Source of the DNA: an uncultured Pseudanabaenaceae cyanobacterium
GTDB taxonomy: Bacteria > Cyanobacteriota > Cyanobacteriia > Pseudanabaenales > Pseudanabaenaceae
NCBI GenBank assembly: GCA_937927915.1
Contig: CALGKB010000005.1
Location: 86,397-150,396 of the forward strand
DNA: 64,000 bases
Reading direction: 5' to 3'
Positions 1 to 64,000 of the stretch are shown here, one piece after another. Each line of letters opens with the position of its first letter. The stretch's first letter is position 1. The notes beneath the pieces are model-generated. The model had not been told where the DNA came from. It saw only the letters and a list, made by a program, of their open reading frames with translations, and did not search any database. Position numbers and translations under genes: made by a program.

Positions 1-884
1 ACGCTGTTATTTTAGCCCATTATTACCAAAATAGCGATCTGCAGGACATTGCTGACTACATTGGCGACTCCCTAGGACTGGCACAGGCTGCTGCCCAAAC
101 TACTGCCGATGTGATCGTGTTTGTCGGTGTCCACTTTATGGCGGAGACGGCAAAAATTCTCAACCCCACTAAACAGGTGCTGCTGCCAGACCTCAATGCT
201 GGTTGCTCCCTGGCGGATAGTTGTCCCCCCGAGGAGTTTCTTAAATTTAAGCAAGCCCACCCTGACCACAAAGTCGTGTCCTATATCAACTGCTCGGCGG
301 CAATCAAGGCTATGAGCGATGTCATCTGCACCAGTGCCAACGCCGTCAAAATTGTCAACTCCTTTCCCCCTGACCAGCCCCTCATCTTTGCCCCCGATCG
401 GAATTTGGGTAGATATGTGGCACAACAGACGGGCAGAGATTTATTGCTATGGCAGGGCACCTGCATTGTGCATGAAATTTTTTCGGAACAGAAATTGGTA
501 GAACTGCGGGTCAAATATCCCCAGGCGGCGGTGATTGCCCATCCGGAATGTGAACCAACGGTGCTACGCCATGCGGACTTCATTGGTTCCACTACTGCCT
601 TGATCAAGTATGTCGCCCGCAGTGATGCCCCTGCCTTTATTGTGGTGACAGAACCGGGAGTGATTCACCAGATGCAGAAAATTGCCCCCGGCAAAACCTT
701 TATCCCTGCTCCCCCCAACAACAACTGCGCCTGCAATGAGTGCCCCTATATGCGCCTCAACACGTTGGAGAAACTCTACTACACCATGCGCGATCGGTCG
801 CCGGAAATCACCCTGGATGAATCCCTACGCCTAGCGGCATTAAAACCGATCCAACGGATGCTGGAATTATCTGCTAATTCTTAA
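1..884 (+). CDS. nadA: Quinolinate synthase NadA (5' end outside window)
   Basis: NadA condenses iminoaspartate with dihydroxyacetone phosphate to give quinolinate, a step of de novo NAD synthesis in the cytosol. The reading frame is open from base 3 to the stop at 882-884, so about 293 residues are visible and only a short N-terminal part is missing. The opening AHYYQ motif, the GCSLADSC segment, YINCSA, HPECEP and the C-terminal CACNECPYM region are typical of the family and include the cysteines expected to hold the 4Fe-4S cluster. The next gene follows after 26 bases on the same strand. The identification rests on motif recognition and is firm. Confidence 0.95.
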
Positions 885-910
885 AGAATGAAGGAAGTGG
901 GGGAGGAACT

Positions 911-1567
911 ATGAAAGTATTAGTTGTCGGGGCAACGGGTGCTACGGGACAGGCTGTCGTTCAGGAGTTACAATCTCGCCATATCCCTCTACGGGCATTA
1001 GTGCGCAATCCCTACAAGGCACAGGCAATCTGGGGTAACAGCGTGGAGATCGTGGCAGGCAATGTCCTCGATCGGTATTTACTGACAGAAGCGATCGGGG
1101 ATTGTACCCACATCATTTGCACCACCGGTGCACGTCCGAGTTTGAACATCTTTGGTCCCCTGCAGGTGGACTATCTGGGCACCAAAAATCTGGTCAAAGC
1201 GGCTCTGCAGCAGAAAATTGAACATTTGGTCTTAGTCTCTTCCCTGTTGACTTCCGTCTTTTTCCATCCCCTCAATCTCTTTTGGCTGGTCCTCTTTTGG
1301 AAGAAGCAGGCGGAGGAGTACATCAAAAAGAGCGGCATTACCTACACGATCGTGCGCCCTGGGGGTCTCACCAATACCCCGACTACTGACAATCTGGTTA
1401 TGGGTAGGGCAGATACCCTGTTTAGTGGCAGAATTCCCCGCGCGACTGTGGCACAGGTCTGTGTGGCAGCTCTCCTCTGTCCAGCGGCAAGGAATAAGAT
1501 TGTGGAGGTAGTCACCAGCCCCACTGCTCCCTATATCCCCATTCCTGAACTATTTGCCCAAGTCTGA
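911..1567 (+). CDS. Atypical SDR / NmrA-like NAD(P)-binding protein
   Basis: This 218-residue protein starts with the dinucleotide-binding motif VVGATGATGQ at residues 4-13 (GxxGxxG form), followed by the arginine pair of ALVRNP, which usually selects NADP. The fold and length fit the atypical short-chain dehydrogenases used in plants and cyanobacteria for complex assembly or reductase work. The YxxxK catalytic pair of classical SDRs is not obvious, so a substrate cannot be named. A strong ribosome site (GGAGGA) lies 5 bases before the ATG. It follows nadA closely and precedes a glycosyltransferase, but no shared pathway is evident. Confidence 0.8.
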   Translation: MKVLVVGATGATGQAVVQELQSRHIPLRALVRNPYKAQAIWGNSVEIVAGNVLDRYLLTEAIGDCTHIICTTGARPSLNIFGPLQVDYLGTKNLVKAALQQKIEHLVLVSSLLTSVFFHPLNLFWLVLFWKKQAEEYIKKSGITYTIVRPGGLTNTPTTDNLVMGRADTLFSGRIPRATVAQVCVAALLCPAARNKIVEVVTSPTAPYIPIPELFAQV

Positions 1568-1632
1568 GCTTGACCCCCATGCCCCCTGCCGCTAAGCTAC
1601 CCTATGGTGGCGTTTCCCTAGGGGAGTTGTTA

Positions 1633-2481
1633 ATGGATGTCAGCATTATTATCCCGACCCTCAACGGCGGTGAACTGCTCAGGCGCACCCTAGCAGCTAT
1701 CTATGGACAACAGACAGACAAAAAGTATGAGGTGATGATTATTGACTCCGGTTCTCGCCCTGACACCCTGGCAATTTTCCAGGAATTTCCCGTCCGCCTC
1801 CACCAAATTCCTAAACACACCTTTAATCACGGTGCTACGCGGGACCTCGGTGCTAGTATGACCACAGGGGAATTCCTGATCTTCATCAATCAGGATGCGG
1901 AGCCGGGCAACGACCAGTGGCTAGAGGGGATGATTGCTCCCTTTAGGGACCCCCAGGTGCTAGCTGTGCAAGGGGGCATTAGGGAACGGGAAGATATGGA
2001 GCGCTTTTTCTGGGATTCCTGCGGGGAGCGCTTTTATTTTACTTCGGAGTCGAAGAACTGGATCAAACGTTACCACAATATGGGCTTCTCCACGGTCAAT
2101 TGTGCTATCCGTCGTTCCGTGTGGGAGAAATACCCCTTTGGGCATATCGATATTTCGGAAGATAAGGCATTCCAGCGCCGTATTCATCACCAGGGGCATG
2201 AAATTGTCTATAGTGAGGCTTTTGTCTATCACACCCACAATTACAATTTTCGGCAAATTTGGCGTCGATGCCAGGATGAGGGCTACGGCTGGCGTTTAGT
2301 GGGGGAAAACTACACCCTGGGACAGGCAATCCGCGATACTTTTATCCTCAAAAACTACAAAATTCTCTGGCAGGGTATCCGCGAGGGTAAGGTCAAACAA
2401 TTTTCCGAAATAATTTATCCCTTTATGCGTCCTACGTGGGTTTATATTGGCAATCACTTCAATCGCGGGTTGGTGAAATGA
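1633..2481 (+). CDS. Family 2 glycosyltransferase
   Basis: The protein begins MDVSIIIPTLNGGELL, the standard start of a GT-A fold family 2 transferase, and carries the DSGS and NQDAEPG segments that correspond to nucleotide-sugar and metal binding (the DxD-like site). An upstream in-frame start at 1570 would add 21 residues with no family match, and GGGGAG sits just before 1633, so the later ATG is preferred. The overall look resembles rhamnosyltransferases that act on surface polysaccharide, but the sugar cannot be told. The stop overlaps the trpD start (ATGA), which suggests translational coupling. Confidence 0.85.
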   Translation: MDVSIIIPTLNGGELLRRTLAAIYGQQTDKKYEVMIIDSGSRPDTLAIFQEFPVRLHQIPKHTFNHGATRDLGASMTTGEFLIFINQDAEPGNDQWLEGMIAPFRDPQVLAVQGGIREREDMERFFWDSCGERFYFTSESKNWIKRYHNMGFSTVNCAIRRSVWEKYPFGHIDISEDKAFQRRIHHQGHEIVYSEAFVYHTHNYNFRQIWRRCQDEGYGWRLVGENYTLGQAIRDTFILKNYKILWQGIREGKVKQFSEIIYPFMRPTWVYIGNHFNRGLVK

Positions 2482-3500
2482 ATTGGACGGATTTACTCAA
2501 ACAGTTGCTCGATCGGCAATCCCTCACCCCAGAACAAGCCCGATCGTTGATGACTGGCTGGCTAGAGGGGGCGATTCTGCCGGAGGTGTCGGGGGCAATC
2601 CTGGTGGCATTGCAGATGAAGGGTATCACGGGGGCGGAATTGGCGGCAATGGCAACTGTGCTGCGGGAGATGGCAACTCCTGTCCCCAAGCTCAACCAAG
2701 AAGTGCTCCTAGATACCTGTGGCACGGGCGGTGATGGCAAACATACTTTTAATATCTCGACAGCAGTAGCCTTTGTGGTGGCAGCAGCGGGTATCCCTGT
2801 GGCGAAACACGGCAATCGATCGGTATCCAGTCGATCGGGTTCGGCGGATGTCCTGGAAGCCCTGGGAATTAACTTAAATGCTCCCTTGGCACAAATGCAA
2901 GCTGCCCTGGAGACGGTGGGAGTGACTTTCCTGTTTGCGCCCCATTGGCATCCGGCGATGAAGGCTGTGGCGCCCCTACGCAAAAATCTGGGTATCCGCA
3001 CTGTGTTTAATTTGTTGGGTCCTTTGGTCAACCCCTATCGCCCTACTGCCCAAGTTATGGGAGTCTATGCCGCCCCTTTGCTGCACCCTGTGGCTGAAGC
3101 CCTGGGGATTTTGGGACTGCAACAGGCTTATGTCCTGCATAGCCGCGAAGGTTTAGATGAAGTGGGGTTAGGGGACATCACTGATCTCGTCCATCTACAC
3201 CAAGGAAAGACCACCAATCTGGAACTTGACCCCCGCACTGTCGATATTCCTCCCACTCCCCTGACTGCCCTCCTGGGAGGTGATGTAGCAGTAAATTCTG
3301 TTATCCTCACCCAAGTCCTGCAGGGCAAAGGGACAGCTGCCCAAACCCAATGCGTCGCTCTTAACAGCGCCCTCGCTCTTACTCTGGCAGGTCAATACCC
3401 TACCTGGCAAGCTGCCTACCCCCGCGCCCTGGAAATTATCCGCTCGGGTGCCCCCTGGGATAAACTCATGGACCTCCGCCAGTTCCTCGCCCATCCTTAA
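2478..3500 (+). CDS. trpD: Anthranilate phosphoribosyltransferase
   Basis: TrpD transfers the phosphoribosyl group of PRPP to anthranilate in tryptophan synthesis. The sequence shows the PRPP-binding GTGGD motif (near residue 80), the KHGNRS segment with the following SSRSGSADVLEALG, and the conserved NLLGPLVNP region. At 340 residues it has the full family length. The start at 2478 overlaps the stop of the glycosyltransferase by four bases; an upstream start at 2436 would extend into that gene and is unlikely. No other trp gene is nearby, which fits the scattered trp genes of cyanobacteria. Confidence 0.95.
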   Translation: MNWTDLLKQLLDRQSLTPEQARSLMTGWLEGAILPEVSGAILVALQMKGITGAELAAMATVLREMATPVPKLNQEVLLDTCGTGGDGKHTFNISTAVAFVVAAAGIPVAKHGNRSVSSRSGSADVLEALGINLNAPLAQMQAALETVGVTFLFAPHWHPAMKAVAPLRKNLGIRTVFNLLGPLVNPYRPTAQVMGVYAAPLLHPVAEALGILGLQQAYVLHSREGLDEVGLGDITDLVHLHQGKTTNLELDPRTVDIPPTPLTALLGGDVAVNSVILTQVLQGKGTAAQTQCVALNSALALTLAGQYPTWQAAYPRALEIIRSGAPWDKLMDLRQFLAHP

Positions 3501-3505
3501 ATTTG

Positions 3506-3535
3506 TTGCAAATCAGAATTATTCTGAGTTATAAT
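3506..3535 (+). promoter_or_regulatory. dps promoter with Fur/PerR-type operator
   Basis: A -35 box TTGCAA (3506-3511) and a consensus -10 box TATAAT (3530-3535) are 18 bases apart. The spacer contains a perfect 7-1-7 palindrome, TCAGAATTATTCTGA (3513-3527). Its core AAT-T-ATT and its 7-1-7 geometry are those of Fur-family operators (Fur, PerR, Zur). A repressor bound there would block the polymerase, so iron or peroxide control of the downstream dps gene is inferred. Confidence 0.7.
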
Positions 3536-3559
3536 CAACACAGGATTGAGGAAGCGCCC

Positions 3560-4018
3560 ATGCAGGAAGTGATCAAGAGTTTGCAGCGTCAGCAGGCGAA
3601 TGCCTTGGTTTTGTATTTGAATTACAAGAAGTACCACTGGTTGAGCTATGGTCCTTTGTTTCGAGACCTACATCTGTTGTTTGAGGAGCACGGTGGTCAG
3701 GTATTGGCAACGATCGATGAATTGGCAGAACGCAGTTTAGTGGTGGGGGGAGCGCCTGTAGCTGATCCCGACCAGTACCTTAAAGTTGCCACAGTCAAGC
3801 CTTCTAGCGGCACGTTGACTCTGAAGGGGATGGTAGAAGAAGCGATTGCCAATCACGATCGGGTCATTGATGAGTTGCACCAGGACGCAGAGATGGCGAG
3901 CAAGGGGAACGACATCGGTACGGCAGACCTGTTTACCCGCATTGTGCAGGTACATCAAAAACAGCGGTGGTTTCTGCGGGAAATTCTGCGCCAAGGGGAC
4001 GGTTTGGTGACTAGCTAG
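3560..4018 (+). CDS. dps: Dps-family ferritin-like DNA-binding protein
   Basis: Dps proteins form 12-subunit shells that oxidise and store iron using peroxide and so protect DNA. The 152-residue product shows the ferroxidase signature: His in KYHWLSYG near residue 24, then FRDLHLLFEEHG and TIDELAERSLVVGG, which supply the ligands from the neighbouring subunit. The start at 3560 gives the usual N-terminus; the in-frame upstream start at 3503 lies on top of the -35 box and is rejected. It is a single gene behind its own strong promoter with a Fur/PerR-like palindrome, in keeping with stress control. Confidence 0.92.
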   Translation: MQEVIKSLQRQQANALVLYLNYKKYHWLSYGPLFRDLHLLFEEHGGQVLATIDELAERSLVVGGAPVADPDQYLKVATVKPSSGTLTLKGMVEEAIANHDRVIDELHQDAEMASKGNDIGTADLFTRIVQVHQKQRWFLREILRQGDGLVTS

Positions 4019-4047
4019 GACGTAGGGAGGGCAACGGCTATCGCAGC

Positions 4048-4344
4048 ATGGTCCCGATGGTGATACTACTCAATCTTGCCCTTAGTGGCGTGTTGGGGTG
4101 GTTGACCTGGCACTGCTGGCGGTGGTATGGGGGGACAAGGCGGGCTAGCCGCACCCTCGATCGTTGGCATCGTCAACTGTCCATCCATTTTCCCCTGTTC
4201 ACCCTCAAGCAGCAGCGCAATCGTCTCTATCTTTACCAGTGGCAGCAGACCTACCGCCAAGCAGAGCGGTTGTACAAATGGGGGACTTTCCTACTATCAT
4301 TAAAGAGGCGATGGCAGGGAAGACATGGCAAAAGGCGTCGGTAA
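4048..4344 (+). CDS. Small membrane-anchored basic protein of unknown function
   Basis: This 98-residue protein has one hydrophobic helix near the N-terminus (residues 4-24) and a strongly basic remainder ending in RHGKRRR. I do not recognise a family. It starts 29 bases after dps and its end overlaps the start of the following YtxH gene by 20 bases in another frame, which argues that both are real and coupled. Role unknown. Confidence 0.6.
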   Translation: MVPMVILLNLALSGVLGWLTWHCWRWYGGTRRASRTLDRWHRQLSIHFPLFTLKQQRNRLYLYQWQQTYRQAERLYKWGTFLLSLKRRWQGRHGKRRR

Positions 4345-4624
4345 GTTTTTGGGGGGTATGGTGATCGGCACAGCGATCGGTGTGGTCACCGGTATTTTGA
4401 TTGCCCCCCGATCGGGGAAAGACACCCGCAGTTTAATTAAGAAGTCCGCCAAACAGATTCCCCTCCTAGCAGAAAAAGCCTGGGAAGAGACCCTAGAAAG
4501 GCTACAGGAAGCGATCATTGCCGGGCGGGAAGCCAGCCAGAGACTCTACGAAATGAAAGAAGACATTGCTACTGTAGAAACCAGCGCCCGCTCAGAAGGG
4601 GAAAGACGTTCTCTTTTTGAATAG
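4325..4624 (+). CDS. YtxH-domain protein
   Basis: The 99-residue product opens with a glycine-rich membrane segment (GKFLGGMVIGTAIGVVTGILIAP) followed by the RSGKDTR motif and an amphipathic, charged helix. This is the layout of the YtxH domain (general stress, gas-vesicle-like family). It is probably a membrane-bound protein with a cytoplasmic coiled tail. It overlaps the upstream small gene by 20 bases and is followed after 3 bases by the exonuclease gene, so the three probably share a transcript. Confidence 0.8.
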   Translation: MAKGVGKFLGGMVIGTAIGVVTGILIAPRSGKDTRSLIKKSAKQIPLLAEKAWEETLERLQEAIIAGREASQRLYEMKEDIATVETSARSEGERRSLFE

Positions 4625-4627
4625 ACT

Positions 4628-5257
4628 ATGACGACCGACATCAGCATCTTTCACAATGACTTACCCAGTGAGGTACTGCAAAGCTACCTGCAAAGTCCCC
4701 TTTTGGCGGTGGACACAGAAACAATGGGGTTAATACCAAGGCGCGATCGGTTGTGTTTGGTGCAGATGTGCGATGTGGAGGGGCAGATTAGTTTAGTGAA
4801 ACTCGATCGGGGTGTGCGGTCAGCCCCCAATTTAAAACAACTGCTGGAAGCAGAGAATGTCCTAAAACTGTTTCACTATGCCAGGTTTGATATTGGTGCC
4901 CTCAAGTATCATTTAGGCATTGAGACCAAGCCCTTCTTTTGTACCAAAATTGCCAGCAAGTTAGCCCGTACCTACTCCCAAAAACACGGTTTGAAGGAAC
5001 TGGTGCGGGAGTTAGAAAAGGTGGAGTTAGACAAGACAGAGCAAAGTTCTGATTGGGGCAATCCCTACTACTTGTCGGAGGAACAACTTGCCTATGCCGC
5101 CAATGATGTGCGCTATCTAATCAGCATCTATCACAAACTAGTAGAAATGCTCAAGCGGGAGGAGCGTTACGAATTTGCCCTCGCCTGCTGTCAGTTTCTC
5201 CCCACTCTAGTTGACCTGGATTTACTTGGTTACGAAGATATTTTTTCCCATCAGTAA
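4628..5257 (+). CDS. RNase D-like 3'-5' exonuclease
   Basis: A DEDD-superfamily 3'-5' exonuclease of 209 residues. Visible catalytic motifs are the DTE of VDTETMGL (Exo I), the Asp of HYARFDIGAL (Exo II) and YAANDVRYL (Exo III, DEDDy type). It lacks the C-terminal HRDC domains of full RNase D, so it is the short cyanobacterial form, whose substrate (tRNA or other RNA ends) is not shown by the sequence. Its stop overlaps the ATG of the permease gene by one base. Confidence 0.9.
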   Translation: MTTDISIFHNDLPSEVLQSYLQSPLLAVDTETMGLIPRRDRLCLVQMCDVEGQISLVKLDRGVRSAPNLKQLLEAENVLKLFHYARFDIGALKYHLGIETKPFFCTKIASKLARTYSQKHGLKELVRELEKVELDKTEQSSDWGNPYYLSEEQLAYAANDVRYLISIYHKLVEMLKREERYEFALACCQFLPTLVDLDLLGYEDIFSHQ

Positions 5258-6288
5258 TGGTCTTTTTGTCCGATCGGTGGCGTTCCTTAATCAAGTATTG
5301 TCTGCTTCGTTTGCTGTTAGCCCCAGTGATGGTTTTACTGGTAGCCACGATCGTGTTTGTTCTGATGCGTTTAGCTCCTGGGGACCCTATTGACGCCATT
5401 GTGGGAACCCGTGCCCCTGCAGCAGTGAAAGCAAACTTGCGGCAACAACTGGGTTTAGAGGGGTCTTTAGCACAACAATACTGGCGTTACATGGGGGGAC
5501 TGTTGCGGTTTGATTTGGGCAAATCCCTCTCCACCAGAGGGGAATCTGTAGGGAAAATTATTGGTGATTTTTTCCCCGCCACTGCAGAATTAGCCATCTA
5601 TAGCACGATCGTTGCCCTTGCCCTTGGTATTAGTTTAGGGATTGTCACAGCTACGAGACCGGGATGGGAATTGCCAGGTAGACTGTTTAGTATCATCACC
5701 TATGCCTTGCCCCTGTTTTGGGTGGGTATGGTATTGCAATTGCTGTTTTCTGTGCAACTGGGGTGGTTTCCCCTAGGGGGCAGACTGCCGACCACTCTGC
5801 AGATAGGTAAAACAATCACCGGTCTGTACACGATCGATAGTCTCTTACAGGGCAATCTTTCTCTCTTCTTTATCAGTTTGCATCATTTAGTCTTACCGTC
5901 TTGCACCTTGGGGTTAGTTTTAAGTGGTATTTTTGAACGCATTATGCGGGTTAATTTACAGGAGGCGCTCCAGAGTGACCATGTGGAAGCTGCCAGAGCC
6001 AGGGGCATTCCCGAAAGGCGGATTTTATGGAGTCATGGTATTCGCAACGCCTTGATTCCCGTTGTCACAGTTTTTGGTCTCACCTTTGCCGCTTTGTTGG
6101 GGGGAGCAGTGATGACAGAGGTGACTTTCTCTTGGCCAGGTCTTGCCAATCGTCTCTACAGCGCTATTCTAGGCAGGGATTACTCCGTTGTGCAGGGTAT
6201 TGTTGTCTTTTTTGCCGTCCTTGCCACCCTCGTCAGTATTGTGATTGATTTGATCAACGCCCTCCTCGACCCCCGTATTCGCTATTAA
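5257..6288 (+). CDS. ABC transporter permease, DppB/OppB family
   Basis: A 343-residue inner-membrane permease of the peptide/nickel transporter type. It has an N-terminal helix, the RLAPGDPID motif after it, several further membrane segments, and the EAARARGIPERRI cytoplasmic loop (EAA motif) that docks on the ATPase. Neither a binding protein nor an ATPase gene is adjacent, so the partners are encoded elsewhere; such orphan permease genes are usual in cyanobacteria. The substrate cannot be read from the sequence. The stop meets that of the next gene, which is on the opposite strand. Confidence 0.9.
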   Translation: MVFLSDRWRSLIKYCLLRLLLAPVMVLLVATIVFVLMRLAPGDPIDAIVGTRAPAAVKANLRQQLGLEGSLAQQYWRYMGGLLRFDLGKSLSTRGESVGKIIGDFFPATAELAIYSTIVALALGISLGIVTATRPGWELPGRLFSIITYALPLFWVGMVLQLLFSVQLGWFPLGGRLPTTLQIGKTITGLYTIDSLLQGNLSLFFISLHHLVLPSCTLGLVLSGIFERIMRVNLQEALQSDHVEAARARGIPERRILWSHGIRNALIPVVTVFGLTFAALLGGAVMTEVTFSWPGLANRLYSAILGRDYSVVQGIVVFFAVLATLVSIVIDLINALLDPRIRY

Positions 6289-6482
6289 CGGTCTTCCTTG
6301 AAAAAGATGACCCAACCAAGATAGATAATGGCAGCCACGATCGCCAACAGGGCTAGTCCTGGTCCTAATTGAAACCGCAGCCAAAAGAGGAATCGCCGCA
6401 CCCCCCCCAGCAACCACAGAATGATGACCACTGCCCCCACGATCGTAGCAATACCCCAAAGCAGCTGTACGCTTTTGTTCAT
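6285..6482 (-). CDS. Small two-helix membrane protein
   Basis: The 65-residue product has two hydrophobic segments (about residues 5-25 and 40-58) and a charged C-terminus. The ATG at 6482 has a good ribosome site (GGGAG) upstream and is preferred over a start five codons earlier. No family is recognised. It lies 40 bases downstream of the CNNM/CorC gene on the same strand and may be cotranscribed with it. Its stop overlaps that of the convergent permease gene. Confidence 0.6.
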   Translation of the reverse strand: MNKSVQLLWGIATIVGAVVIILWLLGGVRRFLFWLRFQLGPGLALLAIVAAIIYLGWVIFFKEDR

Positions 6483-6522
6483 AATTGCTCCCTGCACTCT
6501 AGGGAAAATTTTAGCAGCAATA

Positions 6523-7809
6523 CTACTCCTGGGAGTTCTCTAGGGAAGAGATACGCACCCGATCGATGCGGGGTCCATCAGTGGAAGCGACGGTAATTTC
6601 TAAGTTATCAAAGATGAATTGTTCCCCGGGGCTGGGAATTTTTTGCAGGTGAAACAGGACAAAGCCCCCCAAAGTTTGATAGTCCTCATGGAGGGGGAGA
6701 TTTAAGCCGAGGGACTCATTTACTTCCTCAACACTCATCTGTGCCTGCACCAAAAAAGTACGTTCATCGATGACAGTAATCCCAGGCACTGCCTCATTGG
6801 GCGGTTCATGATCATCGCCGAGGATTTCCCTAATAATATCAGTCATAGTCAACAAACCCGCTGTGCCGCCATACTCATCTACTACCATCACCATTTGTTG
6901 ATGGGAGCGTTGCATTTGGGGCAGCAATTCTGCCAGATAAATATCCTCCGAGACAAAGCGTACAGGGCGAATGTAGGGGGCAATGGGCTGGTCGAGGTTG
7001 TAGTTTTCCCCTGGCAATTTAGCACTGATTTCTTTCAGGTCCACAATACCCCGAATATCATCTAGGGATTCCCCCGCCACAGGATAACGGCGATGGTGGC
7101 TGCGGGCAACAGCATTAAATAGATCGCGCAGAGTAGCGGTCACTTCCAGGTAGTCAATACTAGTGCGGGGACGCATCACTTCTCCTGCCGTAATATCGCT
7201 GAACTCAAACACATTTTTGAGTAGCTGTCTCTCTTCCGTCTCTAAGCCACTGGACTCGGAGGAAGTAGTAATTATGCGCTGTAATTCTTCGGCGCTGACA
7301 GCACTATACCAGGACTTGGGGCTATATTCCATGCCCAACAGCCGTAGCAACAAACGCGTAGACTGACTCAACAGCCAGAGCAATGGACTCACCAGTTCCA
7401 TCACGATTTCACTAGGGCGGGCTAACACCAATGCCAGTTTTTCACTGTGGGCAAGGGCAATGGATTTTGGGACTAATTCCCCCAACACTATTTGCAAATA
7501 GACAATCAAGCCCAGACTTATGGTTGGCGCTAATACCACTACCCATTCCTTTGACCCCAACCACTGGGAGACTTGATTAGTTAAACTTTCTTTGCCCACC
7601 CACCCCAAAGTCACACTGGCTAAAGTAATGCCAATCTGAGTAGCAGAGAGAAACCGATCGATTTGTCTTTGCAATCGCTGCACAACCAGGGCAGCACTAG
7701 ACCCCTCATCCACTAACTGGTGCACACGGGAACGGCGGAGGGAAACAACGGCAAATTCCGCAATGACAAACAGAGCATTTACTAACAGCAGGGGAATGAT
7801 AAAAGTCAA
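6523..7809 (-). CDS. CNNM/CorC (hemolysin C) family membrane protein
   Basis: A 428-residue protein with a DUF21 membrane domain (residues about 1-180, including AEFAVVSLRRSRV), a pair of CBS domains (about 200-320, starting MRPRTSIDYL) and a C-terminal CorC_HlyC domain ending in GPRIDRVRI. Family members bind magnesium or ATP and are linked to magnesium and cobalt efflux; the name hemolysin is historical. The reading frame opens with a TTG codon, which is the only start that leaves the normal N-terminus, so the start is a little uncertain. Confidence 0.9.
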   Translation of the reverse strand: MTFIIPLLLVNALFVIAEFAVVSLRRSRVHQLVDEGSSAALVVQRLQRQIDRFLSATQIGITLASVTLGWVGKESLTNQVSQWLGSKEWVVVLAPTISLGLIVYLQIVLGELVPKSIALAHSEKLALVLARPSEIVMELVSPLLWLLSQSTRLLLRLLGMEYSPKSWYSAVSAEELQRIITTSSESSGLETEERQLLKNVFEFSDITAGEVMRPRTSIDYLEVTATLRDLFNAVARSHHRRYPVAGESLDDIRGIVDLKEISAKLPGENYNLDQPIAPYIRPVRFVSEDIYLAELLPQMQRSHQQMVMVVDEYGGTAGLLTMTDIIREILGDDHEPPNEAVPGITVIDERTFLVQAQMSVEEVNESLGLNLPLHEDYQTLGGFVLFHLQKIPSPGEQFIFDNLEITVASTDGPRIDRVRISSLENSQE

Positions 7810-7859
7810 GCAGCGTTGATGTCACCCTTAAGCGCCAAGGTAGTAAGATTCTACCACAC

Positions 7860-8087
7860 CTAAACGACAGCAACTTTAGGGGGCACAGAATTGACCTTGC
7901 GGGGCTTGTTGTAGTTTTGGGGACGCAGGACACGCCGATCGGAGGGATTGGGATTAACCTGTTTAATTGCCCGTCTGCCTAAGATAAAGCCCACTAGCGC
8001 CGAACTGCACCCCACAATCAGCATTAAGAGGAACAGAATGCTGTAAAAGTCAAAACCCTTGCTTTTGGGGGAACGGGACTTGGGCAT
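7860..8087 (-). CDS. Small single-helix membrane protein
   Basis: A 75-residue product with a basic N-terminus (MPKSRSPKSKG), one hydrophobic helix at about residues 14-37 ending in GFILGRRA, and a polar basic tail. Conserved-looking but of no family I recognise. It lies 50 bases upstream of the CNNM/CorC gene on the same strand. Confidence 0.55.
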   Translation of the reverse strand: MPKSRSPKSKGFDFYSILFLLMLIVGCSSALVGFILGRRAIKQVNPNPSDRRVLRPQNYNKPRKVNSVPPKVAVV

Positions 8088-8113
8088 AGGTTTCCATTAC
8101 ACTTTGATTAGCA

Positions 8114-8119
8114 TATAAT
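8114..8119 (+). promoter_or_regulatory. -10 box of tRNA-Ile gene
   Basis: A consensus TATAAT lies 8 bases before the tRNA acceptor stem; the -35 region (TTTCCA at 8091-8096) is weak. It is the evident promoter of the tRNA gene. Confidence 0.5.
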
Positions 8120-8127
8120 GAAACTGC

Positions 8128-8199
8128 CCAGGGTTGGCTGACAGGTAAAGCAAACGACTCATAATCGTTGATATGTGGGTTCGATTCCCACACCCTGGA
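8128..8199 (+). tRNA. tRNA-Ile2 (anticodon CAU)
   Basis: The cloverleaf is complete: acceptor CCAGGGT (8128-8134) with ACCCTGG (8192-8198), D arm GCT/AGC, anticodon stem AACGA/TCGTT with loop CTCATAA (anticodon CAT, 8160-8162), T stem GTGGG/CCCAC with loop TTCGATT, discriminator A, and no encoded CCA. The TGGCTGA and GGTAAAGC stretches resemble plastid trnI-CAU, so it is called the lysidine-modified isoleucine tRNA rather than elongator Met; it lacks the initiator features. The 3' half overlaps the antisense end of tlyA. Confidence 0.88.
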
Positions 8200-8929
8200 T
8201 AAGCCAGAGCCAGTATTCCTGATTGCCCTTTTTGCCCGTTATAGGGGCGGGGATTACACCCTGCTGTTGCCAACCATACCCGATCGCTGCTTGCCTCACC
8301 TGCTCCACTGCCTCTAACTGCAGTGCCCGATCGCGGACTATACCCTGCTTGCCCACCTTATCCCTGCCCACTTCAAATTGGGGCTTCACCAAGAGGAGCA
8401 TTTCCCGGGGGGGTTGCAGTAATTGCCACAGGGGGGCGAGGACTTTGGTGAGGGAGATAAAGGACAAATCCACCACTGCCAGGTCAGGGATGGGATCACC
8501 GGGTTGGTAGAGCTGCAGGGGAGTCAAATAGCGCAAGTTGGTCCGCTCCCGCAATACCAGCCGCGGATCATGGCGTAAAGACCAGGCTACCTGTCCATAG
8601 CCCACATCAATCCCGTAGACTCTTGCCGCTCCCCGCTCCAGGAGATAGCCCGTAAATCCCCCCGTCGAAATACCGCCATCCAGACAAACCCGATCGGTTA
8701 CCCTAATGCCAAAAGTTGTAATCGCCCCCGCCAGCTTTTCTCCCCCCCGCGACACATACTCGTATTGCTCCTTCAGACGAATAGCAGCGTCGAGGGGAAT
8801 TTCTGTCCCAGGCTTATCAACCACCACCTCATCAATAAGCACCCACCCCGCCCTAATTACCCGTTGGGCTTGCTCCCGTGACCCCACTAAACCCCGCTGC
8901 ACCAGGAGGACATCTAGGCGTTCCTTCAC
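8159..8929 (-). CDS. tlyA: TlyA-family rRNA 2'-O-methyltransferase
   Basis: A protein of about 256 residues with an N-terminal S4 RNA-binding domain (RLDVLLVQRGLVGSREQAQR) and an FtsJ-like methyltransferase domain (VCLDGGISTGGFTGYLL, then VVDLSFISL and LLVKPQFE). TlyA enzymes methylate ribosomal RNA; the older label is hemolysin A. The GTG start at 8929 overlaps the stop of the upstream DUF2499 gene (GTGA) and fits the domain boundary. The family core ends at GNQEYWLWL; the last dozen or so residues (GVGIEPTYQRL) are read from the antisense strand of the tRNA-Ile gene, whose anticodon loop supplies the TGA stop. Confidence 0.9.
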   Translation of the reverse strand: MKERLDVLLVQRGLVGSREQAQRVIRAGWVLIDEVVVDKPGTEIPLDAAIRLKEQYEYVSRGGEKLAGAITTFGIRVTDRVCLDGGISTGGFTGYLLERGAARVYGIDVGYGQVAWSLRHDPRLVLRERTNLRYLTPLQLYQPGDPIPDLAVVDLSFISLTKVLAPLWQLLQPPREMLLLVKPQFEVGRDKVGKQGIVRDRALQLEAVEQVRQAAIGYGWQQQGVIPAPITGKKGNQEYWLWLIQGVGIEPTYQRL

Positions 8930-9207
8930 GGTTGGACACGATCGCGATAAATTTGGTAAGCAGCGATTGCCAAAGTACAATTGCCCACCAAGGTAAGAGT
9001 TGCCTGCAGAGTCACCAGCCACGTCATAGCGGGGTCATTGTCAAAGAGATGCCAAATACAGGCACAGAGAGCACCAAAGAGAGCGGGGAGCATTCCCCCT
9101 GCCAGGGGACGCAAAGAATGAGACTGCCAAAGAAGAGCTATGGCAACCATCCATTCCACTACGCTAGAGATGTGAATAACCCAAGTGGGGAGGGAAAGAG
9201 CATGCAT
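8926..9207 (-). CDS. DUF2499 (Ycf49-like) membrane protein
   Basis: A 93-residue membrane protein beginning MHALSLPTWVIHISSVVEWMVA, which I recognise as the DUF2499 family found in cyanobacteria and in some algal plastids (ycf49-like). Three hydrophobic segments are visible. The biochemical role is not known. Its stop overlaps the GTG start of tlyA by four bases, so the two are probably translated together. Confidence 0.8.
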   Translation of the reverse strand: MHALSLPTWVIHISSVVEWMVAIALLWQSHSLRPLAGGMLPALFGALCACIWHLFDNDPAMTWLVTLQATLTLVGNCTLAIAAYQIYRDRVQP

Positions 9208-9213
9208 AATTGT

Positions 9214-9240
9214 ATACTAAAACCCCTCTCCAGGGGGGAG
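9214..9240 (-). terminator. Likely terminator of sodB
   Basis: On the minus strand, a CTCTCC/GGAGAG-type hairpin (within 9218-9240) is followed by TTTTAG, 14 bases after the sodB stop. The layout fits a rho-independent terminator, although the T tract is short. Confidence 0.45.
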
Positions 9241-9253
9241 AGAGGCAGTGTAA

Positions 9254-9859
9254 TTAGGCAGTAGCCTTAGCGAAGTTTGCCGCCGCAAAGTCCCAGTTTA
9301 CTAGGTGATCGAGGAAGGTTTGGGCATAGTCGGGACGGCGGTTTTGGTAATCCAGATAGTAGGCATGTTCCCACACATCCATAGTCAGCAGGGGGATTTG
9401 ATTTTGATGCAGGGGGTTTTCTGCATTGAGGGTCTTAGTGACTTTGAGGGTGCCGTTTTCCAGGACTAGCCAAGCCCAACCACTGCCAAACTGACCGACA
9501 CCAGCGGCTTTGAACTGCTCCTTAAATGCCTCGAAGCTACCGAAGTCAGCCTTAATTTTCTCTGCCAGTGCCCCTGTGGGCTGACCACCGCCATTGGGTT
9601 TCATGGAGTGCCAATAGAAGGTGTGATTCCACACCTGGGCAGCATTGTTGAAAATAGCCACTTTGCTGGGGTCGCCGGCGGTGGCTTTGATAATTTCTTC
9701 CAGGGATTTGTTCTCTAAGTCCGTACCTTTGATGAGATTGTTGAGATTGTTGACATAGCCCTGATGGTGCTTGCCGTGATGGAAGCTCAGGGTGTTAGCG
9801 GAAATATGGGGTTCAAGGGCGTTTTGGTCGTAGGGCAGATTTGGAAGTTCAAAAGCCAT
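9254..9859 (-). CDS. sodB: Iron superoxide dismutase
   Basis: Converts superoxide to oxygen and hydrogen peroxide. The 201-residue product shows the four metal ligands: His in LSFHHGKHH, His in VWNHTFYWH, and Asp and His in DVWEHAYYLDY. Iron rather than manganese is inferred because the outer-sphere glutamine is in AAQVWNH (the FeSOD position) and the Gln typical of MnSOD is Ala in LNAENPL. There is no signal peptide, so the enzyme is cytosolic. The ATG at 9859 follows GAGGAAAAG; a start five codons earlier is less likely. Confidence 0.95.
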   Translation of the reverse strand: MAFELPNLPYDQNALEPHISANTLSFHHGKHHQGYVNNLNNLIKGTDLENKSLEEIIKATAGDPSKVAIFNNAAQVWNHTFYWHSMKPNGGGQPTGALAEKIKADFGSFEAFKEQFKAAGVGQFGSGWAWLVLENGTLKVTKTLNAENPLHQNQIPLLTMDVWEHAYYLDYQNRRPDYAQTFLDHLVNWDFAAANFAKATA

Positions 9860-9944
9860 TACTTTTCCTCTCAATAATTAGCCATGAGACATAGCCCATG
9901 ATCCCACGAAATGCCCCCATCGGCAATCTCTCTCGCGGTATGTA

Positions 9945-10394
9945 CTATTCAACGGGAAGGGCGCGGTAACCCCACACCCCTTTACAGTAGTCGTTTAGCT
10001 GTTTGGTGTTGAGGTTAAGACTGGCAGTGAGGCTTTGCAGGTAGGGCAAGTTCCTTTCCAGCACGTAGGGATCGCCCACTAGCTGCCCCTCACGGATGTT
10101 TTTGAACACTTCTGCCATCGCCTGTAGTCCACTGACCAACTGTTGCTGGATGGTTTGCAGGGTGGGGTCTTGCAGATTGAGGGCACTGACATCACTGCCT
10201 AGCTGTTCTGTAAAGGCTTGGGCGATCGTGGGGTGGTCAATTTTGGGGGCTGCCTGACTGTGCCAGTTGTTGTAGAGCTTGCTAAATACGCGGCATTCCA
10301 CTCCCCTCCTAGGGCTTTGGACAGCAGCGGCAGGTAGGGGCAACGTGAGGACTAGAACCAACACTAGAAGCAAGGCAGGGCAAAGAGGTTTCAT
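9945..10394 (-). CDS. Secreted or periplasmic protein of unknown function
   Basis: A 149-residue protein with a clear signal peptide (hydrophobic residues 5-20, ending PAAAVQ). The mature part is largely helical with two cysteines, one near its start (VECRVF) and one near its end (NDYCKGVWG), that could form a disulfide. No family recognised. It is divergent from ilvD, with 46 bases between the starts. Confidence 0.65.
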   Translation of the reverse strand: MKPLCPALLLVLVLVLTLPLPAAAVQSPRRGVECRVFSKLYNNWHSQAAPKIDHPTIAQAFTEQLGSDVSALNLQDPTLQTIQQQLVSGLQAMAEVFKNIREGQLVGDPYVLERNLPYLQSLTASLNLNTKQLNDYCKGVWGYRALPVE

Positions 10395-10440
10395 AAACTG
10401 GAGTTCCCGCTAAAATGAACTTATCACTGTGAGAGGTACT

Positions 10441-12123
10441 ATGGCTGAATTACGGAGTCGTGTTGTCACCCAGGGCATCCACCGTTCCCCTAACCGCGCC
10501 ATGATGCGGGCAGTAGGGTTCAAGGATGAGGATTTCACCAAACCGATCGTGGGGATCGCCAACGCCTACAGCAATATTACCCCCTGCAATATGGGAATTA
10601 ACGAACTGGCACTCACGGCTATGGCGGAACTGCGCGGCAGTGGTGCTATGCCCCAGATGTTCGGCACGATCACCATCAGCGATGGTATCTCTATGGGCAC
10701 GGAGGGGATGAAGTACTCCCTGGTCTCCCGCGATGTCATTGCCGACTCCATTGAAACGGTCTGTAACGGGCAGTCCTTGGACGGTCTCCTGGCGATCGGG
10801 GGCTGTGACAAGAATATGCCAGGGGCGATGATCGCAATGCTGCGGATGAATATCCCCTCTATCTTCGTCTATGGGGGTACGATCAAACCTGGCAATCTCA
10901 ATGGCAAGGATTTAACTATCGTCAGTGCCTTTGAGGCGGTGGGGCAGTACAGTGCTGGCAAAATTACGGAGGAGGAGCTGCTAGCGATCGAGCGCAAGGC
11001 TTGTCCAGGGGCGGGTTCCTGTGGTGGCATGTACACTGCCAATACTATGTCTTCCCTGTTTGAAGCCATGGGGATGAGTCTACCCCGTTCTTCCACTATG
11101 GCGGCAGAAGATGCGGAAAAACGGATCAGCACAGGGGAATCGGCAAGGGTATTGGTGCAAGCGATCGAGAAACAAATCCTGCCCCGCGATATTGTCACTC
11201 GTAAAGCGCTGGAAAATGCCATTGCTGTCCTGATGGCAGTAGGGGGATCGACGAATGCAGTCTTACACCTGTTAGCCATTGCCCATGCGGCGGAAGTGCC
11301 CTTGACCATCGATGACTTTGAGACTATCCGCGCCAAAGTGCCCGTGCTATGTGATTTGAAACCCTCAGGGCGCTATGTGACCACCGATTTCCACCGTGTG
11401 GGGGGCGTGCCCCAGGTGATGAAGATGCTCCTGTCCCAAGGTTTGCTCCACGGTGACGCACTGACAATTACAGGAAAAACGATCGAGGAAGCCCTGGCGG
11501 ATATACCCGTTGACCCCGACCCCAACCAGGACATTATTCGTCCCTTCCATTACCCCCTCTATCCTTCTGGGCACATCACTATCCTCAAGGGCAATCTGGC
11601 AGAGGAAGGAGCAGTGGCAAAGATCAGCGGTGTGAAAAATCCTGTGATTACGGGTCCAGCGCGGGTATTTGAGTCAGAGGAAGCCTGTTTGGAGGCAATT
11701 CTAGGGGGGCGGATCAGACCAGGGGATGTGATTGTTATTCGCTACGAAGGACCCAAGGGCGGTCCCGGAATGCGGGAGATGCTCTCCCCCACCAGTGCTT
11801 TGATTGGGGCTGGTTTGGGGGATTCTGTTGGTCTGATCACGGATGGTAGGTTCTCTGGCGGCACTTACGGTATGGTGGTGGGGCACGTTGCTCCTGAGGC
11901 TTATGTGGGTGGCACTATTGCTCTGGTGGAAGAAGGGGATTCTATCACCATCGATGCCCATCGACGCCTATTGCAACTCAATGTCAGTGAGGAGGTACTA
12001 GCGCAGCGGCGGCAAAATTGGAAACAACCGCCCCCCCGTTATCAGCGTGGAGTCCTGGCAAAATACGCCCGCCTTGTGTCCAGCAGCAGTTTGGGAGCAG
12101 TCACCGATCGGTTTGTCGATTAG
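10441..12123 (+). CDS. ilvD: Dihydroxy-acid dehydratase
   Basis: IlvD dehydrates 2,3-dihydroxy acids to 2-keto acids in valine, isoleucine and pantothenate synthesis. The 560-residue product carries the cluster cysteines in [17 protein letters not shown] and [16 protein letters not shown], and the C-terminal [12 protein letters not shown] at 10441 follows GAGAGGT and gives the usual [12 protein letters not shown] start; the in-frame start four codons earlier is less likely. It appears to be a single gene, with a decayed Uma2 gene directly downstream. Confidence 0.96.
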
Positions 12124-12200
12124 CAGTTTACCAGCACGGATACAGAGGCTCGTAACGCAAACTCTTCTCACCTGGCTGCCCTGCCCCCCAGGGCTGCACT

Positions 12201-12524
12201 CCCCTGCTCCTGTTTGCCCTCCTGTACTACTGACACGATCGGCAGGACTGGTTTTTCGGTGTCGATATGGGTATCTATCCCCTTCCTCGCTATCGGCGTA
12301 CCGCGACTTGAGTTATGTCCTCTGTGTTGGTCTTAGAGATAGAATATGACCGCAAGTTGCACGCCTACAGGGCACTGGGACAATCCAGAGTACTGGCAGC
12401 GGGGGGAGCCGCTGTGGATGTCGGAGATGGGCTTGGGTAGAGGGGAGCGGAATTGGTGGCAAAAGAAAAGCTAGCAGAGTACCTCCGATCGATCGGTATT
12501 GACCCTGACCAAATCCTGCAATAG
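12201..12524 (+). pseudogene. Decayed Uma2-family (DUF820) gene
   Basis: Fragments of the Uma2 endonuclease-like family, common in cyanobacteria, can be read in order but in shifting frames and with stops. These are LLLFALLYY, stop, HDRQDWFFGVDMGIYP (12201-12300), VLEIEYDRKLHAYRALG (12330 on), NPEYWQ then GEPLWMSEMGLGRG (12382-12443), and LVAKEKLAEYLRSIGIDPDQ, ending at the stop 12522-12524. Stretches normally found between these blocks are missing, so several deletions have occurred. It cannot make a functional protein. It fills most of the gap between ilvD and the next gene. Confidence 0.8.
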
Positions 12525-12534
12525 GGCATAACGC

Positions 12535-13614
12535 CTAGCCTATCAATTGCGGTGGTACTGACAGCCAACACCGATCGCGGTGGGACTGGTGGCACAAATC
12601 CATCAGTTGTTGGGAATAGACTCCATCTTGTAGAGTGGGCAAGGGGGTAGTTTCCCCCCGCAGGGTGCGCACAAAATCCTGACAGAGGGCAATGAAGGGA
12701 GCTAGCCGCCCATCGCTAAATACCTCCGGAAATGTCTCCGCTGTAGCGACAAATTCCCACTCCTTGCCTGGGGGAGCAAATTGCACTTGAAACCCATGCC
12801 CATAGTCCTGGAGGTTGGAGCTACCCAAAACTAGCGTCCCCTCTTCCCCATAGACCGTAATCCAGTGCCCCCGCCCCTGGTACGCCACCGTACTAATGCT
12901 GATGCTAGCAGGGGTACCGTCCGTCAATTCCGCCAAGATGTGACAGGTGTCATCCGTATCCACAGGTTGCATCACCCCCGCCCGATCGGGTCTTGCTTTG
13001 ATAGCTGTACTCAAATGGGCACAAATTTGGTGCACACCCCCAAAAAACCAGCGCAGATAGTCAAACACATGGGAACCCAATGCCCCCAGGGCACCCCCCC
13101 CCAACTCCTTCTGACTGTACCAATTCCACTCCCGTTGGGGATTTGCCCGTCCCTGTACCAACCACTCCACCTGCACCAGTCGCTTTTTACCCACGCGGGG
13201 TAGCATCGCCCTAAACTGTTTCCACTGCGGGATATAGCGCAACTCAAAGTCCACCGCTGCCACCAAATTTTGCCGCTGCGCCAGGTGATATAGTTCCACT
13301 GCTTCCCCCACCTTCATCGTCACAGGCTTCTCCAAGATAATGTGCTTGCCCGCTTCTAGGCTAGCCCTTGCCATCTCAAAGTGCAAAAACGGCGGTGTGG
13401 AAATACTAACTACCTGCACATCCTGTCGCTCTAGGAGGTCAGAGAACCGATCGGTCGCCAGAGGAATATGGAACTCCTGTGCCACCGCCTGCGCCTTGGC
13501 CAAATTGCGGTCATAGACTGCCACCACCCCTAAACCCTCGCACCGCTGCAGACCAGGGATATGCACCTGCTTGCCAAACCCTGTTCCCGCCACAGCCACA
13601 CCGAAACGCTCCAT
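12535..13614 (-). CDS. Gfo/Idh/MocA-family oxidoreductase
   Basis: A 359-residue NAD(P)-dependent oxidoreductase. The N-terminal Rossmann motif AVAGTGFGKQ (residues 7-16), the STPPFLHF segment and the EKPVTM motif (Lys of the EKP triad) are diagnostic; the C-terminal domain is the usual alpha/beta substrate domain. The family acts on sugars and related polyols, and the substrate here is unknown. It ends 10 bases beyond the convergent Uma2 remnant and is divergent from the next gene. Confidence 0.9.
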   Translation of the reverse strand: MERFGVAVAGTGFGKQVHIPGLQRCEGLGVVAVYDRNLAKAQAVAQEFHIPLATDRFSDLLERQDVQVVSISTPPFLHFEMARASLEAGKHIILEKPVTMKVGEAVELYHLAQRQNLVAAVDFELRYIPQWKQFRAMLPRVGKKRLVQVEWLVQGRANPQREWNWYSQKELGGGALGALGSHVFDYLRWFFGGVHQICAHLSTAIKARPDRAGVMQPVDTDDTCHILAELTDGTPASISISTVAYQGRGHWITVYGEEGTLVLGSSNLQDYGHGFQVQFAPPGKEWEFVATAETFPEVFSDGRLAPFIALCQDFVRTLRGETTPLPTLQDGVYSQQLMDLCHQSHRDRCWLSVPPQLIG

Positions 13615-13685
13615 CTCTAGTGCCCCACTCTTTCTCTAATTTGTAACAGTGTGTAGACTTAAAGAGTAATACAAAGATTGCAACT

Positions 13686-13982
13686 ATGGTCAATCCTATA
13701 CTCCATGCCTTTTTTGTCGGTCGGGCAACAGCAGAAGTCCTCACCGATCGGTTAGAAGATGCTCTTACCGACTTCCTCAGTGCCCTGGGCAAATTTGATG
13801 CCGAACAGCGGGAAAAACTGCGCCAATTCACAGAAGAGGTGATGGCAAAAACCCAGCAACAGGAAGCAACTGTGACCACTGCCCCCCCCGCTGACCTGCA
13901 GGAGACCCTCGACAATCTGCGGGCAGAGATTGCCCAACTGAAGGCGGAGTTACAGCAGTATCGCACCCAACATGGCAACTGA
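13686..13982 (+). CDS. Conserved cyanobacterial protein upstream of ABC1 kinase
   Basis: A 98-residue protein with the pattern NPILHAFFVGRATAEVLTDRLEDALTD, a central FDAEQREKLRQFTEEV and a C-terminal coiled coil. I recall this type as a conserved cyanobacterial and plastid family (possibly DUF6825), but the name is from memory and the function is unknown. Its end overlaps the start of the ABC1 kinase gene by 11 bases, so the two are probably coupled. Confidence 0.7.
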   Translation: MVNPILHAFFVGRATAEVLTDRLEDALTDFLSALGKFDAEQREKLRQFTEEVMAKTQQQEATVTTAPPADLQETLDNLRAEIAQLKAELQQYRTQHGN

Positions 13983-15663
13983 ATCCCAGTACCGCTGGAG
14001 CCGTGACAACTACTCCGAACTCGCCCGCACGATCGATATATGGCGGATGGTCTTGACCTTTTTGGTCATGATCTGGCTAGACAGCAAGGACTGGAGTTAC
14101 ATTGGGGGCAAAACCCCCCAAAAAGTAAAAATCCGCACCCGCGAACGCGCCCGCTGGCTACGGGAAGCCCTCCTGGAACTGGGACCTACCTTTATCAAAG
14201 TAGGGCAACTCCTCTCCACCCGCGCCGATGTTCTCCCCACCGAGTCAGTGGAAGAACTGAGCAAACTACAGGACCGCGTCCCTGCTTTTTCCTACGAAAA
14301 GGCAAAGCACATCCTGGAAACAGAACTGGGAAAACCGATAGAGGAAATTTTTGCCCATTTTGACCCCCAACCCCTCGCCGCTGCCAGCCTGGGACAAGTC
14401 CACCGCGCCCGCCTGCACACAGGGGAAGAAGTAGTAGTGAAAATTCAGCGCCCTGGTCTCCTGAAACTGTTTGCCATTGATTTAGGCATCCTACGCAAAA
14501 TCGCCCAGTATTTCACCAACCACCCCCGCTACGGCAGAGGCAGGGACTGGCTAGGTATCTACGAAGAATGCCGCCGCATCCTCTACCAAGAGGCAGACTA
14601 CCTCAACGAGGGCAGAAACGCCGACACCTTCCGCCGCAACTTCCGCCACGACGATCGTATCCTCATCCCCCGCGTCTACTGGCGCTACTCCACCAAACGC
14701 ATCCTCACCCTGGAATACCTGCCCGGCATCAAAATCAGCGACTACGACCAACTAGAGGCACACCAGATCGATCGGAAAAGCATCGCCCGCCTCAGCGCCG
14801 AATCCTACCTGCAACAACTCCTCTACCATGGTTTCTTCCATGCTGACCCCCACCCCGGCAACCTCGCCGTTACCCCTGCCGGGCAACTGATCTTCTATGA
14901 CTTTGGCATGATGGGACAAATCCCCATTCTAACCAAGGAAAAACTCCTGCACACCTTTTGGGGCATTGCCAGGAAAGATGCCGATGCCGTCGTAGCAGCC
15001 CTGGTGGATTTAGGTGTACTAGAATTAAATGGAGACCCAGGACCCGTGCGCCGCTCCATCCAATATATGTTGGATAACTTTGTCGGCAAACCCCTCGGTC
15101 CCCAATCCCTGGGCGCCATCAGCGATGACCTCTACGAAATTGCCTATGAACAACCCTTCCGCTTCCCCGCCACCTTTACCTTTGTGCTACGCGCCCTCTC
15201 CACCCTGGAAGGATTAGGGAAAGGACTAGACCCCGACTTTAACTTCATGGAAATCGCCAAACCCTACGCCCTCAATCTTATGGAAAACGGCAATAATCGA
15301 CAGGATTTAACAAACTTTTCATCAGGTTTTTTGGGGGAAATAGGAAGACAAGCCGCCCAGGTGAGTACCTCTGCCCTGACTCTGCCGCGCAAGTTGGAAG
15401 ATACAATTCTTAAACTGGAGCGGGGGGATATCCGACTGCGTGTAAAAGCGCAAGAAACTGATAGAATACTAAGAAGGATCAGCAGTATAGCAAACGCGAT
15501 CGTGCTAGCAATAATGGGAACAGCCTTTTTACTATCGGCAACAGCTTTGTTTATTGCGGGGTGGCGTTGGCTGGCTGTGGTTCCCCTCACTATATCCCTT
15601 GCCCTGATGGGGGGGACGCTGAGGGTTTTGGGGCGACAGGAAAAAATCGATCGGTCATTTTAG
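13972..15663 (+). CDS. ABC1/AarF (UbiB) family atypical kinase
   Basis: A 563-residue member of the ABC1 kinase-like family, which supports quinone and prenyl-lipid metabolism and includes the plastoglobule kinases of plants. Visible motifs are KVGQ (FIKVGQLLSTRADVLP, the family-specific extension), the Ala-rich loop AAASLGQVHRA, the VVVKIQRPG lysine, FHADPHPGNL (catalytic loop) and YDFGMMG (metal site). Two hydrophobic helices near the C-terminus anchor it in the membrane. It is followed after 3 bases by a PP2C phosphatase. Confidence 0.92.
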   Translation: MATESQYRWSRDNYSELARTIDIWRMVLTFLVMIWLDSKDWSYIGGKTPQKVKIRTRERARWLREALLELGPTFIKVGQLLSTRADVLPTESVEELSKLQDRVPAFSYEKAKHILETELGKPIEEIFAHFDPQPLAAASLGQVHRARLHTGEEVVVKIQRPGLLKLFAIDLGILRKIAQYFTNHPRYGRGRDWLGIYEECRRILYQEADYLNEGRNADTFRRNFRHDDRILIPRVYWRYSTKRILTLEYLPGIKISDYDQLEAHQIDRKSIARLSAESYLQQLLYHGFFHADPHPGNLAVTPAGQLIFYDFGMMGQIPILTKEKLLHTFWGIARKDADAVVAALVDLGVLELNGDPGPVRRSIQYMLDNFVGKPLGPQSLGAISDDLYEIAYEQPFRFPATFTFVLRALSTLEGLGKGLDPDFNFMEIAKPYALNLMENGNNRQDLTNFSSGFLGEIGRQAAQVSTSALTLPRKLEDTILKLERGDIRLRVKAQETDRILRRISSIANAIVLAIMGTAFLLSATALFIAGWRWLAVVPLTISLALMGGTLRVLGRQEKIDRSF

Positions 15664-15666
15664 CCT

Positions 15667-16392
15667 ATGAGACTAGTGTTTGCGGGAGAAACTGACCCAG
15701 GCTGTATACGGAGTTCCAACCAGGATTCTTACTACATTGATCCCCAGGCGCGGTTTTTTGTCGTTGCCGATGGTATGGGGGGACACGCGGGGGGGGAAGA
15801 GGCAAGTCGGTTAGCCACCGCCGTTATTAGTGCCTACCTCGACCGGCAGTGGGAACAGGACTTACCAGCGGAAGAATTACTAGAGGAAGCCATCATCAAG
15901 GCAAATTACGCCATCCTCTCCGACCAATACACCCATCCCGAACGGCAAGACATGGGTACAACGGTTGTATTGCTGATGATGTACCAAAATGAGACCTGGT
16001 TTAGTCACATTGGCGATTCCCGCCTCTACCGTTTGCGGGGAGAACGCCTAGAACAGCTCAGCGATGACCACACCTGGATTGCCCGCGCCATTGCCACAGG
16101 GATACTAACCCCAGAGGAAGCACGCCGTCACCCCTGGCGCCATATGCTCCTGCAGTGCCTGGGCAGAGAAGACATCCAACTGATCGAAACTCGTAGAATT
16201 GACATGGAACCAGGGGACCGCTTTTTAATGTGCAGTGACGGTCTGACAGAGGAATTGACGGACGACACTATCAAGGAAATTTGGCTCAGCTACAGCTATC
16301 AGGAAGTGCCCAAAAAGATGATCGAAGCCGCCAAAGCGCGGGGCGGCAAAGACAACATCACCGTTGTCGTGGTACATAATGAAGAGGAGTAG
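15667..16392 (+). CDS. PP2C-type serine/threonine phosphatase
   Basis: A 241-residue PPM/PP2C phosphatase. All metal and catalytic motifs are present: RSSNQDSYYI, VADGMGGHAGGEEAS, the MGTT segment, HIGDSRLYRL, MCSDGLTE and GGKDNITVV. Such small bacterial enzymes (PrpC/Stp type) reverse Hanks-type kinase or signalling phosphorylation in the cytosol. It directly follows the ABC1 kinase gene, so the pair may be functionally linked, which is inference only. Confidence 0.93.
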   Translation: MRLVFAGETDPGCIRSSNQDSYYIDPQARFFVVADGMGGHAGGEEASRLATAVISAYLDRQWEQDLPAEELLEEAIIKANYAILSDQYTHPERQDMGTTVVLLMMYQNETWFSHIGDSRLYRLRGERLEQLSDDHTWIARAIATGILTPEEARRHPWRHMLLQCLGREDIQLIETRRIDMEPGDRFLMCSDGLTEELTDDTIKEIWLSYSYQEVPKKMIEAAKARGGKDNITVVVVHNEEE

Positions 16393-16407
16393 TGCGAGGC
16401 AAAAGTT

Positions 16408-16728
16408 ATGAATCCCATGTTGCGTACCAAGATTGAGGCGCAAATCAAGAACAACAAAATCATGGTCTACATGAAGGGCACGCCGGATATGCCCCAGTGC
16501 GGTTTTTCCGCTGCCACTGTGCAGGTATTGAAATCCCTAGGCTATCCCTTTACTGCTGTCAACGTCCTGGAGGACCCCGAACTGCGCCAGGGGATCAAGG
16601 AGTTTTCCAATTGGCCCACCATACCCCAAGTGTACATCAACGGGGAGTTTATCGGCGGCTGCGATATTATCCAAGAAATGTATCAGCGGGGTGAGTTACA
16701 GCAGCTACTGCGAGAAGTGCATGGATGA
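16408..16728 (+). CDS. grxD: CGFS monothiol glutaredoxin (Grx4/GrxD type)
   Basis: A 106-residue monothiol glutaredoxin with the CGFS active site in [12 protein letters not shown], the cis-proline [13 protein letters not shown] and GGCDI glutathione-binding segment. This class carries and transfers 2Fe-2S clusters and takes part in iron signalling rather than disulfide reduction. Its stop overlaps the start of the ComFB-like gene by 8 bases. Confidence 0.94.
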
Positions 16729-17722
16729 ATGCAAGAATGTGATTGAAGACCTCGTGGTGCGGGAGGTGAAGGTCCAGTTAGAGTTGCTCTCGGACAATAT
16801 CAGGGCGACCATTTCCCCCCACGAAGTAGCTGCCTATGCCCTCAATCGTCTGCCTACCCTTTATGCCACTAGTCGGGACGGCTGGCACCAACAGCGGCAA
16901 CGGGCTGAAAGGGAACTAAAACAAACGATCGAGCACCAGGTAAAGCGAGCGATCGTGGCAGTGCGGCGGGATACCATGCGCCAGGCAGACCCCCTACCCC
17001 AGGAAGAGATGGTGGGGGAAGCCCGTGCCCTGGCAAAGTTACGCCAAATTCTGCAGCGGGAGACTCTGACCTGGAATGAGGTGCCCCAGGCAGTAGAAGA
17101 AGCCCTCAAAACCATCAAAATTAGGGGTGTTCTGGAATACAAGAAACTGTCCGAGAGCAGGCGCAGCGCTATTGCCGTGCAGGACTATTTGAAACGGCGC
17201 AAAGTGCAGGCAGCGGATTGGAAGGGGCGGGAATCCTTTGCTTACTTTGGCACGGATAGCAAAAAAGCGGACAAGGAGTTTGCCAATTATTTGGAAGCAG
17301 AGGGGGCGGACTTTGTCAACATTTTGGAACGTCTTGTCTATTCCCTGGCGGAGCAGTACTTACAGCGGTCTAGCCCCCAAATTCGGGAAAAGGTGAATTT
17401 ATACGAGGTGGTTGCCTATACCCTCAACCGCGTGCCTCCCATGTATGCCACTACTGCCAAGGGGTTAAAGGAATTGCGGCAGAGAGCACGAACAGAGTAC
17501 GGTAAGCAAATTGTCAACACTATTCACGAAGCCGTCACAGTAGTTTTACAAAATCCCCACCGATCGGTAGCGCCCTTACCATTCAAACGACGGCAGGGAG
17601 ACTGTCAAGCAGCCTTGAAGAAATTGGAGCGCATACTCCAGGTCACGGACATAGACTGTAGCAATGTGGCAGTCTTGGTGGCAGATGCCCTACATCAGAT
17701 GATGTCTGGGTTTATCACGTAA
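16721..17722 (+). CDS. Tandem ComFB-domain protein
   Basis: A 333-residue protein with two copies of the late-competence ComFB domain. The first has [15 protein letters not shown] ... [20 protein letters not shown] (about residues 6-80) and the second [15 protein letters not shown] ... [20 protein letters not shown] (about 205-275), with RQRA/RQRAR after each. A linker with charged helices joins them. Single-domain cyanobacterial ComFB proteins have been reported to bind cyclic dinucleotides; two domains in one chain are unusual. ATG 16721 overlaps the glutaredoxin stop. The 3' end overlaps the convergent binding-protein gene by 33 bases. Confidence 0.82.
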
Positions 17723-18703
17723 CTGTCGCCATAGTTTTTGGTAAGCAGTGGTGGCTGAGGGGGAGAGGGGCAGTATGGGTTCGCATTTGGCGAGGTAGGC
17801 GGGGGGCAAGAAACGATCGGTATCTGTAATTCCGATGCCGTCAGTGAAGACAGTGAGCAAATGGCTTTGGTGGGGTTGCAGCGAATAATTGATCCATTTC
17901 GCAATGAGGGGATGGGGTTGGAGGACTGCCCAACAATCAAACCAGAGGGCTGTACCTTCCTGGGGATGCACTACTCGGAGGTAGGGATAGCGCTTGACAA
18001 TTGTGTGCACATCGTTTGACCACCCCACTGCGACCCAAGTATCCTCCTGGACAAGGGCTTGCACATAATAGTTGGATGTATAGGTCAGGGTTTGCCCATC
18101 TAAACTGTGGAGGTCAGCCTGCAATTGCTCAATATCAACTAATGGCATTTGGTTATAGGAAAAACCCCGCCGTTTGAGACAGAGACCAATCACTTCCCGG
18201 TCGTTATCCGGCAAACTAATGCGTCTTTGTAAACCAGGGTGCCACAGGTCTTGCCAACTTTGAATGGGGGGAATATGCCATTTTTGCAGCTGCCTAGAGT
18301 TATAAATAATTACTGTCGTACCCCAGCGATAGGGGATGCCGTAGTGCTTATTATCAATCACACCTACTGCCCGCCAGGGGGGAGGAATTAACTGCAAATT
18401 GGGAATAACTTGGGGGTCGATCGGTTGTAGGGAATTGTACAACAGGGGAAGCCAACTATCTCCCACACTACACAGCGCCGCCTCTGTTTTACCCTCCCTA
18501 ATCATATTAGTAATTTCTGTATAATTGTTGCCCAGCTGCGGTAAGAGGCGTACTCCCTCCCGTCGCTGAAATTCCTGTAAAAATCGGCTAGGAATAGCAC
18601 CGCTTAGAAGTGTCAGATGGAGGGGTTTAGTATGAGAAGAAAGGCGGGCACAGCTGCTGAGACCGATCGTGGTCAATCCTGCCAGGAAATGACGGCGATT
18701 CAT
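17690..18703 (-). CDS. Tat-exported PotD-like solute-binding lipoprotein
   Basis: A 337-residue extracellular solute-binding protein of the spermidine/putrescine (PotD) and iron-binding superfamily. The N-terminus MNRRHFLAGLTTIGLSSCARL has a twin-arginine motif and a lipobox-like LSSC, so a Tat-exported lipoprotein is expected. VGDSWLPLLYNSLQPID and YGIPYRWGTTVIIYN are typical family segments. No permease or ATPase gene is nearby. Its ATG overlaps the dnaB stop (ATGA), an unusual operon partner. The ligand is not predictable. Confidence 0.82.
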   Translation of the reverse strand: MNRRHFLAGLTTIGLSSCARLSSHTKPLHLTLLSGAIPSRFLQEFQRREGVRLLPQLGNNYTEITNMIREGKTEAALCSVGDSWLPLLYNSLQPIDPQVIPNLQLIPPPWRAVGVIDNKHYGIPYRWGTTVIIYNSRQLQKWHIPPIQSWQDLWHPGLQRRISLPDNDREVIGLCLKRRGFSYNQMPLVDIEQLQADLHSLDGQTLTYTSNYYVQALVQEDTWVAVGWSNDVHTIVKRYPYLRVVHPQEGTALWFDCWAVLQPHPLIAKWINYSLQPHQSHLLTVFTDGIGITDTDRFLPPAYLAKCEPILPLSPSATTAYQKLWRQLRDKPRHHLM

Positions 18704-20094
18704 GGGCTAGTAAAGGCACTATTTTCAAACTTGGTAAAGCGGGGATCAAAGAGTAATTTCACCACCCCAGTCGGTCCGTTGCGATGTTTAGCAATAATAA
18801 TTTCAGCAATCCCCCGATCGGGGGTATCAGGATTGTAGTATTCATCGCGGTAGAGCATAATCACAATATCGGCATCCTGTTCTATACTACCTGACTCCCG
18901 TAAATCCGAGAGCATAGGGCGTTTATTAGTGCGAGTTTCCACCCCCCGACTTAACTGAGAGAGAGCCACAACGGGCACTTCTAATTCTCTGGCTAAACCC
19001 TTGAGAGCACGGGTAATACGGGACAATTCTTGCACACGATTATCGGAGCCTGACCCCTCCATTAGTTGCAGGTAATCAATTAAAATCATGCCCAACTTTC
19101 CCCCCTTTTCCATCTGTAGTCGCCGGGATTTGGAGCGCAATTCATTGATGGAAGGATTGGGGGTATCGTCAATGTAAATCGGTAGCTCTGAGAGGGCGCC
19201 TACGGCGGCAGCGATCGTTGCCCAGTCTTCATCCCGCATTTGCCCCGATCGCAGTCTATGACTATCAATCCCCTCTTTGCCGGGGCGTTTAGTGTGACTA
19301 GCTAACATTCTATATACTAGCTGTTCTTTAGACATTTCTAGGCTATAAATTGCCACTGGTAAGCGATGATTTTCCGCAATTTTTTTTGCCAACTCCATGC
19401 CAAAAGCGGTTTTCCCCATCGAAGGACGACCCGCCACAATAATTAAATCCGATCGTTGTAACCCCTGGGTCATGGCGTCGAGGTCATAGAAACCAGTACT
19501 CAAACCGGGTAAGACATTACCAGTTTCTCCCAAACTGTTGTAGCGAGTTTCAATCTCAAAATAGGTTTGGGTGATGATGTCAGCTACAGGTGTTAGCCCC
19601 TGCAAATTGCGAGATTGTGTGACAGCAAATAATTTTTGTTCTGCACTATCTAAAACTTGACTTAAAGAGAGGGCATTATTTTGGCTGAGATTGATAATTT
19701 CCCTGCCCACCTCCCCTAGCTTACGTCTGATGTATTTTTCCGCCACTAATTGGGCATAGTAATCAATATTGACTGCACTAAGAGTGGCATCGCACAGACG
19801 GGCTAATTTACTCTGTCCCCCCACTTTTTCTAACAGATTGTGGTCACTTAACCAAGTGGCGACACTCATCAAATCAGTGGGGCAAGATTGGGAATAAAGA
19901 GTTAAACAGGCACGGTAAATCTCCTGGTGGGCAACTACATAAAAAAACTCCGGGCGCAGTATATCACTTACCCGCGTAATGGCATCGGGGTCAATTAAAA
20001 TGCCACCTAAAATAGCCTCCTCCGCCTCAATATTTTGGGGAGGGAGATAACTAGTGCTCTCATCATTAAAACCATAGGTATATTCCTCACTCAT
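18700..20094 (-). CDS. dnaB: Replicative DNA helicase DnaB
   Basis: The hexameric fork helicase, 464 residues. It has the N-terminal interaction domain (PQNIEAEEAILGGILID) and a RecA-like ATPase domain with Walker A AGRPSMGKTAFGMELA, Walker B MILIDYLQLM, and the SQLSRGVETR and RESGSIEQDAD segments. No intein interrupts it, unlike dnaB in several cyanobacteria. The start at 20094 (MSEEYTYG) overlaps the sfsA stop; an earlier start inside sfsA is rejected. Confidence 0.96.
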   Translation of the reverse strand: MSEEYTYGFNDESTSYLPPQNIEAEEAILGGILIDPDAITRVSDILRPEFFYVVAHQEIYRACLTLYSQSCPTDLMSVATWLSDHNLLEKVGGQSKLARLCDATLSAVNIDYYAQLVAEKYIRRKLGEVGREIINLSQNNALSLSQVLDSAEQKLFAVTQSRNLQGLTPVADIITQTYFEIETRYNSLGETGNVLPGLSTGFYDLDAMTQGLQRSDLIIVAGRPSMGKTAFGMELAKKIAENHRLPVAIYSLEMSKEQLVYRMLASHTKRPGKEGIDSHRLRSGQMRDEDWATIAAAVGALSELPIYIDDTPNPSINELRSKSRRLQMEKGGKLGMILIDYLQLMEGSGSDNRVQELSRITRALKGLARELEVPVVALSQLSRGVETRTNKRPMLSDLRESGSIEQDADIVIMLYRDEYYNPDTPDRGIAEIIIAKHRNGPTGVVKLLFDPRFTKFENSAFTSP

Positions 20095-20795
20095 AGGGTG
20101 ACCTCCCCCAAACCCAAATAGTAAACCCCCTCTGGACAAATACGGAAGCGGCAGGCTAAAACTTGCAAACCCCTAGCTACTCCCGATCGCAATAATTCCC
20201 CATAGACAGGGTCAGCTGCATCCCCTGGAGCAAACTTGTCACAGTCCCCCCGATTGATAAAAAATATAATGGTAGCGCGGCGCTCCGGTGCAATTATATG
20301 CGTGAGTTCTCGCAAATGTTTTTGCCCCCTCAGGGTAACTGTATCGGGAAACAAAGCAACGCCATTTTTACTCCAGGTCGTATTTTTTACCTCGACATAG
20401 CGATGGAAACTCTCTCCCACCAGGCAAAAATCTACCCGACTTTTTTCCTGCCCATACTCTACTTCGGCGCGGTACTCCCCATAGGGTTCCAACTCAGGAA
20501 TGAGGTGATTGGCAATCATATGACCAATGATACGATTGGGTAGAGCCGTATTTATACCTACCAATTCCCCGTCTACTTCTACTATTTCCCAAGTGTAAAT
20601 TAACTTGCGTTTGGGATTATCACTGCGGGAGAGAAAAACGCGATTACCCACAGGACATACTCCCGTCATGGGACCCGTATTAGGGCAATGGGCAGTGACA
20701 ATTTCCCCTGTAGGGAGACGGACATCGGCAAAGAAACGCTGATAGCGCTGCAGTAAAATTCCCTCTACCAGGGGAGGGTAAGCGTAAACCAACAT
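20091..20795 (-). CDS. sfsA: SfsA family protein
   Basis: SfsA was first described as a sugar-fermentation stimulator and is now regarded as a nuclease-fold DNA-binding protein. The 234-residue product has the family features AHCPNTGPMTG, the SRVDF acid of the PD-(D/E)XK-like core and YVEVKNTTW (the E-x-K pair), plus the C-terminal FRICPEGVYYLG. It is the first gene of the sfsA-dnaB-binding protein run, whose members overlap by ATGA. Confidence 0.93.
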   Translation of the reverse strand: MLVYAYPPLVEGILLQRYQRFFADVRLPTGEIVTAHCPNTGPMTGVCPVGNRVFLSRSDNPKRKLIYTWEIVEVDGELVGINTALPNRIIGHMIANHLIPELEPYGEYRAEVEYGQEKSRVDFCLVGESFHRYVEVKNTTWSKNGVALFPDTVTLRGQKHLRELTHIIAPERRATIIFFINRGDCDKFAPGDAADPVYGELLRSGVARGLQVLACRFRICPEGVYYLGLGEVTL

Positions 20796-20840
20796 TGTTA
20801 GTGTGGCTAAAATAGCACTGTGGCAAAAAAATCATAGCGA

Positions 20841-22055
20841 ATGATCAGAATAATCACATCCTTTGTCCTGTGTCTGTTGCTGTGGTGGAGTGGCATCACC
20901 CCTGCTTTGGCAGATGTCACCGACTACTTCCAAGAACGGCAACTGTTTAATCATGTGTGGCAACTGGTGCAGCACGCCTACGTCGATCCCACCTTCAATC
21001 ACCATGACTGGGGCAAAGTCCGCAAGGAGTTCGCTAATCGCAAACTGGAGTCGCGGGAGCAGACCTACGCTGCCATCAAGGAGATGCTTGCCCTCTTGGG
21101 TGACCCCTTCACCCGCCTGCTGCCCCCAGAGGAGTTCCGCAGTATGCAGACCAGTACCAATGGCTCCCTTTCAGGAGTGGGTTTACACATTGCCACTGAC
21201 CCCGAGCGGCAAACTCTGGTGGTGATCTCCCCTGTGGAAGGTTCCCCGGCGGATAAGGCTGGTATTCGTCCCCTCGATCGGATTCTTGCCATTGATGGTG
21301 TGCCGACCAAAGACCTCACCCTTGATGAATGCGCCGATCGGATGCGGGGACCGGCGGGCACAGATGTCACCATTTTAGTAGAACGGGAGGGGGAACCGCC
21401 CTTCTCTCTCACTCTCACACGGGCAATTATTTCCGTCAACCCTGTTATCAGCAAACTGGACAAGAGCAACGGCAAAAATATCGGCTACCTGCGGCTTACC
21501 CAGTTCAACGCCAATGCCCCTAGGGATATGGCAAAAGCGATCGAGAACCTAGAGGCTCAGGGGGCAGAGGGATATATCCTTGACCTGCGCGGCAATCCAG
21601 GGGGACTGCTGGACGTGGCAATCAATGTGGCGAGGCTGTGGCTAGATGAAGGGGTGGTAGTGTACACCATTGACCGCCAGGGCATCGAGGAGGCCTATAC
21701 GGTCGAGGAAAACAACCAGGCACTCACCCATGACCCCCTCGTAGTCCTAGTAGACAAGGGTTCCGCCAGCGCCAGTGAGGTGTTAGCCGGCGCACTCCAC
21801 GACAACCAGCGGGCAAAGCTAGTAGGGGAAAAAACCTACGGCAAGGGTTCCATCCAATCCCTGTTTGAATTAGAAGATGGCGCAGGCTTAGCTGTAACGA
21901 TCGCTCACTATGAAACCCCTAGCCATAAAAACATCAACAAAGTGGGGTTAGAGCCGGATATTGCCGTCAAACTTAGCCATCCCCTGCAACGGGAAGAGTT
22001 GGCAACCCCCCAGGATGAACAGTACGCCCAAGCGGTAGCACTCCTCACTAGCTAG
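20841..22055 (+). CDS. ctpA: Carboxyl-terminal processing protease (S41)
   Basis: A 404-residue S41 protease with an N-terminal signal peptide (ending near ALADV), a PDZ domain (about residues 100-180, SGVGLHIATDPERQTLVV ... AGIRPLDRILAIDG) and the protease domain with the serine in KGSASASEVLAGAL and the lysine in GEKTYGKGSIQ. CtpA-type enzymes cut the C-terminal extension of the photosystem II D1 protein in the lumen or periplasm; paralogues CtpB and CtpC exist, so the letter is not certain. It is divergent from sfsA. Confidence 0.88.
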   Translation: MIRIITSFVLCLLLWWSGITPALADVTDYFQERQLFNHVWQLVQHAYVDPTFNHHDWGKVRKEFANRKLESREQTYAAIKEMLALLGDPFTRLLPPEEFRSMQTSTNGSLSGVGLHIATDPERQTLVVISPVEGSPADKAGIRPLDRILAIDGVPTKDLTLDECADRMRGPAGTDVTILVEREGEPPFSLTLTRAIISVNPVISKLDKSNGKNIGYLRLTQFNANAPRDMAKAIENLEAQGAEGYILDLRGNPGGLLDVAINVARLWLDEGVVVYTIDRQGIEEAYTVEENNQALTHDPLVVLVDKGSASASEVLAGALHDNQRAKLVGEKTYGKGSIQSLFELEDGAGLAVTIAHYETPSHKNINKVGLEPDIAVKLSHPLQREELATPQDEQYAQAVALLTS

Positions 22056-22136
22056 GTCTGCAATCTTTCTTTATCGTCAGAGGGGGCAGATTGTGCTAGC
22101 TTAGCTAGCAGATAATAACAGATAATAACATAGACT

Positions 22137-22373
22137 ATGAACGGTAAATATCGCTTTTCTTGCAACCTCACCCTAGGGGACGTTTTGGGGCAGATAATCA
22201 TCTGGCTAGGCATTGTTTTTGCGAGCTTAGCAGCGGGTCTCTCCTTGATGAGCCAGCCCATTTATGCCTTTGCCGCTGTGGGCTTAATCATTGTAGTGTC
22301 CCTGCCCTTCTTGCTCTTTGCCTTTGTCACCACCCTCTTCAATCACATTCAGATTACCCCCCTCGATCGCTAG
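22137..22373 (+). CDS. Small two-helix membrane protein
   Basis: A 78-residue protein with a short polar N-terminus and two long hydrophobic segments (about residues 15-38 and 43-66). It looks like a conserved cyanobacterial small membrane protein, but I do not recognise a family. A tandem direct repeat (AGATAATAAC twice, 22110-22129) lies just upstream, directly before the start. It is followed after about 100 bases by glpX. Confidence 0.55.
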   Translation: MNGKYRFSCNLTLGDVLGQIIIWLGIVFASLAAGLSLMSQPIYAFAAVGLIIVVSLPFLLFAFVTTLFNHIQITPLDR

Positions 22374-22474
22374 ATTGTAGCGTTTTGTGAAGAGTTGCTC
22401 AATTTTTTGAGTTCCTTGCTCTCAGGATGCCGTCCCACTTGTAAACTTAGAAGTGGATTTACCGCTAAAGTTGT

Positions 22475-23518
22475 ATGGAAAACACCCTGGGACTAGAAAT
22501 CATCGAAGTTGTAGAGCAAGCCGCGATCGCTGCTGCCCGTTTTATGGGTAAAGGGGATAAGAATGGGGCAGACCAAGCTGCCGTAGAAGCCATGCGGGAG
22601 CGCCTCAACAAAATCTACATGCGGGGCAGGATTGTGATTGGGGAGGGGGAACGAGACGAAGCCCCCATGCTCTACATTGGCGAGGAAGTGGGAATTTGTA
22701 CCCAGCCTAACGCTGCCGAAATTTGCTCCGTCGAGGAACTAATGGAAATTGATATTGCAGTTGACCCCTGCGAAGGTACCAGCCTGGTGGCAAAGGGACA
22801 GAATGGGGCAATGGCAGTGCTGGCAATTTCCGAGAAGGGTGGACTGTTTGCGGCACCTGACTTCTACATGAACAAATTAGCTGCCCCCCCCGCTGCGGCA
22901 GGCAAAGTAGATATTCGTAAAACTGCCACAGAAAACATTAAGATTCTTTCCGAATGCCTCGATCGGGCACCGGAGGAGCTAGTAATCGTGGTGATGGACC
23001 GCCCCCGCCACAAGGAGTTAATCGAAGAAATCCGCCAAACGGGAGCAAGGGTAAGGCTAATTAGTGATGGGGATGTATCAGCTGCTATCTCCTGTGCCTT
23101 TGCGGGGACTAACACCCACGCTCTCATGGGCATTGGGGCAGCACCAGAGGGAGTAATTTCGGCAGCAGCAATGCGTGCTCTCGGTGGGCATTTCCAAGGG
23201 CAGTTGGTCTATGACCCTGCAGTGGTGAAGACCCCAGAAAGTGAAAAATGGACGCGGGAAGGCAACATTGAGCGCCTGAAGTCTATGGGCATCGAAGACC
23301 CCGATCGGGTGTACAACGCCGATGAACTCGCCTCGGGGCAGACCATTCTTTTTGCTGCCTGCGGCATTACCCCTGGTACCCTGATGGAGGGAGTACGCTT
23401 CTTTGATGGCGGCTGTCGTACCCAGTCCCTGGTGATTTCCAGCATGAGCCGCACCGCCCGCTTTGTGGACACCATCCACATCAACACCGATCGTCCCAAG
23501 ATGTTGACCCTACGCTAA
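22475..23518 (+). CDS. glpX: Class II fructose-1,6-/sedoheptulose-1,7-bisphosphatase
   Basis: In cyanobacteria this GlpX-type enzyme dephosphorylates both fructose 1,6-bisphosphate and sedoheptulose 1,7-bisphosphate in the Calvin cycle. The 347-residue product shows the metal-binding [11 protein letters not shown] and [20 protein letters not shown] motifs and the SGQT-LFAACG segment. Start ATG 22475 gives the standard N-terminus ([20 protein letters not shown]). It is followed after 43 bases by hemA on the same strand. Confidence 0.95.
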
Positions 23519-23561
23519 TTTTTCTGACTTTTCTCTATAAAAACCTTTTTAGTAAACTTTT

Positions 23562-24857
23562 ATGAACATCGCTGTTATTGGTCTCAGTCACAAGACTGCT
23601 ACCGTAGAGGTGCGGGAGAAGTTGAGCATTCAGGAAGACCGTGTCCAGGTGGCGCTCCAGACCCTGTGCAGTTACCCCAGTATTGAGGAAGCGGCAGTCC
23701 TCAGCACCTGTAACCGCATGGAACTCTATGTAGTGACCAAAGAGACAGAGGGGGGGATTCGGGAAACCATGCAATTTCTAGCAGAATTTAGCCAAGTCCC
23801 CCTGCAGTTTCTGCGGCGCTATCTGTTTATTTTGCTGCGGCAAGATGCGGTCATGCACCTGATGCGGGTGGCAGCAGGCTTAGATAGCCTTGTCCTAGGG
23901 GAGGGGCAAATTCTCGCCCAGGTCAAGCACACCCACAAATTGGCACAGCAGTATAACGGGGCAGGGCGCATCCTCAATCAACTGTTCAAGCAGGCACTGA
24001 CAGCGGGGAAGCGAGTGCGCACAGAAACGGAAATTGGCACAGGGGCGGTTTCTATCAGTTCTGCTGCCGTCGAACTAGCCCAGCTAAAACTCGGCAATTT
24101 GGCAGAACAACGGGTGATGATTTTGGGGGCGGGCAAGATGGCTCGCCTTTTAGTCACCCACCTCGTGGCGAAGGGGGCAACCCAAATCACGATCGTCAAT
24201 CGCTCCCCCCACAAAGCTAAGGAGATGCTGGTGCAGGTAGGCAAGACAGAGGGAGTGCGGTTTGAGGTGGAACCGATCGATCGGCTGCTGACAGTGATCA
24301 GCAACTCCGACCTTGTCTTTACCAGCACTGCTTCTCCCGAAATCCTTATCCACAAAGCAGACCTTGCCCCCTTACAACACCCAGGCTTGATGCTTGTGGA
24401 CATCTCCGTGCCCCGCAACGTAGAGGCAACGGTCAGTGAACTGCCTAATGTAAGGTGCTTCAACGTGGATGACCTGCAGGCAGTGGTATCCAGCAACCAG
24501 GAAAACCGTCGCCAGATGATGGCAAAGGCGGAGGTGATTTTGGAAGAATGCCTAGCGGAGTTTGACAGTTGGTGGCGTTCCTTGGAAACAGTCCCCACAA
24601 TCAGCCAATTACGGCAAAAGATGGAAAACATCCGCGAGCAGGAGATGGAAAAGGCATTATCCCGCCTAGGGGGTGAATTTGCCGAACGCCATCAGGAGGT
24701 GATTGAAAATCTAACGCGGGGCATTATCAACAAAATCCTCCACGACCCCATGGTACAACTACGGGCACAGCAGGACATTGAGACCAGACGGCGCTGTATG
24801 CAGGCACTGCAGATGCTCTTTGACCTGGAACCCACCAACCAGTTCAAGGAAAGTTAG
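23562..24857 (+). CDS. hemA: Glutamyl-tRNA reductase
   Basis: First committed enzyme of C5 tetrapyrrole synthesis: it reduces glutamyl-tRNA to glutamate-1-semialdehyde with NADPH. The 431-residue product has the N-terminal [14 protein letters not shown], the catalytic cysteine in [21 protein letters not shown], the NADP-binding [10 protein letters not shown] and the C-terminal helical dimerisation domain. hemB is also in this window at 39598. Its last base pairs overlap the stop of the convergent gene. Confidence 0.96.
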
Positions 24858-25279
24858 TACTCATAGCAGTTGTCCCGCAACCAAGTCCGCACCGCTGCTG
24901 CCAGAGCACCATCACTGACATCCATTGGGGGAGCAGCAGCAATACGGGTAAAAGCCATCGCCAGTCGCCAACCCTTGGGGGTCTGTACCAAAAACAGCCA
25001 GTAGGTCTGGGGTTCTACCCTCAACTCCCCCGATCGGCGGTGGTTGACCGTGAGGAATAACTGCTTAACGGTGGGATCTGCCTCCTGGATGGGTAGGGGG
25101 GATAGCTCTGGGAAACTAACCGCCTGTGCCTGTAAACCCTTTCCCAACTGCGTATACGATCGATTTAGATAATGGTGGAGGTCACGACTGAGGGCTTCGG
25201 TCAGCTGGGCAAAATCTTGGGGACAAGCACTAAGGGGCAAAGCGAACGCCAAGGGCAACAGGGTAAAAAACTTTGTCAC
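24854..25279 (-). CDS. Secreted protein of unknown function
   Basis: A 141-residue protein that begins at a GTG and has a signal peptide (hydrophobic residues 4-17, with a possible lipobox LSAC). The mature chain ends in [10 protein letters not shown]. Its pattern (helical start, then two strands such as [19 protein letters not shown]) resembles conserved cyanobacterial exported proteins without assigned function. It converges on hemA with a four-base overlap of stops. Confidence 0.65.
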
Positions 25280-25313
25280 GATCGCTATTTTGGGTTAGAA
25301 TAACAATTCCCTA

Positions 25314-25396
25314 GGGGGTATGGCGGAATGGTAGACGCTACGGACTTAAAATCCGTTGACCGCAAGGTCGTAAGGGTTCAAGTCCCTTTACCCCCA
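25314..25396 (+). tRNA. tRNA-Leu (anticodon UAA), without intron
   Basis: Acceptor GGGGGTA (25314-25320) pairs with TACCCCC (25389-25395); discriminator A at 25396; no encoded CCA. The anticodon stem is ACGGA/TCCGT with loop CTTAAAA, so the anticodon is TAA (25347-25349). A long variable arm (GACCGCAAGGTC) marks a class II tRNA. Many cyanobacteria carry a group I intron inside this anticodon; here the loop is uninterrupted. Confidence 0.95.
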
Positions 25397-25536
25397 CTCC
25401 GGTTCATTTTATCCCATCTAGTCATCGAGGGCGAAAGTTGTCAGTAAAAGAGGACAAGTGAAAGCTAACCTCCCTACTGCCTCGGAGTCCAACGGAGACA
25501 GATTTTCACCCAAGGGGAAAATAGTGTAGAATAGGC
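25397..25536. other. Non-coding stretch between tRNA-Leu and the crRNA-like RNA
   Basis: No reading frame is supported. Short complementary segments are visible (TTGTC/GACAA; GTGAAA at 25459-25464 with TTTCAC at 25504-25509) and a possible -10 box TAGAAT at 25527-25532, ten bases before the degenerate repeat. A TTTTCA at 25503-25508 could serve as a weak -35. It probably holds the promoter of the crRNA-like RNA. Confidence 0.4.
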
Positions 25537-25571
25537 ATTCAGTACCTCAGATACCATCAGGTGTTGAGCAC
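25537..25571 (+). repeat. Degenerate CRISPR repeat upstream of cas6 (psi-R1)
   Basis: Aligned without gaps to the 35-base array repeat (see 35003-36109), 25 positions agree. The last nine bases, GTTGAGCAC, are identical and would form the 5' handle of a crRNA. The stem part has diverged (ACCATCAGGT against GCCGTAAGGC). The orientation is the same as in the array. Confidence 0.85.
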
Positions 25572-25646
25572 TTTAGCTACTTTGTGCTCAGGTGGGTCAA
25601 AGTAGAAGCTACAGGGGCTTGGGGAAAGACTTGGCAAAACTCCCCA

Positions 25647-25681
25647 GCCGTATACCTTTGATGCCGATAGGCGACCAATAT
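25647..25681 (+). repeat. Second degenerate CRISPR repeat upstream of cas6 (psi-R2)
   Basis: About 21 of 35 positions match the array repeat, including GATGCCG (25660-25666) and AGGCG (25669-25673), so the hairpin half is preserved (GCC-GATA-GGC) while the 3' handle is lost. It could provide the 3' Cas6 hairpin or be a relic. It is embedded in a larger fold closed by AGCTACAGG (25607-25615) and CCTGTAGCT (25685-25693). Confidence 0.6.
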
Positions 25682-25714
25682 ACTCCTGTAGCTGCATCTA
25701 AAAAATTTCCTATG

Positions 25715-25759
25715 TTTAGATACTTAGTGTTTGACATTTATATCCTTCGACCCTATCAT
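25715..25759 (+). promoter_or_regulatory. cas operon promoter with adjoining protospacer-like site
   Basis: A consensus -35 TTGACA (25731-25736) and a -10 TATCAT (25754-25759) are separated by exactly 17 bases, about 83 bases before the cas6 ATG. The site matching the crRNA-like guide occupies 25715-25729, ending one base before the -35 box, with ATG at 25712-25714 as the presumed PAM. A Cascade footprint of about 35 bases from 25715 would cover the -35 box. Confidence 0.8.
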
Positions 25760-25841
25760 ATAGTTACGACCTCAGAAAACCTTTAGGTTCTAAGCATCCT
25801 CCAACATCTTTTGAGAACTTTTAAGAAAGGTACGGATTTAT

Positions 25842-26474
25842 ATGACACCAAGTACTCAAACTATTGCTTCTACGTCTTTGTCAGAATTGCAGCTCATGGT
25901 AGATGTTACATTTCCTATAATCAGTGGTAAGGTCATTCCTGCTGACCATGGTTACGCTTTACTCTCATCAATCACAAGATACATCCCCAGCATCAAGGAA
26001 CACACAGATATAAGCATCCTGACTGCTTCAGGCTTGAGGGATGGAACAGGCAAGATAGTACTGGCAGAATACTCTCGTTTCCTTTTTCGTTTGCCCGTCA
26101 GTAAAATTCCCCTGGTTTACAGTTTGGCAGGCGAAACTCTCAAACTAGGTATCCATGCAATTAGGTTAGGTATTCCCAGTATTAATCCCTTGAAAGTTTG
26201 TTCCAAACTGCGCTCACGTATTGTAACTATCAAGGGATACGACCAGCCAGATGCGTTCCTAGAAGCAGTTCGTAGACAGCTAGAAGGATTGACAATTCGA
26301 GGAGAAGTCTCTCTACCCCACAACGCCCGCAAGACAATTAAAATCAAGCGATTTTCTGTAGTAGGCTTTACCGTGGAAGTACGGAACTTGAGTGAAGAAG
26401 ATTCCCTAAAATTACAAGCCTACGGCTTAGGCGGTAAAAGGCACATGGGTTGTGGCATTTTCCTGCCATTTTAA
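25842..26474 (+). CDS. cas6: CRISPR endoribonuclease Cas6, MYXAN type
   Basis: Cas6 cuts the array transcript inside each repeat to release crRNAs. The 210-residue product ends with the glycine-rich GLGGKRHMGCGIFLPF typical of Cas6 of the MYXAN (Cmx6) group. It is the first gene of the cas operon, starting about 76 bases after the expected transcription start, with an AAAGG ribosome site. Cas3 follows after 12 bases. Recognition is from the C-terminal motif, the length and the context; the catalytic residues cannot be picked out with confidence. Confidence 0.88.
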   Translation: MTPSTQTIASTSLSELQLMVDVTFPIISGKVIPADHGYALLSSITRYIPSIKEHTDISILTASGLRDGTGKIVLAEYSRFLFRLPVSKIPLVYSLAGETLKLGIHAIRLGIPSINPLKVCSKLRSRIVTIKGYDQPDAFLEAVRRQLEGLTIRGEVSLPHNARKTIKIKRFSVVGFTVEVRNLSEEDSLKLQAYGLGGKRHMGCGIFLPF

Positions 26475-26486
26475 GGAGCGGTAATC

Positions 26487-28895
26487 ATGTTCAAGTATCC
26501 TTATCCTTATCTATTGGCAAAAACTCTGCCCCCAGACAAACCAAAATATAAAAATCAACGCTGTGGGGCAATTTTTAGAGAGCATATCAACGCCGTAATG
26601 AAATCGGCTGTGATTATTCTCGATCGCTTGGGAGAGGATTTATACAATCAATTTGGCTTTAAGGATATTTCCCATGACTATTTAAGAAATACAGTGATTT
26701 TAGGGGCATTTTTGCACGACTTGGGTAAATGCAGTGAGCATTTCCAAGAGATGGTCTATCTCAAATCAGATAGCATCACGCCAGAAGATAAACAAAAATT
26801 ACAGAAAAAATGGAATGCTCACAGTAAAAAGCAAATGCTCCGCCATGAGGTCATTAGTGCCATTCTTGCCCTTACCCCTGAATTAAGAGGGTGGTTAGAG
26901 AATCCGCAAAAATACTGTCTAATAACTGCTATCTGTTCTGCTATGGGACATCATCTCAAATTAGGAATAGGAATAGATCATAAGCCTAATAGTTTAATCG
27001 CTGATTTTCCCGATGGCACAGGTAGTGAATTGCGGTTATTTACTCACCATGAGGATTTTCATGAGGTTCTCAAAAGGGGTAAGAAGTATCTCGGTTTATC
27101 TGATCCCCCTCAGAAATTACCAAAAGAACTGTGGCAGAAAGATGAACTAAAAGAGGCGATCGCTACTTTACAAGATGAATGCTTAGACTTCTCACGGAAT
27201 TTGACGGAAGAACAACGCCGTTTCATTGCTGTGGTCAAAGCATTGGTAATTTCCGCAGACTTAGCAGGTTCAGCCATCCCTGCTGTGAGTGATAATTCTC
27301 AACCCCTGTGGCAGTATTTGGAAAAATGGATTATTGAAGTATTGAATTTAACCCTAACCGAAGATGATTTGCAGAATTTAATCCATCAACGATTAGGTGA
27401 GAAGTCTTTGCGACCTTTTCAAGAGCAAATCGCCAATACACCGACCAGAGTAACTATAGTCAAAGCAGGGTGCGGTACAGGCAAAACGATCGGGGCTTAC
27501 GCATGGGCAAAGCAAAGAGCGATCGGGCGGAAACTATTCTTTTGCTATCCCACCACAGGTACAGCTTCCCAAGGCTACCTAGACTATGCCGCTGAAACGG
27601 AAATAGAATCAGCACTGATGCACTCCCGCGCTTCCATTGATTTGGAAAAAATTCTCTCCGCTTGTGAAGATGATGATGCCGATGGCATAGACGATCGCTT
27701 AGAAGCCATGACCGCATGGCAAGCCAAGTTGATTGTCTGCACCGTGGATACGGTCCTAGGGCTGGTACAGAATAATCGTAAGCCATTATTTTCTTTTCCT
27801 GCGATCGCCCAGGGAGCATTTGTTTTTGACGAAGTGCATGCCTTTGATGAGAAGTTATTTGGAGCACTACTCAGATTTTTGCAAACTTTTAGAGGTGCAC
27901 CTATTTTATTGATGAGTGCCAGTTTAAGCCCAGAACAGGAATCATCTATTTGTCGGGTAATTGAGGGCTTAGGAGAAACAGTAAATATTATTCAAGGGGA
28001 ACAAAAATTAGAAATTATCCCCCGCTACTCTATGCACTTAGAAACCGACCTAAATCAGATTTGGGAACAGGTACAGAATGCATTAACTAGTAACCAAAAA
28101 GTTCTATGGGTAACTAACACGGTCAAAGATTGTATTTCTATTTATCGTCAAGCAGAAAAATTATTTAGCAATGTGTTTATTTATCACAGCCGCTATCGCT
28201 ACAAAGACCGTTTAGAAAAACACAAACAGGTCATAACAGCATTCAAGGGCAATGATTCTTGCTTAGCGGTTACCACCCAAGTATGCGAAATGTCCCTTGA
28301 TTTGAGTGCCGATTTACTGATTAGTCAGGTCGCGCCTGCATACGCTCTGATTCAACGCATGGGCAGACTAAATCGCTATGTCTATGAAGATGAACTTGGT
28401 CAGATTAAGCTAGTATCTGGCAAAATTTGTCCCGCTATCTTTTATCCTAAAGATAAGCCTCTTCCTTATAGCGAAGAAGAAGTTGAAACAGGGCTTTTTT
28501 TGATTGATCAACTAAAATCTAAACCAGAAATTTCTCAGCAGGATTTAGCCGAAATATCTGCACAGATGCAAGATAAAGCATGGGTGGAAAGTGCCTCGAT
28601 TTGGTTAGATAAAACTTGGGAGACTTATCCAAAACCACTTAGGGAAGGAGGATATACAATGACTGTTATAATGGAAAGAGACCTAGAAACGATCAAACAA
28701 GTATCAGACCAGCGATCGAAGCAGAAAAAGATTCCATTCCCTAAAGCTATGATGCAGGAGATTCAGCGATGGACATTACCAATCAAAGTTATGAAGAATT
28801 ACAAAAGTTGGAAGCGATGGAAGTTCTATTATCGTGTACCTGATGAATGTATCAACTATTCTGAAATTACAGGCGGAGAAGAACTATGCAATTAG
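26487..28895 (+). CDS. cas3: CRISPR helicase-nuclease Cas3
   Basis: An 802-residue Cas3 with both activities in one chain. The HD nuclease domain shows the early His in FREHINAV, FLHDLGKC (HD at 77-78), RHEVISA and MGHHLKLG. The helicase part has Walker A AGCGTGKT (about 327-334), the DEVH box (FDEVHAFDE, Asp at 448), MSASLS (motif III) and QRMGRLNR (motif VI). Cas3 is recruited by Cascade to degrade the non-target DNA strand. No motif is broken, so it should be active. It overlaps cas8 by 10 bases. Confidence 0.95.
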   Translation: MFKYPYPYLLAKTLPPDKPKYKNQRCGAIFREHINAVMKSAVIILDRLGEDLYNQFGFKDISHDYLRNTVILGAFLHDLGKCSEHFQEMVYLKSDSITPEDKQKLQKKWNAHSKKQMLRHEVISAILALTPELRGWLENPQKYCLITAICSAMGHHLKLGIGIDHKPNSLIADFPDGTGSELRLFTHHEDFHEVLKRGKKYLGLSDPPQKLPKELWQKDELKEAIATLQDECLDFSRNLTEEQRRFIAVVKALVISADLAGSAIPAVSDNSQPLWQYLEKWIIEVLNLTLTEDDLQNLIHQRLGEKSLRPFQEQIANTPTRVTIVKAGCGTGKTIGAYAWAKQRAIGRKLFFCYPTTGTASQGYLDYAAETEIESALMHSRASIDLEKILSACEDDDADGIDDRLEAMTAWQAKLIVCTVDTVLGLVQNNRKPLFSFPAIAQGAFVFDEVHAFDEKLFGALLRFLQTFRGAPILLMSASLSPEQESSICRVIEGLGETVNIIQGEQKLEIIPRYSMHLETDLNQIWEQVQNALTSNQKVLWVTNTVKDCISIYRQAEKLFSNVFIYHSRYRYKDRLEKHKQVITAFKGNDSCLAVTTQVCEMSLDLSADLLISQVAPAYALIQRMGRLNRYVYEDELGQIKLVSGKICPAIFYPKDKPLPYSEEEVETGLFLIDQLKSKPEISQQDLAEISAQMQDKAWVESASIWLDKTWETYPKPLREGGYTMTVIMERDLETIKQVSDQRSKQKKIPFPKAMMQEIQRWTLPIKVMKNYKSWKRWKFYYRVPDECINYSEITGGEELCN

Positions 28896-30511
28896 AACAA
28901 ATGAAAAAACATCAAACTGTTTTGAATTACCATCTGGGTGATCCCTATATGACCATGCTTCATCGGGCAGGTTTGGCAGGTCTCTACATGACCCTTGAGC
29001 AATTTGAGAAAGAGAAAATCACTCCCTTTGGTGGCTTCACTTGGCAGAAGAGCGATCGCTCCATTACTCTATCTTGGGAAGGAAACGATCGAGAGGTATT
29101 AGACTGGTTGCTTAAAGAATCCTTCCAACTGCGAGATGGTCTAATCTATTTCCGAGCATTGGGAGATGTAGATATTCAGCCATTAGTAACTTTGCATCAG
29201 GGCATACTAGGCTCATTTCTACAACATAACAGCACCCACAAATCCACTGGCAAACAATCTAAAAGTTTCATGCTAGAAGAAGGGAAGCCCGAACTAATCA
29301 TAGAGTACAAGGCATTATCGACCTATTCCCATCAGGACTTCACCGAAAAATTATGTGATTCTAAAACAGGAAAATTGCTAGGAAAAACTGTAGCGATCGC
29401 TGGTTGGTTAAGCCCCGGTGCAGTAGTAAAGCACATTGCTTTTTCTGGTCAAACTGCCTTTGAGGAAACTGCCAGTTCTGCATTGTTATTATTATTTGCG
29501 CCCATTGCTTGTTGTTTTTTTGGATTGCGTTCTAAACTCAAAGAGCAGAAAGCTCAATACGCTCTTGTTATTCCTGAAGTTACTAATTTATCTGACTACA
29601 GCTACTATCGCAGAGAGTATTTGAACTTGGGCTTTAGAGACTTTTATGCTTCCAGTTTGGGTGATGCAGGCTTGAAGTTTTTAATTAGAGATAGCCTTGT
29701 CAATAAAACCGGGGGCATTATCCGCAACCTCCGAATCAAAACCTGTCATGTGATTACACTAGGTAGTGTACCTTGGGCAGGGCAACAAAAGACCCGTACT
29801 GATGTTTATACAGTTTCAGCTAACGAAACTATCTGTACCAATTACTATGTTGCCTGTGATCATTTGAGCGATCGAGTGATTGATAAAAAAGACAACAGTT
29901 CCAGTTGGATTGCTCCCAGTTTTGCCAGAGAAATTATTGCCGATAATCTGGCAAGGGGTAAACCATGGTTTGCTGACTTGTCAGCCATAGTCAATAGTGG
30001 AACACTATTTCAACAACTACTTTATGAAAGGGAGGGACTACACAAAATGATTAAAGATCAACGATTGCAATGGACCGATCAACAACGCTTATTTGTCCAA
30101 GCCTGTCATGAGGCAATTTCCAAAACATATGGTCAGTTATCTAGTAGAAATCAAAAAAATAAGGAAGATTCTACTCAAGACTCAGATATAAAATCTCGTT
30201 TTGAGAAAGTGAATGTGAAGTTTCGCACTGGTTTAGCAAGGTGTAAGAATGCCATTTCATTTCGTGAATTTATTACTAACTTCTGGGCTAAGGCTGGCTA
30301 TATTCCTACATTACAAAATCACTGGGAAGAAGTCATGAAGTTAGTAATTAGTGATTGGAGGTCTGCTAGAGACCTAGCTTTGCTTGCTTTAGCAAGTTAC
30401 AAGGGCAAGGAGAGTAAGCAACAATCTGATAATTCACCTGAACTTCCCAGTCAAGAAGAAACGCTTAGTAGTATCGGTACGATTGATGATGGATTTGACG
30501 AAGAGGAGTAA
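28886..30511 (+). CDS. cas8: Cascade large subunit Cas8, MYXAN (Cmx/DevT) type
   Basis: A 541-residue protein at the position of the large Cascade subunit, between cas3 and cas7. Its start (YHLGDPYMTMLHRAGLAGLYMTL), the AIAGWLSPGAVVKH segment and the acidic C-terminus resemble the MYXAN-subtype Cas8 (Cas8a1/Cmx, DevT-like). The large subunit recognises the PAM and, in many systems, recruits Cas3. The frame is intact. Different schemes group this backbone with I-A or I-B, so the subtype letter is left open. Confidence 0.82.
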   Translation: MQLEQMKKHQTVLNYHLGDPYMTMLHRAGLAGLYMTLEQFEKEKITPFGGFTWQKSDRSITLSWEGNDREVLDWLLKESFQLRDGLIYFRALGDVDIQPLVTLHQGILGSFLQHNSTHKSTGKQSKSFMLEEGKPELIIEYKALSTYSHQDFTEKLCDSKTGKLLGKTVAIAGWLSPGAVVKHIAFSGQTAFEETASSALLLLFAPIACCFFGLRSKLKEQKAQYALVIPEVTNLSDYSYYRREYLNLGFRDFYASSLGDAGLKFLIRDSLVNKTGGIIRNLRIKTCHVITLGSVPWAGQQKTRTDVYTVSANETICTNYYVACDHLSDRVIDKKDNSSSWIAPSFAREIIADNLARGKPWFADLSAIVNSGTLFQQLLYEREGLHKMIKDQRLQWTDQQRLFVQACHEAISKTYGQLSSRNQKNKEDSTQDSDIKSRFEKVNVKFRTGLARCKNAISFREFITNFWAKAGYIPTLQNHWEEVMKLVISDWRSARDLALLALASYKGKESKQQSDNSPELPSQEETLSSIGTIDDGFDEEE

Positions 30512-30513
30512 CT

Positions 30514-30588
30514 ATGTATCAGTTTCCAGTAGTCATTGAAAAACATGAAGAGGGATACTATTCCTACTGCTCTGTCTTGGAGGGTTGA
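30514..30588 (+). pseudogene. HicB antitoxin N-terminal stub
   Basis: A 24-codon frame directly after cas8, MYQFPVVIEKHEEGYYSYCS, then VLEG and a TGA stop. It matches the start of HicB antitoxins (pattern M-x-Y/F-VVIEKDEDGYYAFCPELxGC), with a stop where the conserved Cys of the GC pair is expected. No HicA toxin and no rest of HicB is present. It is either a relic of an inserted toxin-antitoxin pair or, less likely, a mini-ORF with its own role. It has a good ribosome site (GAGGAG). Confidence 0.65.
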
Positions 30589-30603
30589 GTGATTCCTTTT
30601 CAC

Positions 30604-30638
30604 ATCACTTTCCTCTGATGACCAAATAAGTATTTGAT
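30604..30638 (+). repeat. Degenerate CRISPR repeat between cas8 and cas7 (first)
   Basis: The 5' half matches the array repeat exactly over CTTTCCTCTGATG (30608-30620). The rest has diverged, and in place of the repeat hairpin there is another small hairpin, CAAAT-AAGT-ATTTG. The 3' handle is not preserved. Confidence 0.6.
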
Positions 30639-30650
30639 GTGATGCAAGAT

Positions 30651-30686
30651 TAAATTTACCTCAGATGCCCCTAGGCGACAGAACAC
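30651..30686 (+). repeat. Degenerate CRISPR repeat between cas8 and cas7 (second)
   Basis: CCTC-GATGCC (30659-30669), AGGCG (30673-30677) and a terminal ACAC (30683-30686) line up with the array repeat, with one extra base in the handle region. It lies 42 bases before the cas7 ATG, so any RNA made here would include the cas7 ribosome site or end close to it. Confidence 0.55.
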
Positions 30687-30728
30687 AACTAACTTTCAAT
30701 TCAATTGCAACTTTACAGGAGAGAAATT

Positions 30729-31652
30729 ATGAGTTGGCATCTTTTTGGTAACATTTTGACCAGCTACGGCACTGCTGCTAACAATCGCGGTGAGAACGAA
30801 GGAAATATCACCACCTTGCAGAAAATCCTTTGGCAGGGTGAGGTGCATTCCACTGTATCCGCCGAAGCAATTCGCTGGGCACTGCGCTACTACTGGCAGA
30901 CCTGCGGACACTATGAAGTTAATCGCAGATGGAATGATTTCATTAACGATAATGAGTGGCAGAATGAAAATTTTGATGACACCCAATACATTGATGATGA
31001 TGTTTTGGGGTTCATGCGGGCTGAGGCGGCAAAAGCTGAAGCCAATGATGAGGAAGAGCCTGCCGATGGCAAGAAGAAAAAGAAATCTCCTCCCAAGGGA
31101 ACTGCCACAGTCAAGCGGGGTGTATTAGAAGTAACTCGTGCTATTTCTACTACTCCTTTTGCTGGGGATATTACTTTCAATGCCGCGAGTGGAGCAAAGG
31201 GTAGAACTTCTCTTTATGGTGCGGAAGTACACGCAACCCGCTATCAGTATGGCTTTGCCCTCACACCCAATCGTCTAAAAGTTCAATCCAGAATCCATGC
31301 TGTTCTTGATGGTTTAACATCCCTAGGAAAAGTAGGTGGGAATCACTCCCGCTTCTTATATGATTTTGCGCCTGATAGTATTATTCTGCGTTGGACACAC
31401 GACTTTGCTCCCAGAATTCTCTATTGCTTTGTAGAGGAAGATGGCATGATTTCAGTTCCCGATCTGCTGAGAAGAATTGAGGCAGAAGACATTGATCCTC
31501 AAGAGCTATGGGTGGCTGGGGCAATTACCAACACTGACGATGGAGAAGAGTTAAAGGCAAGGGGTGTAAATCTCTTTGCAGGAATTAAAGAAGCTGTAAC
31601 TGATCTGAAGGCTAAAATCAATGAAGACCTTAATTTGAACCTAGAGGAGTAA
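30729..31652 (+). CDS. cas7: Cascade backbone protein Cas7, DevR family
   Basis: A 307-residue Cas7 of the Cst2/DevR family, the subunit that polymerises along the crRNA. It has the N-terminal MSWHLFGNILTSYGTAANNRGENEG, an insert rich in lysine and acid residues (about 95-125), and the AISTTPFAGDITFNAAS and GAEVHATRYQYGFAL segments that are diagnostic for DevR. ATG 30729 follows AGGAGAG; a start eight codons upstream is less likely. It is separated from cas8 by the HicB stub and the degenerate repeats. Confidence 0.92.
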   Translation: MSWHLFGNILTSYGTAANNRGENEGNITTLQKILWQGEVHSTVSAEAIRWALRYYWQTCGHYEVNRRWNDFINDNEWQNENFDDTQYIDDDVLGFMRAEAAKAEANDEEEPADGKKKKKSPPKGTATVKRGVLEVTRAISTTPFAGDITFNAASGAKGRTSLYGAEVHATRYQYGFALTPNRLKVQSRIHAVLDGLTSLGKVGGNHSRFLYDFAPDSIILRWTHDFAPRILYCFVEEDGMISVPDLLRRIEAEDIDPQELWVAGAITNTDDGEELKARGVNLFAGIKEAVTDLKAKINEDLNLNLEE

Positions 31653-31654
31653 TT

Positions 31655-31879
31655 ATGGAACTACTACCGCAACTCTTGAAAAACATTCAACTGCTAATGG
31701 AAAAAATTAAGGCATTTTACGATCGCTGGCAGATTACAGAATTTGTTCTCTTTAGTTCAGTATTGCAGGATGATTTTCGTCCTGATAGCGATATTGGTGT
31801 GTTGTATGTATTTGACAATAATGCCAAACACAGATTGTTTGATTTAGTCGCCATGAAAGAAGAACTAGAAAGTCTGTAA
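31655..31879 (+). pseudogene. Truncated MNT-type nucleotidyltransferase (antitoxin remnant)
   Basis: The 74-codon frame resembles MntA-like minimal nucleotidyltransferases that pair with HEPN toxins: ITEFVLFSSVLQDDFRPDSDIGVLYVF. The active-site GS is changed to SS and the SDxD is changed to SDIG, so two key residues are lost, and the frame stops well short of the family length. It begins 2 bases after cas7 and is joined by a deletion to the HEPN remnant that follows. Confidence 0.75.
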
Positions 31880-31881
31880 CT

Positions 31882-32106
31882 AGGCGACTGGAGATTTTGG
31901 GGGAAGCAGCGCGGCGGATTTCTGATAAAGCTCGTTCGGAAATCCCCGAAATTCCTTACTAGAAAATGATTGGCATGAGGAATGTACTTGTTCATCAATA
32001 CTATGAGATTGACTTGAATATTGTTTGGGATGTAATTCATCAAGAATTACCGAAATTATCATCTAGTCTTGAAAAAGAAATTGCTAGGAGGAAACTAAAC
32101 CAATGA
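31882..32106 (+). pseudogene. Truncated HEPN (DUF86) toxin remnant
   Basis: In one frame: RRLEILGEAARRISDKARSE, then IPEIPY, an amber stop (31960-31962) where the family has Trp, KMIGMRNVLVHQYYEIDLN and IVWDVIHQELPKLSSSLEKE. This is the C-terminal half of a DUF86/HEPN RNase toxin with the R-x4-H motif (RNVLVH) preserved. The N-terminal half is missing and the amber codon breaks the rest. The frame ends at 32106 and overlaps the cas5 ATG. Confidence 0.82.
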
Positions 32107-32726
32107 GTAAACTCTTTCCCTTATTAGTGGAAGTACCGATCGCTTGTTTTCGGCAGTCCCATGCCCGTGAATACGCAGAAACTTATCCTGTACCACCCCC
32201 TGCTACAGTGTATGGCATGCTTTTATCTTGCGTGGGCGAAGTGAATCGTTATCAACATATTGGTGTAAAGTTAGCGATCGCTATGCTTTCTAGTCCTACT
32301 AAATCTACTGTGATTAGAACTTTTCGCAGATTCAAGAAAAGAGAGATCAGCGACCCCACCAATGCCCGTCCCGACTTTCAAGAATTACTCACGGATACTA
32401 GGTTCATAGTGTGTGTTGATTCCAGTCAAGAGAAAAATTCACCAACTTTGCAGGAACGTCTAGAGAATGCTTTTACCCATCCAGAAACGATCGATCGATT
32501 TGGCGGATTATGCTTGGGAGAAAGTCGGGATTTAGTAAACTCAATTCAGAGATTTACTATTTCAACAGATGAGTATTATGAATGGCTCACCCAAGACCCA
32601 GATGGACTGCTAACATTGCCTTACTGGGTGGATCATGTAGGTTCTAGAGGGACGAAATGGCAAAGATATAGACTGGAACTGTCTAGTTTGAATCCCAGGG
32701 TATGGACACAAATTAAAACTGACTAA
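32103..32726 (+). CDS. cas5: Cascade subunit Cas5, DevS family
   Basis: A 207-residue Cas5 that caps the 5' handle of the crRNA. The N-terminal LLVEVPIACFRQSHAREYAE with YPVPPPATVYGMLLSCVGE and the GGLCLGESRDLV segment are typical of the MYXAN DevS (Cmx5) group. Its ATG overlaps the end of the HEPN remnant, so it has kept its start despite the insertion and decay upstream. The frame is intact. Confidence 0.9.
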   Translation: MSKLFPLLVEVPIACFRQSHAREYAETYPVPPPATVYGMLLSCVGEVNRYQHIGVKLAIAMLSSPTKSTVIRTFRRFKKREISDPTNARPDFQELLTDTRFIVCVDSSQEKNSPTLQERLENAFTHPETIDRFGGLCLGESRDLVNSIQRFTISTDEYYEWLTQDPDGLLTLPYWVDHVGSRGTKWQRYRLELSSLNPRVWTQIKTD

Positions 32727-32798
32727 TTTCTAGTTTGTTGAACTCTGCTGACGTCACAGATGGTTTATCCTTTGCTAACAATGCTTGAGGGAAATTGT

Positions 32799-34460
32799 AT
32801 GGTTTGCCTAACTTCATCTTCGCTTGATCTTGATACTATTCGTGTATCTTCTCTCCATGCTCTTGCTTATTGTGAACGGCTCTTCTTCTTAGAAGAGGTA
32901 GAAGAACTCTATACCCAGGATGCAGCTGTCTTTGCAGGTAGAAGACTCCATGTGCAAATTGGAAAGCAGGAAGGGGAAGAATATGAAGAACTTTTCTTGG
33001 AAAGCTCTGAACTTGGTTTAAGGGGCAAAGTTGATGTTCTTCGTACAATCAAAGGAGAATTAATTCCCTACGAACACAAACGGGGTAAGCCAGCTAGAGA
33101 TGACTCAAACAAACCAATTCCCTGGGATAGCGATCGGTTGCAAATTCTAGCATATGCCTACTTGATTGAATCTGCTCTAGAGCAAAAGGTAAGGGAAGGA
33201 CGCATTCGTTACCATGCCGATAATGTTTTGGTAAAGGTTCCGTTTGATGATAGTGGTAGAGAGGAAGTAAGACAGGCAATTCACAGGGCACGGGAGTTAC
33301 GCAAGTCTCTCTTTCGTCCTCCTGTAACTTCCAATGAGCGTCTGTGTCTACGATGTTCTCTTGCTCCTGTGTGTCTGCCAGAGGAAGCCCGCCTAACACA
33401 TAACCGAGAGTGGCAACCTGTACGTCTTTTCCCTGAAGATGACAATCGTAGGATTATTCATATACTTGAACCTGGTACAAAAGTGGGCAAAGCAGGGGAA
33501 CAAATCAAGATTACGCAGCCAGAGGGTTTGACCGAGTTAGTGCCTTCCCAAGAGGTTTCTCAGATTGTACTGCATGGTTTTGTGCAGATTTCTACCCAAG
33601 CAGTTCATAGTTTGGTTGATAAAGAGATAGGTATCCATTTTATTTCTAGTGGGGGCAGGTATGTTGGTAGTTTGGATACTAGGAGCGGTAGTATTCAGAG
33701 ACGGATTCGTCAGTATCAGGCTCTCTCTGACCCAGACTTTTGCCTGTCTTTAGCTAAAAGACTTGTGTTTTGTCGGGCTGAGGGACAACGTAAGTTCTTA
33801 ATGCGGGGTAGAAGAAACAAAACTACTTCCTTTGCCTGTCTTGATGAGTGTATAGACCAAATGCGTGATGTTATACAAAAAATTGATAGAGCAGATAAAA
33901 TTGACTCTCTGTTGGGCTATGAAGGAAATTTAGCAGCACTGTATTTCAAGGGGCTTTCTCATCTCCTTGTAGAACAAACAGACCCAGAAATGCACTTTGA
34001 CGGTCGCAACCGTCGCCCCCCGACGGATAGGTTTAATGCTCTTCTGAGCTTTGGCTATACTCTCTTACTAAAAGATATGGTCAACGCAATCTTAGTTGTG
34101 GGGCTTGAACCTGCTTTGGGCTTTTATCACCAACCTCGCACTCAGGCTCCACCTCTTGCCCTTGACTTAATGGAAATTTTTCGTGTTCCTCTAGTAGACA
34201 TGATCGTCATATCTTCTATCAATCGCCAACAGTGGCATGTAAAGGAAGATTTTGAGGTAAGGGGAAATCAAGTGTGGCTAAGTGATGCAGGAAAGAGAAA
34301 GTTTGTCGCTTTGTATGAGAAACGCAAGGAAGAGTCTTGGAAACATCCTATCTTGGGATATTCTCTGACCTATCGGCGCTTGATGGAATTGGAGGTGCAG
34401 TTGCTGGAAAAAGAATGGAGCGGAGAAACTGGTTTATTCGCAAATCTTATCCTGAGGTAA
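32799..34460 (+). CDS. cas4-cas1: Cas4-Cas1 fusion integrase
   Basis: One chain joins a Cas4 nuclease (about residues 1-190) to Cas1 (about 210-553). Cas4 shows the first cluster Cys in ALAYCERLFFL, the KVDVL Asp, the EHKRG E-x-K pair and the C-terminal CLRCSLAPVC. Cas1 shows the metal ligands Glu in LLGYEGNLAAL (375), His in LGFYHQP (444) and Asp in ALDLMEIF (456). It selects PAM-bearing prespacers and, with Cas2, inserts them. ATG 32799 is preferred because GAGGGA lies 6 bases upstream; ATG 32760 is in frame but has no ribosome site. Confidence 0.93.
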   Translation: MVCLTSSSLDLDTIRVSSLHALAYCERLFFLEEVEELYTQDAAVFAGRRLHVQIGKQEGEEYEELFLESSELGLRGKVDVLRTIKGELIPYEHKRGKPARDDSNKPIPWDSDRLQILAYAYLIESALEQKVREGRIRYHADNVLVKVPFDDSGREEVRQAIHRARELRKSLFRPPVTSNERLCLRCSLAPVCLPEEARLTHNREWQPVRLFPEDDNRRIIHILEPGTKVGKAGEQIKITQPEGLTELVPSQEVSQIVLHGFVQISTQAVHSLVDKEIGIHFISSGGRYVGSLDTRSGSIQRRIRQYQALSDPDFCLSLAKRLVFCRAEGQRKFLMRGRRNKTTSFACLDECIDQMRDVIQKIDRADKIDSLLGYEGNLAALYFKGLSHLLVEQTDPEMHFDGRNRRPPTDRFNALLSFGYTLLLKDMVNAILVVGLEPALGFYHQPRTQAPPLALDLMEIFRVPLVDMIVISSINRQQWHVKEDFEVRGNQVWLSDAGKRKFVALYEKRKEESWKHPILGYSLTYRRLMELEVQLLEKEWSGETGLFANLILR

Positions 34461-34464
34461 CAGT

Positions 34465-34758
34465 ATGGCGGAGTCAAGAAACTTTTATCTGATTTGTTAT
34501 GATATTCGGGAGCCGAAACGGTGGCGTAAAGCTTACAAGTTGTTACAAGGCTACGGCGATAGACTGCAATACTCTGTTTTTCGTTGCTTGCTAACTGTAC
34601 GCCATCGGGAAAAGCTGCGTTGGGAACTAGAAAAAATTCTCACCCCAGAGGACAGCTTGTTGATTGCTGGTCTGTGCGATCGGTGCGTGCAAAGGGTAGT
34701 TGCCTGCAATCGTCCAGAATCTTGGTCAACACTGCCATCTGGTTACCAAATTTTTTAG
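34465..34758 (+). CDS. cas2: CRISPR adaptation protein Cas2
   Basis: A 97-residue Cas2 that bridges Cas1 dimers during spacer integration. The YLICYDIREPKRWRKAYKLL start and QYSVFRCLL are family hallmarks. It follows the Cas4-Cas1 gene after 4 bases and is the last cas gene before the array. Confidence 0.95.
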   Translation: MAESRNFYLICYDIREPKRWRKAYKLLQGYGDRLQYSVFRCLLTVRHREKLRWELEKILTPEDSLLIAGLCDRCVQRVVACNRPESWSTLPSGYQIF

Positions 34759-35002
34759 AGCATGGATCTGCGAATGCAGTTGAGGCATGTATCCAAATTC
34801 CTGTAGTTCACTTGCAGAGACTAGGTTTCCGCTGTTACAGTATTTCTGAGGTGCTTGAGTTTGCTAAATGGCTTATCGATAAGCATTGTAGACTGAGGAT
34901 TGGTTGGGGCTGCCTAGTTTAGAAGTGTTCGGTCTAAGATTTAAGGGGGTGCTTGCAAAATTTGCCAGGAAGGCTTACCCTACAATAAGTACAGCAAGCG
35001 CT
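34759..35002 (+). promoter_or_regulatory. Probable CRISPR leader
   Basis: This 244-base stretch between cas2 and the first repeat has no supported gene. A TACAAT (34981-34986) lies 17 bases before the first repeat and could be a -10 box; no well-spaced -35 is seen (TTGCAA at 34953 is 22 bases away). The leader is placed here because the repeat end GTTGAGCAC acts as the 5' handle in the plus orientation, as the crRNA-like RNA upstream of cas6 indicates. Confidence 0.5.
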
Positions 35003-36109
35003 GTTGCTTTCCTCTGATGCCGTAAGGCGTTGAGCACTCTTATCAAAGCTGCCCCCAGAAGCACGCTACGCTGTGTTGCTTTCCTCTGATGCCGTAAGGC
35101 GTTGAGCACAGGGAGACGCTCCTGAAAACACTAGTGCCCCCTCGGGGGGTTGCTTTCCTCTGATGCCGTAAGGCGTTGAGCACGAGAGTGATCTCGTACG
35201 GAGGCTCCCTTTGGATTACACGAGTTGCTTTCCTCTGATGCCGTAAGGCGTTGAGCACACCCTCGAATGGGGGGGGAACCAGTATCTCGGTGTAGGTTGC
35301 TTTCCTCTGATGCCGTAAGGCGTTGAGCACGCATTCGATCCCTCCATCAATACTAGGTTTGTAGACGGTTGCTTTCCTCTGATGCCGTAAGGCGTTGAGC
35401 ACGCATTCGATCCCTCCATCAATACTAGGTTTGTAGACGGTTGCTTTCCTCTGATGCCGTAAGGCGTTGAGCACAATAACAGAGGTTCACACTGTTAGCT
35501 AAGGAGGAAGGTTGCTTTCCTCTGATGCCGTAAGGCGTTGAGCACTACCCCTCTACAGGGTCGAGTTCCCGATCGGTGAGGGTTGCTTTCCTCTGATGCC
35601 GTAAGGCGTTGAGCACTAACTGGGCAATAAATCTCAGGGCGTGGTACTTCTGTTGCTTTCCTCTGATGCCGTAAGGCGTTGAGCACGCGACTGGGGGTCT
35701 AATGCCCGTTCTAACGTTGTGGGTTGCTTTCCTCTGATGCCGTAAGGCGTTGAGCACTTGGATAGGTGTCTACAATAGGTGATGACAACTTAGTTGCTTT
35801 CCTCTGATGCCGTAAGGCGTTGAGCACGAATTGTTGGATTTTCTCTCTGATACTGCCCATTATGTTGCTTTCCTCTGATGCCGTAAGGCGTTGAGCACGA
35901 ATTGTTGGATTTTCTCTCTGATACTGCCCATTATGTTGCTTTCCTCTGATGCCGTAAGGCGTTGAGCACTTGCAGTGGAAGTAGGAGATGAAACTGTTAT
36001 ATTTGTTGCTTTCCTCTGATGCCGTAAGGCGTTGAGCACACCCAGAATCTGCGGTTTCCTGTTTCGTCTTGCGAGTTGCTTTCCTCTGATGCCGTAAGGC
36101 GTTGAGCAC
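35003..36109 (+). CRISPR. CRISPR array, 16 repeats and 15 spacers
   Basis: Sixteen identical 35-base repeats (GTTGCTTTCCTCTGATGCCG followed by TAAGGCGTTGAGCAC) begin at 35003, 35075, 35149, 35224, 35296, 35368, 35440, 35511, 35582, 35652, 35723, 35793, 35864, 35935, 36005 and 36075. Spacers are 35-40 bases. Spacers 5 and 6 (35331-35367, 35403-35439) are identical, and so are 12 and 13 (35828-35863, 35899-35934). The repeat can fold through GCC-GTAA-GGC, leaving an 8-base UUGAGCAC handle if Cas6 cuts at the stem base. Confidence 0.98.
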
Positions 36110-36177
36110 GTCGACCAAAAGTGTTGAATCTTCGAACAAAACTTAACATTAAAGGTTAGATTTAACCTACCAGAGGC

Positions 36178-37104
36178 TCAAGTTTCAAGTGCATCTTCAA
36201 TTTGCCAGCGTAGACGATAGGCTTCCTTGATTTCTTCGTCACTCATATTTTGCACATTAGTAACTACTCTATACTCAATGTTATCTTCTTCATTAAAAAT
36301 TTGCACCACCCGTACATTAGGATTGTCTGGATTGAGTTTCATGTTATTTCTAATCCGTACAATAAACAATGTATTTCTATTGCATATTTCATCGATTAAT
36401 TTTCAAGAGGCAAAACGTCTATCCATTATGCCAAAGGCATCCTCTGGTATCGTTCCGATGACAAGGTTACCAATTTTTTAGTCATTAGTTTGCCCAAAAG
36501 TAATTATCTCATCACCAATGTTACCTGCATTTACATCAAAGCCAAGAGACAGTTTTACTTGGTATACTTGCTGTTGCCAAAATAGTTTACTTGTTAAAGT
36601 TATGATAGTAGAATCCAGAGGAAATAAATGCTTAAACTCTCCATAGTTTTGTCTTTTCAGCCGCTGTTGCAATTCTCTTAAGATGTGTTGCAATAGTTCA
36701 GTACTACGATGCTTAAAGGCTTTAGAAAAGGTAAATATATCCACCTTAAAGCTGAGATGATTTAAGAGAAAGAATAAGCCCCTCATTGTAAAGACTCTTG
36801 CATCTAAAATGAACTGTATCCAGAGGAGAACAAAGAGTTGAGAATGCAAAACAGGATAATCATTTTGGGGTAGAAGTTTTAGCAAGGGCTTGATAAGTTG
36901 CCGCAGTTGTTTTAACGTAAACTCAATGCTATTTCTCAGAGCTAAAATACTATTTCTGGCTCCTTTTTTTCTACCTCTTTCCTGACATTCAACACTTCTG
37001 CCACTCCACATACTCATCAGGAGCAATGCCACCATAAGTAGAATGGCAACTGTCGGCATGGGAGGGAGCGGTAGTTTCTCAATATAAATTGGACAAACAG
37101 ACAT
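36178..37104 (-). pseudogene. IS4-type transposase remnant
   Basis: A single reading frame runs from 37104 down to 36178 but is broken by TAA (36478-36480) and by a TGA where the family has Trp. Readable parts include LFPLDSTIITLTSKLFWQQQ (first Asp of the DDE triad), IPEDAFGIMDRRFAS (second Asp), LFIVRIRNNM, VRVVQIF and YRLRWQIE, which carries the Y-x-x-R-W-x-I-E signature. The C-terminus is cut off after that. No inverted repeats were identified. It is a dead insertion sequence at the right edge of the CRISPR locus. Confidence 0.85.
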
Positions 37105-37149
37105 AAATGACTTTCTTAGAGACTTAGGATTCTCTTACTCTACAAGACT

Positions 37150-37171
37150 AAAAAACCGCCCTGGCGGACGG
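37150..37171 (-). terminator. Terminator of the DUF4912 gene
   Basis: On the minus strand, CCGC-CAGG-GCGG is followed by a run of six T, about 30 bases after the stop of the DUF4912 gene. It fits a rho-independent terminator. Confidence 0.65.
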
Positions 37172-37201
37172 AGGATAGGAGTTATTATGGTAGCTAATTG
37201 A

Positions 37202-38695
37202 TTATTCCCGAATCCATTCTGGAATTGCTTCTTCTTTGGTGTTGGTGCGGCGTTCCAGGGTCTGGCGCTCAAACCGCATATGAATCGATCGGGTCTGCAC
37301 ACCATCAGCCGCCACTGCCAAAATGGGATAGTCAATTACCCCGTCTTGGAAAGACATATGGTGACGGAAGGTACCATCGGGGTTGAGTTCAATGCGCTGA
37401 CCACCGATCGTGACTGTTGCATCGGGTTCTGTTGCGCCATAGACAATGAGTTCAGCATCAGCTACTAGCCAGAATTGCCGTGGGCGTTGAGGCACAGCCG
37501 CCGAGAACAGACCCATACCAGAGAGGGTTAAAAGTCCGAGACCAGAGGCAGTGAGATAACCTACCCCCGATGCGCTGTAGAGACCAAGTCCCGACATAGA
37601 GAGGAAGCCCAAACCGCTGGCAGTCAGTTGCAGGGAACCAGGTACACCCAAGCCTACCCCTGACATAGAGAACTGGACAGAACCAGGTACACGGGTCTCA
37701 AAACCTACCCCCGACATGGACAGTTGGACAGAGCCTGGTACACGGGTTTCCATGCCCACACCCGACATAGACAGTTGCACTGAGCCTGGTACTGCTAACC
37801 CTACCCCACTGGCAGTGAGCTGGACGGAACCAGGTACTTCCATACCCACACCAGACATATGCACAGAGCCAGGTACAGCAAAAGAACTGACGGCGCTTTC
37901 TGCCATTTGCATAGAGCCGAAGACAGAACCAGGTTGTCTTTGCTCCAATACTGTCGTTGCCTCAGCAGTGGGACGGGCACCTGTGCGCTGTTTGGGCATG
38001 AGAGTAAAGAAGGTACGCCCAATCAGGGTTTGCTCCCAGGGAATGGAGAGGAAATAGTCTTCCGTCCAGTCGGTGGGATAGACAGGGGGCACATGGATAG
38101 CTGCCGATCGGGCTAGCATTAGCCAGCGACCATCACTGGTGCGATAGCCAATTTCCACCACATAACTCCGATCGCTCATGGGAATCGGCAAGTACCACTC
38201 CCGCGCCATTTCATCACAGGCATATTCCTGGACGGTGTGGGGCATTTGGTAATCCAGGTTGATGTCCGTGACATCGTAAATGCGGAGGGCTAGTTGTTGT
38301 CCCCCTTGGCGGCGGCAGGCTTCCTTGGCACTGTCGGGAATGTCCCAGTAGGCATAAGCCCATTGGGGGTCACGGGGTAAAAGGACAATACGGGGTTCAC
38401 CATAACCCTCAGGGAGGTCTCCCAAATTCCAATCCACCATTGCCAGCTCCGTTGCTTCTGCTACTACTGCACCGCTGGCTTGCCCTAATTCAAATTTTTT
38501 TGCTTCCACTGTCTCTCTCTCTTCTCCAGGTTGGGGTTCATGTTTGCGGACGAGATCACCAAGCTTCGCTGCCTGAATAGCCTTGAGTAGTTGGGACTTC
38601 CGCATACGGCTGTAGCGGGAAATCGCATACTCGGAAGCTATCTTCCGCAACTGGCGCAAGGTCATCTCTTCCAAGGGTGGGCGTTCTTGAGCCAT
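37202..38695 (-). CDS. DUF4912 protein with SAP-like start and long SGxG repeat region
   Basis: A 497-residue protein. Residues 1-45 (MTLRQLRKIASEYAISRYSRMRKSQLL) look like a SAP/Rho-N nucleic-acid-binding fold. Residues about 85-235 are DUF4912 (VLLPRDPQWAYAYWDIPD, SYVVEIGYRTSDGRW). Residues about 260-410 consist of repeats built on VPGSVQL and SGVG, six good copies followed by shorter SGLG units. The end (VYGATEPDATVTIGGQRIEL) looks like a second beta domain. The function is unknown; the repeat region suggests a low-complexity beta-rich spacer. Confidence 0.8.
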   Translation of the reverse strand: MAQERPPLEEMTLRQLRKIASEYAISRYSRMRKSQLLKAIQAAKLGDLVRKHEPQPGEERETVEAKKFELGQASGAVVAEATELAMVDWNLGDLPEGYGEPRIVLLPRDPQWAYAYWDIPDSAKEACRRQGGQQLALRIYDVTDINLDYQMPHTVQEYACDEMAREWYLPIPMSDRSYVVEIGYRTSDGRWLMLARSAAIHVPPVYPTDWTEDYFLSIPWEQTLIGRTFFTLMPKQRTGARPTAEATTVLEQRQPGSVFGSMQMAESAVSSFAVPGSVHMSGVGMEVPGSVQLTASGVGLAVPGSVQLSMSGVGMETRVPGSVQLSMSGVGFETRVPGSVQFSMSGVGLGVPGSLQLTASGLGFLSMSGLGLYSASGVGYLTASGLGLLTLSGMGLFSAAVPQRPRQFWLVADAELIVYGATEPDATVTIGGQRIELNPDGTFRHHMSFQDGVIDYPILAVAADGVQTRSIHMRFERQTLERRTNTKEEAIPEWIRE

Positions 38696-39003
38696 AGCTT
38701 TTTACCCTGAATTACGACATCCGACCGCTAACCGATCGAATAATTCCATTCTCACCACAGCTCCCCAGGGGATCAATGACCAGCGGTAGGGATTTTGTCA
38801 GGGCATAAGCGTTTCTACCTAGAGCAAAGCTTGTCCCTGTCTGGATTTGGGGGGTTTTGCTTTGGGATCAAAATGTTGTGATCCCCTGACATATGATCCC
38901 CTATTACGTTTTTGGTGCTCAGGGGTGGTGATAATCCCCCAGCAAGGAGGAGGATTGTATGGTTGGTAACCATTACAATTGTTGAAACTTTGGAGGAGTT
39001 TCT
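38696..39003. promoter_or_regulatory. Divergent intergenic region with GATCCCC repeats upstream of psb27
   Basis: The 308-base gap between the DUF4912 gene and psb27 has no supported gene. It contains an inverted repeat GGGATCA (38864-38870) and TGATCCC (38879-38885) and a direct copy TGATCCCCT at 38894-38902, 15 bases after TGATCCCCT at 38879. A related GGGGATCA is near 38768. These could be operator sites or an RNA hairpin in the psb27 leader. Confidence 0.5.
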
Positions 39004-39465
39004 ATGGCAAAGACAATAATTAACTGTGTGCTAGCGGGGCTGGTACTACTGACCTTTTTGTTTAGTTCTACCCTGGGGGCATGGGCAAGTTTGAGCAATT
39101 TACCCCGCAATGAGGGTAAGCCCCTGACCACGAAGGAAATGCGAGAGTTAGTAGGGGGCGGTATGACTGGCAACTATGAAGAAGATGTCAAACGATTGGT
39201 AGCCAGTCTGCGTACGGCATTAGACCAGGAAACTAAGGAGGCACAAACGGATGCCAAGTACAAGATCAATGCTTTTGCAGCACGCTATCGTCGTCCCCCC
39301 TACGAAGGCTTGGAGTCTTTTACTACACTACGTACCGCCCTCAACACCCTAGCCAGCTACTACAACAACACGACAGCACGCCGTGCCTCTCTGCCCCAAA
39401 AGGTGAAGGAACGGGTGTTCATGGAACTCGAGCGGGCAGAACGTGCCCTGGCAGAGGGTCTATAG
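39004..39465 (+). CDS. psb27: Photosystem II assembly/repair protein Psb27
   Basis: Psb27 binds CP43 in photosystem II assembly intermediates on the lumen side. The 153-residue precursor has a signal peptide (hydrophobic residues 8-26, ending SSTLGAWAS) and a mature helical bundle with TGNYEEDVKRLVASLRTA, INAFAARYRR and LESFTTLRTALNTLASYY, the typical Psb27 pattern. Many cyanobacterial Psb27 proteins are lipoproteins; here no lipobox cysteine is present, so ordinary signal peptidase cleavage is expected. A strong ribosome site GGAGGAG precedes the ATG. Confidence 0.85.
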   Translation: MAKTIINCVLAGLVLLTFLFSSTLGAWASLSNLPRNEGKPLTTKEMRELVGGGMTGNYEEDVKRLVASLRTALDQETKEAQTDAKYKINAFAARYRRPPYEGLESFTTLRTALNTLASYYNNTTARRASLPQKVKERVFMELERAERALAEGL

Positions 39466-39597
39466 GTACAGTCTGAGTTTCTCGCAGCTCAACTCCCTCT
39501 TCCCCACACTCAGGGGGAAATTAAGCTAAACCTAGGGAGCCAGGAACCGAGTTTTCCCGATTGAGGACCGAGCTTGTGGCAGCCCGATCCACAAAAG

Positions 39598-40605
<1,008 letters not shown>

Positions 40606-40618
40606 TCAGGTTGGTATT

Positions 40619-42295
40619 CTAACTTACCAGGCTTTGGGACTGCTGGTAATGCCGTTCTAGTTGGTCAGGGGGGAGGGCGGTGCGCAGATGGTGCCAGGGT
40701 AGGATGTCCGTTTCTTGCCACCGATCGTGGAGGTAGTGGGAAAGGGGGGGGAGTTGGTCTTGCAGTTCTTTGTAGGCACGCCTGTACATACCGTCGCTGG
40801 GCACTCCCCCTTGGCTATAGTGCCACACTAGTTCTAGGAGAGGGGTCAACCGCCGATCGCCCCTGGATAGCAACCCCTGGATAAGAGAGTCCTTGTAACT
40901 TTCAGGGCGAAAGTCAATGCCGTGAGGAATGAGGCGTTTGTGGAGGTATTGCAGTTTTTTATCCCCTTCCCCATCGATGCCGCACCACTGCCAGGGGGTA
41001 TGAGCTTTGGGGACAAAGGTGCTACAGCCGAGGGTGAGTTTGAGGTGGGGGGCAATTTGTTTTAGTTCCCGCAAGAGGGCGATCGTGTGTTCTAAATCTG
41101 CCATGTCTTCCCCTGGAACACCCACCATACCGTAGAACTTGATAGCTTGCAGTCCCCCCGCCTGGGCGTTGGCAACCGCTTGCTTGATTTCGTCGTTGCT
41201 CAGCTTTTTGTTGATAATTTGTCGCAGACGTTCTGACCCACTCTCTATGGCAATGGTCACCGATCGGCTGTCGTGGCGACTGAGGATGTGACAGAGACGG
41301 AGGGTGAGGGTGTTGGTGCGTACAGAGGCAAGACTGAGACGGAGGTCATCAAAGCGGGGTTGGTCGATGTAGTCTAAAACCTGCTCAAATTGGGGGTGTT
41401 GGGTGATGGAAGCCCCTAGTAAGCCCAGACGATTAGTGACAGCAAAACCCCGCTCGATGGCAGGGATTAAACTGCCCTCTACACTGGCAACGCGGAAGGG
41501 GAGGGTAAGATAACTGGCAAGGCAAAAGCGGCACATTTCGGGACAGCTGCGCACCACTTCCACCATGTAGATGTTTTCCCAGGCGCTGTGGGGGGTGACC
41601 ACCGTAGAGGCAGAAAGGATATTGCCCCGATAGCTTTGTTTGCTGACCGTAGTGGGGAAAGCGGCAGAAAGGGGGGTGATGCTCTTAATCTTGCCTTGGG
41701 GATCATGGTAGTCCACCTCATAACCCTGGGGCACGTAAATCCCTGGAATTTGGGCAAGCCGTTGCCATTTTACTGGGCGACTAGCTCCCCTCACTTCTTT
41801 AATAGCGGCGATGAGAGCGGGGATCAGCTCTTCCCCATCTCCCAAGAGGATACAGTCAAACCAGGCAGCGTAGGGTTCGGGATTTGCCGTCAGGACAGCC
41901 CCACCCCCAAAGATGAGGGGATAGGAACCGGAGAGGCGGTCTTGACTGTGCCAGGGTATACCCAACTGGCGGAGGGCACTAAGGATATGGACAAAATCTA
42001 ATTCCCAACTAAAAGAGAAACCCCACAGGTCGATCTCCCGGGGCAAGGGGTCTGCTACATCCGTAAACCAGCGGTAGACTGCCACATCCGATCGGGTTGC
42101 CAAACTTGCCCAAATCATCTGATAGCCGAGGCTGGTGATGCCCACGCTGTAGGTATTGGGGAAGGCATAGACCACCGTTAAACTGTCGGGAGCAGGGGTA
42201 ACAGGGTCAAACAGAAGCATTTCCGCCTGGGCATAGTCCTTGAGGGTCCTTTTTGCGGGCTTAGGGGCTGAGAACTTCCCTGATTTTTTCGACAT
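40619..42295 (-). CDS. Radical SAM protein with B12-binding-like domain
   Basis: A 558-residue protein with an N-terminal domain resembling cobalamin-binding folds ([18 protein letters not shown] ... [19 protein letters not shown]) and a radical SAM core with the cluster motif [13 protein letters not shown] (C-x3-C-x2-C). It resembles the family of large cyanobacterial radical SAM proteins whose substrate is not established. The start overlaps the 3' end of hisG by 35 bases in another frame; no later Met keeps the full family start, so coupling with hisG is likely. Confidence 0.85.
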
Positions 42296-42899
42296 AGGCG
42301 CTGATGTTTTCCCGATCGAGCCGATAACTCAAGGTATGGGCAATGAGGCGAGCAGTGCTGTGGAACAAGACCTCAATTTCTAGCAAGCCATTTTCCCGCA
42401 GGGTGCGCCCTGTAGAAACCAGGTCAACGATGGCGTCCGCCATACCTGTGATGGGGGCTAGCTCCACCGAACCATAGAGGGGAATAATTTCTACCGGTAG
42501 GTCGATGCTAGCGAAATACTCCTGGGTAATCCGTACCGACTTGGAGGCAATGCGGCTGTGGGGCGGCAAACTCAAACCCGATCGGTAGGGACTACTCTGG
42601 GGAACGGCAATGGACATGCGACAGTGCCCAAACTGCAGATCCAAGAGGCGGGCAACCTTGGGTATCTTCTCCCTTAATACATCTTCCCCCGCAATGCCTA
42701 AATGGGCTTCTCCATACTCCACATACACAGGCACATCCTGTGCCCGCACTAACATCGCCTTTGCCCTGCCCTGGGGGTCCGTAATCTGCAACAAACGGTT
42801 TGACTCATCTAAAAAAGCAGAAAAATCTAGCCCGATCGTTTGTAACAGGCGAATGGAATCTGCTAGGAGAGAGCCTTTGGGAATCGCAAAAGTTAGCAT
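42261..42899 (-). CDS. hisG: ATP phosphoribosyltransferase, short form
   Basis: First enzyme of histidine synthesis. The 212-residue protein is the short HisG type: it has the catalytic domains ([43 protein letters not shown]) but lacks the C-terminal regulatory domain, so it needs HisZ as partner, encoded elsewhere. It follows a 2TM protein gene after 3 bases and overlaps the radical SAM gene. Confidence 0.95.
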
Positions 42900-42902
42900 G
42901 AT

Positions 42903-43478
42903 TTATTTCTTGTTGTCCTCCAACCATTGTTCAACCTTTTGGGACAGTTTTTGGGTGAGGCGATCGGTCAACCCCACCACCGCCTTGCCCACCCTATCCG
43001 TGACTGCCGTGGCAGTTGTAACCAACTTTTGCTGTAGTTCTTTGGTCAGACGCTCCTGTTGTCTTTGCTTGTACCAGGTCTGGAAGCGACGCTCAAACAT
43101 TGCCCCGTCGGTGACAAATACTGACCAGGCATCCAGTGCCACAAATACACCCCACAGCAGCAGGGGATAAATCGCCCAGGTAATGCCCCGCGCCGTCAGA
43201 AAATTGAGAATTAGGAGAACACCGTTGACTACAACATAGGTGACCAAGCCATCGCGGAACTGGCGACGAGCGATCTGGATAAATTCAGTGAGGTCCGATT
43301 GCAGCTCCCTTTCCCGTTGCCATTCCTGCTCAGCAAGGGCAAAGTCCTCTGGAGATACCCCCAACTCCCTGGCAATCTCTTCTACTTGGGCACGGGAGAG
43401 TTTTTCCCCCGTTTTCTGACTGCGCAGGAGCGCCCGCTGCAAAATCTGTTGTACCTCTAGCTCTGTGTAGCTCTCCAT
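42903..43478 (-). CDS. 2TM-domain membrane protein
   Basis: A 191-residue protein with a helical, charged N-terminal region (about 1-75, RALLRSQKTGEKLSRAQVEEIARELGV), two close membrane helices (about 78-120) and a long C-terminal helical tail rich in Gln, Lys and Thr. This is the layout of the 2TM (SHOCT/DUF1707-like start) proteins. The function is unknown. It lies between htrA and hisG with 3-4 base gaps. Confidence 0.7.
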   Translation of the reverse strand: MESYTELEVQQILQRALLRSQKTGEKLSRAQVEEIARELGVSPEDFALAEQEWQRERELQSDLTEFIQIARRQFRDGLVTYVVVNGVLLILNFLTARGITWAIYPLLLWGVFVALDAWSVFVTDGAMFERRFQTWYKQRQQERLTKELQQKLVTTATAVTDRVGKAVVGLTDRLTQKLSQKVEQWLEDNKK

Positions 43479-43482
43479 AGAT

Positions 43483-44718
43483 TTAGCTAGGGAAACGCTC
43501 AGGGAACTGACCCGCCACGATCGTTAACACCTCCGTCCGCCCTGCCCTGCGGATTTCCACCGCGATTCTTTCCCCTACTGTTTTGCCCTCGACAATTTGC
43601 TGCACTTGGTCTGCCGATTTCACCGTTTGCCCCGCCACTTTGACGATTACATCCCCTGCCCGCATACCACCTTTCGCAGCAGGAGAATCGGGTACAACCC
43701 TGGTCACCAGCACCCCTTCCGTCTCTTCCACCTTGATCCCCGCGTTGGGGTCGTTGTTGATCTGGTCGCGGATGACGGGATCGATCGTTAGCATCTGGAT
43801 ACCCAAGTAGGCACGGGTAACTGAACCCTTTTCAATAATCTGTTTGGCAATTCTCTGGGCCGTCTCGATGGGAATAGCAAAGCCCAAACCCTGTGCCCCC
43901 TGGATAATAGCAGTGTTGACACCGATCACCTCCCCCCGTTCGTTGAGCAAGGGACCCCCTGAGTTACCAGGATTGATGGCTGCGTCAGTCTGGATAAAGT
44001 TCACCCGCTTGTCCACGCCAATTTCGCCGCTCCGTCGCCCCAGGGCACTGATGATCCCTGCTGTTACCGTATTGTCCAGACCAAGGGGGTTACCAATAGC
44101 TATTGCCCATTCCCCTGGACGTAGAGTTTGGGAACTGCCCAACTTCACCACCGGCAAATCCCCTGGCAAATCCTTGGGGTCAATCTTAACCACCGCAATA
44201 TCTGTGAGGGTGTCCTTACCCAGCACCCTTGCCTTGAGACGACGACCATCCCGCAACACGACTGAGACATCTGTTGCCCCTTCCACCACATGGGCATTGG
44301 TGATGATCAAACCCTGCTTGTCAATAATGAAACCCGAACCTGTCCCCCGTTCCACTCTCTCCCTGGGCTGGCGGGGAAAGGGAAAAGTATCGCCAAAGAA
44401 GTCGCGGAAAAAGGGGTCATTGAAAATATCAGGTACAGGGTCGGAAGTAGTCACCACGCGGGAAGCATTGATGCGCACCACCGCTGCCCCCGTTTTGCTC
44501 ACCGCTTCGGCAATGAAGTTCAAATTGGTAGGCGCCGAAGAATTAGTGGACAACGATCGGGCTTCCTGGGTCGCTATCGCCTTAGAGGGTGTGCCTGGTA
44601 GGGTGGTTGGCAATTCCGTTGAGGTAGTTGACATACTGGCAAGGACTCCCCATGCCCCCATGACCACACCAAGCAATACAGAAGCGGCATGGAGTAGGAC
44701 TTTCTTCCACCAAGGCAT
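43483..44718 (-). CDS. htrA: HtrA/Deg family serine protease
   Basis: A 411-residue trypsin-like protease with an N-terminal membrane anchor or signal (residues 5-30), the protease domain with His in ITNAHVV, Asp in TDIAVVKID and Ser in NPGNSGGPLL, and one PDZ domain (about 310-405, GVLVTRVVPDSPAAKGGMRAGDVIVKV). It belongs to the cyanobacterial HtrA/HhoA/HhoB group that removes damaged proteins in the periplasm or lumen. Which of the three it is cannot be decided here. Confidence 0.93.
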   Translation of the reverse strand: MPWWKKVLLHAASVLLGVVMGAWGVLASMSTTSTELPTTLPGTPSKAIATQEARSLSTNSSAPTNLNFIAEAVSKTGAAVVRINASRVVTTSDPVPDIFNDPFFRDFFGDTFPFPRQPRERVERGTGSGFIIDKQGLIITNAHVVEGATDVSVVLRDGRRLKARVLGKDTLTDIAVVKIDPKDLPGDLPVVKLGSSQTLRPGEWAIAIGNPLGLDNTVTAGIISALGRRSGEIGVDKRVNFIQTDAAINPGNSGGPLLNERGEVIGVNTAIIQGAQGLGFAIPIETAQRIAKQIIEKGSVTRAYLGIQMLTIDPVIRDQINNDPNAGIKVEETEGVLVTRVVPDSPAAKGGMRAGDVIVKVAGQTVKSADQVQQIVEGKTVGERIAVEIRRAGRTEVLTIVAGQFPERFPS

Positions 44719-44756
44719 AGCTCTTTTCCCACGTCAGACTACATTTAGCATTGTAC

Positions 44757-44933
44757 CTAACGCCGCCACAAATAGGCGAGGAATAGCCCTGGTATCCCCA
44801 CTAAAAGGAGCATTGCCACCCGATCGCGCTCTAGCAAACTCAGCCCCTGCCAGTCCACCACCCAGGGCAAACCATACTTGATCGCCACACTCAGCCCCAC
44901 CGACAGGAGTAAAATCTTAACGATCGTGTCCAT
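44757..44933 (-). CDS. 58-residue membrane protein coupled to the PBP gene
   Basis: A short frame that begins at ATG 44933, overlapping the TGA of the PBP gene (TGATG), and ends at TAG 44757. The product starts MDTIVKILLLSVGLSVAIKY, has a second hydrophobic segment VAMLLLVGIPGLFLAYLW and ends WRR. Two helices and the tight coupling to the upstream gene support a real small membrane protein; I do not recognise its family. Confidence 0.65.
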   Translation of the reverse strand: MDTIVKILLLSVGLSVAIKYGLPWVVDWQGLSLLERDRVAMLLLVGIPGLFLAYLWRR

Positions 44934-46837
44934 CACTTGATTGTACTGGGGTCAGGGAAGTTTTTTATCGGTTGCCCCGCCATCGCCTGCTCCATAAAGC
45001 GGCGCCAGATGGGAGCGACATGGACACCCCCCGTAGTGCCATAAGCCATTGGGGAATAGTCATCGTTGCCAATCCAAATTGCTACAGACATCTGGGGGAC
45101 ATAGCCCACAAACCAGGCATCACGAAAATCAGAGGTGGTGCCCGTCTTACCGGCTACGGGTCTGCCGTCAGGAAGTTGGGCTGCCGTACCTGTCCCGCTG
45201 GTGACCACTGCCTGCAACACATCGTTGACCATCGCCACAGCATAGGGGTCGAGGGTAACTTCCTTGGGGGGTTTGGTGTTGTCTAAAATCACATTCCCCT
45301 TGCTGTCCGTCACCTGGGCAATCAACGTAGGACGCACCTTGTATCCCCCATTGGCAAACATGGCGTAGGCACCCGCCGCCTCGATGGGTGTAATGTCTGC
45401 CGCCCCTAATGGCAGAGAAATGACAGGGGGGAGAGGACTAGTGATCCCCATCTTGCGACAGTCTTCAATCACCCGTTTGATCCCCACGTATTCTCCTAAC
45501 AAAATGGCAGGGATATTACGGGAGACCGCCACCGCTTGCCGAATAGTCATAGGACCGGCGAAGGTGTTGTCGTAGTTTTGAGGCGAGTAGTAGCCATCCC
45601 CGTCAGGAAAACTAATGGGGGAGTCATTGATGATGGAATCCGGTGACCAATTCCCTGTGGCAAAAGCGGAGTAATAGACAAAGGGCTTGAAGGAGGAACC
45701 CATCTGCCGCCGCGCTTGCACCGCCCGATTGAATTGATTTTTCTGGAAGGGACCTACCCCCCCCACCAATGCCTTGACAAAACCATTACTGCTGTCTACT
45801 GCCACCAATGCCAACTGCCCTGCCCCTACCCCCTGGTACATCAGGGATTCATGTCCTTCCTGGGCTACCTTTTCCGCTAGGCGTTGCAGCTTGAGGTCGA
45901 TCGTGGTTTTTACCCGCAAGCCCCCCTTTAACACCGCGTCCAGTCCAAATTGTTCTTCCAGTTCCGCCGCCACCGCCTGGGTGACATAGGGCACGCGACT
46001 CGCCTCAAAGGAAATGCCCTTCCCCAATTTGATGGGTTCATTCTTGGCTTGCTGGTACTCCTCCTCTGTAATCCAGTTGATCTCCCGCATCCGCTTGAGC
46101 ACGATCGCCTGGCGCTGTTTCGCTACTTTGAAATTGGCAAAGGGGTTATAGACGGAGGGAGCTTGGATGATGCCCGCTAGCATAGCTGACTCTGCGAGAG
46201 TGAGTTCCGCCGCCGATTTGCCGAAGTAGTGCTGTGCCGCTGTCTCTGCCCCGTTAGTGTTCTCCCCCCAATACACCTGGTTGAGGTACATTTCCAGAAT
46301 TTGATTTTTGTCAAACACCTGTTCCACCCGCAGTGCCAAGACCGCTTCCGCCAGTTTGCGACTGAGACTGATTTCATTGGTGAGAAAGAGATTTTTCACC
46401 AGCTGTTGGGTCAGCGTCGATCCCCCCTCCCGCGTCTCCTTGCTCTGCAGGTTGACCAGCAATGCCCGCGCAATGCCAACGGGGTCAATGCCCTTGTGCT
46501 GCAGAAAATAGGAATCCTCAATTGCTAAAACCGCCCGTTTGAGGTGGGGAGAAATCCTTTCCAGGGGTACCACTTCGCGGTTGACGTCCCCGTGCAGGCG
46601 AGCAATCAATTCACCATTGATGTCATAGATATAGGAAGTTTCTGAGGGGGCATAGACCTTGAGGACGCGCACATCGGGCAAATCGCGAAAACTAAGGGCT
46701 AATCCCACAATTCCCCCCGCCACCGCTGACCCCAAAAGGAGCGCTCCCCCCAGCACTAGCCGCCCCACTGTCTGCCGAACGACCTGTCCCCAATCAGGGA
46801 CAACCAACTCCACTTCCTGCAAACGGTCTTTTAACAT
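44933..46837 (-). CDS. Class A penicillin-binding protein (PBP1A type)
   Basis: A 634-residue bifunctional peptidoglycan synthase. It has an N-terminal membrane helix (about 28-50), the glycosyltransferase domain with IEDSYFLQHKGID and GGSTLTQQLVKNLFL, and the transpeptidase domain with the serine in MGSSFKPF, SRN (VAVSRNIPA) and KTGTTSDFRD. It polymerises and cross-links the cell wall in the periplasm. Start and stop both overlap neighbours by TGATG, so it sits in a three-gene coupled unit. Confidence 0.94.
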   Translation of the reverse strand: MLKDRLQEVELVVPDWGQVVRQTVGRLVLGGALLLGSAVAGGIVGLALSFRDLPDVRVLKVYAPSETSYIYDINGELIARLHGDVNREVVPLERISPHLKRAVLAIEDSYFLQHKGIDPVGIARALLVNLQSKETREGGSTLTQQLVKNLFLTNEISLSRKLAEAVLALRVEQVFDKNQILEMYLNQVYWGENTNGAETAAQHYFGKSAAELTLAESAMLAGIIQAPSVYNPFANFKVAKQRQAIVLKRMREINWITEEEYQQAKNEPIKLGKGISFEASRVPYVTQAVAAELEEQFGLDAVLKGGLRVKTTIDLKLQRLAEKVAQEGHESLMYQGVGAGQLALVAVDSSNGFVKALVGGVGPFQKNQFNRAVQARRQMGSSFKPFVYYSAFATGNWSPDSIINDSPISFPDGDGYYSPQNYDNTFAGPMTIRQAVAVSRNIPAILLGEYVGIKRVIEDCRKMGITSPLPPVISLPLGAADITPIEAAGAYAMFANGGYKVRPTLIAQVTDSKGNVILDNTKPPKEVTLDPYAVAMVNDVLQAVVTSGTGTAAQLPDGRPVAGKTGTTSDFRDAWFVGYVPQMSVAIWIGNDDYSPMAYGTTGGVHVAPIWRRFMEQAMAGQPIKNFPDPSTIK

Positions 46838-47295
46838 CAGCGTCTTTGTCCTGCCCTAATCAAAAAGTAACCCGCCCCAAAGGAGACCAAGACAATCACT
46901 GTCACCAGGAGAAGGAGCCAACTGCGATTGAGGGGTACACTTTCCGTCAGTGTAACCTGGGGAGCACTGGGAGCAACGGTTTGGGTCACTACCGCTGCGG
47001 GGCGGATGTCCTCTGGGGTGTCAATGACAATCTCCTGCTCTTCTTTCGTTTGGGGAGGAGGAAAGAGGGAGGTAAGACGCTCTTGGGCAGCCAGAATGGC
47101 ACTGTGGGTGTGGCTGTGGGCAGTTAAAATAGCTTGCAGCTCTTCCTGCAGGGCTTGGTTGTGTCTGGTCAACCGATCGTTTTGTTGCTGCAGTTGGACA
47201 ATTTTTGCCTGCGCTGCTTGGAGTTCTGCCGCTAACTCGCGATAGATAGGAATAGGCACCCCAGCCTTAGATTTACCGATCGTGTCTGACTGCAT
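46837..47295 (-). CDS. Coiled-coil protein with C-terminal membrane anchor
   Basis: A protein of about 152 residues, with a central coiled coil (YRELAAELQAAQAKIVQLQQ and following), a proline- and threonine-rich linker and one C-terminal membrane helix (SWLLLLVTVIVLVSFGAGYF). I start it at the ATG 47295; the frame also opens at a GTG at 47337. It is translationally coupled to the PBP gene (TGATG), which suggests a role at the cell envelope. No family recognised. Confidence 0.62.
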   Translation of the reverse strand: MQSDTIGKSKAGVPIPIYRELAAELQAAQAKIVQLQQQNDRLTRHNQALQEELQAILTAHSHTHSAILAAQERLTSLFPPPQTKEEQEIVIDTPEDIRPAAVVTQTVAPSAPQVTLTESVPLNRSWLLLLVTVIVLVSFGAGYFLIRAGQRR

Positions 47296-47354
47296 AGGGA
47301 TAGGCTTTTGGGCTAAACTTTTACTTAAATCTAGCACAATTTTGGCGCGATGTA

Positions 47355-48152
47355 ATGATTTCCAGTGTGCACAATCCCCTAGTCAAACAGCTGCGGCAAT
47401 TGGGGGAAAGTAGCAAGCACCGCCACAAACAGGGACAGATGTTGTTAGAGGGTAGCCACCTAATTCAAGCGGCAATCTCTGTTAATTATCCCTTAACAAT
47501 TGTCTGCTATACAGAGGCTTGGCGGGCAAAGGCAGGGTCTTTATACGATCGGCTTTTGTCCTACAACTGTCGCCTGGAACTAGTGGCAGACCATGTGTTG
47601 AGTGCTATTGCCACCACCCGCCATCCCGATGGCATTGTCGCCAGTGCACCTCTGCCCTGTCCTTCTCCGCTAGAAATCAAAAGAATTGCCCTGGCACTGG
47701 AGGGCATCCAAGACCCCGGCAACCTAGGCACAATTATTAGGAGCAGCGCAGCAGCGGGTTGTGATGGGATTATTTTGGGGGAAACCTGTGTCGATTTGAC
47801 CAATCCCAAGATACTGCGTTCTACAGCGGGACAGTGGTTCCGATCGGTAATAAAACCAGTGAATAACCTTGTTGCAGAGTTACAGTATTGGCAACGACGG
47901 GGAATAAAAATTGTGGGGACATCTGCCCAAGCCGATCAGGTTTTTTGGGAATATGACTTTGCGCAGCCATCTTTGTTAGTACTGGGCAACGAGGGGAGGG
48001 GCTTGACAGCAGCAATCCTGCAGATGACGGATGTCTGTTTAGCTATCCCTGTAGAAGAGGGGGTAGAGTCTTTGAACGTAGGGATGACAGCAACCCTATT
48101 GCTATACGAAGCAAAACGTCAGCTCTGGTCAGGAACACGATTGATGCCATAG
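47355..48152 (+). CDS. TrmH/SpoU-type RNA 2'-O-methyltransferase
   Basis: A 265-residue SPOUT methyltransferase. The N-terminal substrate-binding part (HNPLVKQLRQLGESSKHR, LLEGSHLIQAA) is followed by the SPOUT core with QDPGNLGTIIRSSAAAG (motif 1), LVLGNEGRGL (motif 2) and PVEEGVESLNVGMTATLLLYE (motif 3), which form the trefoil knot. It modifies rRNA or tRNA ribose; the exact site is unknown. Its 3' end overlaps the convergent GT39 gene by 34 bases. Confidence 0.92.
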   Translation: MISSVHNPLVKQLRQLGESSKHRHKQGQMLLEGSHLIQAAISVNYPLTIVCYTEAWRAKAGSLYDRLLSYNCRLELVADHVLSAIATTRHPDGIVASAPLPCPSPLEIKRIALALEGIQDPGNLGTIIRSSAAAGCDGIILGETCVDLTNPKILRSTAGQWFRSVIKPVNNLVAELQYWQRRGIKIVGTSAQADQVFWEYDFAQPSLLVLGNEGRGLTAAILQMTDVCLAIPVEEGVESLNVGMTATLLLYEAKRQLWSGTRLMP

Positions 48153-49669
48153 GGACGGGGATAGGTCTGCAGGAGGCGCTCGGCGCGGTAGATAAGGAAA
48201 GTCTGTGCCACTTGCCCTCCCCGGTAAAGGGGGATTGCTTTGACAAAGGTGAGGCGGTCAAAATAACCGTCATACTTACGCAAATCCTCCGCAAATAGTT
48301 GGGAGGTGATGTAGAGACCATCTTTCCCCAGCCAGGATCGATCGTCTGCCCAGAAGGCAAAGCCCCGCAAATCCCTGTCCAAGGCAGTCACGGGTTGGGA
48401 AACTTGGGGTACCAGCGCCATGCCCACTTGCCCTGCTAAAAAGAAGTTATTGCAAAAGATAAAAGCCACTGTTTTTAACTGTTCTTGCACTGTGGCATCC
48501 TGCAGGAATACCCGCCGCATTTGCACCACATCTACTAACTCTGTGGACGGGTCGTGTTTAATGTCCCAAAAGCCACCTCCGATGGCATATTTACCCCCCT
48601 TTTGCAAAATACCATAGCTAGTATGGAGGAGGGCAATGGTGAGGAGGAAAAAAATAATTAAGCCGGAACTCCACAGCCAATTTCTCACCCCCTTCGGGTA
48701 GCGGTCATACCAAATACTCACCCTTTCCCCCACCAAAAGTGTAGCCGTAAAAAAACCGGGCATGGGCCAACTGGGCAGAATTTGGCGATACCCCCCCATC
48801 AGCGTAAAGCCCAAAAATACCGGCACACTCACTGCCAAAATTAACTTCTCCTGCTCTGACACTTTCCCCAACAAGCCTTGCCCTAACTTTTGCATGCTCA
48901 CCCACCACAGGGGTAACCCCAAACTGGGAAAAAGATAGGCGTTGCTCACTAAAAAAGTCAATAATAAATCTAGGAAATTGTAGTACCGATCGGGTACAGC
49001 TCTCCCTGATTGAAACTTGAAGGACACCCAATCCCACTGATAGTTCCACCACAACAAAGGGGAAATAGTCAAGAGAAAAAGGACAAATCCTAAAATCGTC
49101 CATTTTGACCATAGTGCCCGCCGATACCTATTACTGAGTACACAAAACAACACCAGCCCCAAACCCAACAAAAAACCATGATATTTACCAAGACAAGCCA
49201 GACCGATGGTGATACTGATAAGCAAAATCCGCCAGGAAGGACGATAAGTTTCTGAAAGACGAAAGAACTCCCCACTAGTTAGATAAAGACTTAAAGACCA
49301 AAAGAACATCAAGGGACTGTCAGGCAGGGTTAAGACACCAAAACCAACAGTAAAAAACGGTATAAGGGTAGCTAAAACCAAAGCAAAGAGAGCCGATCGC
49401 TCGTTGAACAACCGTTTAGCTGTGAGGTAGAAAAAAAACAACGTGCCTGTGTAGAGCAAAATGGCACCAATGCGAATAGTGAAAGGAGTGACTGCCCCCG
49501 TCAGCCAAGTGCCCACACCCGTTGTCAGAGCTACCAATACAGGATGGTCAAAATAACTCCAGTCCAGATAGTGCACGTAGAGGTAGTAATAGGTCTCATC
49601 GTAGCCAGCCGGCAGGACAGCCCCGATCGTTAACCGCACCAGCAAACCCCACCCCAGCCAAAACGCCAC
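48119..49669 (-). CDS. Family 39 glycosyltransferase (ArnT/PMT-like)
   Basis: A polytopic membrane enzyme of about 516 residues. It has the GT39 signature (AGYDETYYYLYVHYLDWSYFDHP with the catalytic Asp-Glu in the first periplasmic loop), about 10 hydrophobic helices and a soluble C-terminal part. Such enzymes transfer sugars from polyprenyl phosphate to lipids or proteins. The frame extends to a TTG at 49738, overlapping the start of the divergent kinase gene by 30 bases; I prefer the GTG at 49669. The start is uncertain. Confidence 0.82.
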   Translation of the reverse strand: MAFWLGWGLLVRLTIGAVLPAGYDETYYYLYVHYLDWSYFDHPVLVALTTGVGTWLTGAVTPFTIRIGAILLYTGTLFFFYLTAKRLFNERSALFALVLATLIPFFTVGFGVLTLPDSPLMFFWSLSLYLTSGEFFRLSETYRPSWRILLISITIGLACLGKYHGFLLGLGLVLFCVLSNRYRRALWSKWTILGFVLFLLTISPLLWWNYQWDWVSFKFQSGRAVPDRYYNFLDLLLTFLVSNAYLFPSLGLPLWWVSMQKLGQGLLGKVSEQEKLILAVSVPVFLGFTLMGGYRQILPSWPMPGFFTATLLVGERVSIWYDRYPKGVRNWLWSSGLIIFFLLTIALLHTSYGILQKGGKYAIGGGFWDIKHDPSTELVDVVQMRRVFLQDATVQEQLKTVAFIFCNNFFLAGQVGMALVPQVSQPVTALDRDLRGFAFWADDRSWLGKDGLYITSQLFAEDLRKYDGYFDRLTFVKAIPLYRGGQVAQTFLIYRAERLLQTYPRPYGINRVPDQS

Positions 49670-49708
49670 CCATCCGCTAGGATAGTTACGCAGGCTACTA
49701 CTTTCCCC

Positions 49709-50383
49709 ATGACCATTTCCGACAGTTTGTTCTGGCAATTGACCCTCGTCCTCCTGTGGTTAACAAGTGTGTTTTCCCTGGCAGCGATCGTGCAAAAAGT
49801 AGGCACCACGGAGCAGGTGCGCAAAGTTGTGCATATCGGCACCGGCAACATTCTACCCCTTGCGTGGTACTTTAACTTTCCCCTCCCATTTTGTCTAGCT
49901 GTTTGTCTTATCTTCTGTGGAATTACTTTTCTCTCCTACCACTTTCCCATTTTGCCTGTCATTAACAGTGTAGGCAGACGCACCTATGGCGTTTTTTTCT
50001 ATGCCCTCAGCATCACCCTTCTCATTGCCTACTTTTGGACGATTCAACAACCTGCCTTTGCCGTCCTGGGTGTCCTAGTGATGAGCTGGGGGGATGGCAT
50101 CGCCGCCCTCGTAGGACAGAAATGGGGAAAACATAGCTATCAAATCTGGGGGAATCGTAAAAGTTGGGAAGGGTCAGGGGCAATGGCGTTAATATGTTTT
50201 GTAATCACAATCATTATTCTAGCTATCAAGCAAGGGATGAGAGTGCAGTTATTCCCGATCGCTATGTTAGTAGCCCTGGTCGCCACTCTTTGTGAGGCAA
50301 TTTCGCCGGCGGGCAGCGACAACTTGACTGTCCCTATTAGCAGTAGTTTTCTGGCATATTTACTATCTGGCATGGGGGGGTAA
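49709..50383 (+). CDS. Phytol/dolichol kinase-like membrane protein
   Basis: A 224-residue protein with about seven membrane helices and the CTP-dependent kinase pattern of the DGK/dolichol kinase family: RKVVHIGTGN, SWGDGIAALVGQKWGKH, GNRKSWEGSGAM and CEAISPAGSDNLTVP. The plant homologues VTE5 and VTE6 act on phytol and phytyl phosphate from chlorophyll breakdown to supply tocopherol synthesis; the same is inferred here. Followed after 6 bases by a CPBP protease gene. Confidence 0.85.
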   Translation: MTISDSLFWQLTLVLLWLTSVFSLAAIVQKVGTTEQVRKVVHIGTGNILPLAWYFNFPLPFCLAVCLIFCGITFLSYHFPILPVINSVGRRTYGVFFYALSITLLIAYFWTIQQPAFAVLGVLVMSWGDGIAALVGQKWGKHSYQIWGNRKSWEGSGAMALICFVITIIILAIKQGMRVQLFPIAMLVALVATLCEAISPAGSDNLTVPISSSFLAYLLSGMGG

Positions 50384-50389
50384 GAAACG

Positions 50390-50959
50390 ATGAACGCATT
50401 ACCACTACAGCGGGAGCAGGTCTTAAGTATAATTGCCATTACCACCCTATTTCTGTGGGCAATAGCAGCCCTTTGTTTGTTTGTGTTCCATTTGCCCCTA
50501 GTTCCCCTGCAACTAGATTTATATAACGGCTTGCTGGGTCTAGTTTTAGGCGTTGCTATCAGCGGCGTGAGCTATTTACTATATCGCTATATCCCCCCCT
50601 TCCGAGCCAGTGCCGATGAAAAATTTGCCTTAGTAGTTGCCCCTCTTACCTACCCAGACTTACTGTGGCTAGGACTCTTGCCAGGTCTCAGTGAAGAGTT
50701 ATTATTTAGGGGTATTCTTTTGCCTAGCCTGGGCTTAAATTGGTTAGGAATTATTGGCAGCAGCCTCGTATTTGGTATTTTACACCTCAGTCAACCCCGC
50801 TTTTGTCTGTATGTCTTGTGTGTAATTGGTATAGGCATAATTTTTGCCCTCGTGACCATAAGTACTGGCAGCACCTTTACCACCACCGTTGCCCATATTA
50901 CTACTAACATACTGTCTGCTTGGCTCTGGAAACTCTACCTTGGCAGACCTGCCTCTTGA
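50390..50959 (+). CDS. CPBP intramembrane metalloprotease
   Basis: A 189-residue membrane protein of the CPBP (Abi, Rce1-like) family. The motifs EELLFRG (motif 1), FGILHLSQPR with a metal-binding His (motif 2) and VAHITTNIL (motif 3) are present. Substrates are unknown; bacterial members include prenyl-protein-like proteases and bacteriocin immunity proteins. It is cotranscribed with the upstream kinase-like gene. Confidence 0.88.
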   Translation: MNALPLQREQVLSIIAITTLFLWAIAALCLFVFHLPLVPLQLDLYNGLLGLVLGVAISGVSYLLYRYIPPFRASADEKFALVVAPLTYPDLLWLGLLPGLSEELLFRGILLPSLGLNWLGIIGSSLVFGILHLSQPRFCLYVLCVIGIGIIFALVTISTGSTFTTTVAHITTNILSAWLWKLYLGRPAS

Positions 50960-51559
50960 CTACAGTCGCCACTCCAAGCCCAGACGTACCAGAGTATCAG
51001 AATCCACCGCAGAACGGCGCCACTGAATACCACTGTGCACCGACAACTGCCGATCGAGGGCATAGCTTGCCGATATAGTTGTAGTACCCACCTCAGTCGT
51101 AGTCCCTGGGGTAGTAAAGGTCTGTTCTAGGCGGAGGTCCGCACTTTGGGGAGAAAGGGCAAACACAACCTGAATACCCACATCCACCCCGCTACTATGG
51201 AGGACACTGCGATAACCAAGCTGGGGCGCTAAATTGACATAACTGCCGAGGGGTAAAAAGTAGTAGCGCAAATTGGTGTAATAGGCAGGGCGGTCAGGGG
51301 ACACCTGCTCGTAGCCCCCACTGAGGGTAAGACGACTCTGCCCCAGGAACATATCCTCTACCCCAATGCCCCCCCCTAGATTGTTGTCCCTGCTGTTTAG
51401 GTGCAAGCGCAGTTTTGTAGCAAAGCTGGGGGAATTTTCAATATCTGACCATAGATCGGGGGGATTTTGTAACCACCGCTGCAACAGTGGACTCTCCTGT
51501 GCCCCCACTTGGCAACCCCACCCCATCATGCCTAGCAGGGCAATAGCAATATTCCTCAA
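50960..51559 (-). CDS. Exported beta-rich (outer-membrane-like) protein
   Basis: A protein of about 199 residues. The preferred start is TTG 51559, which overlaps the ccmO stop (TTGA) and gives a hydrophobic signal sequence ending in QVGAQ. The mature protein has alternating strands with aromatic ends (LSGGYEQVS, AYYTNLRYYFLPLG, GLEWRL at the very end), as in outer-membrane beta barrels. The longer frame to 51652 would overlap ccmO by 97 bases. Function unknown. Confidence 0.6.
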   Translation of the reverse strand: MRNIAIALLGMMGWGCQVGAQESPLLQRWLQNPPDLWSDIENSPSFATKLRLHLNSRDNNLGGGIGVEDMFLGQSRLTLSGGYEQVSPDRPAYYTNLRYYFLPLGSYVNLAPQLGYRSVLHSSGVDVGIQVVFALSPQSADLRLEQTFTTPGTTTEVGTTTISASYALDRQLSVHSGIQWRRSAVDSDTLVRLGLEWRL

Positions 51560-52263
51560 AGTTCCACTTCCTTGTAGGAGGGGATTTCCACCCGCTCTTT
51601 CTCCTTGAGCTTGACGGGCAGACGCACAGGTTCCGGTTTTTGTAGCCAGCATTCATGCAGCGGCAAGACCATCTCCATATCATCCAAGGGACGGGGTACG
51701 ATCATCAAACTGTGGAACTCCCCAATGCGCTCCGCCTCGTACATCCCCGCCTCGATTGCTAACGCCACATCCGCCACATTGCCCCTGATAATGGCAGTAC
51801 AGAGACCCGCCCCGATCGTCTCATAGGCCGCCAAGTGCACATCCGCTGTTTTGAGCATGACATCTGCTGCCCCCACCATAGCGGGAAAGCCCCTCGTCTC
51901 CAGTAAGCCCACCGCCTGCCCCTTCAACAAACTGTAGGAGAGATTGAGTAAATTGCCCATGCGACTGCTGATGGGGAGAATCACCTCTAGATTGGGCAAG
52001 GGGCGGGGAATGATACAGGTGGAAACCAACTGCCCAAACTGCTCCGCTGTCTCTGCCCCCGCCTGCACGGCTAACCGTACATCGGCAATCTTACCCCTGA
52101 TAATGGCAGTGCAATGCCCACCGCCAATTTTTTCAAAGCCCACTAGCACTACCCCTGCCGACTTTAACATCATGTCCGCTGTGCCCACGATCGCTGGGTA
52201 GCTCTGGGTGGAAACCATGCCTAGGGCAAGATCGGTGAGGGAGGGATCAGGAATGTAAGCCAT
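51556..52263 (-). CDS. ccmO: Carboxysome shell protein CcmO (tandem BMC)
   Basis: A shell protein with two BMC domains in one chain (about residues 10-95 and 115-200): ALGMVSTQSYPAIVGTADMM ... HCTAIIRGKIADVRLAV and AVGLLETRGFPAMVGAADVM ... LCTAIIRGNVADVALAI. It forms pseudohexameric trimers that help close the beta-carboxysome shell around Rubisco. ATG 52263 is chosen; the frame opens at a TTG at 52287. The main ccm cluster is not in this window. Confidence 0.93.
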   Translation of the reverse strand: MAYIPDPSLTDLALGMVSTQSYPAIVGTADMMLKSAGVVLVGFEKIGGGHCTAIIRGKIADVRLAVQAGAETAEQFGQLVSTCIIPRPLPNLEVILPISSRMGNLLNLSYSLLKGQAVGLLETRGFPAMVGAADVMLKTADVHLAAYETIGAGLCTAIIRGNVADVALAIEAGMYEAERIGEFHSLMIVPRPLDDMEMVLPLHECWLQKPEPVRLPVKLKEKERVEIPSYKEVEL

Positions 52264-52369
52264 AGACCTGGATAGCGCCTGGCTCAATTTTAGCGCAATT
52301 TTTCCCCTGGGGAGTGTAGTTTACTTTTCTTGATGGGATTTTGTTGTTTATGCTAATTGTAAGAGCAGC

Positions 52370-53524
52370 ATGTCCAGTCCCTGTATGGCAATAACTTTTC
52401 AGTTCAATCGCCGTTGTTATACATGCTACTGTCAAACAAATCAGCCAGTACCTGTCCTCAGGATCAGGAACCATAGGGGAGAATTACTGGTAGTAGAAAA
52501 GGGGAATCCCCTTGCCACGGTTGTCAGGGATAAACGGACAGAAGTGATTGATTTGCGGGATAAGAGATACAGTCACTTTTTTAATTTAATTAGAATGGCA
52601 GTAGTCCACCTGGAGATGGCTGAGAAAAATAATTTACTGACAGAAAAAGATAAAGCAATTGCTAACCTCAGTGCCCAACTGGCTATCCTAGAGGAACGCT
52701 ACCGCATTTTAGCCCAGCAGCAAAACAACATACCAAGAGAAATACAAAACCGCCTAGCAAAACTGGAACAGGGATTACATATTAAACACCAGGAAAATAT
52801 ACAGCTACAACAAAAAATTCAACAAATCATTGATACTGATCAAAGCTCCGATGCCCATATTGCCGCAGTAGTAAAAGCTAGTTTAGAAAGTATCTGGTCT
52901 GCTCTGACAGAGACCGATCGGCGCGACCTCATTTTAGCGGCAAAGCACTGTCAGCAGGTGGAGGCAAGGGGGTTCGGGGCTAGCCTAGGGGACTACAAAG
53001 AAGCAGGGATGCGCCTATCCGGTATTCCGGAAAGGATTGTGCGCTTTATTATGAAGAATTTTATGCAGTATGCAGAGCGAACAGGTAATTGGGAGATAAT
53101 TAGGACCCTGCGGGAAAACAATAGAGTAGGAAAAGAGACCCTTGGCAGTCTGCCGCGCCTGGTTTGTCAAGAATGGTACACCTACGACGAAAGAGTCCTA
53201 CAGCAAGAAACACTGCCAGAAGAGGACTATTGTAATCTCTACAGACTTAAGAAAATCTCAGAGGAGGAGAATAATATCTATGCTTTTATGCGACCCCATT
53301 TTCAGAGGTTTGTAGAGACTTGGGAATATCCTGGTACTAAATGGCTGCGACAATCTATCACTGTTGCTTCTACTATTGATAAAATTCGCCTACTGCGCAA
53401 TCTGGCAATCCACGGTGACGCCTTCTACCGTTGGCAATATGCCGAACTAAAATGCCTCGTCTGTGGGGGAACAACGATCGATGACCGCAAAGAAATAGGC
53501 CTGTTGCCCAGTATTTATGTCTGA
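52370..53524 (+). CDS. Protein of unknown function with coiled coil and RN-xxx-H motif
   Basis: A 384-residue protein I cannot assign. The N-terminal 60 residues are beta-rich with three Cys (YTCYCQTNQPV), then comes a long coiled coil (about 75-150), then an alpha-helical region. The C-terminal part has KIRLLRNLAIHGD, an R-N-x3-H pattern as in HEPN ribonucleases, and a CLVCGG pair. It is divergent from ccmO and its 3' end overlaps the convergent PLP enzyme gene by 10 bases. No signal peptide. Confidence 0.7.
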   Translation: MSSPCMAITFQFNRRCYTCYCQTNQPVPVLRIRNHRGELLVVEKGNPLATVVRDKRTEVIDLRDKRYSHFFNLIRMAVVHLEMAEKNNLLTEKDKAIANLSAQLAILEERYRILAQQQNNIPREIQNRLAKLEQGLHIKHQENIQLQQKIQQIIDTDQSSDAHIAAVVKASLESIWSALTETDRRDLILAAKHCQQVEARGFGASLGDYKEAGMRLSGIPERIVRFIMKNFMQYAERTGNWEIIRTLRENNRVGKETLGSLPRLVCQEWYTYDERVLQQETLPEEDYCNLYRLKKISEEENNIYAFMRPHFQRFVETWEYPGTKWLRQSITVASTIDKIRLLRNLAIHGDAFYRWQYAELKCLVCGGTTIDDRKEIGLLPSIYV

Positions 53525-54741
53525 CTAGTACCTAATGCAGCGATTAACTGTTCCAACACGATCGCCATGTGGGTCCAGTGGGTACCCCCCTGCAAAAAGA
53601 CAACGTAGGGTTCCCTTAAGGGGGCGTCGGCAGAGAGTTCCAAAGTGCTGCCATCAATAAATGTTCCCCCTGCCATGACCAAATCACTGACATAGCCGGG
53701 CATAGGGGCAGGTACAGGGTCAACATAACTGTCAATGGGAGAATATTTTTGTACTATGCGACAAAATTGCAAGAGTTTTGCAGTACTACCCAGTTGGATA
53801 GCTTGGATAATGTCGCGGCGGGGAGCAAAGGGGGCAGGATTGACAGCATACCCTAGACGTTGGAACACCACAGCAGCCAGATGACTACATTTGAGGGCTT
53901 CTCCCACCATCTGGGGTGCCAGAAATAACCCCTGCAAAATTAAGCGGGTTTGGTCTAGCATGGTGCCCCCCTCTGAGCCAATACCAGGGGCAGTGAGGTA
54001 GGTAGCAGCGTTTTCCACGTATTCTGCCTTCCCCGCAATGTAGCCGCCGGTGGGCGCGATCGTGCCGCCTGGATTTTTAATCAAAGAACCGGCAATCAAA
54101 TCTGCCCCTACCGCTGGGGGTTCCCTATCTAAGACAAATTCCCCGTAACAGTTGTCCACAAAGCAAATAGTATGGGGATTCTGTGCCTTGACTATTGCCA
54201 CAATGCGTTGGATGTCCTCTAGGTCGAGGCTCGATCGCCAACTGTAACCGCAGGAACGCTGAATCAAGACCATTTTGGTGTCAGGGCGGATAGCTTGCCG
54301 CAGTCCATCCCAGTCGATCGTCCCTTGGGGGGTACGGGGCAATTCGCGGTATTTGATCTGCCATTCCGCCAGGGAGCCAGGGCTGGGATATTTGCCAATC
54401 ACAGGTTCGAGGGTGTCGTAGGGTGCTCCCACTACCGCCAGCAGCTCGTCGCCGGGACGGAGGTTGCCAAACAGACAACAAGCGATGGCATGGGTGCCGG
54501 ATACAATTTGCACCCGCACGAGGGCGCGCTCCGCCCCCAACACTTCCGCAAATACCCCATCCACAATCTCCCGTCCCCGATCGTTATGCCCGTAGCCCAA
54601 GACACTGCCAAAGTGATGACTACCCACCTGGTGATGGCGAAATGCCGCTAGTACCCTTGCCAGATGGTGGTGAGTTTGGCGATCGATGCTCTGGAAAAGA
54701 GGTTGCAGTTCTGTGATGGCGGCTTCCAGTAGGGGGTGCAT
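53515..54741 (-). CDS. PLP-dependent methionine gamma-lyase-like protein
   Basis: A 408-residue PLP enzyme of the family often annotated as methionine gamma-lyase or aluminium resistance protein (PF06838). Features are FGSVLGYGHNDRGREI, VSGTHAIACCLFGNLRPGDELL (cofactor phosphate site), VDNCYGEFV (Asp that holds the pyridine nitrogen) and the lysine in AGSLIKNPGGTIAPTGGY. The reaction is probably C-S lyase chemistry on a sulfur amino acid, but this is not proven for the family. Confidence 0.85.
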   Translation of the reverse strand: MHPLLEAAITELQPLFQSIDRQTHHHLARVLAAFRHHQVGSHHFGSVLGYGHNDRGREIVDGVFAEVLGAERALVRVQIVSGTHAIACCLFGNLRPGDELLAVVGAPYDTLEPVIGKYPSPGSLAEWQIKYRELPRTPQGTIDWDGLRQAIRPDTKMVLIQRSCGYSWRSSLDLEDIQRIVAIVKAQNPHTICFVDNCYGEFVLDREPPAVGADLIAGSLIKNPGGTIAPTGGYIAGKAEYVENAATYLTAPGIGSEGGTMLDQTRLILQGLFLAPQMVGEALKCSHLAAVVFQRLGYAVNPAPFAPRRDIIQAIQLGSTAKLLQFCRIVQKYSPIDSYVDPVPAPMPGYVSDLVMAGGTFIDGSTLELSADAPLREPYVVFLQGGTHWTHMAIVLEQLIAALGTSQT

Positions 54742-54814
54742 ATTTCTGTCCTAAGAATATTTTGTTGGGGGTGACAGTATAAGCTACTATGGTCAAGGTG
54801 TGATTTTACAGTGT

Positions 54815-54964
54815 ATGGCTACAAATCTGCAGCTCGTGAGCCGACCGGAACCTACCTCTGACCGTCAGGACTCACTGGAACGGAAACTCGCCCAACTACA
54901 TCTGGAAATAGATATGCTCCTGGAGCATTTACACCGCGAAATCCAAACCCGCTCCCGCAAATAA
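54815..54964 (+). CDS. 49-residue helical protein upstream of desA
   Basis: A short frame from ATG 54815 to TAA 54962-54964, three bases before the desA ATG. The product is charged and helical, with a heptad-like part SLERKLAQLHLEIDMLLEHL, and ends in TRSRK. The position and the tight spacing support translation and possible coupling to desA. No family recognised. Confidence 0.55.
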   Translation: MATNLQLVSRPEPTSDRQDSLERKLAQLHLEIDMLLEHLHREIQTRSRK

Positions 54965-54967
54965 GGT

Positions 54968-56014
54968 ATGACGATTGCAACTGAAGAAGTACAAGGTCAG
55001 GTAACAGCACCTGATACTACGTTTTTGCGTCTTTCTCTGCGCTCTATTTTAAAAACTTTACCGCCCCAGGTTTTCCACCGCTCTCCTCTACGGGCTTGGT
55101 TGGGTGTGCTGGTGAGTGTAACAGCTGTCGCCCTGGGCTATGGGGGTCTCCTGGTCAGCCCCTGGTTTCTGCTGCCTCCCCTGTGGGTGTTTACGGGTAC
55201 TGCCCTCACGGGCTTTTTTGTCCTGGGTCATGACTGTGGTCATCGCTCTTTTGCCAGCCAGCGCTGGGTCAACGATGTGGTGGGACATCTACTGTTTTTG
55301 CCCCTCCTTTATCCCTTCTATCCCTGGCGCTTCCAGCATGACCACCACCACCAGTACACCAATCTACTGGAGGAGGATAACGCCTGGGCCCCCTTTACCA
55401 CAGAAATTTACAAAAGCCAGAATTTTGTCCTGCGGTTCTTCTACCGCCTGCTGCGGGGACGCTTCTGGTGGTTGGGTTCAATTGCCCACTGGGCTGCTGT
55501 TCACTTTGACGCCCGCAAATTTCCCCCCTCCCAACGGCAACAGGTGCGCTTTTCCAATCATCTGGTGCTTCTCTATGCCCTGATTTTCTTCCCTGCTCTT
55601 CTCGTCAGTGGGGGGGTCTGGGCTGTAATTAAATTTTTCCTCCTCCCCTGGTTGGTCTACCACTTCTGGATGAGTACGTTTACCCTTGTCCACCACACTA
55701 TGCCCGATATTCCCTTCAAAACTCGCTCCCAATGGTCGGCGGCGGAGGCGCAGTTGATGGGGTCTGTGCACTGTGACTATCCCTGGTGGGTGGAGTTCCT
55801 CTGCCATGATATTAACTGGCATATTCCACACCACGTGGCTCCTGCTATTCCGTTTTATAGATTGCGTATGGCACAAGCCTCTTTAGAGGAAAATTGGGGG
55901 GAATACCTCTATAAGACTCGCTTTTCCTGGGAATTGCTGAAAACTATCGGCGATCGCTGCCATCTCCATGACGAGCGGGATTGCTATCGCTCCTTTCAGG
56001 AGGCAGGGGTATGA
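54968..56014 (+). CDS. desA: Acyl-lipid delta-12 fatty acid desaturase
   Basis: A 348-residue membrane di-iron desaturase that puts the delta-12 double bond into C18 acyl chains of membrane lipids using ferredoxin. The three histidine boxes are HDCGH (88-92), FQHDHHHQ and HIPHHVAP. The spacing and the C-terminal box identify the DesA (omega-6) type rather than DesC. A ferredoxin-like gene lies two genes downstream. Its stop overlaps the ATG of the YciI gene. Confidence 0.9.
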   Translation: MTIATEEVQGQVTAPDTTFLRLSLRSILKTLPPQVFHRSPLRAWLGVLVSVTAVALGYGGLLVSPWFLLPPLWVFTGTALTGFFVLGHDCGHRSFASQRWVNDVVGHLLFLPLLYPFYPWRFQHDHHHQYTNLLEEDNAWAPFTTEIYKSQNFVLRFFYRLLRGRFWWLGSIAHWAAVHFDARKFPPSQRQQVRFSNHLVLLYALIFFPALLVSGGVWAVIKFFLLPWLVYHFWMSTFTLVHHTMPDIPFKTRSQWSAAEAQLMGSVHCDYPWWVEFLCHDINWHIPHHVAPAIPFYRLRMAQASLEENWGEYLYKTRFSWELLKTIGDRCHLHDERDCYRSFQEAGV

Positions 56015-56280
56015 AGAAGTTTGTCCTATGGGGGACTTATTGTGACGACGTGTTACAAAAGCGTGCTCCCTTTCGCCAAGCCCACTTGGATTACTTACAA
56101 TCTTTACAGCAGCAGGGGAAACTGCAAACGATCGGTCCGACCCAGGATATGCGGCGGGTGTTTGGTGTTTACATCGCCAAGGACGAAGGGGAGGCAAGGG
56201 CACTGATCGAGGCTGACCCCTACTGGCAAAACCAGGTCTGGACTAGCTACGAGGTCTACGAGTGGATACAGGCGATCTAG
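56011..56280 (+). CDS. YciI-family protein
   Basis: An 89-residue protein of the YciI (dimeric alpha/beta barrel) family: MKKFVLWGTYCDD, RQAHLDYLQSL (His near the active site), IGPTQDM and EARALIEADPYWQNQVW. Related proteins act as hydrolases or dehydratases on small molecules, but the role is unknown. ATG 56011 overlaps the desA stop (ATGA); a start ten codons earlier is less likely. Followed after 3 bases by a ferredoxin gene. Confidence 0.85.
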   Translation: MKKFVLWGTYCDDVLQKRAPFRQAHLDYLQSLQQQGKLQTIGPTQDMRRVFGVYIAKDEGEARALIEADPYWQNQVWTSYEVYEWIQAI

Positions 56281-56283
56281 GCG

Positions 56284-56688
56284 ATGAAGCGGCGCGTTAA
56301 TCTCACTTTTCCCCGTACCGTTGTGGGGGTGCCTATTACCTACCGCTTAGCGCGGGATTTTAACGTTGCTGCCAATATCATTCGGGCGCAGGTGGCTCCC
56401 GATCAGGTGGGGAAGATGGTCTTGGAGCTGCAGGGGGATATGGACCAAATTGACAGCGCGATCGAGTGGATGCGGTCCCTAGAAATTACGGTCTCCCTCC
56501 AGAGTAAGGAGATTGTCATTGATGAGGATGCCTGTGTGGACTGTGGTCTCTGTACGGGGGTTTGCCCTACCCAGTCTCTCAGCCTCAATCCCCACTCCTT
56601 TCGCCTTAGTTTTAATCGCAGTACCTGTAGTGTCTGTGAACAGTGTATTCCTGCCTGTCCCGTCAATGCTATCAGTGTCAATCTCTAG
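56284..56688 (+). CDS. NIL-domain ferredoxin, 2[4Fe-4S]
   Basis: A 134-residue protein with an N-terminal NIL domain (about 1-75, the fold that follows methionine-transport ATPases and binds small ligands) fused to a bacterial ferredoxin domain with two cluster motifs, CVDCGLCTGVCP and CSVCEQCIPACP. In cyanobacteria such proteins have been linked to sulfur and methionine metabolism; the electron partner is unknown. It follows the YciI gene closely. Confidence 0.9.
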   Translation: MKRRVNLTFPRTVVGVPITYRLARDFNVAANIIRAQVAPDQVGKMVLELQGDMDQIDSAIEWMRSLEITVSLQSKEIVIDEDACVDCGLCTGVCPTQSLSLNPHSFRLSFNRSTCSVCEQCIPACPVNAISVNL

Positions 56689-56779
56689 TGCCAGTCTGCC
56701 CCAGGTTGGTTGTCACAAATCTCAACATTTGTTCTAATGTCGCGTATACTACTAGAGGTTAAAGTTAAGGAAGTTGTAG

Positions 56780-57658
56780 ATGCAGGAGGCGGTACAGAAT
56801 ACTTTGACTCCCATTGAGTTTATGGGAGCACCAGAGGGGTTCAATCCTACTTTAGCATTGCTGATTTTTGCTGTTATTTTATTTGCTTTATCGACAACGG
56901 GTTACTGGTTATGGCACTGGTATCCGCCTTTGGTCTTCTTTCTTAACTTTGTCTCTCTTTATGTCCTAGGGACGGTGATTCACGATGCCTCCCACGGTGT
57001 GGCGCACAAGAATAGGATTGTCAATGCGGTGATGGGTCATGTGTCAGCCCTCTTGCAGGGGTTTGTCTATCCTGTGTTTACTAGGGTGCATATGCAACAC
57101 CATGCCCATGTCAATGACCCGGAGAATGACCCAGACCACTTTGTCTCCACGGGGGGACCCCTGTGGCTGATTGCAGTGCGCTTTTTCTACCATGAGGTGT
57201 TCTTCTTCCAAAGACGGTTGTGGCGGAAATGGGAACTGTGGGAGTGGTTCTTTAGCCGTCTGCTGTTGGTAATTGTGCTCACCCTGGGCTACCACTACGG
57301 TTTCCTGCAGTATATGCTCACCTACTGGTTTGGTCCGGCGGGGATTATGGGTTTGCTGCTGGGTCTCTTTTTTGACTATCTGCCCCATCGTCCCTTCCAA
57401 GAACGATCGCGTTGGAAGAATGCACGGGTCTATCCTAGCTGGCTGCTTAACATTTTGCTTCTGGGTCAGAACTATCACCTAGTCCACCACCTGTGGCCTA
57501 ACATTCCCTGGTATAACTACCAACCTGCCTACTACAAGATGAAGCCCCTCCTCGATGCCCATGGCTCTCCCCAAAGTTTGGGTCTCTGGCGTTTACCGGA
57601 CCTGGGCGGTTTCATCTACGATATTTTCCTTGGTATTCGCTTCCATCACCACAAGTAG
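56780..57658 (+). CDS. crtR: Beta-carotene hydroxylase CrtR
   Basis: CrtR adds hydroxyl groups to beta-carotene to form zeaxanthin, and acts on related carotenoids, in the membrane. The 292-residue product begins TPIEFMGAPEGFNPTLALL, as in known CrtR, and has the histidine boxes HDASHGVAH, HMQHHAHVND and NYHLVHHLWP of the di-iron membrane oxygenases. It lies near desA, another enzyme of the same superfamily. Its stop overlaps the GTG of the next gene. Confidence 0.9.
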   Translation: MQEAVQNTLTPIEFMGAPEGFNPTLALLIFAVILFALSTTGYWLWHWYPPLVFFLNFVSLYVLGTVIHDASHGVAHKNRIVNAVMGHVSALLQGFVYPVFTRVHMQHHAHVNDPENDPDHFVSTGGPLWLIAVRFFYHEVFFFQRRLWRKWELWEWFFSRLLLVIVLTLGYHYGFLQYMLTYWFGPAGIMGLLLGLFFDYLPHRPFQERSRWKNARVYPSWLLNILLLGQNYHLVHHLWPNIPWYNYQPAYYKMKPLLDAHGSPQSLGLWRLPDLGGFIYDIFLGIRFHHHK

Positions 57659-58680
57659 TGTTTAACGTTGCAGTCATTATTCCGACGGGGGTAGGGGCAG
57701 CGATCGGGGGGTTTGCGGGGGATGCTCTCCCTGTGGTGCGTGCCCTTGCTGCTATCTGTGATTGGGTGGTTACTCATCCTAATGTGGTCAATGGAGCAAG
57801 TTTATATTACCCACTCCCTAACGTGCTTTATACAGAGGGCTATGCCCTCAACCAGTTTGCTAGTGGTCGGTGGGGGTTACGCCCCACTTATGGCAATGCC
57901 ATTGGGGTTATCTTTGACCGGGGTATAGAGGGGGATTTGCTCCTTCGCCATGAGCAGGCGATCGCAGCGGCGCGGGCAACTTTGGGCTTGGAGATTCCCC
58001 AAACGATCGTGACAGATAGTCCTCTGGGGGTGGAGTTGCGGCGGGGGAGTTCGGGGGCTACCTGGGGCACGATCGCTCATCCCGATAGTTTGCTGCGGGC
58101 GGCGGGGGAATTGTTGGCGGCAGACAGTAGAATCAGGGCGATGGCTGTGGTGACGCGCTTTCCCGACGAACCCGAAAGTGAGATGGTAAAAAAGTACCGA
58201 TCGGGACAGGGGGTAGATGCCCTTGCGGGGGCGGAAGCGGTAATCAGTCATTTGCTGACCAGGGAGTTGGAGTTACCCTGTGCCCATGCCCCTGCCCTCA
58301 GACCTTTGCCCCTATCCCCAGAGGTTGACCCCCGAGCCTGTGCGGAGGAGTTGGGCTATACCTTTTTGCCCTGTGTGTTGGTGGGCTTGAGCCGGGCACC
58401 CCAAATTGTCAGTCAGCCCCGTTATCTGCTGCCAGGGGATTTACGCTCCTCCCAGATCAATGCTGTGATTGCTCCCTATAGCTGCTGTGGTAGTCCTGCC
58501 CTCTTGGCGTGGTGGGAACAGGGAACAACGATCGTGTTGGTACGGGGGAATACTACGGTCTTAGAGGTTTTGCCCCAGGATGTGGGGATCAAGGCAGTAG
58601 TGGTGGAGAATTACCTAGAAGCGATCGGGGTGTTGGTGGCTCTCAAGGCGGGCGTTTCTCCCCGGACATTGCTACGATAA
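57658..58680 (+). CDS. DUF3326 protein
   Basis: A 340-residue protein of the DUF3326 family, found in cyanobacteria and plants, starting FNVAVIIPTGVGAAIGGFAGDALP and containing THPNVVNGASLYYPLPNVLYTEG. It is probably an enzyme of small-molecule metabolism, but no activity is known to me. The start is a GTG that overlaps the crtR stop (TAGTG), so the two are coupled. Confidence 0.8.
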   Translation: MFNVAVIIPTGVGAAIGGFAGDALPVVRALAAICDWVVTHPNVVNGASLYYPLPNVLYTEGYALNQFASGRWGLRPTYGNAIGVIFDRGIEGDLLLRHEQAIAAARATLGLEIPQTIVTDSPLGVELRRGSSGATWGTIAHPDSLLRAAGELLAADSRIRAMAVVTRFPDEPESEMVKKYRSGQGVDALAGAEAVISHLLTRELELPCAHAPALRPLPLSPEVDPRACAEELGYTFLPCVLVGLSRAPQIVSQPRYLLPGDLRSSQINAVIAPYSCCGSPALLAWWEQGTTIVLVRGNTTVLEVLPQDVGIKAVVVENYLEAIGVLVALKAGVSPRTLLR

Positions 58681-58704
58681 ATGCTAGTCGGTGGAGTCAG
58701 GTAG

Positions 58705-59007
58705 ATGAATACCCCTTTGGTTGTTGGTGCCTTGATTGTCGCTGTTTTGGTGGTGCTGTGGCTGGTCAATGTAATTAAAACGACTATACAGACTGCCCTA
58801 CTGATTGGAGTGGTTGTATTTGCTCTGCAGGTGGGGTTTAAGGTCGGTCCTTTGGATGTGTGGCGACAGATTCAGTCAGCAGCGGGAAGTTTAGCAAACT
58901 GGTTACGGAATTGGGGGAATAGATACTCCCCCTTTAAGAAAACACCCCAGGAGAGTTTGCTGTGGTTAATCCCCCTCCTCCTGGAGCAGATTGCTGAGTT
59001 AGGTTGA
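58705..59007 (+). CDS. Small membrane protein
   Basis: A 100-residue protein with two hydrophobic segments (about residues 4-23 and 28-46) and a C-terminal part with amphipathic helices (RQIQSAAGSLANWLRNWGNRY). It follows the DUF3326 gene after 24 bases and its stop abuts that of the convergent MoaD/ThiS-like gene. Family unknown. Confidence 0.6.
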   Translation: MNTPLVVGALIVAVLVVLWLVNVIKTTIQTALLIGVVVFALQVGFKVGPLDVWRQIQSAAGSLANWLRNWGNRYSPFKKTPQESLLWLIPLLLEQIAELG

Positions 59008-59283
59008 CTACCCCCCCGCAATAGCAGGGACAATGCTCACTTCATCCCCATCCTTGAGGGCGGTGTCGGGACCATCCAAAAAGCGGATGTCCTCGCTGTT
59101 GACATAGAAGTTGACGAAGCGGCGGATATTGCCGTTTTCATCACAGAGACGCTCCTTAAAGCCAGGGAAGGTTGCCTCCAGGGCGTTAAGCATCTCGCGG
59201 ATGTTGCTGGCTTCACACTCGATCGTGGCTTGGTTGTTGGTCAAGTTTTGCAAAGGCGTGGGAATGAGAACTTTCAGCGCCAT
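59008..59283 (-). CDS. MoaD/ThiS-like sulfur carrier
   Basis: A 91-residue ubiquitin-like protein ending in the free GG ([10 protein letters not shown]) needed for adenylation and thiocarboxylation. The pattern ([25 protein letters not shown]) fits the MoaD/ThiS family; cyanobacterial relatives of this length are often annotated simply as MoaD/ThiS family, and their pathway (molybdopterin, thiamine, or cysteine as for CysO) is not decided by sequence. It is 37 bases downstream of pntB on the same strand. Confidence 0.85.
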
Positions 59284-59320
59284 AACTGAATCACCTATAA
59301 CTTCTGCTTTATTTTACCAA

Positions 59321-60721
59321 TTAGCCCTGCAACTCCTTGAGGGCATTAGTGAGAGCCATCACGGTTTCCTTGGCGTTGCCAAACAGCATCATCGTCCTCT
59401 CTTTGAAGAAGAGTTCGTTTTCCACTCCTGCAAAGCCCTTGTTCATGCCCCGTTTGATCACGATCGTGTGTTTAGCTCTGTCTACTTCTAAAATCGGCAT
59501 CCCGTAGATGGGACTGTCCTTAGCAGTGCGGGCACTGGGGTTGACCACATCATTAGCACCGATGACTAGCGCCACATCCACATAGGGGAACTGAGGATTG
59601 ATGTCCTCCATGTCGTAGAGCTGGGAATAGGGGACGTTAGCTTCCGCCAGCAATACGTTCATGTGTCCAGGCATCCGCCCCGCTACTGGGTGAATGGCAT
59701 ACTTCACGTCTACCCCTAATTTCTCTAGGGCTTCTGCCAACTCCCGCACCGCGTGCTGCGCTTGGGCAACCGCCATGCCATAACCAGGCACAATTACTAC
59801 CGATCGGGCATAACCCATGATCATCGCTGCTTCTTCTGCATCTATCTGGCGCACTGTGCCTTGGCTTTGCTCCGTAGCCGCCCCTTCTGCTGTAACACTG
59901 CCAAAGCCGCTAAAGAGGACGTTGAGTAAACTGCGGTTCATGGCTTTACACATGATCTGGGTGAGGATGAGACCCGATGCCCCCACCAAGGCACCCGCCA
60001 CAATCAAGATGTTGTTCATCACTACGAAACCAGCGGCACTGCCCGCCAAGCCTGAAAAGGAGTTTAGGAGGGAAATTACCACGGGCATATCGCCGCCACC
60101 AATGGGTACCACCAGCAAAATCCCCACCACCAGGGCAATGAGATTGATGGTCAGGAATATCCACAGGTCGGGTTGGAAGAGCAGCCAGCCACTGCCTAGG
60201 ACAAAGCCCACCAGCAGCGCCCCATTTACCCACTGCTGCCCTACAAATTTAATGGGAGTGCCAGGCAGAATCCCTTGTAACTTGGCAAAAGCCACCATAC
60301 TGCCCGTAAACGTGACGTTACCGATCAGCACACTCAAAAGGATGGAAATCCCCACTACGATCGGTATGTCCGTGCCGCTATGGGTCAAGCGCCAGTACTC
60401 CCCCACTGCCACCAGGGAAGAGGCTAAGCCCCCCAGACCATTGAGGAAACCCACCATCTGGGGCATATCCGTCATCGCCACACCGTAGGCAATCCACACC
60501 CCCAGAGCAGAGCCGATCGCCAGCCCCACTGCCAGATAGGTGTAATTCAAAATATGTTGGTCTAGCAGGGTAGCCCCCACTGCCAAGAGCATCCCCACTG
60601 CCCCCAAAATATTGCCCTGGCGCGCCGTAGCAGGGGAACTCATGCGCTTTAAGCCCAAGATAAACAAACCCACCGCTGTCAGGTAGGCTAACTGAATCCC
60701 CGATGGTAAAAACTCTGCCAT
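59321..60721 (-). CDS. pntB: NAD(P) transhydrogenase subunit beta
   Basis: PntB is the membrane and NADPH-binding subunit of the proton-driven transhydrogenase in the thylakoid or plasma membrane. The 466-residue product has eight or more helices and the C-terminal dIII domain with VIVPGYGMAVAQAQHAV, PVAGRMPGHMNVLLAEA and GANDVVNPSA. ATG 60721 is chosen because the pntA2 stop is at 60723; the frame upstream runs into pntA2. Confidence 0.95.
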   Translation of the reverse strand: MAEFLPSGIQLAYLTAVGLFILGLKRMSSPATARQGNILGAVGMLLAVGATLLDQHILNYTYLAVGLAIGSALGVWIAYGVAMTDMPQMVGFLNGLGGLASSLVAVGEYWRLTHSGTDIPIVVGISILLSVLIGNVTFTGSMVAFAKLQGILPGTPIKFVGQQWVNGALLVGFVLGSGWLLFQPDLWIFLTINLIALVVGILLVVPIGGGDMPVVISLLNSFSGLAGSAAGFVVMNNILIVAGALVGASGLILTQIMCKAMNRSLLNVLFSGFGSVTAEGAATEQSQGTVRQIDAEEAAMIMGYARSVVIVPGYGMAVAQAQHAVRELAEALEKLGVDVKYAIHPVAGRMPGHMNVLLAEANVPYSQLYDMEDINPQFPYVDVALVIGANDVVNPSARTAKDSPIYGMPILEVDRAKHTIVIKRGMNKGFAGVENELFFKERTMMLFGNAKETVMALTNALKELQG

Positions 60722-60722
60722 C

Positions 60723-61010
60723 TTAGCCCTCCTTTTTCTTGAACATCTCCAACATCCGATCGGTGACCAGAAAACCCCCCACCACGTTGACAGTGGCAGC
60801 AATCACAGCAATGAAGCCGAGGATTGTAGCTAGGGTGAGATTCTCCGTACTGCTGGCTACCAAAAGGGCGCCAATGAGAGAAATACCGGAAATGGCATTG
60901 GACCCCGACATCAGGGGGGTGTGGAGGGTGGGGGGCACCTTGTTGATGATTTCAAACCCCGCAAAACTGGCGAGTACAAATACAAATAAAGCACTAATTA
61001 AACCTTCCAT
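60723..61010 (-). CDS. pntA2: NAD(P) transhydrogenase subunit alpha 2 (membrane part)
   Basis: A 95-residue membrane protein with three helices, corresponding to the membrane segment of PntA that is a separate polypeptide in cyanobacteria: FVLASFAGFEIINKVPPTLHTPLMSGSNAISGI. It lies between pntB and pntA1, with a one-base gap to pntB and nine bases to pntA1, so one operon. Confidence 0.95.
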   Translation of the reverse strand: MEGLISALFVFVLASFAGFEIINKVPPTLHTPLMSGSNAISGISLIGALLVASSTENLTLATILGFIAVIAATVNVVGGFLVTDRMLEMFKKKEG

Positions 61011-61019
61011 CTTTTCCTC

Positions 61020-62159
61020 CTACACTTGCACCGGTGCTAACATCTCCTTTACACGGGGGTGGCGAACTTCTCCCCCATGACAAACACAGGCACTGCTGAT
61101 AATGTCGTCGCCAAAATCGAGATGAATAGCGCCGTCCTTCACCAGCAGTTGTAAAAAATTACTGATGTTTTTGCTGTAGAGCTGGGAGGCATGCACGGCT
61201 ACGGTAGAGGGCAAATTCACCGGACCCAAAATCTTGACCCCATGTTTCTCGATCGTCTGTCCTGGCTGCGACCCTTCGCAGTTGCCCCCCTGTTCCGCCA
61301 CTAAATCCACAATTACTGACCCCGGCTTCATGCCGGCGATCATTTCTTCTGTCACCAGTAGGGGGGCTTTTTTCCCTGGCACTTGGGCAGTGGTAATAAC
61401 CACATCAGCTTCCTGCACGTGCTTGGTCAGAACCTGACGGGCGTACTCCTGGGCGTTTTGGGAAATTTCCTTGGCGTAGCCCCCCTGGGCAGTCGTCTCC
61501 TCTTTGAGGGTAATCTCGATAAATTTTGCCCCCAGACTCTGCACCTCCTCCTTCACAGCGGGGCGAATGTCGTATGCTTCTACCAAGGCTCCTAAGCGCC
61601 GCGCCGTAGCGATCGCCTGCAATCCCGCTACCCCTGCCCCCATTACTAACACCTTTGCCGGGGGAATTGTCCCCGCTGCCGTCGTCAACATGGGGAAATA
61701 ACGGGGCAGAGCCTCCGCTGCCAAAATTACTGCCTTGTACCCAGCGATCGAGGCTTGGGAGGAGAGGGCATCCATCGACTGCGCCCTACTGGTGCGGGGA
61801 ATCATCTCCATACTGATTGCTGTTATCCCCCGTGCATTGAGAGCACCGATCGTTTGGGGCATACCCAGGGGGTTGAGGAAGCCCACAACAATCTGTCCTG
61901 CCTGCCAATGCTGCCATTCCTCTGGGGTGGGGGGACTTACTTTAGCAATCACATCCGCTGCCGCCAGCATTTCAGCTTTGTTGTGTCCTATGACCGCCCC
62001 TGCTGCCTGGAACTCCTGGTCAGAAATATTAGCCCCTAAGCCAGCCCCTGTCTCGATCGTGACCGTCCAGCCCCGCTTAACCAAAGTCGCCACTACACTG
62101 GGTACCAGCGCCACCCGGCGCTCAAACCCCCTCGTCTCATTGACTACGGCAATTTTCAT
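61020..62159 (-). CDS. pntA1: NAD(P) transhydrogenase subunit alpha 1 (NAD-binding part)
   Basis: A 379-residue soluble dI domain that binds NAD(H). It has the AlaDH/PNT fold with VALVPSVVATLVKRGW, the Rossmann motif VMGAGVAGLQAIATARRLGA and EMIPRTSRAQSMDALSSQA. It is the first gene of the pntA1-pntA2-pntB operon. The enzyme links the proton gradient to NADPH formation. Confidence 0.95.
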   Translation of the reverse strand: MKIAVVNETRGFERRVALVPSVVATLVKRGWTVTIETGAGLGANISDQEFQAAGAVIGHNKAEMLAAADVIAKVSPPTPEEWQHWQAGQIVVGFLNPLGMPQTIGALNARGITAISMEMIPRTSRAQSMDALSSQASIAGYKAVILAAEALPRYFPMLTTAAGTIPPAKVLVMGAGVAGLQAIATARRLGALVEAYDIRPAVKEEVQSLGAKFIEITLKEETTAQGGYAKEISQNAQEYARQVLTKHVQEADVVITTAQVPGKKAPLLVTEEMIAGMKPGSVIVDLVAEQGGNCEGSQPGQTIEKHGVKILGPVNLPSTVAVHASQLYSKNISNFLQLLVKDGAIHLDFGDDIISSACVCHGGEVRHPRVKEMLAPVQV

Positions 62160-62455
62160 GGATACCTACTCTCTTATAGCTTTTCCTTAGTGAAACCCCA
62201 TTTCACCAAAGCTGTATGTATCCTAAAACCCCAAACGGAAGCGATCGGGGCATTCTTAACTATGTCTTTATCTCTCCCCCTGATCCCCACATATAACTTC
62301 AAGTTTCTGTCTGTGGGAGTCTGAGCTGCTTAAAAATTTGTAACAAACACTGATTCAACGACATAGTATAAAAAATGCTAAGGTGTATAAGGCAAGTTTT
62401 AGAAACAGCCCTTTAGACCAACTCTATTACATAAACTCTTAGGAGACCTCAGTCT
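62160..62455. promoter_or_regulatory. Intergenic region with cpc promoter and leader
   Basis: This 296-base gap separates the divergent pnt and cpc operons. AT-rich promoter-like sequence (TTGTAA at 62338-62343; TAGTATAAA near 62364-62372) lies about 90 bases before cpcB and implies a leader of some 70-80 bases with an AGGAGA ribosome site. The exact boxes are not certain. No gene is seen. Confidence 0.45.
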
Positions 62456-62974
62456 ATGTACGACGCTTTTGCGAAAGTTGTAGCTCAAGCTGATGCGCGT
62501 GGTGAGTACCTGACTCCTGCGCAGTTCGATGCTCTTAGCGCTATGGTTGCAGAAGGCAACAAGCGGATGGACATCGTTAACCGCATCTCCAGCAATGCTT
62601 CCAAGATTGTGGCTGACGCTGCCCGTGCTCTGTTTGCGGAACAGCCCCAGTTGATCGCCCCCGGTGGCAATGCCTACACCAGCCGTCGTATGGCTGCCTG
62701 CCTGCGGGACATGGAGATTATCCTCCGCTATGTAACCTACGCCATGTTCACCGGCGATGCTAGCGTCCTAGACGATCGGTGCTTAAATGGTCTGCGGGAA
62801 ACCTACCTGGCACTGGGTACCCCTGGGGCTTCCGTGGCTGTAGGTATTCAAAAGATGAAGGATGCCGCTATTGCCATCGCTAACGACCCCAACAACATCA
62901 CCCGTGGTGATTGTTCTAACCTGATTGCCGAATTGGCTACCTACTTCGATCGGGCTGCCGCTGCTGTAGTCTAA
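62456..62974 (+). CDS. cpcB: C-phycocyanin beta subunit
   Basis: The 172-residue beta subunit of phycocyanin in phycobilisome rods. The chromophore cysteines are in [10 protein letters not shown] (Cys-82 type) and in RGDCSNL (Cys-153 type), both carrying phycocyanobilin, and the methylated asparagine is in GGNAYTS. It is followed after 39 bases by cpcA with an AGAAAG ribosome site between them. Confidence 0.96.
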
Positions 62975-63013
62975 CCATACTAAGTCATCTAAATCAACGG
63001 AGAAAGAACTACG

Positions 63014-63502
63014 ATGAAAACCCCTTTAACCGAAGCTATTGCTATCGCTGATTCCCAAGGACGCTTCCCCAGCTCTACGGAAATCCAAGTGGCTTTTGGT
63101 CGTTATCGCCAAGCTGCGGCTAGTCTGGAAGCTGCCCGTGCTCTCTCTGCCAATGCATTCAACCTGGCTAATGCTGCGGCTAATGCTGTATACCAAAAGT
63201 TCCCCTACACGACCACTATGCAAGGTCCCAACTACGCTTCTACCCAGGTGGGCAGAGACAAGTGCGTACGGGACATTGGCTACTATATCCGCATGATCAC
63301 CTACTGTTTGGTGGTAGGCGGTACTGGTCCTATGGATGATTACCTGGTAGCTGGTTTGGCAGAAATTAACCGTACCTTTGAACTGTCCCCCAGCTGGTAC
63401 ATCGAAGCCCTCAAGTACATCCGTGCTAACCATGGCTTGACTGGGGATGCCGCTGTAGAGGCTAACTCCTACATCGACTACGCTATCAACGTCCTGAGCT
63501 AA
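63014..63502 (+). CDS. cpcA: C-phycocyanin alpha subunit
   Basis: The 162-residue alpha subunit pairs with CpcB to form the phycocyanin monomer. The single chromophore cysteine lies in [15 protein letters not shown] (Cys-84 type). [18 protein letters not shown] is the standard start. A strong terminator follows the stop, and no rod-linker gene (cpcC, cpcD) comes next, so this operon ends with cpcA. Confidence 0.96.
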
Positions 63503-63526
63503 TTCCAAACTTATATTTTCTTTCCG

Positions 63527-63553
63527 ACAGGGGTCACAGCGACTCCTGTTTTT
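63527..63553 (+). terminator. Terminator of cpcBA
   Basis: ACAGGGGTC (63527-63535) and GACTCCTGT (63541-63549) form a 9-pair stem (one G-T pair) with loop ACAGC, followed by TTTT. This is a clear rho-independent terminator 25 bases after the cpcA stop. Confidence 0.85.
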
Positions 63554-63606
63554 CATTAATTTCTGCTACTTTAGAAGTACACCATTTAGTAAGCGGAGTT
63601 TTAATT

Positions 63607-63795
63607 ATGACTTTAATCTTCCAGGTGCTCGTGGCTTTATTTATCCTCTACTCCTTCGCCATGGTAATTGCCGTACCCGTTGCCTATGCCCTCCCCAGTA
63701 ACTGGAACCAAACCCGTCCCCTCATCCTCCTTGGCTCCATTCTCTGGGTACTCTTTGTCATCGTCATCGGTATTCTCAATTCCTTTGTCGTATAG
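63607..63795 (+). CDS. psbZ: Photosystem II protein PsbZ
   Basis: A 62-residue protein with two membrane helices: LIFQVLVALFILYSFAMVIAVPVAYA and PLILLGSILWVLFVIVIGIL, joined by LPSNWNQTRP. This is the PsbZ (Ycf9) pattern, a small photosystem II core subunit near CP43 that stabilises the complex. It has its own upstream region after the cpc terminator and converges on psbA. Confidence 0.92.
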   Translation: MTLIFQVLVALFILYSFAMVIAVPVAYALPSNWNQTRPLILLGSILWVLFVIVIGILNSFVV

Positions 63796-63799
63796 GCAA

Positions 63800-63832
63800 T
63801 AAAAAAACTCCCGATCGCTCAGATCAGGAGTT
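63800..63832 (-). terminator. Terminator between psbA and psbZ
   Basis: The hairpin AACTCC-x-GATC-GCTCA-GATC-x-GGAGTT (63806-63832) is followed on the minus strand by a run of T, about 24 bases after the psbA stop. It should end psbA transcription and may also serve psbZ from the other side. Confidence 0.85.
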
Positions 63833-63855
63833 ACCAATTTAGCTAATCGTTGTAA

Positions 63856-64000
<145 letters not shown>

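What the first reader, a model, noticed from the sequence alone, without database searches (positions are those of the whole stretch)
25537..25759. crRNA-like RNA whose guide matches the cas promoter: likely Cascade-driven autorepression
Seen: a lone degenerate repeat (25 of 35 identical, last nine bases GTTGAGCAC exact) stands upstream of cas6. The 15 bases after it, TTTAGCTACTTTGTG (25572-25586), match TTTAGATACTTAGTG (25715-25729) except at positions 6 and 12. Type I Cascade flips out every sixth base, so these are exactly the positions that need not pair. The target starts after ATG (possible PAM) and ends one base before the -35 box TTGACA of a near-consensus promoter. Known: crRNA-like regulators (CreR) that repress cas operons this way have been described for other type I and V systems. 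Inferred: the same for this MYXAN-type cyanobacterial system. Partial pairing would block transcription without cleavage.
Basis: partly seen in the sequence, partly recalled or inferred. Interest (0 to 1): 0.95.

Follow-up and report, generated by a model that had tools for sequence, protein, structure and literature searches.

The report
Mini-CRISPR predicted to silence cas genes
Just ahead of this cyanobacterium's CRISPR immune genes sits a worn-down mini-CRISPR whose guide matches the promoter-like stretch of those same genes at the bases a Cascade complex reads, so the immune complex is predicted to switch off its own production; 25 of 26 comparable loci in relatives carry such a guide and target, changing together.

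Summary
A degenerate repeat (25537-25571, 25/35) precedes a 15-nt guide that matches 25715-25729 except at positions 6 and 12, after ATG and 1 nt before TTGACA-N17-TATCAT. The interpretation, a CreR-type autorepressor, is strongly supported by comparison. Of 27 cas3-containing loci (window included) with Cas8 about 48% or more identical and upstream sequence at hand, 26 have a handle, guide and ATG-flanked target. Guide and target match 24-26 of 26 times at positions 1-5, 7-8 and 10-11, but only 5, 9 and 5 times at 6, 12 and 18, as expected by chance: the footprint of Cascade's flipped-out sixth base. Guides covary with targets (none of 20,000 permutations as good). Ahead of cas6, one scan found none in 13 loci without cas3, 13 with divergent Cas8 and 5 distant ones. 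Most units carry a covarying hairpin in an interval about twice a normal spacer, so I call it a new variant of the known CreR kind. Transcription, processing and repression are untested. Handle-less Cas6-type hairpins in cas mRNA leaders suggest a second feedback layer.

The parts
25503..25532 (+). possible promoter of the crRNA-like RNA (TTTTCA-N18-TAGAAT)
   Evidence: consensus scan, 9 of 12 matches; inference only
25537..25571 (+). psiR1: degenerate CRISPR repeat with compensated stem (ACC-ATCA-GGT) and intact 8-nt handle TTGAGCAC at 25564-25571
   Evidence: 25/35 identity; Rfam CRISPR-DR33 at 25535-25571, E 0.0087, below the gathering score
25572..25588 (+). guide; positions 1-5, 7-11 and 13-15 match the cas promoter region
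   Evidence: over 26 loci the match runs to about position 17
25616..25649 (+). hairpin in the interval (GGCT-T-GGGGA ... TCCCC-AGCC), counterpart of the hairpin conserved in relatives
   Evidence: fold of the interval; over 25 loci a 10-pair helix, 9 pairs with changes on both sides
25647..25681 (+). psiR2: second degenerate repeat, Cas6-type hairpin kept (GCC-GATA-GGC), handle lost
   Evidence: 21/35; psiR2 found in 23 of 24 loci
25712..25714 (+). ATG, inferred PAM
   Evidence: ATG in 26 of 26 loci; AYG PAM of a type I-B Myxan Cascade (PMC11096372, passages)
25715..25729 (+). target of the guide
25731..25759 (+). cas promoter TTGACA-N17-TATCAT
   Evidence: 11 of 12 consensus matches; activity untested
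25770..25796 (+). weak repeat-like element in the cas6 leader (uncertain)
   Evidence: seen by eye against relatives; missed by the hairpin scans and not supported by folding (z +1.1)
25842..26474 (+). cas6 (type I-MYXAN)
   Evidence: TIGR02807, E 9e-62
26487..28895 (+). cas3
   Evidence: TIGR01587, TIGR01596
28886..30511 (+). cas8 (Cmx1/Csx13)
   Evidence: TIGR03485 E 3e-88; PDB 8FCJ chain I, E 1e-62
30659..30685 (+). solo Cas6-type hairpin CCTCAGATGCC-CCTA-GGC before cas7, handle not conserved
   Evidence: one of four exact motif sites outside the array in the genome; folding gives no support for a switch
30705..31652 (+). cas7
   Evidence: TIGR02585
32103..32726 (+). cas5
   Evidence: TIGR02586
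32760..34460 (+). cas4-cas1 fusion
   Evidence: TIGR03983, TIGR00372
34465..34758 (+). cas2
   Evidence: TIGR01573
35003..36109 (+). CRISPR array, 16 identical 35-nt repeats, spacers 35-40 nt

Best explanation
Window 25537-25681 encodes a predicted crRNA-like RNA (a CreR) that likely guides the system's own Cascade to the cas promoter at 25712-25729 and so represses the cas operon. Shown by sequence: two degenerate repeats, an intact handle, a guide, an ATG-flanked match beside a near-consensus promoter, and conservation with covariation across cyanobacteria. Inferred: Cas6 cuts at the two hairpins; the handle recruits Cas5 and Cas8 and Cascade assembles; the complex finds ATG, pairs at positions 1-5, 7-11 and 13 to about 17, and stalls with a partial R-loop that does not license Cas3; the bound complex covers the -35 box (here) or the first transcribed bases (most relatives) and blocks RNA polymerase. 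When array crRNAs titrate Cascade, or an anti-CRISPR disables it, repression would lift and more Cas protein would be made.
For: Guide, target and ATG in 26 of 27 cas3-containing loci with Cas8 about 48% or more identical; the first 24 served to set up the search, the 3 examined afterwards gave 2 hits and 1 miss. Matches of 26 at positions 1-19: 25,26,26,26,24,5,26,26,20,25,25,9,21,22,17,18,19,5,5; expected if independent at 6, 12 and 18: 4.2, 8.4 and 6.8. Permuting guides among loci: observed 327, best of 20,000 permutations 251. 17 distinct guide seeds, 23 of 26 identical to their own target. psiR2 ends 95-112 nt (exactly 102 in 14) after psiR1 in 23 of 24 loci. The best promoter-like site puts -35 at 42-46 nt before the target in 15 of 26 loci, in 3 more as second choice (no shuffle control). 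cas6, cas8, cas7 and cas5 are uninterrupted in the window and match their models.
Against: No expression or binding data. L143, a cas3-containing relative, lacks the element. In L079 the counted target lies just inside cas6; a better one lies upstream of psiR1. In the window the R-loop would end at the -35 box, so repression relies on the bulk of the complex. The guide can pair with its own downstream sequence. A psiR1 hairpin was found in 21 of 24 loci, but the scan demanded three pairs and allowed loops up to 33, so this is weak support. The PAM could not be derived from this system's spacers: the one with viral matches (9 related contigs, 28-30 of 35) has ATA in 7, ATG in 1, ATC in 1.
Confidence: 0.92

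Rival explanations
1. CreTA-type addiction module: the RNA represses a small toxin gene rather than the cas operon.
For: Same anatomy (degenerate repeats, seed 1-5 and 7-11; PMC8501985, passages). In 5 of 26 loci (L078, L145, L138, L083, L081) the target lies 318-435 nt before the cas6 match, room for a small gene; L145 shows a small open frame there by eye.
Against: In the window about 75 nt lie between the predicted start site and cas6, with no ATG-started frame by eye. In 21 of 26 loci the target is within 300 nt of cas6. Small frames in relatives were not searched, and a CreT-like mini-ORF cannot be excluded.
Confidence: 0.04
2. The two 15-nt copies are a direct repeat bound by a protein repressor.
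For: Two similar copies lie 143 nt apart ahead of cas6.
Against: The motif itself differs between species, only the match between the copies is kept; in the 26 loci one copy follows a repeat handle and the other ATG; positions 6, 12 and 18 are free.
Confidence: 0.02
3. A relic: an old mini-array whose guide-promoter match is a fossil of a self-derived spacer without present function.
For: Repeats are degenerate; in L078 the match runs further than elsewhere (23 of 30 positions), as expected of a self-derived spacer.
Against: Seed positions match 24-26 of 26 times (20 at position 9) while 6, 12 and 18 are at chance, so the match is kept by selection.
Confidence: 0.02

Closest known systems
CreR, cas-regulating RNAs (Liu et al. 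2023, Cell Host Microbe; not held, known here from passages of the reviews PMC13131331, PMC12737573, PMC12948488)
   Same: [quoted passage not shown] reported for types I-B, I-E and V-A.
   Different: Here in cyanobacterial I-MYXAN loci, with an interval about twice a normal spacer that carries a covarying hairpin, two promoter geometries, and solo Cas6-type hairpins in cas mRNA leaders. Whether the 2023 work already lists cyanobacterial MYXAN loci could not be checked.
CreA of CreTA (haloarchaeal type I-B; PMC8501985, PMC9458426, passages)
   Same: psiR1-guide-psiR2, seed 1-5 and 7-11 with 6 and 12 not needed, PAM-flanked promoter target; in H. hubeiense also just upstream of the cas operon.
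   Different: There the target drives a toxin RNA, here the promoter leads into cas6; no toxin seen by eye in that leader.
CRISPR-derived regulatory mini-arrays (Shmakov et al. 2023, NAR; not held, content recalled)
   Same: Standalone repeats next to cas promoters with partial complementarity, mostly type I (recalled).
   Different: Could not be read; may already include some of these loci.
tracr-L of type II-A (PMC8730458, passage)
   Same: Guide RNA with a short promoter match directs the effector to repress its own cas operon.
   Different: Cas9 and tracrRNA-derived, not Cascade.

Membership tests
CreR | repeat-like elements outside the array flanking a guide | tested here: met
   psiR1 25/35 and psiR2 21/35; psiR2 in 23 of 24 loci
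CreR | guide partially complementary to the promoter of its own cas operon, PAM-flanked | tested here: met
   that the promoter is active is untested
CreR | seed pairing with every sixth position free | tested here: met
   positions 6, 12 and 18 at chance, the others kept
CreR | not coupled to a toxin gene | tested here: inconclusive
   no ATG-started frame by eye between promoter and cas6; a mini-ORF toxin RNA is not excluded
CreR | RNA transcribed and processed by Cas6 | not testable with these tools
   needs small-RNA sequencing
CreR | Cascade-dependent repression of cas transcription | not testable with these tools
   needs reporter or mutants
CreTA (CreA) | target promoter drives a toxin | tested here: inconclusive
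   promoter leads straight into cas6; no toxin frame by eye
canonical CRISPR mini-array | spacer of normal length (35-40 nt in this array) | tested here: not met
   75 nt between the two 35-nt repeats in the window; 75 nt before the psiR2 core in 15 of 23 loci, 68-85 in the rest; L138 is short, 32 nt
type I-MYXAN (I-B) CRISPR-Cas | Cas6/Cmx6, Cas8a1/Cmx1, Cas5/Cmx5, Cas1 of the MYXAN models | tested here: met
   NCBIfam models above cut-off

The most novel reading that the evidence does not exclude
These cyanobacterial systems regulate themselves twice with their own machinery. Cascade loaded with CreR shuts the promoter, and Cas6 itself acts on handle-less repeat hairpins that sit in the cas mRNA leaders, before cas6, cas3, cas7 and cas4-1. 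At cas4-1 the hairpin competes with an anti-repeat that lies against the start codon, a Cas6-sensed translation switch for the adaptation genes, a natural counterpart of Csy4-processed synthetic operons.
Probability: 0.4. Interest if true: 0.82.

Novelty: new variant of a known kind. Interest (0 to 1): 0.64.

Why it matters
If right, RNA-guided autorepression is the standing way a clade of cyanobacterial type I-B systems sets its Cas protein level, and 26 natural guide-target pairs give an evolutionary readout of which bases Cascade reads in the cell. It would also give builders of cyanobacterial CRISPR tools a handle on native Cas expression. The leader hairpins make Cas6 feedback on its own operon directly testable.

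Tried and rejected
PAM from spacers: three array searches in phages and plasmids gave nothing. Of eight spacer patterns of 18-22 nt against viral contigs, six gave none, one gave a 20-nt partial match judged chance, and one gave nine related contigs with ATA/ATG/ATC (the first 20 nt match by construction). The covariance model R1 does not separate CreR from ordinary array units, since most of its hits are arrays, so it was not used for counting. In one search the L052 score is an array artefact and was dropped; L060 (17) reaches the shuffles' 99% level but not their maximum (18). The whole-locus scan listed 31 ATG rows: besides known pairs they include three array rows of L045, single rows of L041 and L093 set aside as chance, L055 (kept as possible), and second targets upstream of psiR1 in L045, L071 and L079. 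The lone repeat on contig C9 has no convincing target. Rfam has only the sub-threshold repeat hit. I considered calling the two leader elements of the window Cas6 switches: folding gives no support (z +1.1 and -0.1), so this stays in the novel case. Literature: the listings (Cas6 autoregulation; Cas6, polycistronic, operon mRNA) showed no paper that I recognised as describing Cas6 hairpins in cas mRNA leaders; I saw titles and starts of abstracts, and passages of PMC8730458.

Full report
Observation. The stated features are in the sequence at the stated coordinates. The cas operon is of type I-MYXAN: cas6, cas3, cas8, cas7, cas5, cas4-cas1, cas2, then an array of 16 identical repeats. The guide-target match is not chance: 0 of 1000 shuffles of the region reached it, it is the only ATG-flanked site of 11 or more of 13 in the window, and ATG plus target occurs once within 2 mismatches in the 2.4-Mb genome. 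A second degenerate repeat follows at 25647-25681, so the unit has the two-repeat anatomy described for CreA (PMC8501985, passages).

Relatives. Loci came from a family search in 386 genomes of the phylum (26 with a match; 25 stretches fetched), one scan of named genome contigs with a seven-sequence Cas8 alignment (42 loci), and a search of 291 relatives (54 with a match; 15 stretches fetched). Left out: loci without a cas6 hit in the scanned orientation (L066, L080, L082, L086, L095, L096, L099, L100, L101; L141, L142, L149, L150), with under 50 nt upstream (L040/L077, L088), L049 (different gene order, cas6 after cas5, not scored) and L063 (no cas hits).

Guide and target. In 24 loci a handle-like 12-mer (at most 2 mismatches to GGCGTTGAGCAC; 3 in L081, found) is followed by a guide with an ATG-flanked match downstream. 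Three further cas3-containing loci were examined later: L145 and L138 have it, L143 does not. In L079 the counted target lies just inside cas6, while a better match lies upstream of psiR1, after a TTGACA. A combined handle-plus-guide score separates these 26 (20 or more) from 232 shuffled regions (maximum 18) and from three sets: 13 loci with no cas3 found in the fetched stretch (L039, L046, L047, L048, L050, L051, L087, L092, L104, L105, L139, L144, L147), 13 with Cas8 28-31% identical ('group 2': L052-L062, L151, L152; the L052 score is an array artefact, L060 reaches 17), and 5 distant loci whose records are not labelled cyanobacteria (L093, L094, L097, L098, L102). The cas3-less loci look like CRISPR-associated transposons by gene content; transposon genes were not tested.

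Footprint. Over the 26 loci the guide equals the target 25, 26, 26, 26, 24 times at positions 1-5, then 5 at 6; 26, 26, 20, 25, 25 at 7-11, then 9 at 12; 21, 22, 17, 18, 19 at 13-17, then 5 at 18 and about background after. Expected if guide and target were independent at 6, 12 and 18: 4.2, 8.4, 6.8. In the solved type I-B Myxan Cascade of Synechocystis PCC 6714 every sixth crRNA base is flipped out and the best PAM is AYG (PMC11096372, passages); its large subunit is of the Cmx8 branch. The closest solved Cas8 to the window's is that of 8FCJ. Positions 6 and 12 of the target are A in 20 and 19 of 26, which I cannot explain. Permuting guides among loci never approached the observed fit (327 against at most 251). 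Within single loci some foreign guides do fit as well, since close relatives share guides.

Anatomy. psiR2 ends 95-112 nt after psiR1 in 23 of 24 loci, exactly 102 in 14. The interval before the psiR2 core is 75 nt in 15 of 23 measured loci and 83 in the window, against array spacers of 35-40 nt. It carries a hairpin next to psiR2: 10 pairs, 9 with changes on both sides, covariation score of the whole structure 0.333 against 0.218 (sd 0.019) in shuffles, 0 of 500 as high, and lower in each slid control (25 loci, L138 left out; the structure was predicted from the same alignment). L138 has a short interval without it. My guess is that the folded hairpin brings a long RNA to the length a Cascade accepts. 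The best promoter-like site puts -35 at 42-46 nt before the target in 15 of 26 loci (3 more as second choice), so that Cascade would sit on the first transcribed bases; in the window, L145 and L138 -35 lies 16-21 nt after the target start; 5 loci (L076, L078, L079, L081, L089) fit neither.

Second targets. In L045, L071 and L079 the guide has another ATG-flanked match 197-386 nt upstream of psiR1 (13, 12 and 11 of 14), so some of these RNAs may also regulate an upstream promoter, perhaps their own.

Group 2. L055 has a similar unit between cas3 and cas8 with an ATG-flanked match (11 of 14). L059 and L056 have repeat pairs there without a convincing target. So 'none of 13' holds for the region ahead of cas6 only.

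Possible second layer. A scan for the Cas6-recognised part of the repeat (left arm and stem, no handle) over the cas operons of 32 loci of the window's Cas8 clade (some truncated) found 58 sense against 8 antisense solo sites in 252 kb. 51 of the sense sites lie outside the genes, in 26 of 32 loci: before cas6 in 14 (in L079 and L091 this is psiR2 itself), cas3 in 3, cas7 in 7, cas4-1 in 19. A few lie far from the next gene or look array-derived (L068, L070, L066). In group 2 it was 12 against 3, in 4 of 13 loci. The sequences after these hairpins have no ATG-flanked match, except one borderline case in L064 at that locus's own CreR target. Before cas4-1 the element can pair with a sequence next to the start codon: 87% of cells paired, 4 of 11 pairs changed on both sides (8 of 500 shuffles as many), covariation score higher than in all 500 shuffles, while the Cas6 hairpin itself shows no covariation (17 of 19 sequences aligned, L045 and L078 left out). 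The predicted fold shows that pairing in about 14 of 19; stability against shuffles is modest (z -0.6 to -3.2). The window has one clear site, before cas7 (30659-30685), and one doubtful site in the cas6 leader; folding supports neither as a switch. In the genome the exact motif occurs 20 times: 16 in the array, psiR2, this site, a lone repeat on another contig, and one that by eye lies inside a glycosyltransferase-like gene.

Known and new. CreR RNAs are reported for types I-B, I-E and V-A (PMC13131331, passage), CreA with the same 1-5/7-11 seed in haloarchaeal I-B (PMC8501985, passages). The primary CreR paper and the 2023 survey of CRISPR-derived regulatory RNAs are not held, so cyanobacterial MYXAN cases may already be listed there. 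The listings showed none that I recognised. I therefore call it a new variant of a known kind: same principle, other clade, a long structured interval and extra leader hairpins.

Noticed in passing
   Followed up: yes
L009:3585-3613 (-), genome contig C9:137584-137612: A lone near-exact repeat far from the array, downstream of a 91-aa ORF without Pfam match and, by eye, before a terminator-like hairpin; no convincing target found.
   Followed up: partly
L045, L071, L079 upstream of psiR1: A second ATG-flanked match to the guide 197-386 nt upstream of the mini-CRISPR; in L079 it follows a TTGACA as cas targets elsewhere do.
   Followed up: partly
window 31655-31876 and 31966-32103: Between cas7 and cas5: a nucleotidyltransferase-domain ORF and a HepT-like C-terminal fragment, probably remains of an MNT-HEPN toxin-antitoxin pair.
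   Followed up: partly
window 30514-30585: Between cas8 and cas7: a 24-residue frame that by eye resembles the start of a HicB antitoxin; no Pfam match.
   Followed up: partly
L064:8222-8275 and 16 other leaders (alignment A4): Repeat-like element before cas4-1 can pair with an anti-repeat next to the start codon, with covariation; this excludes the Cas6 hairpin.
   Followed up: partly
26 guide-target pairs: Target positions 6 and 12, the flipped-out ones, are A in 20 and 19 of 26; unexplained.
   Followed up: no
L055 (-), cas3-cas8 gap near 6610-6775: A Cas8 group-2 locus with a mini-CRISPR inside the operon and an ATG-flanked match; may regulate cas8.
   Followed up: partly
L138:5439-7688 (-): A Piwi-domain protein (argonaute-like) lies directly upstream of this relative's CreR and cas6, with an ORF beyond it that by eye looks Cas4-like.
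   Followed up: no
window 36040-36074: Last array spacer matches nine IMG/VR contigs of 4.8-8.8 kb at 28-30 of 35 positions with 5' flank AT(A/G/C).
   Followed up: partly
window 25314-25397: A tRNA-Leu (TAA) gene lies 140 nt upstream of the mini-CRISPR.
   Followed up: no
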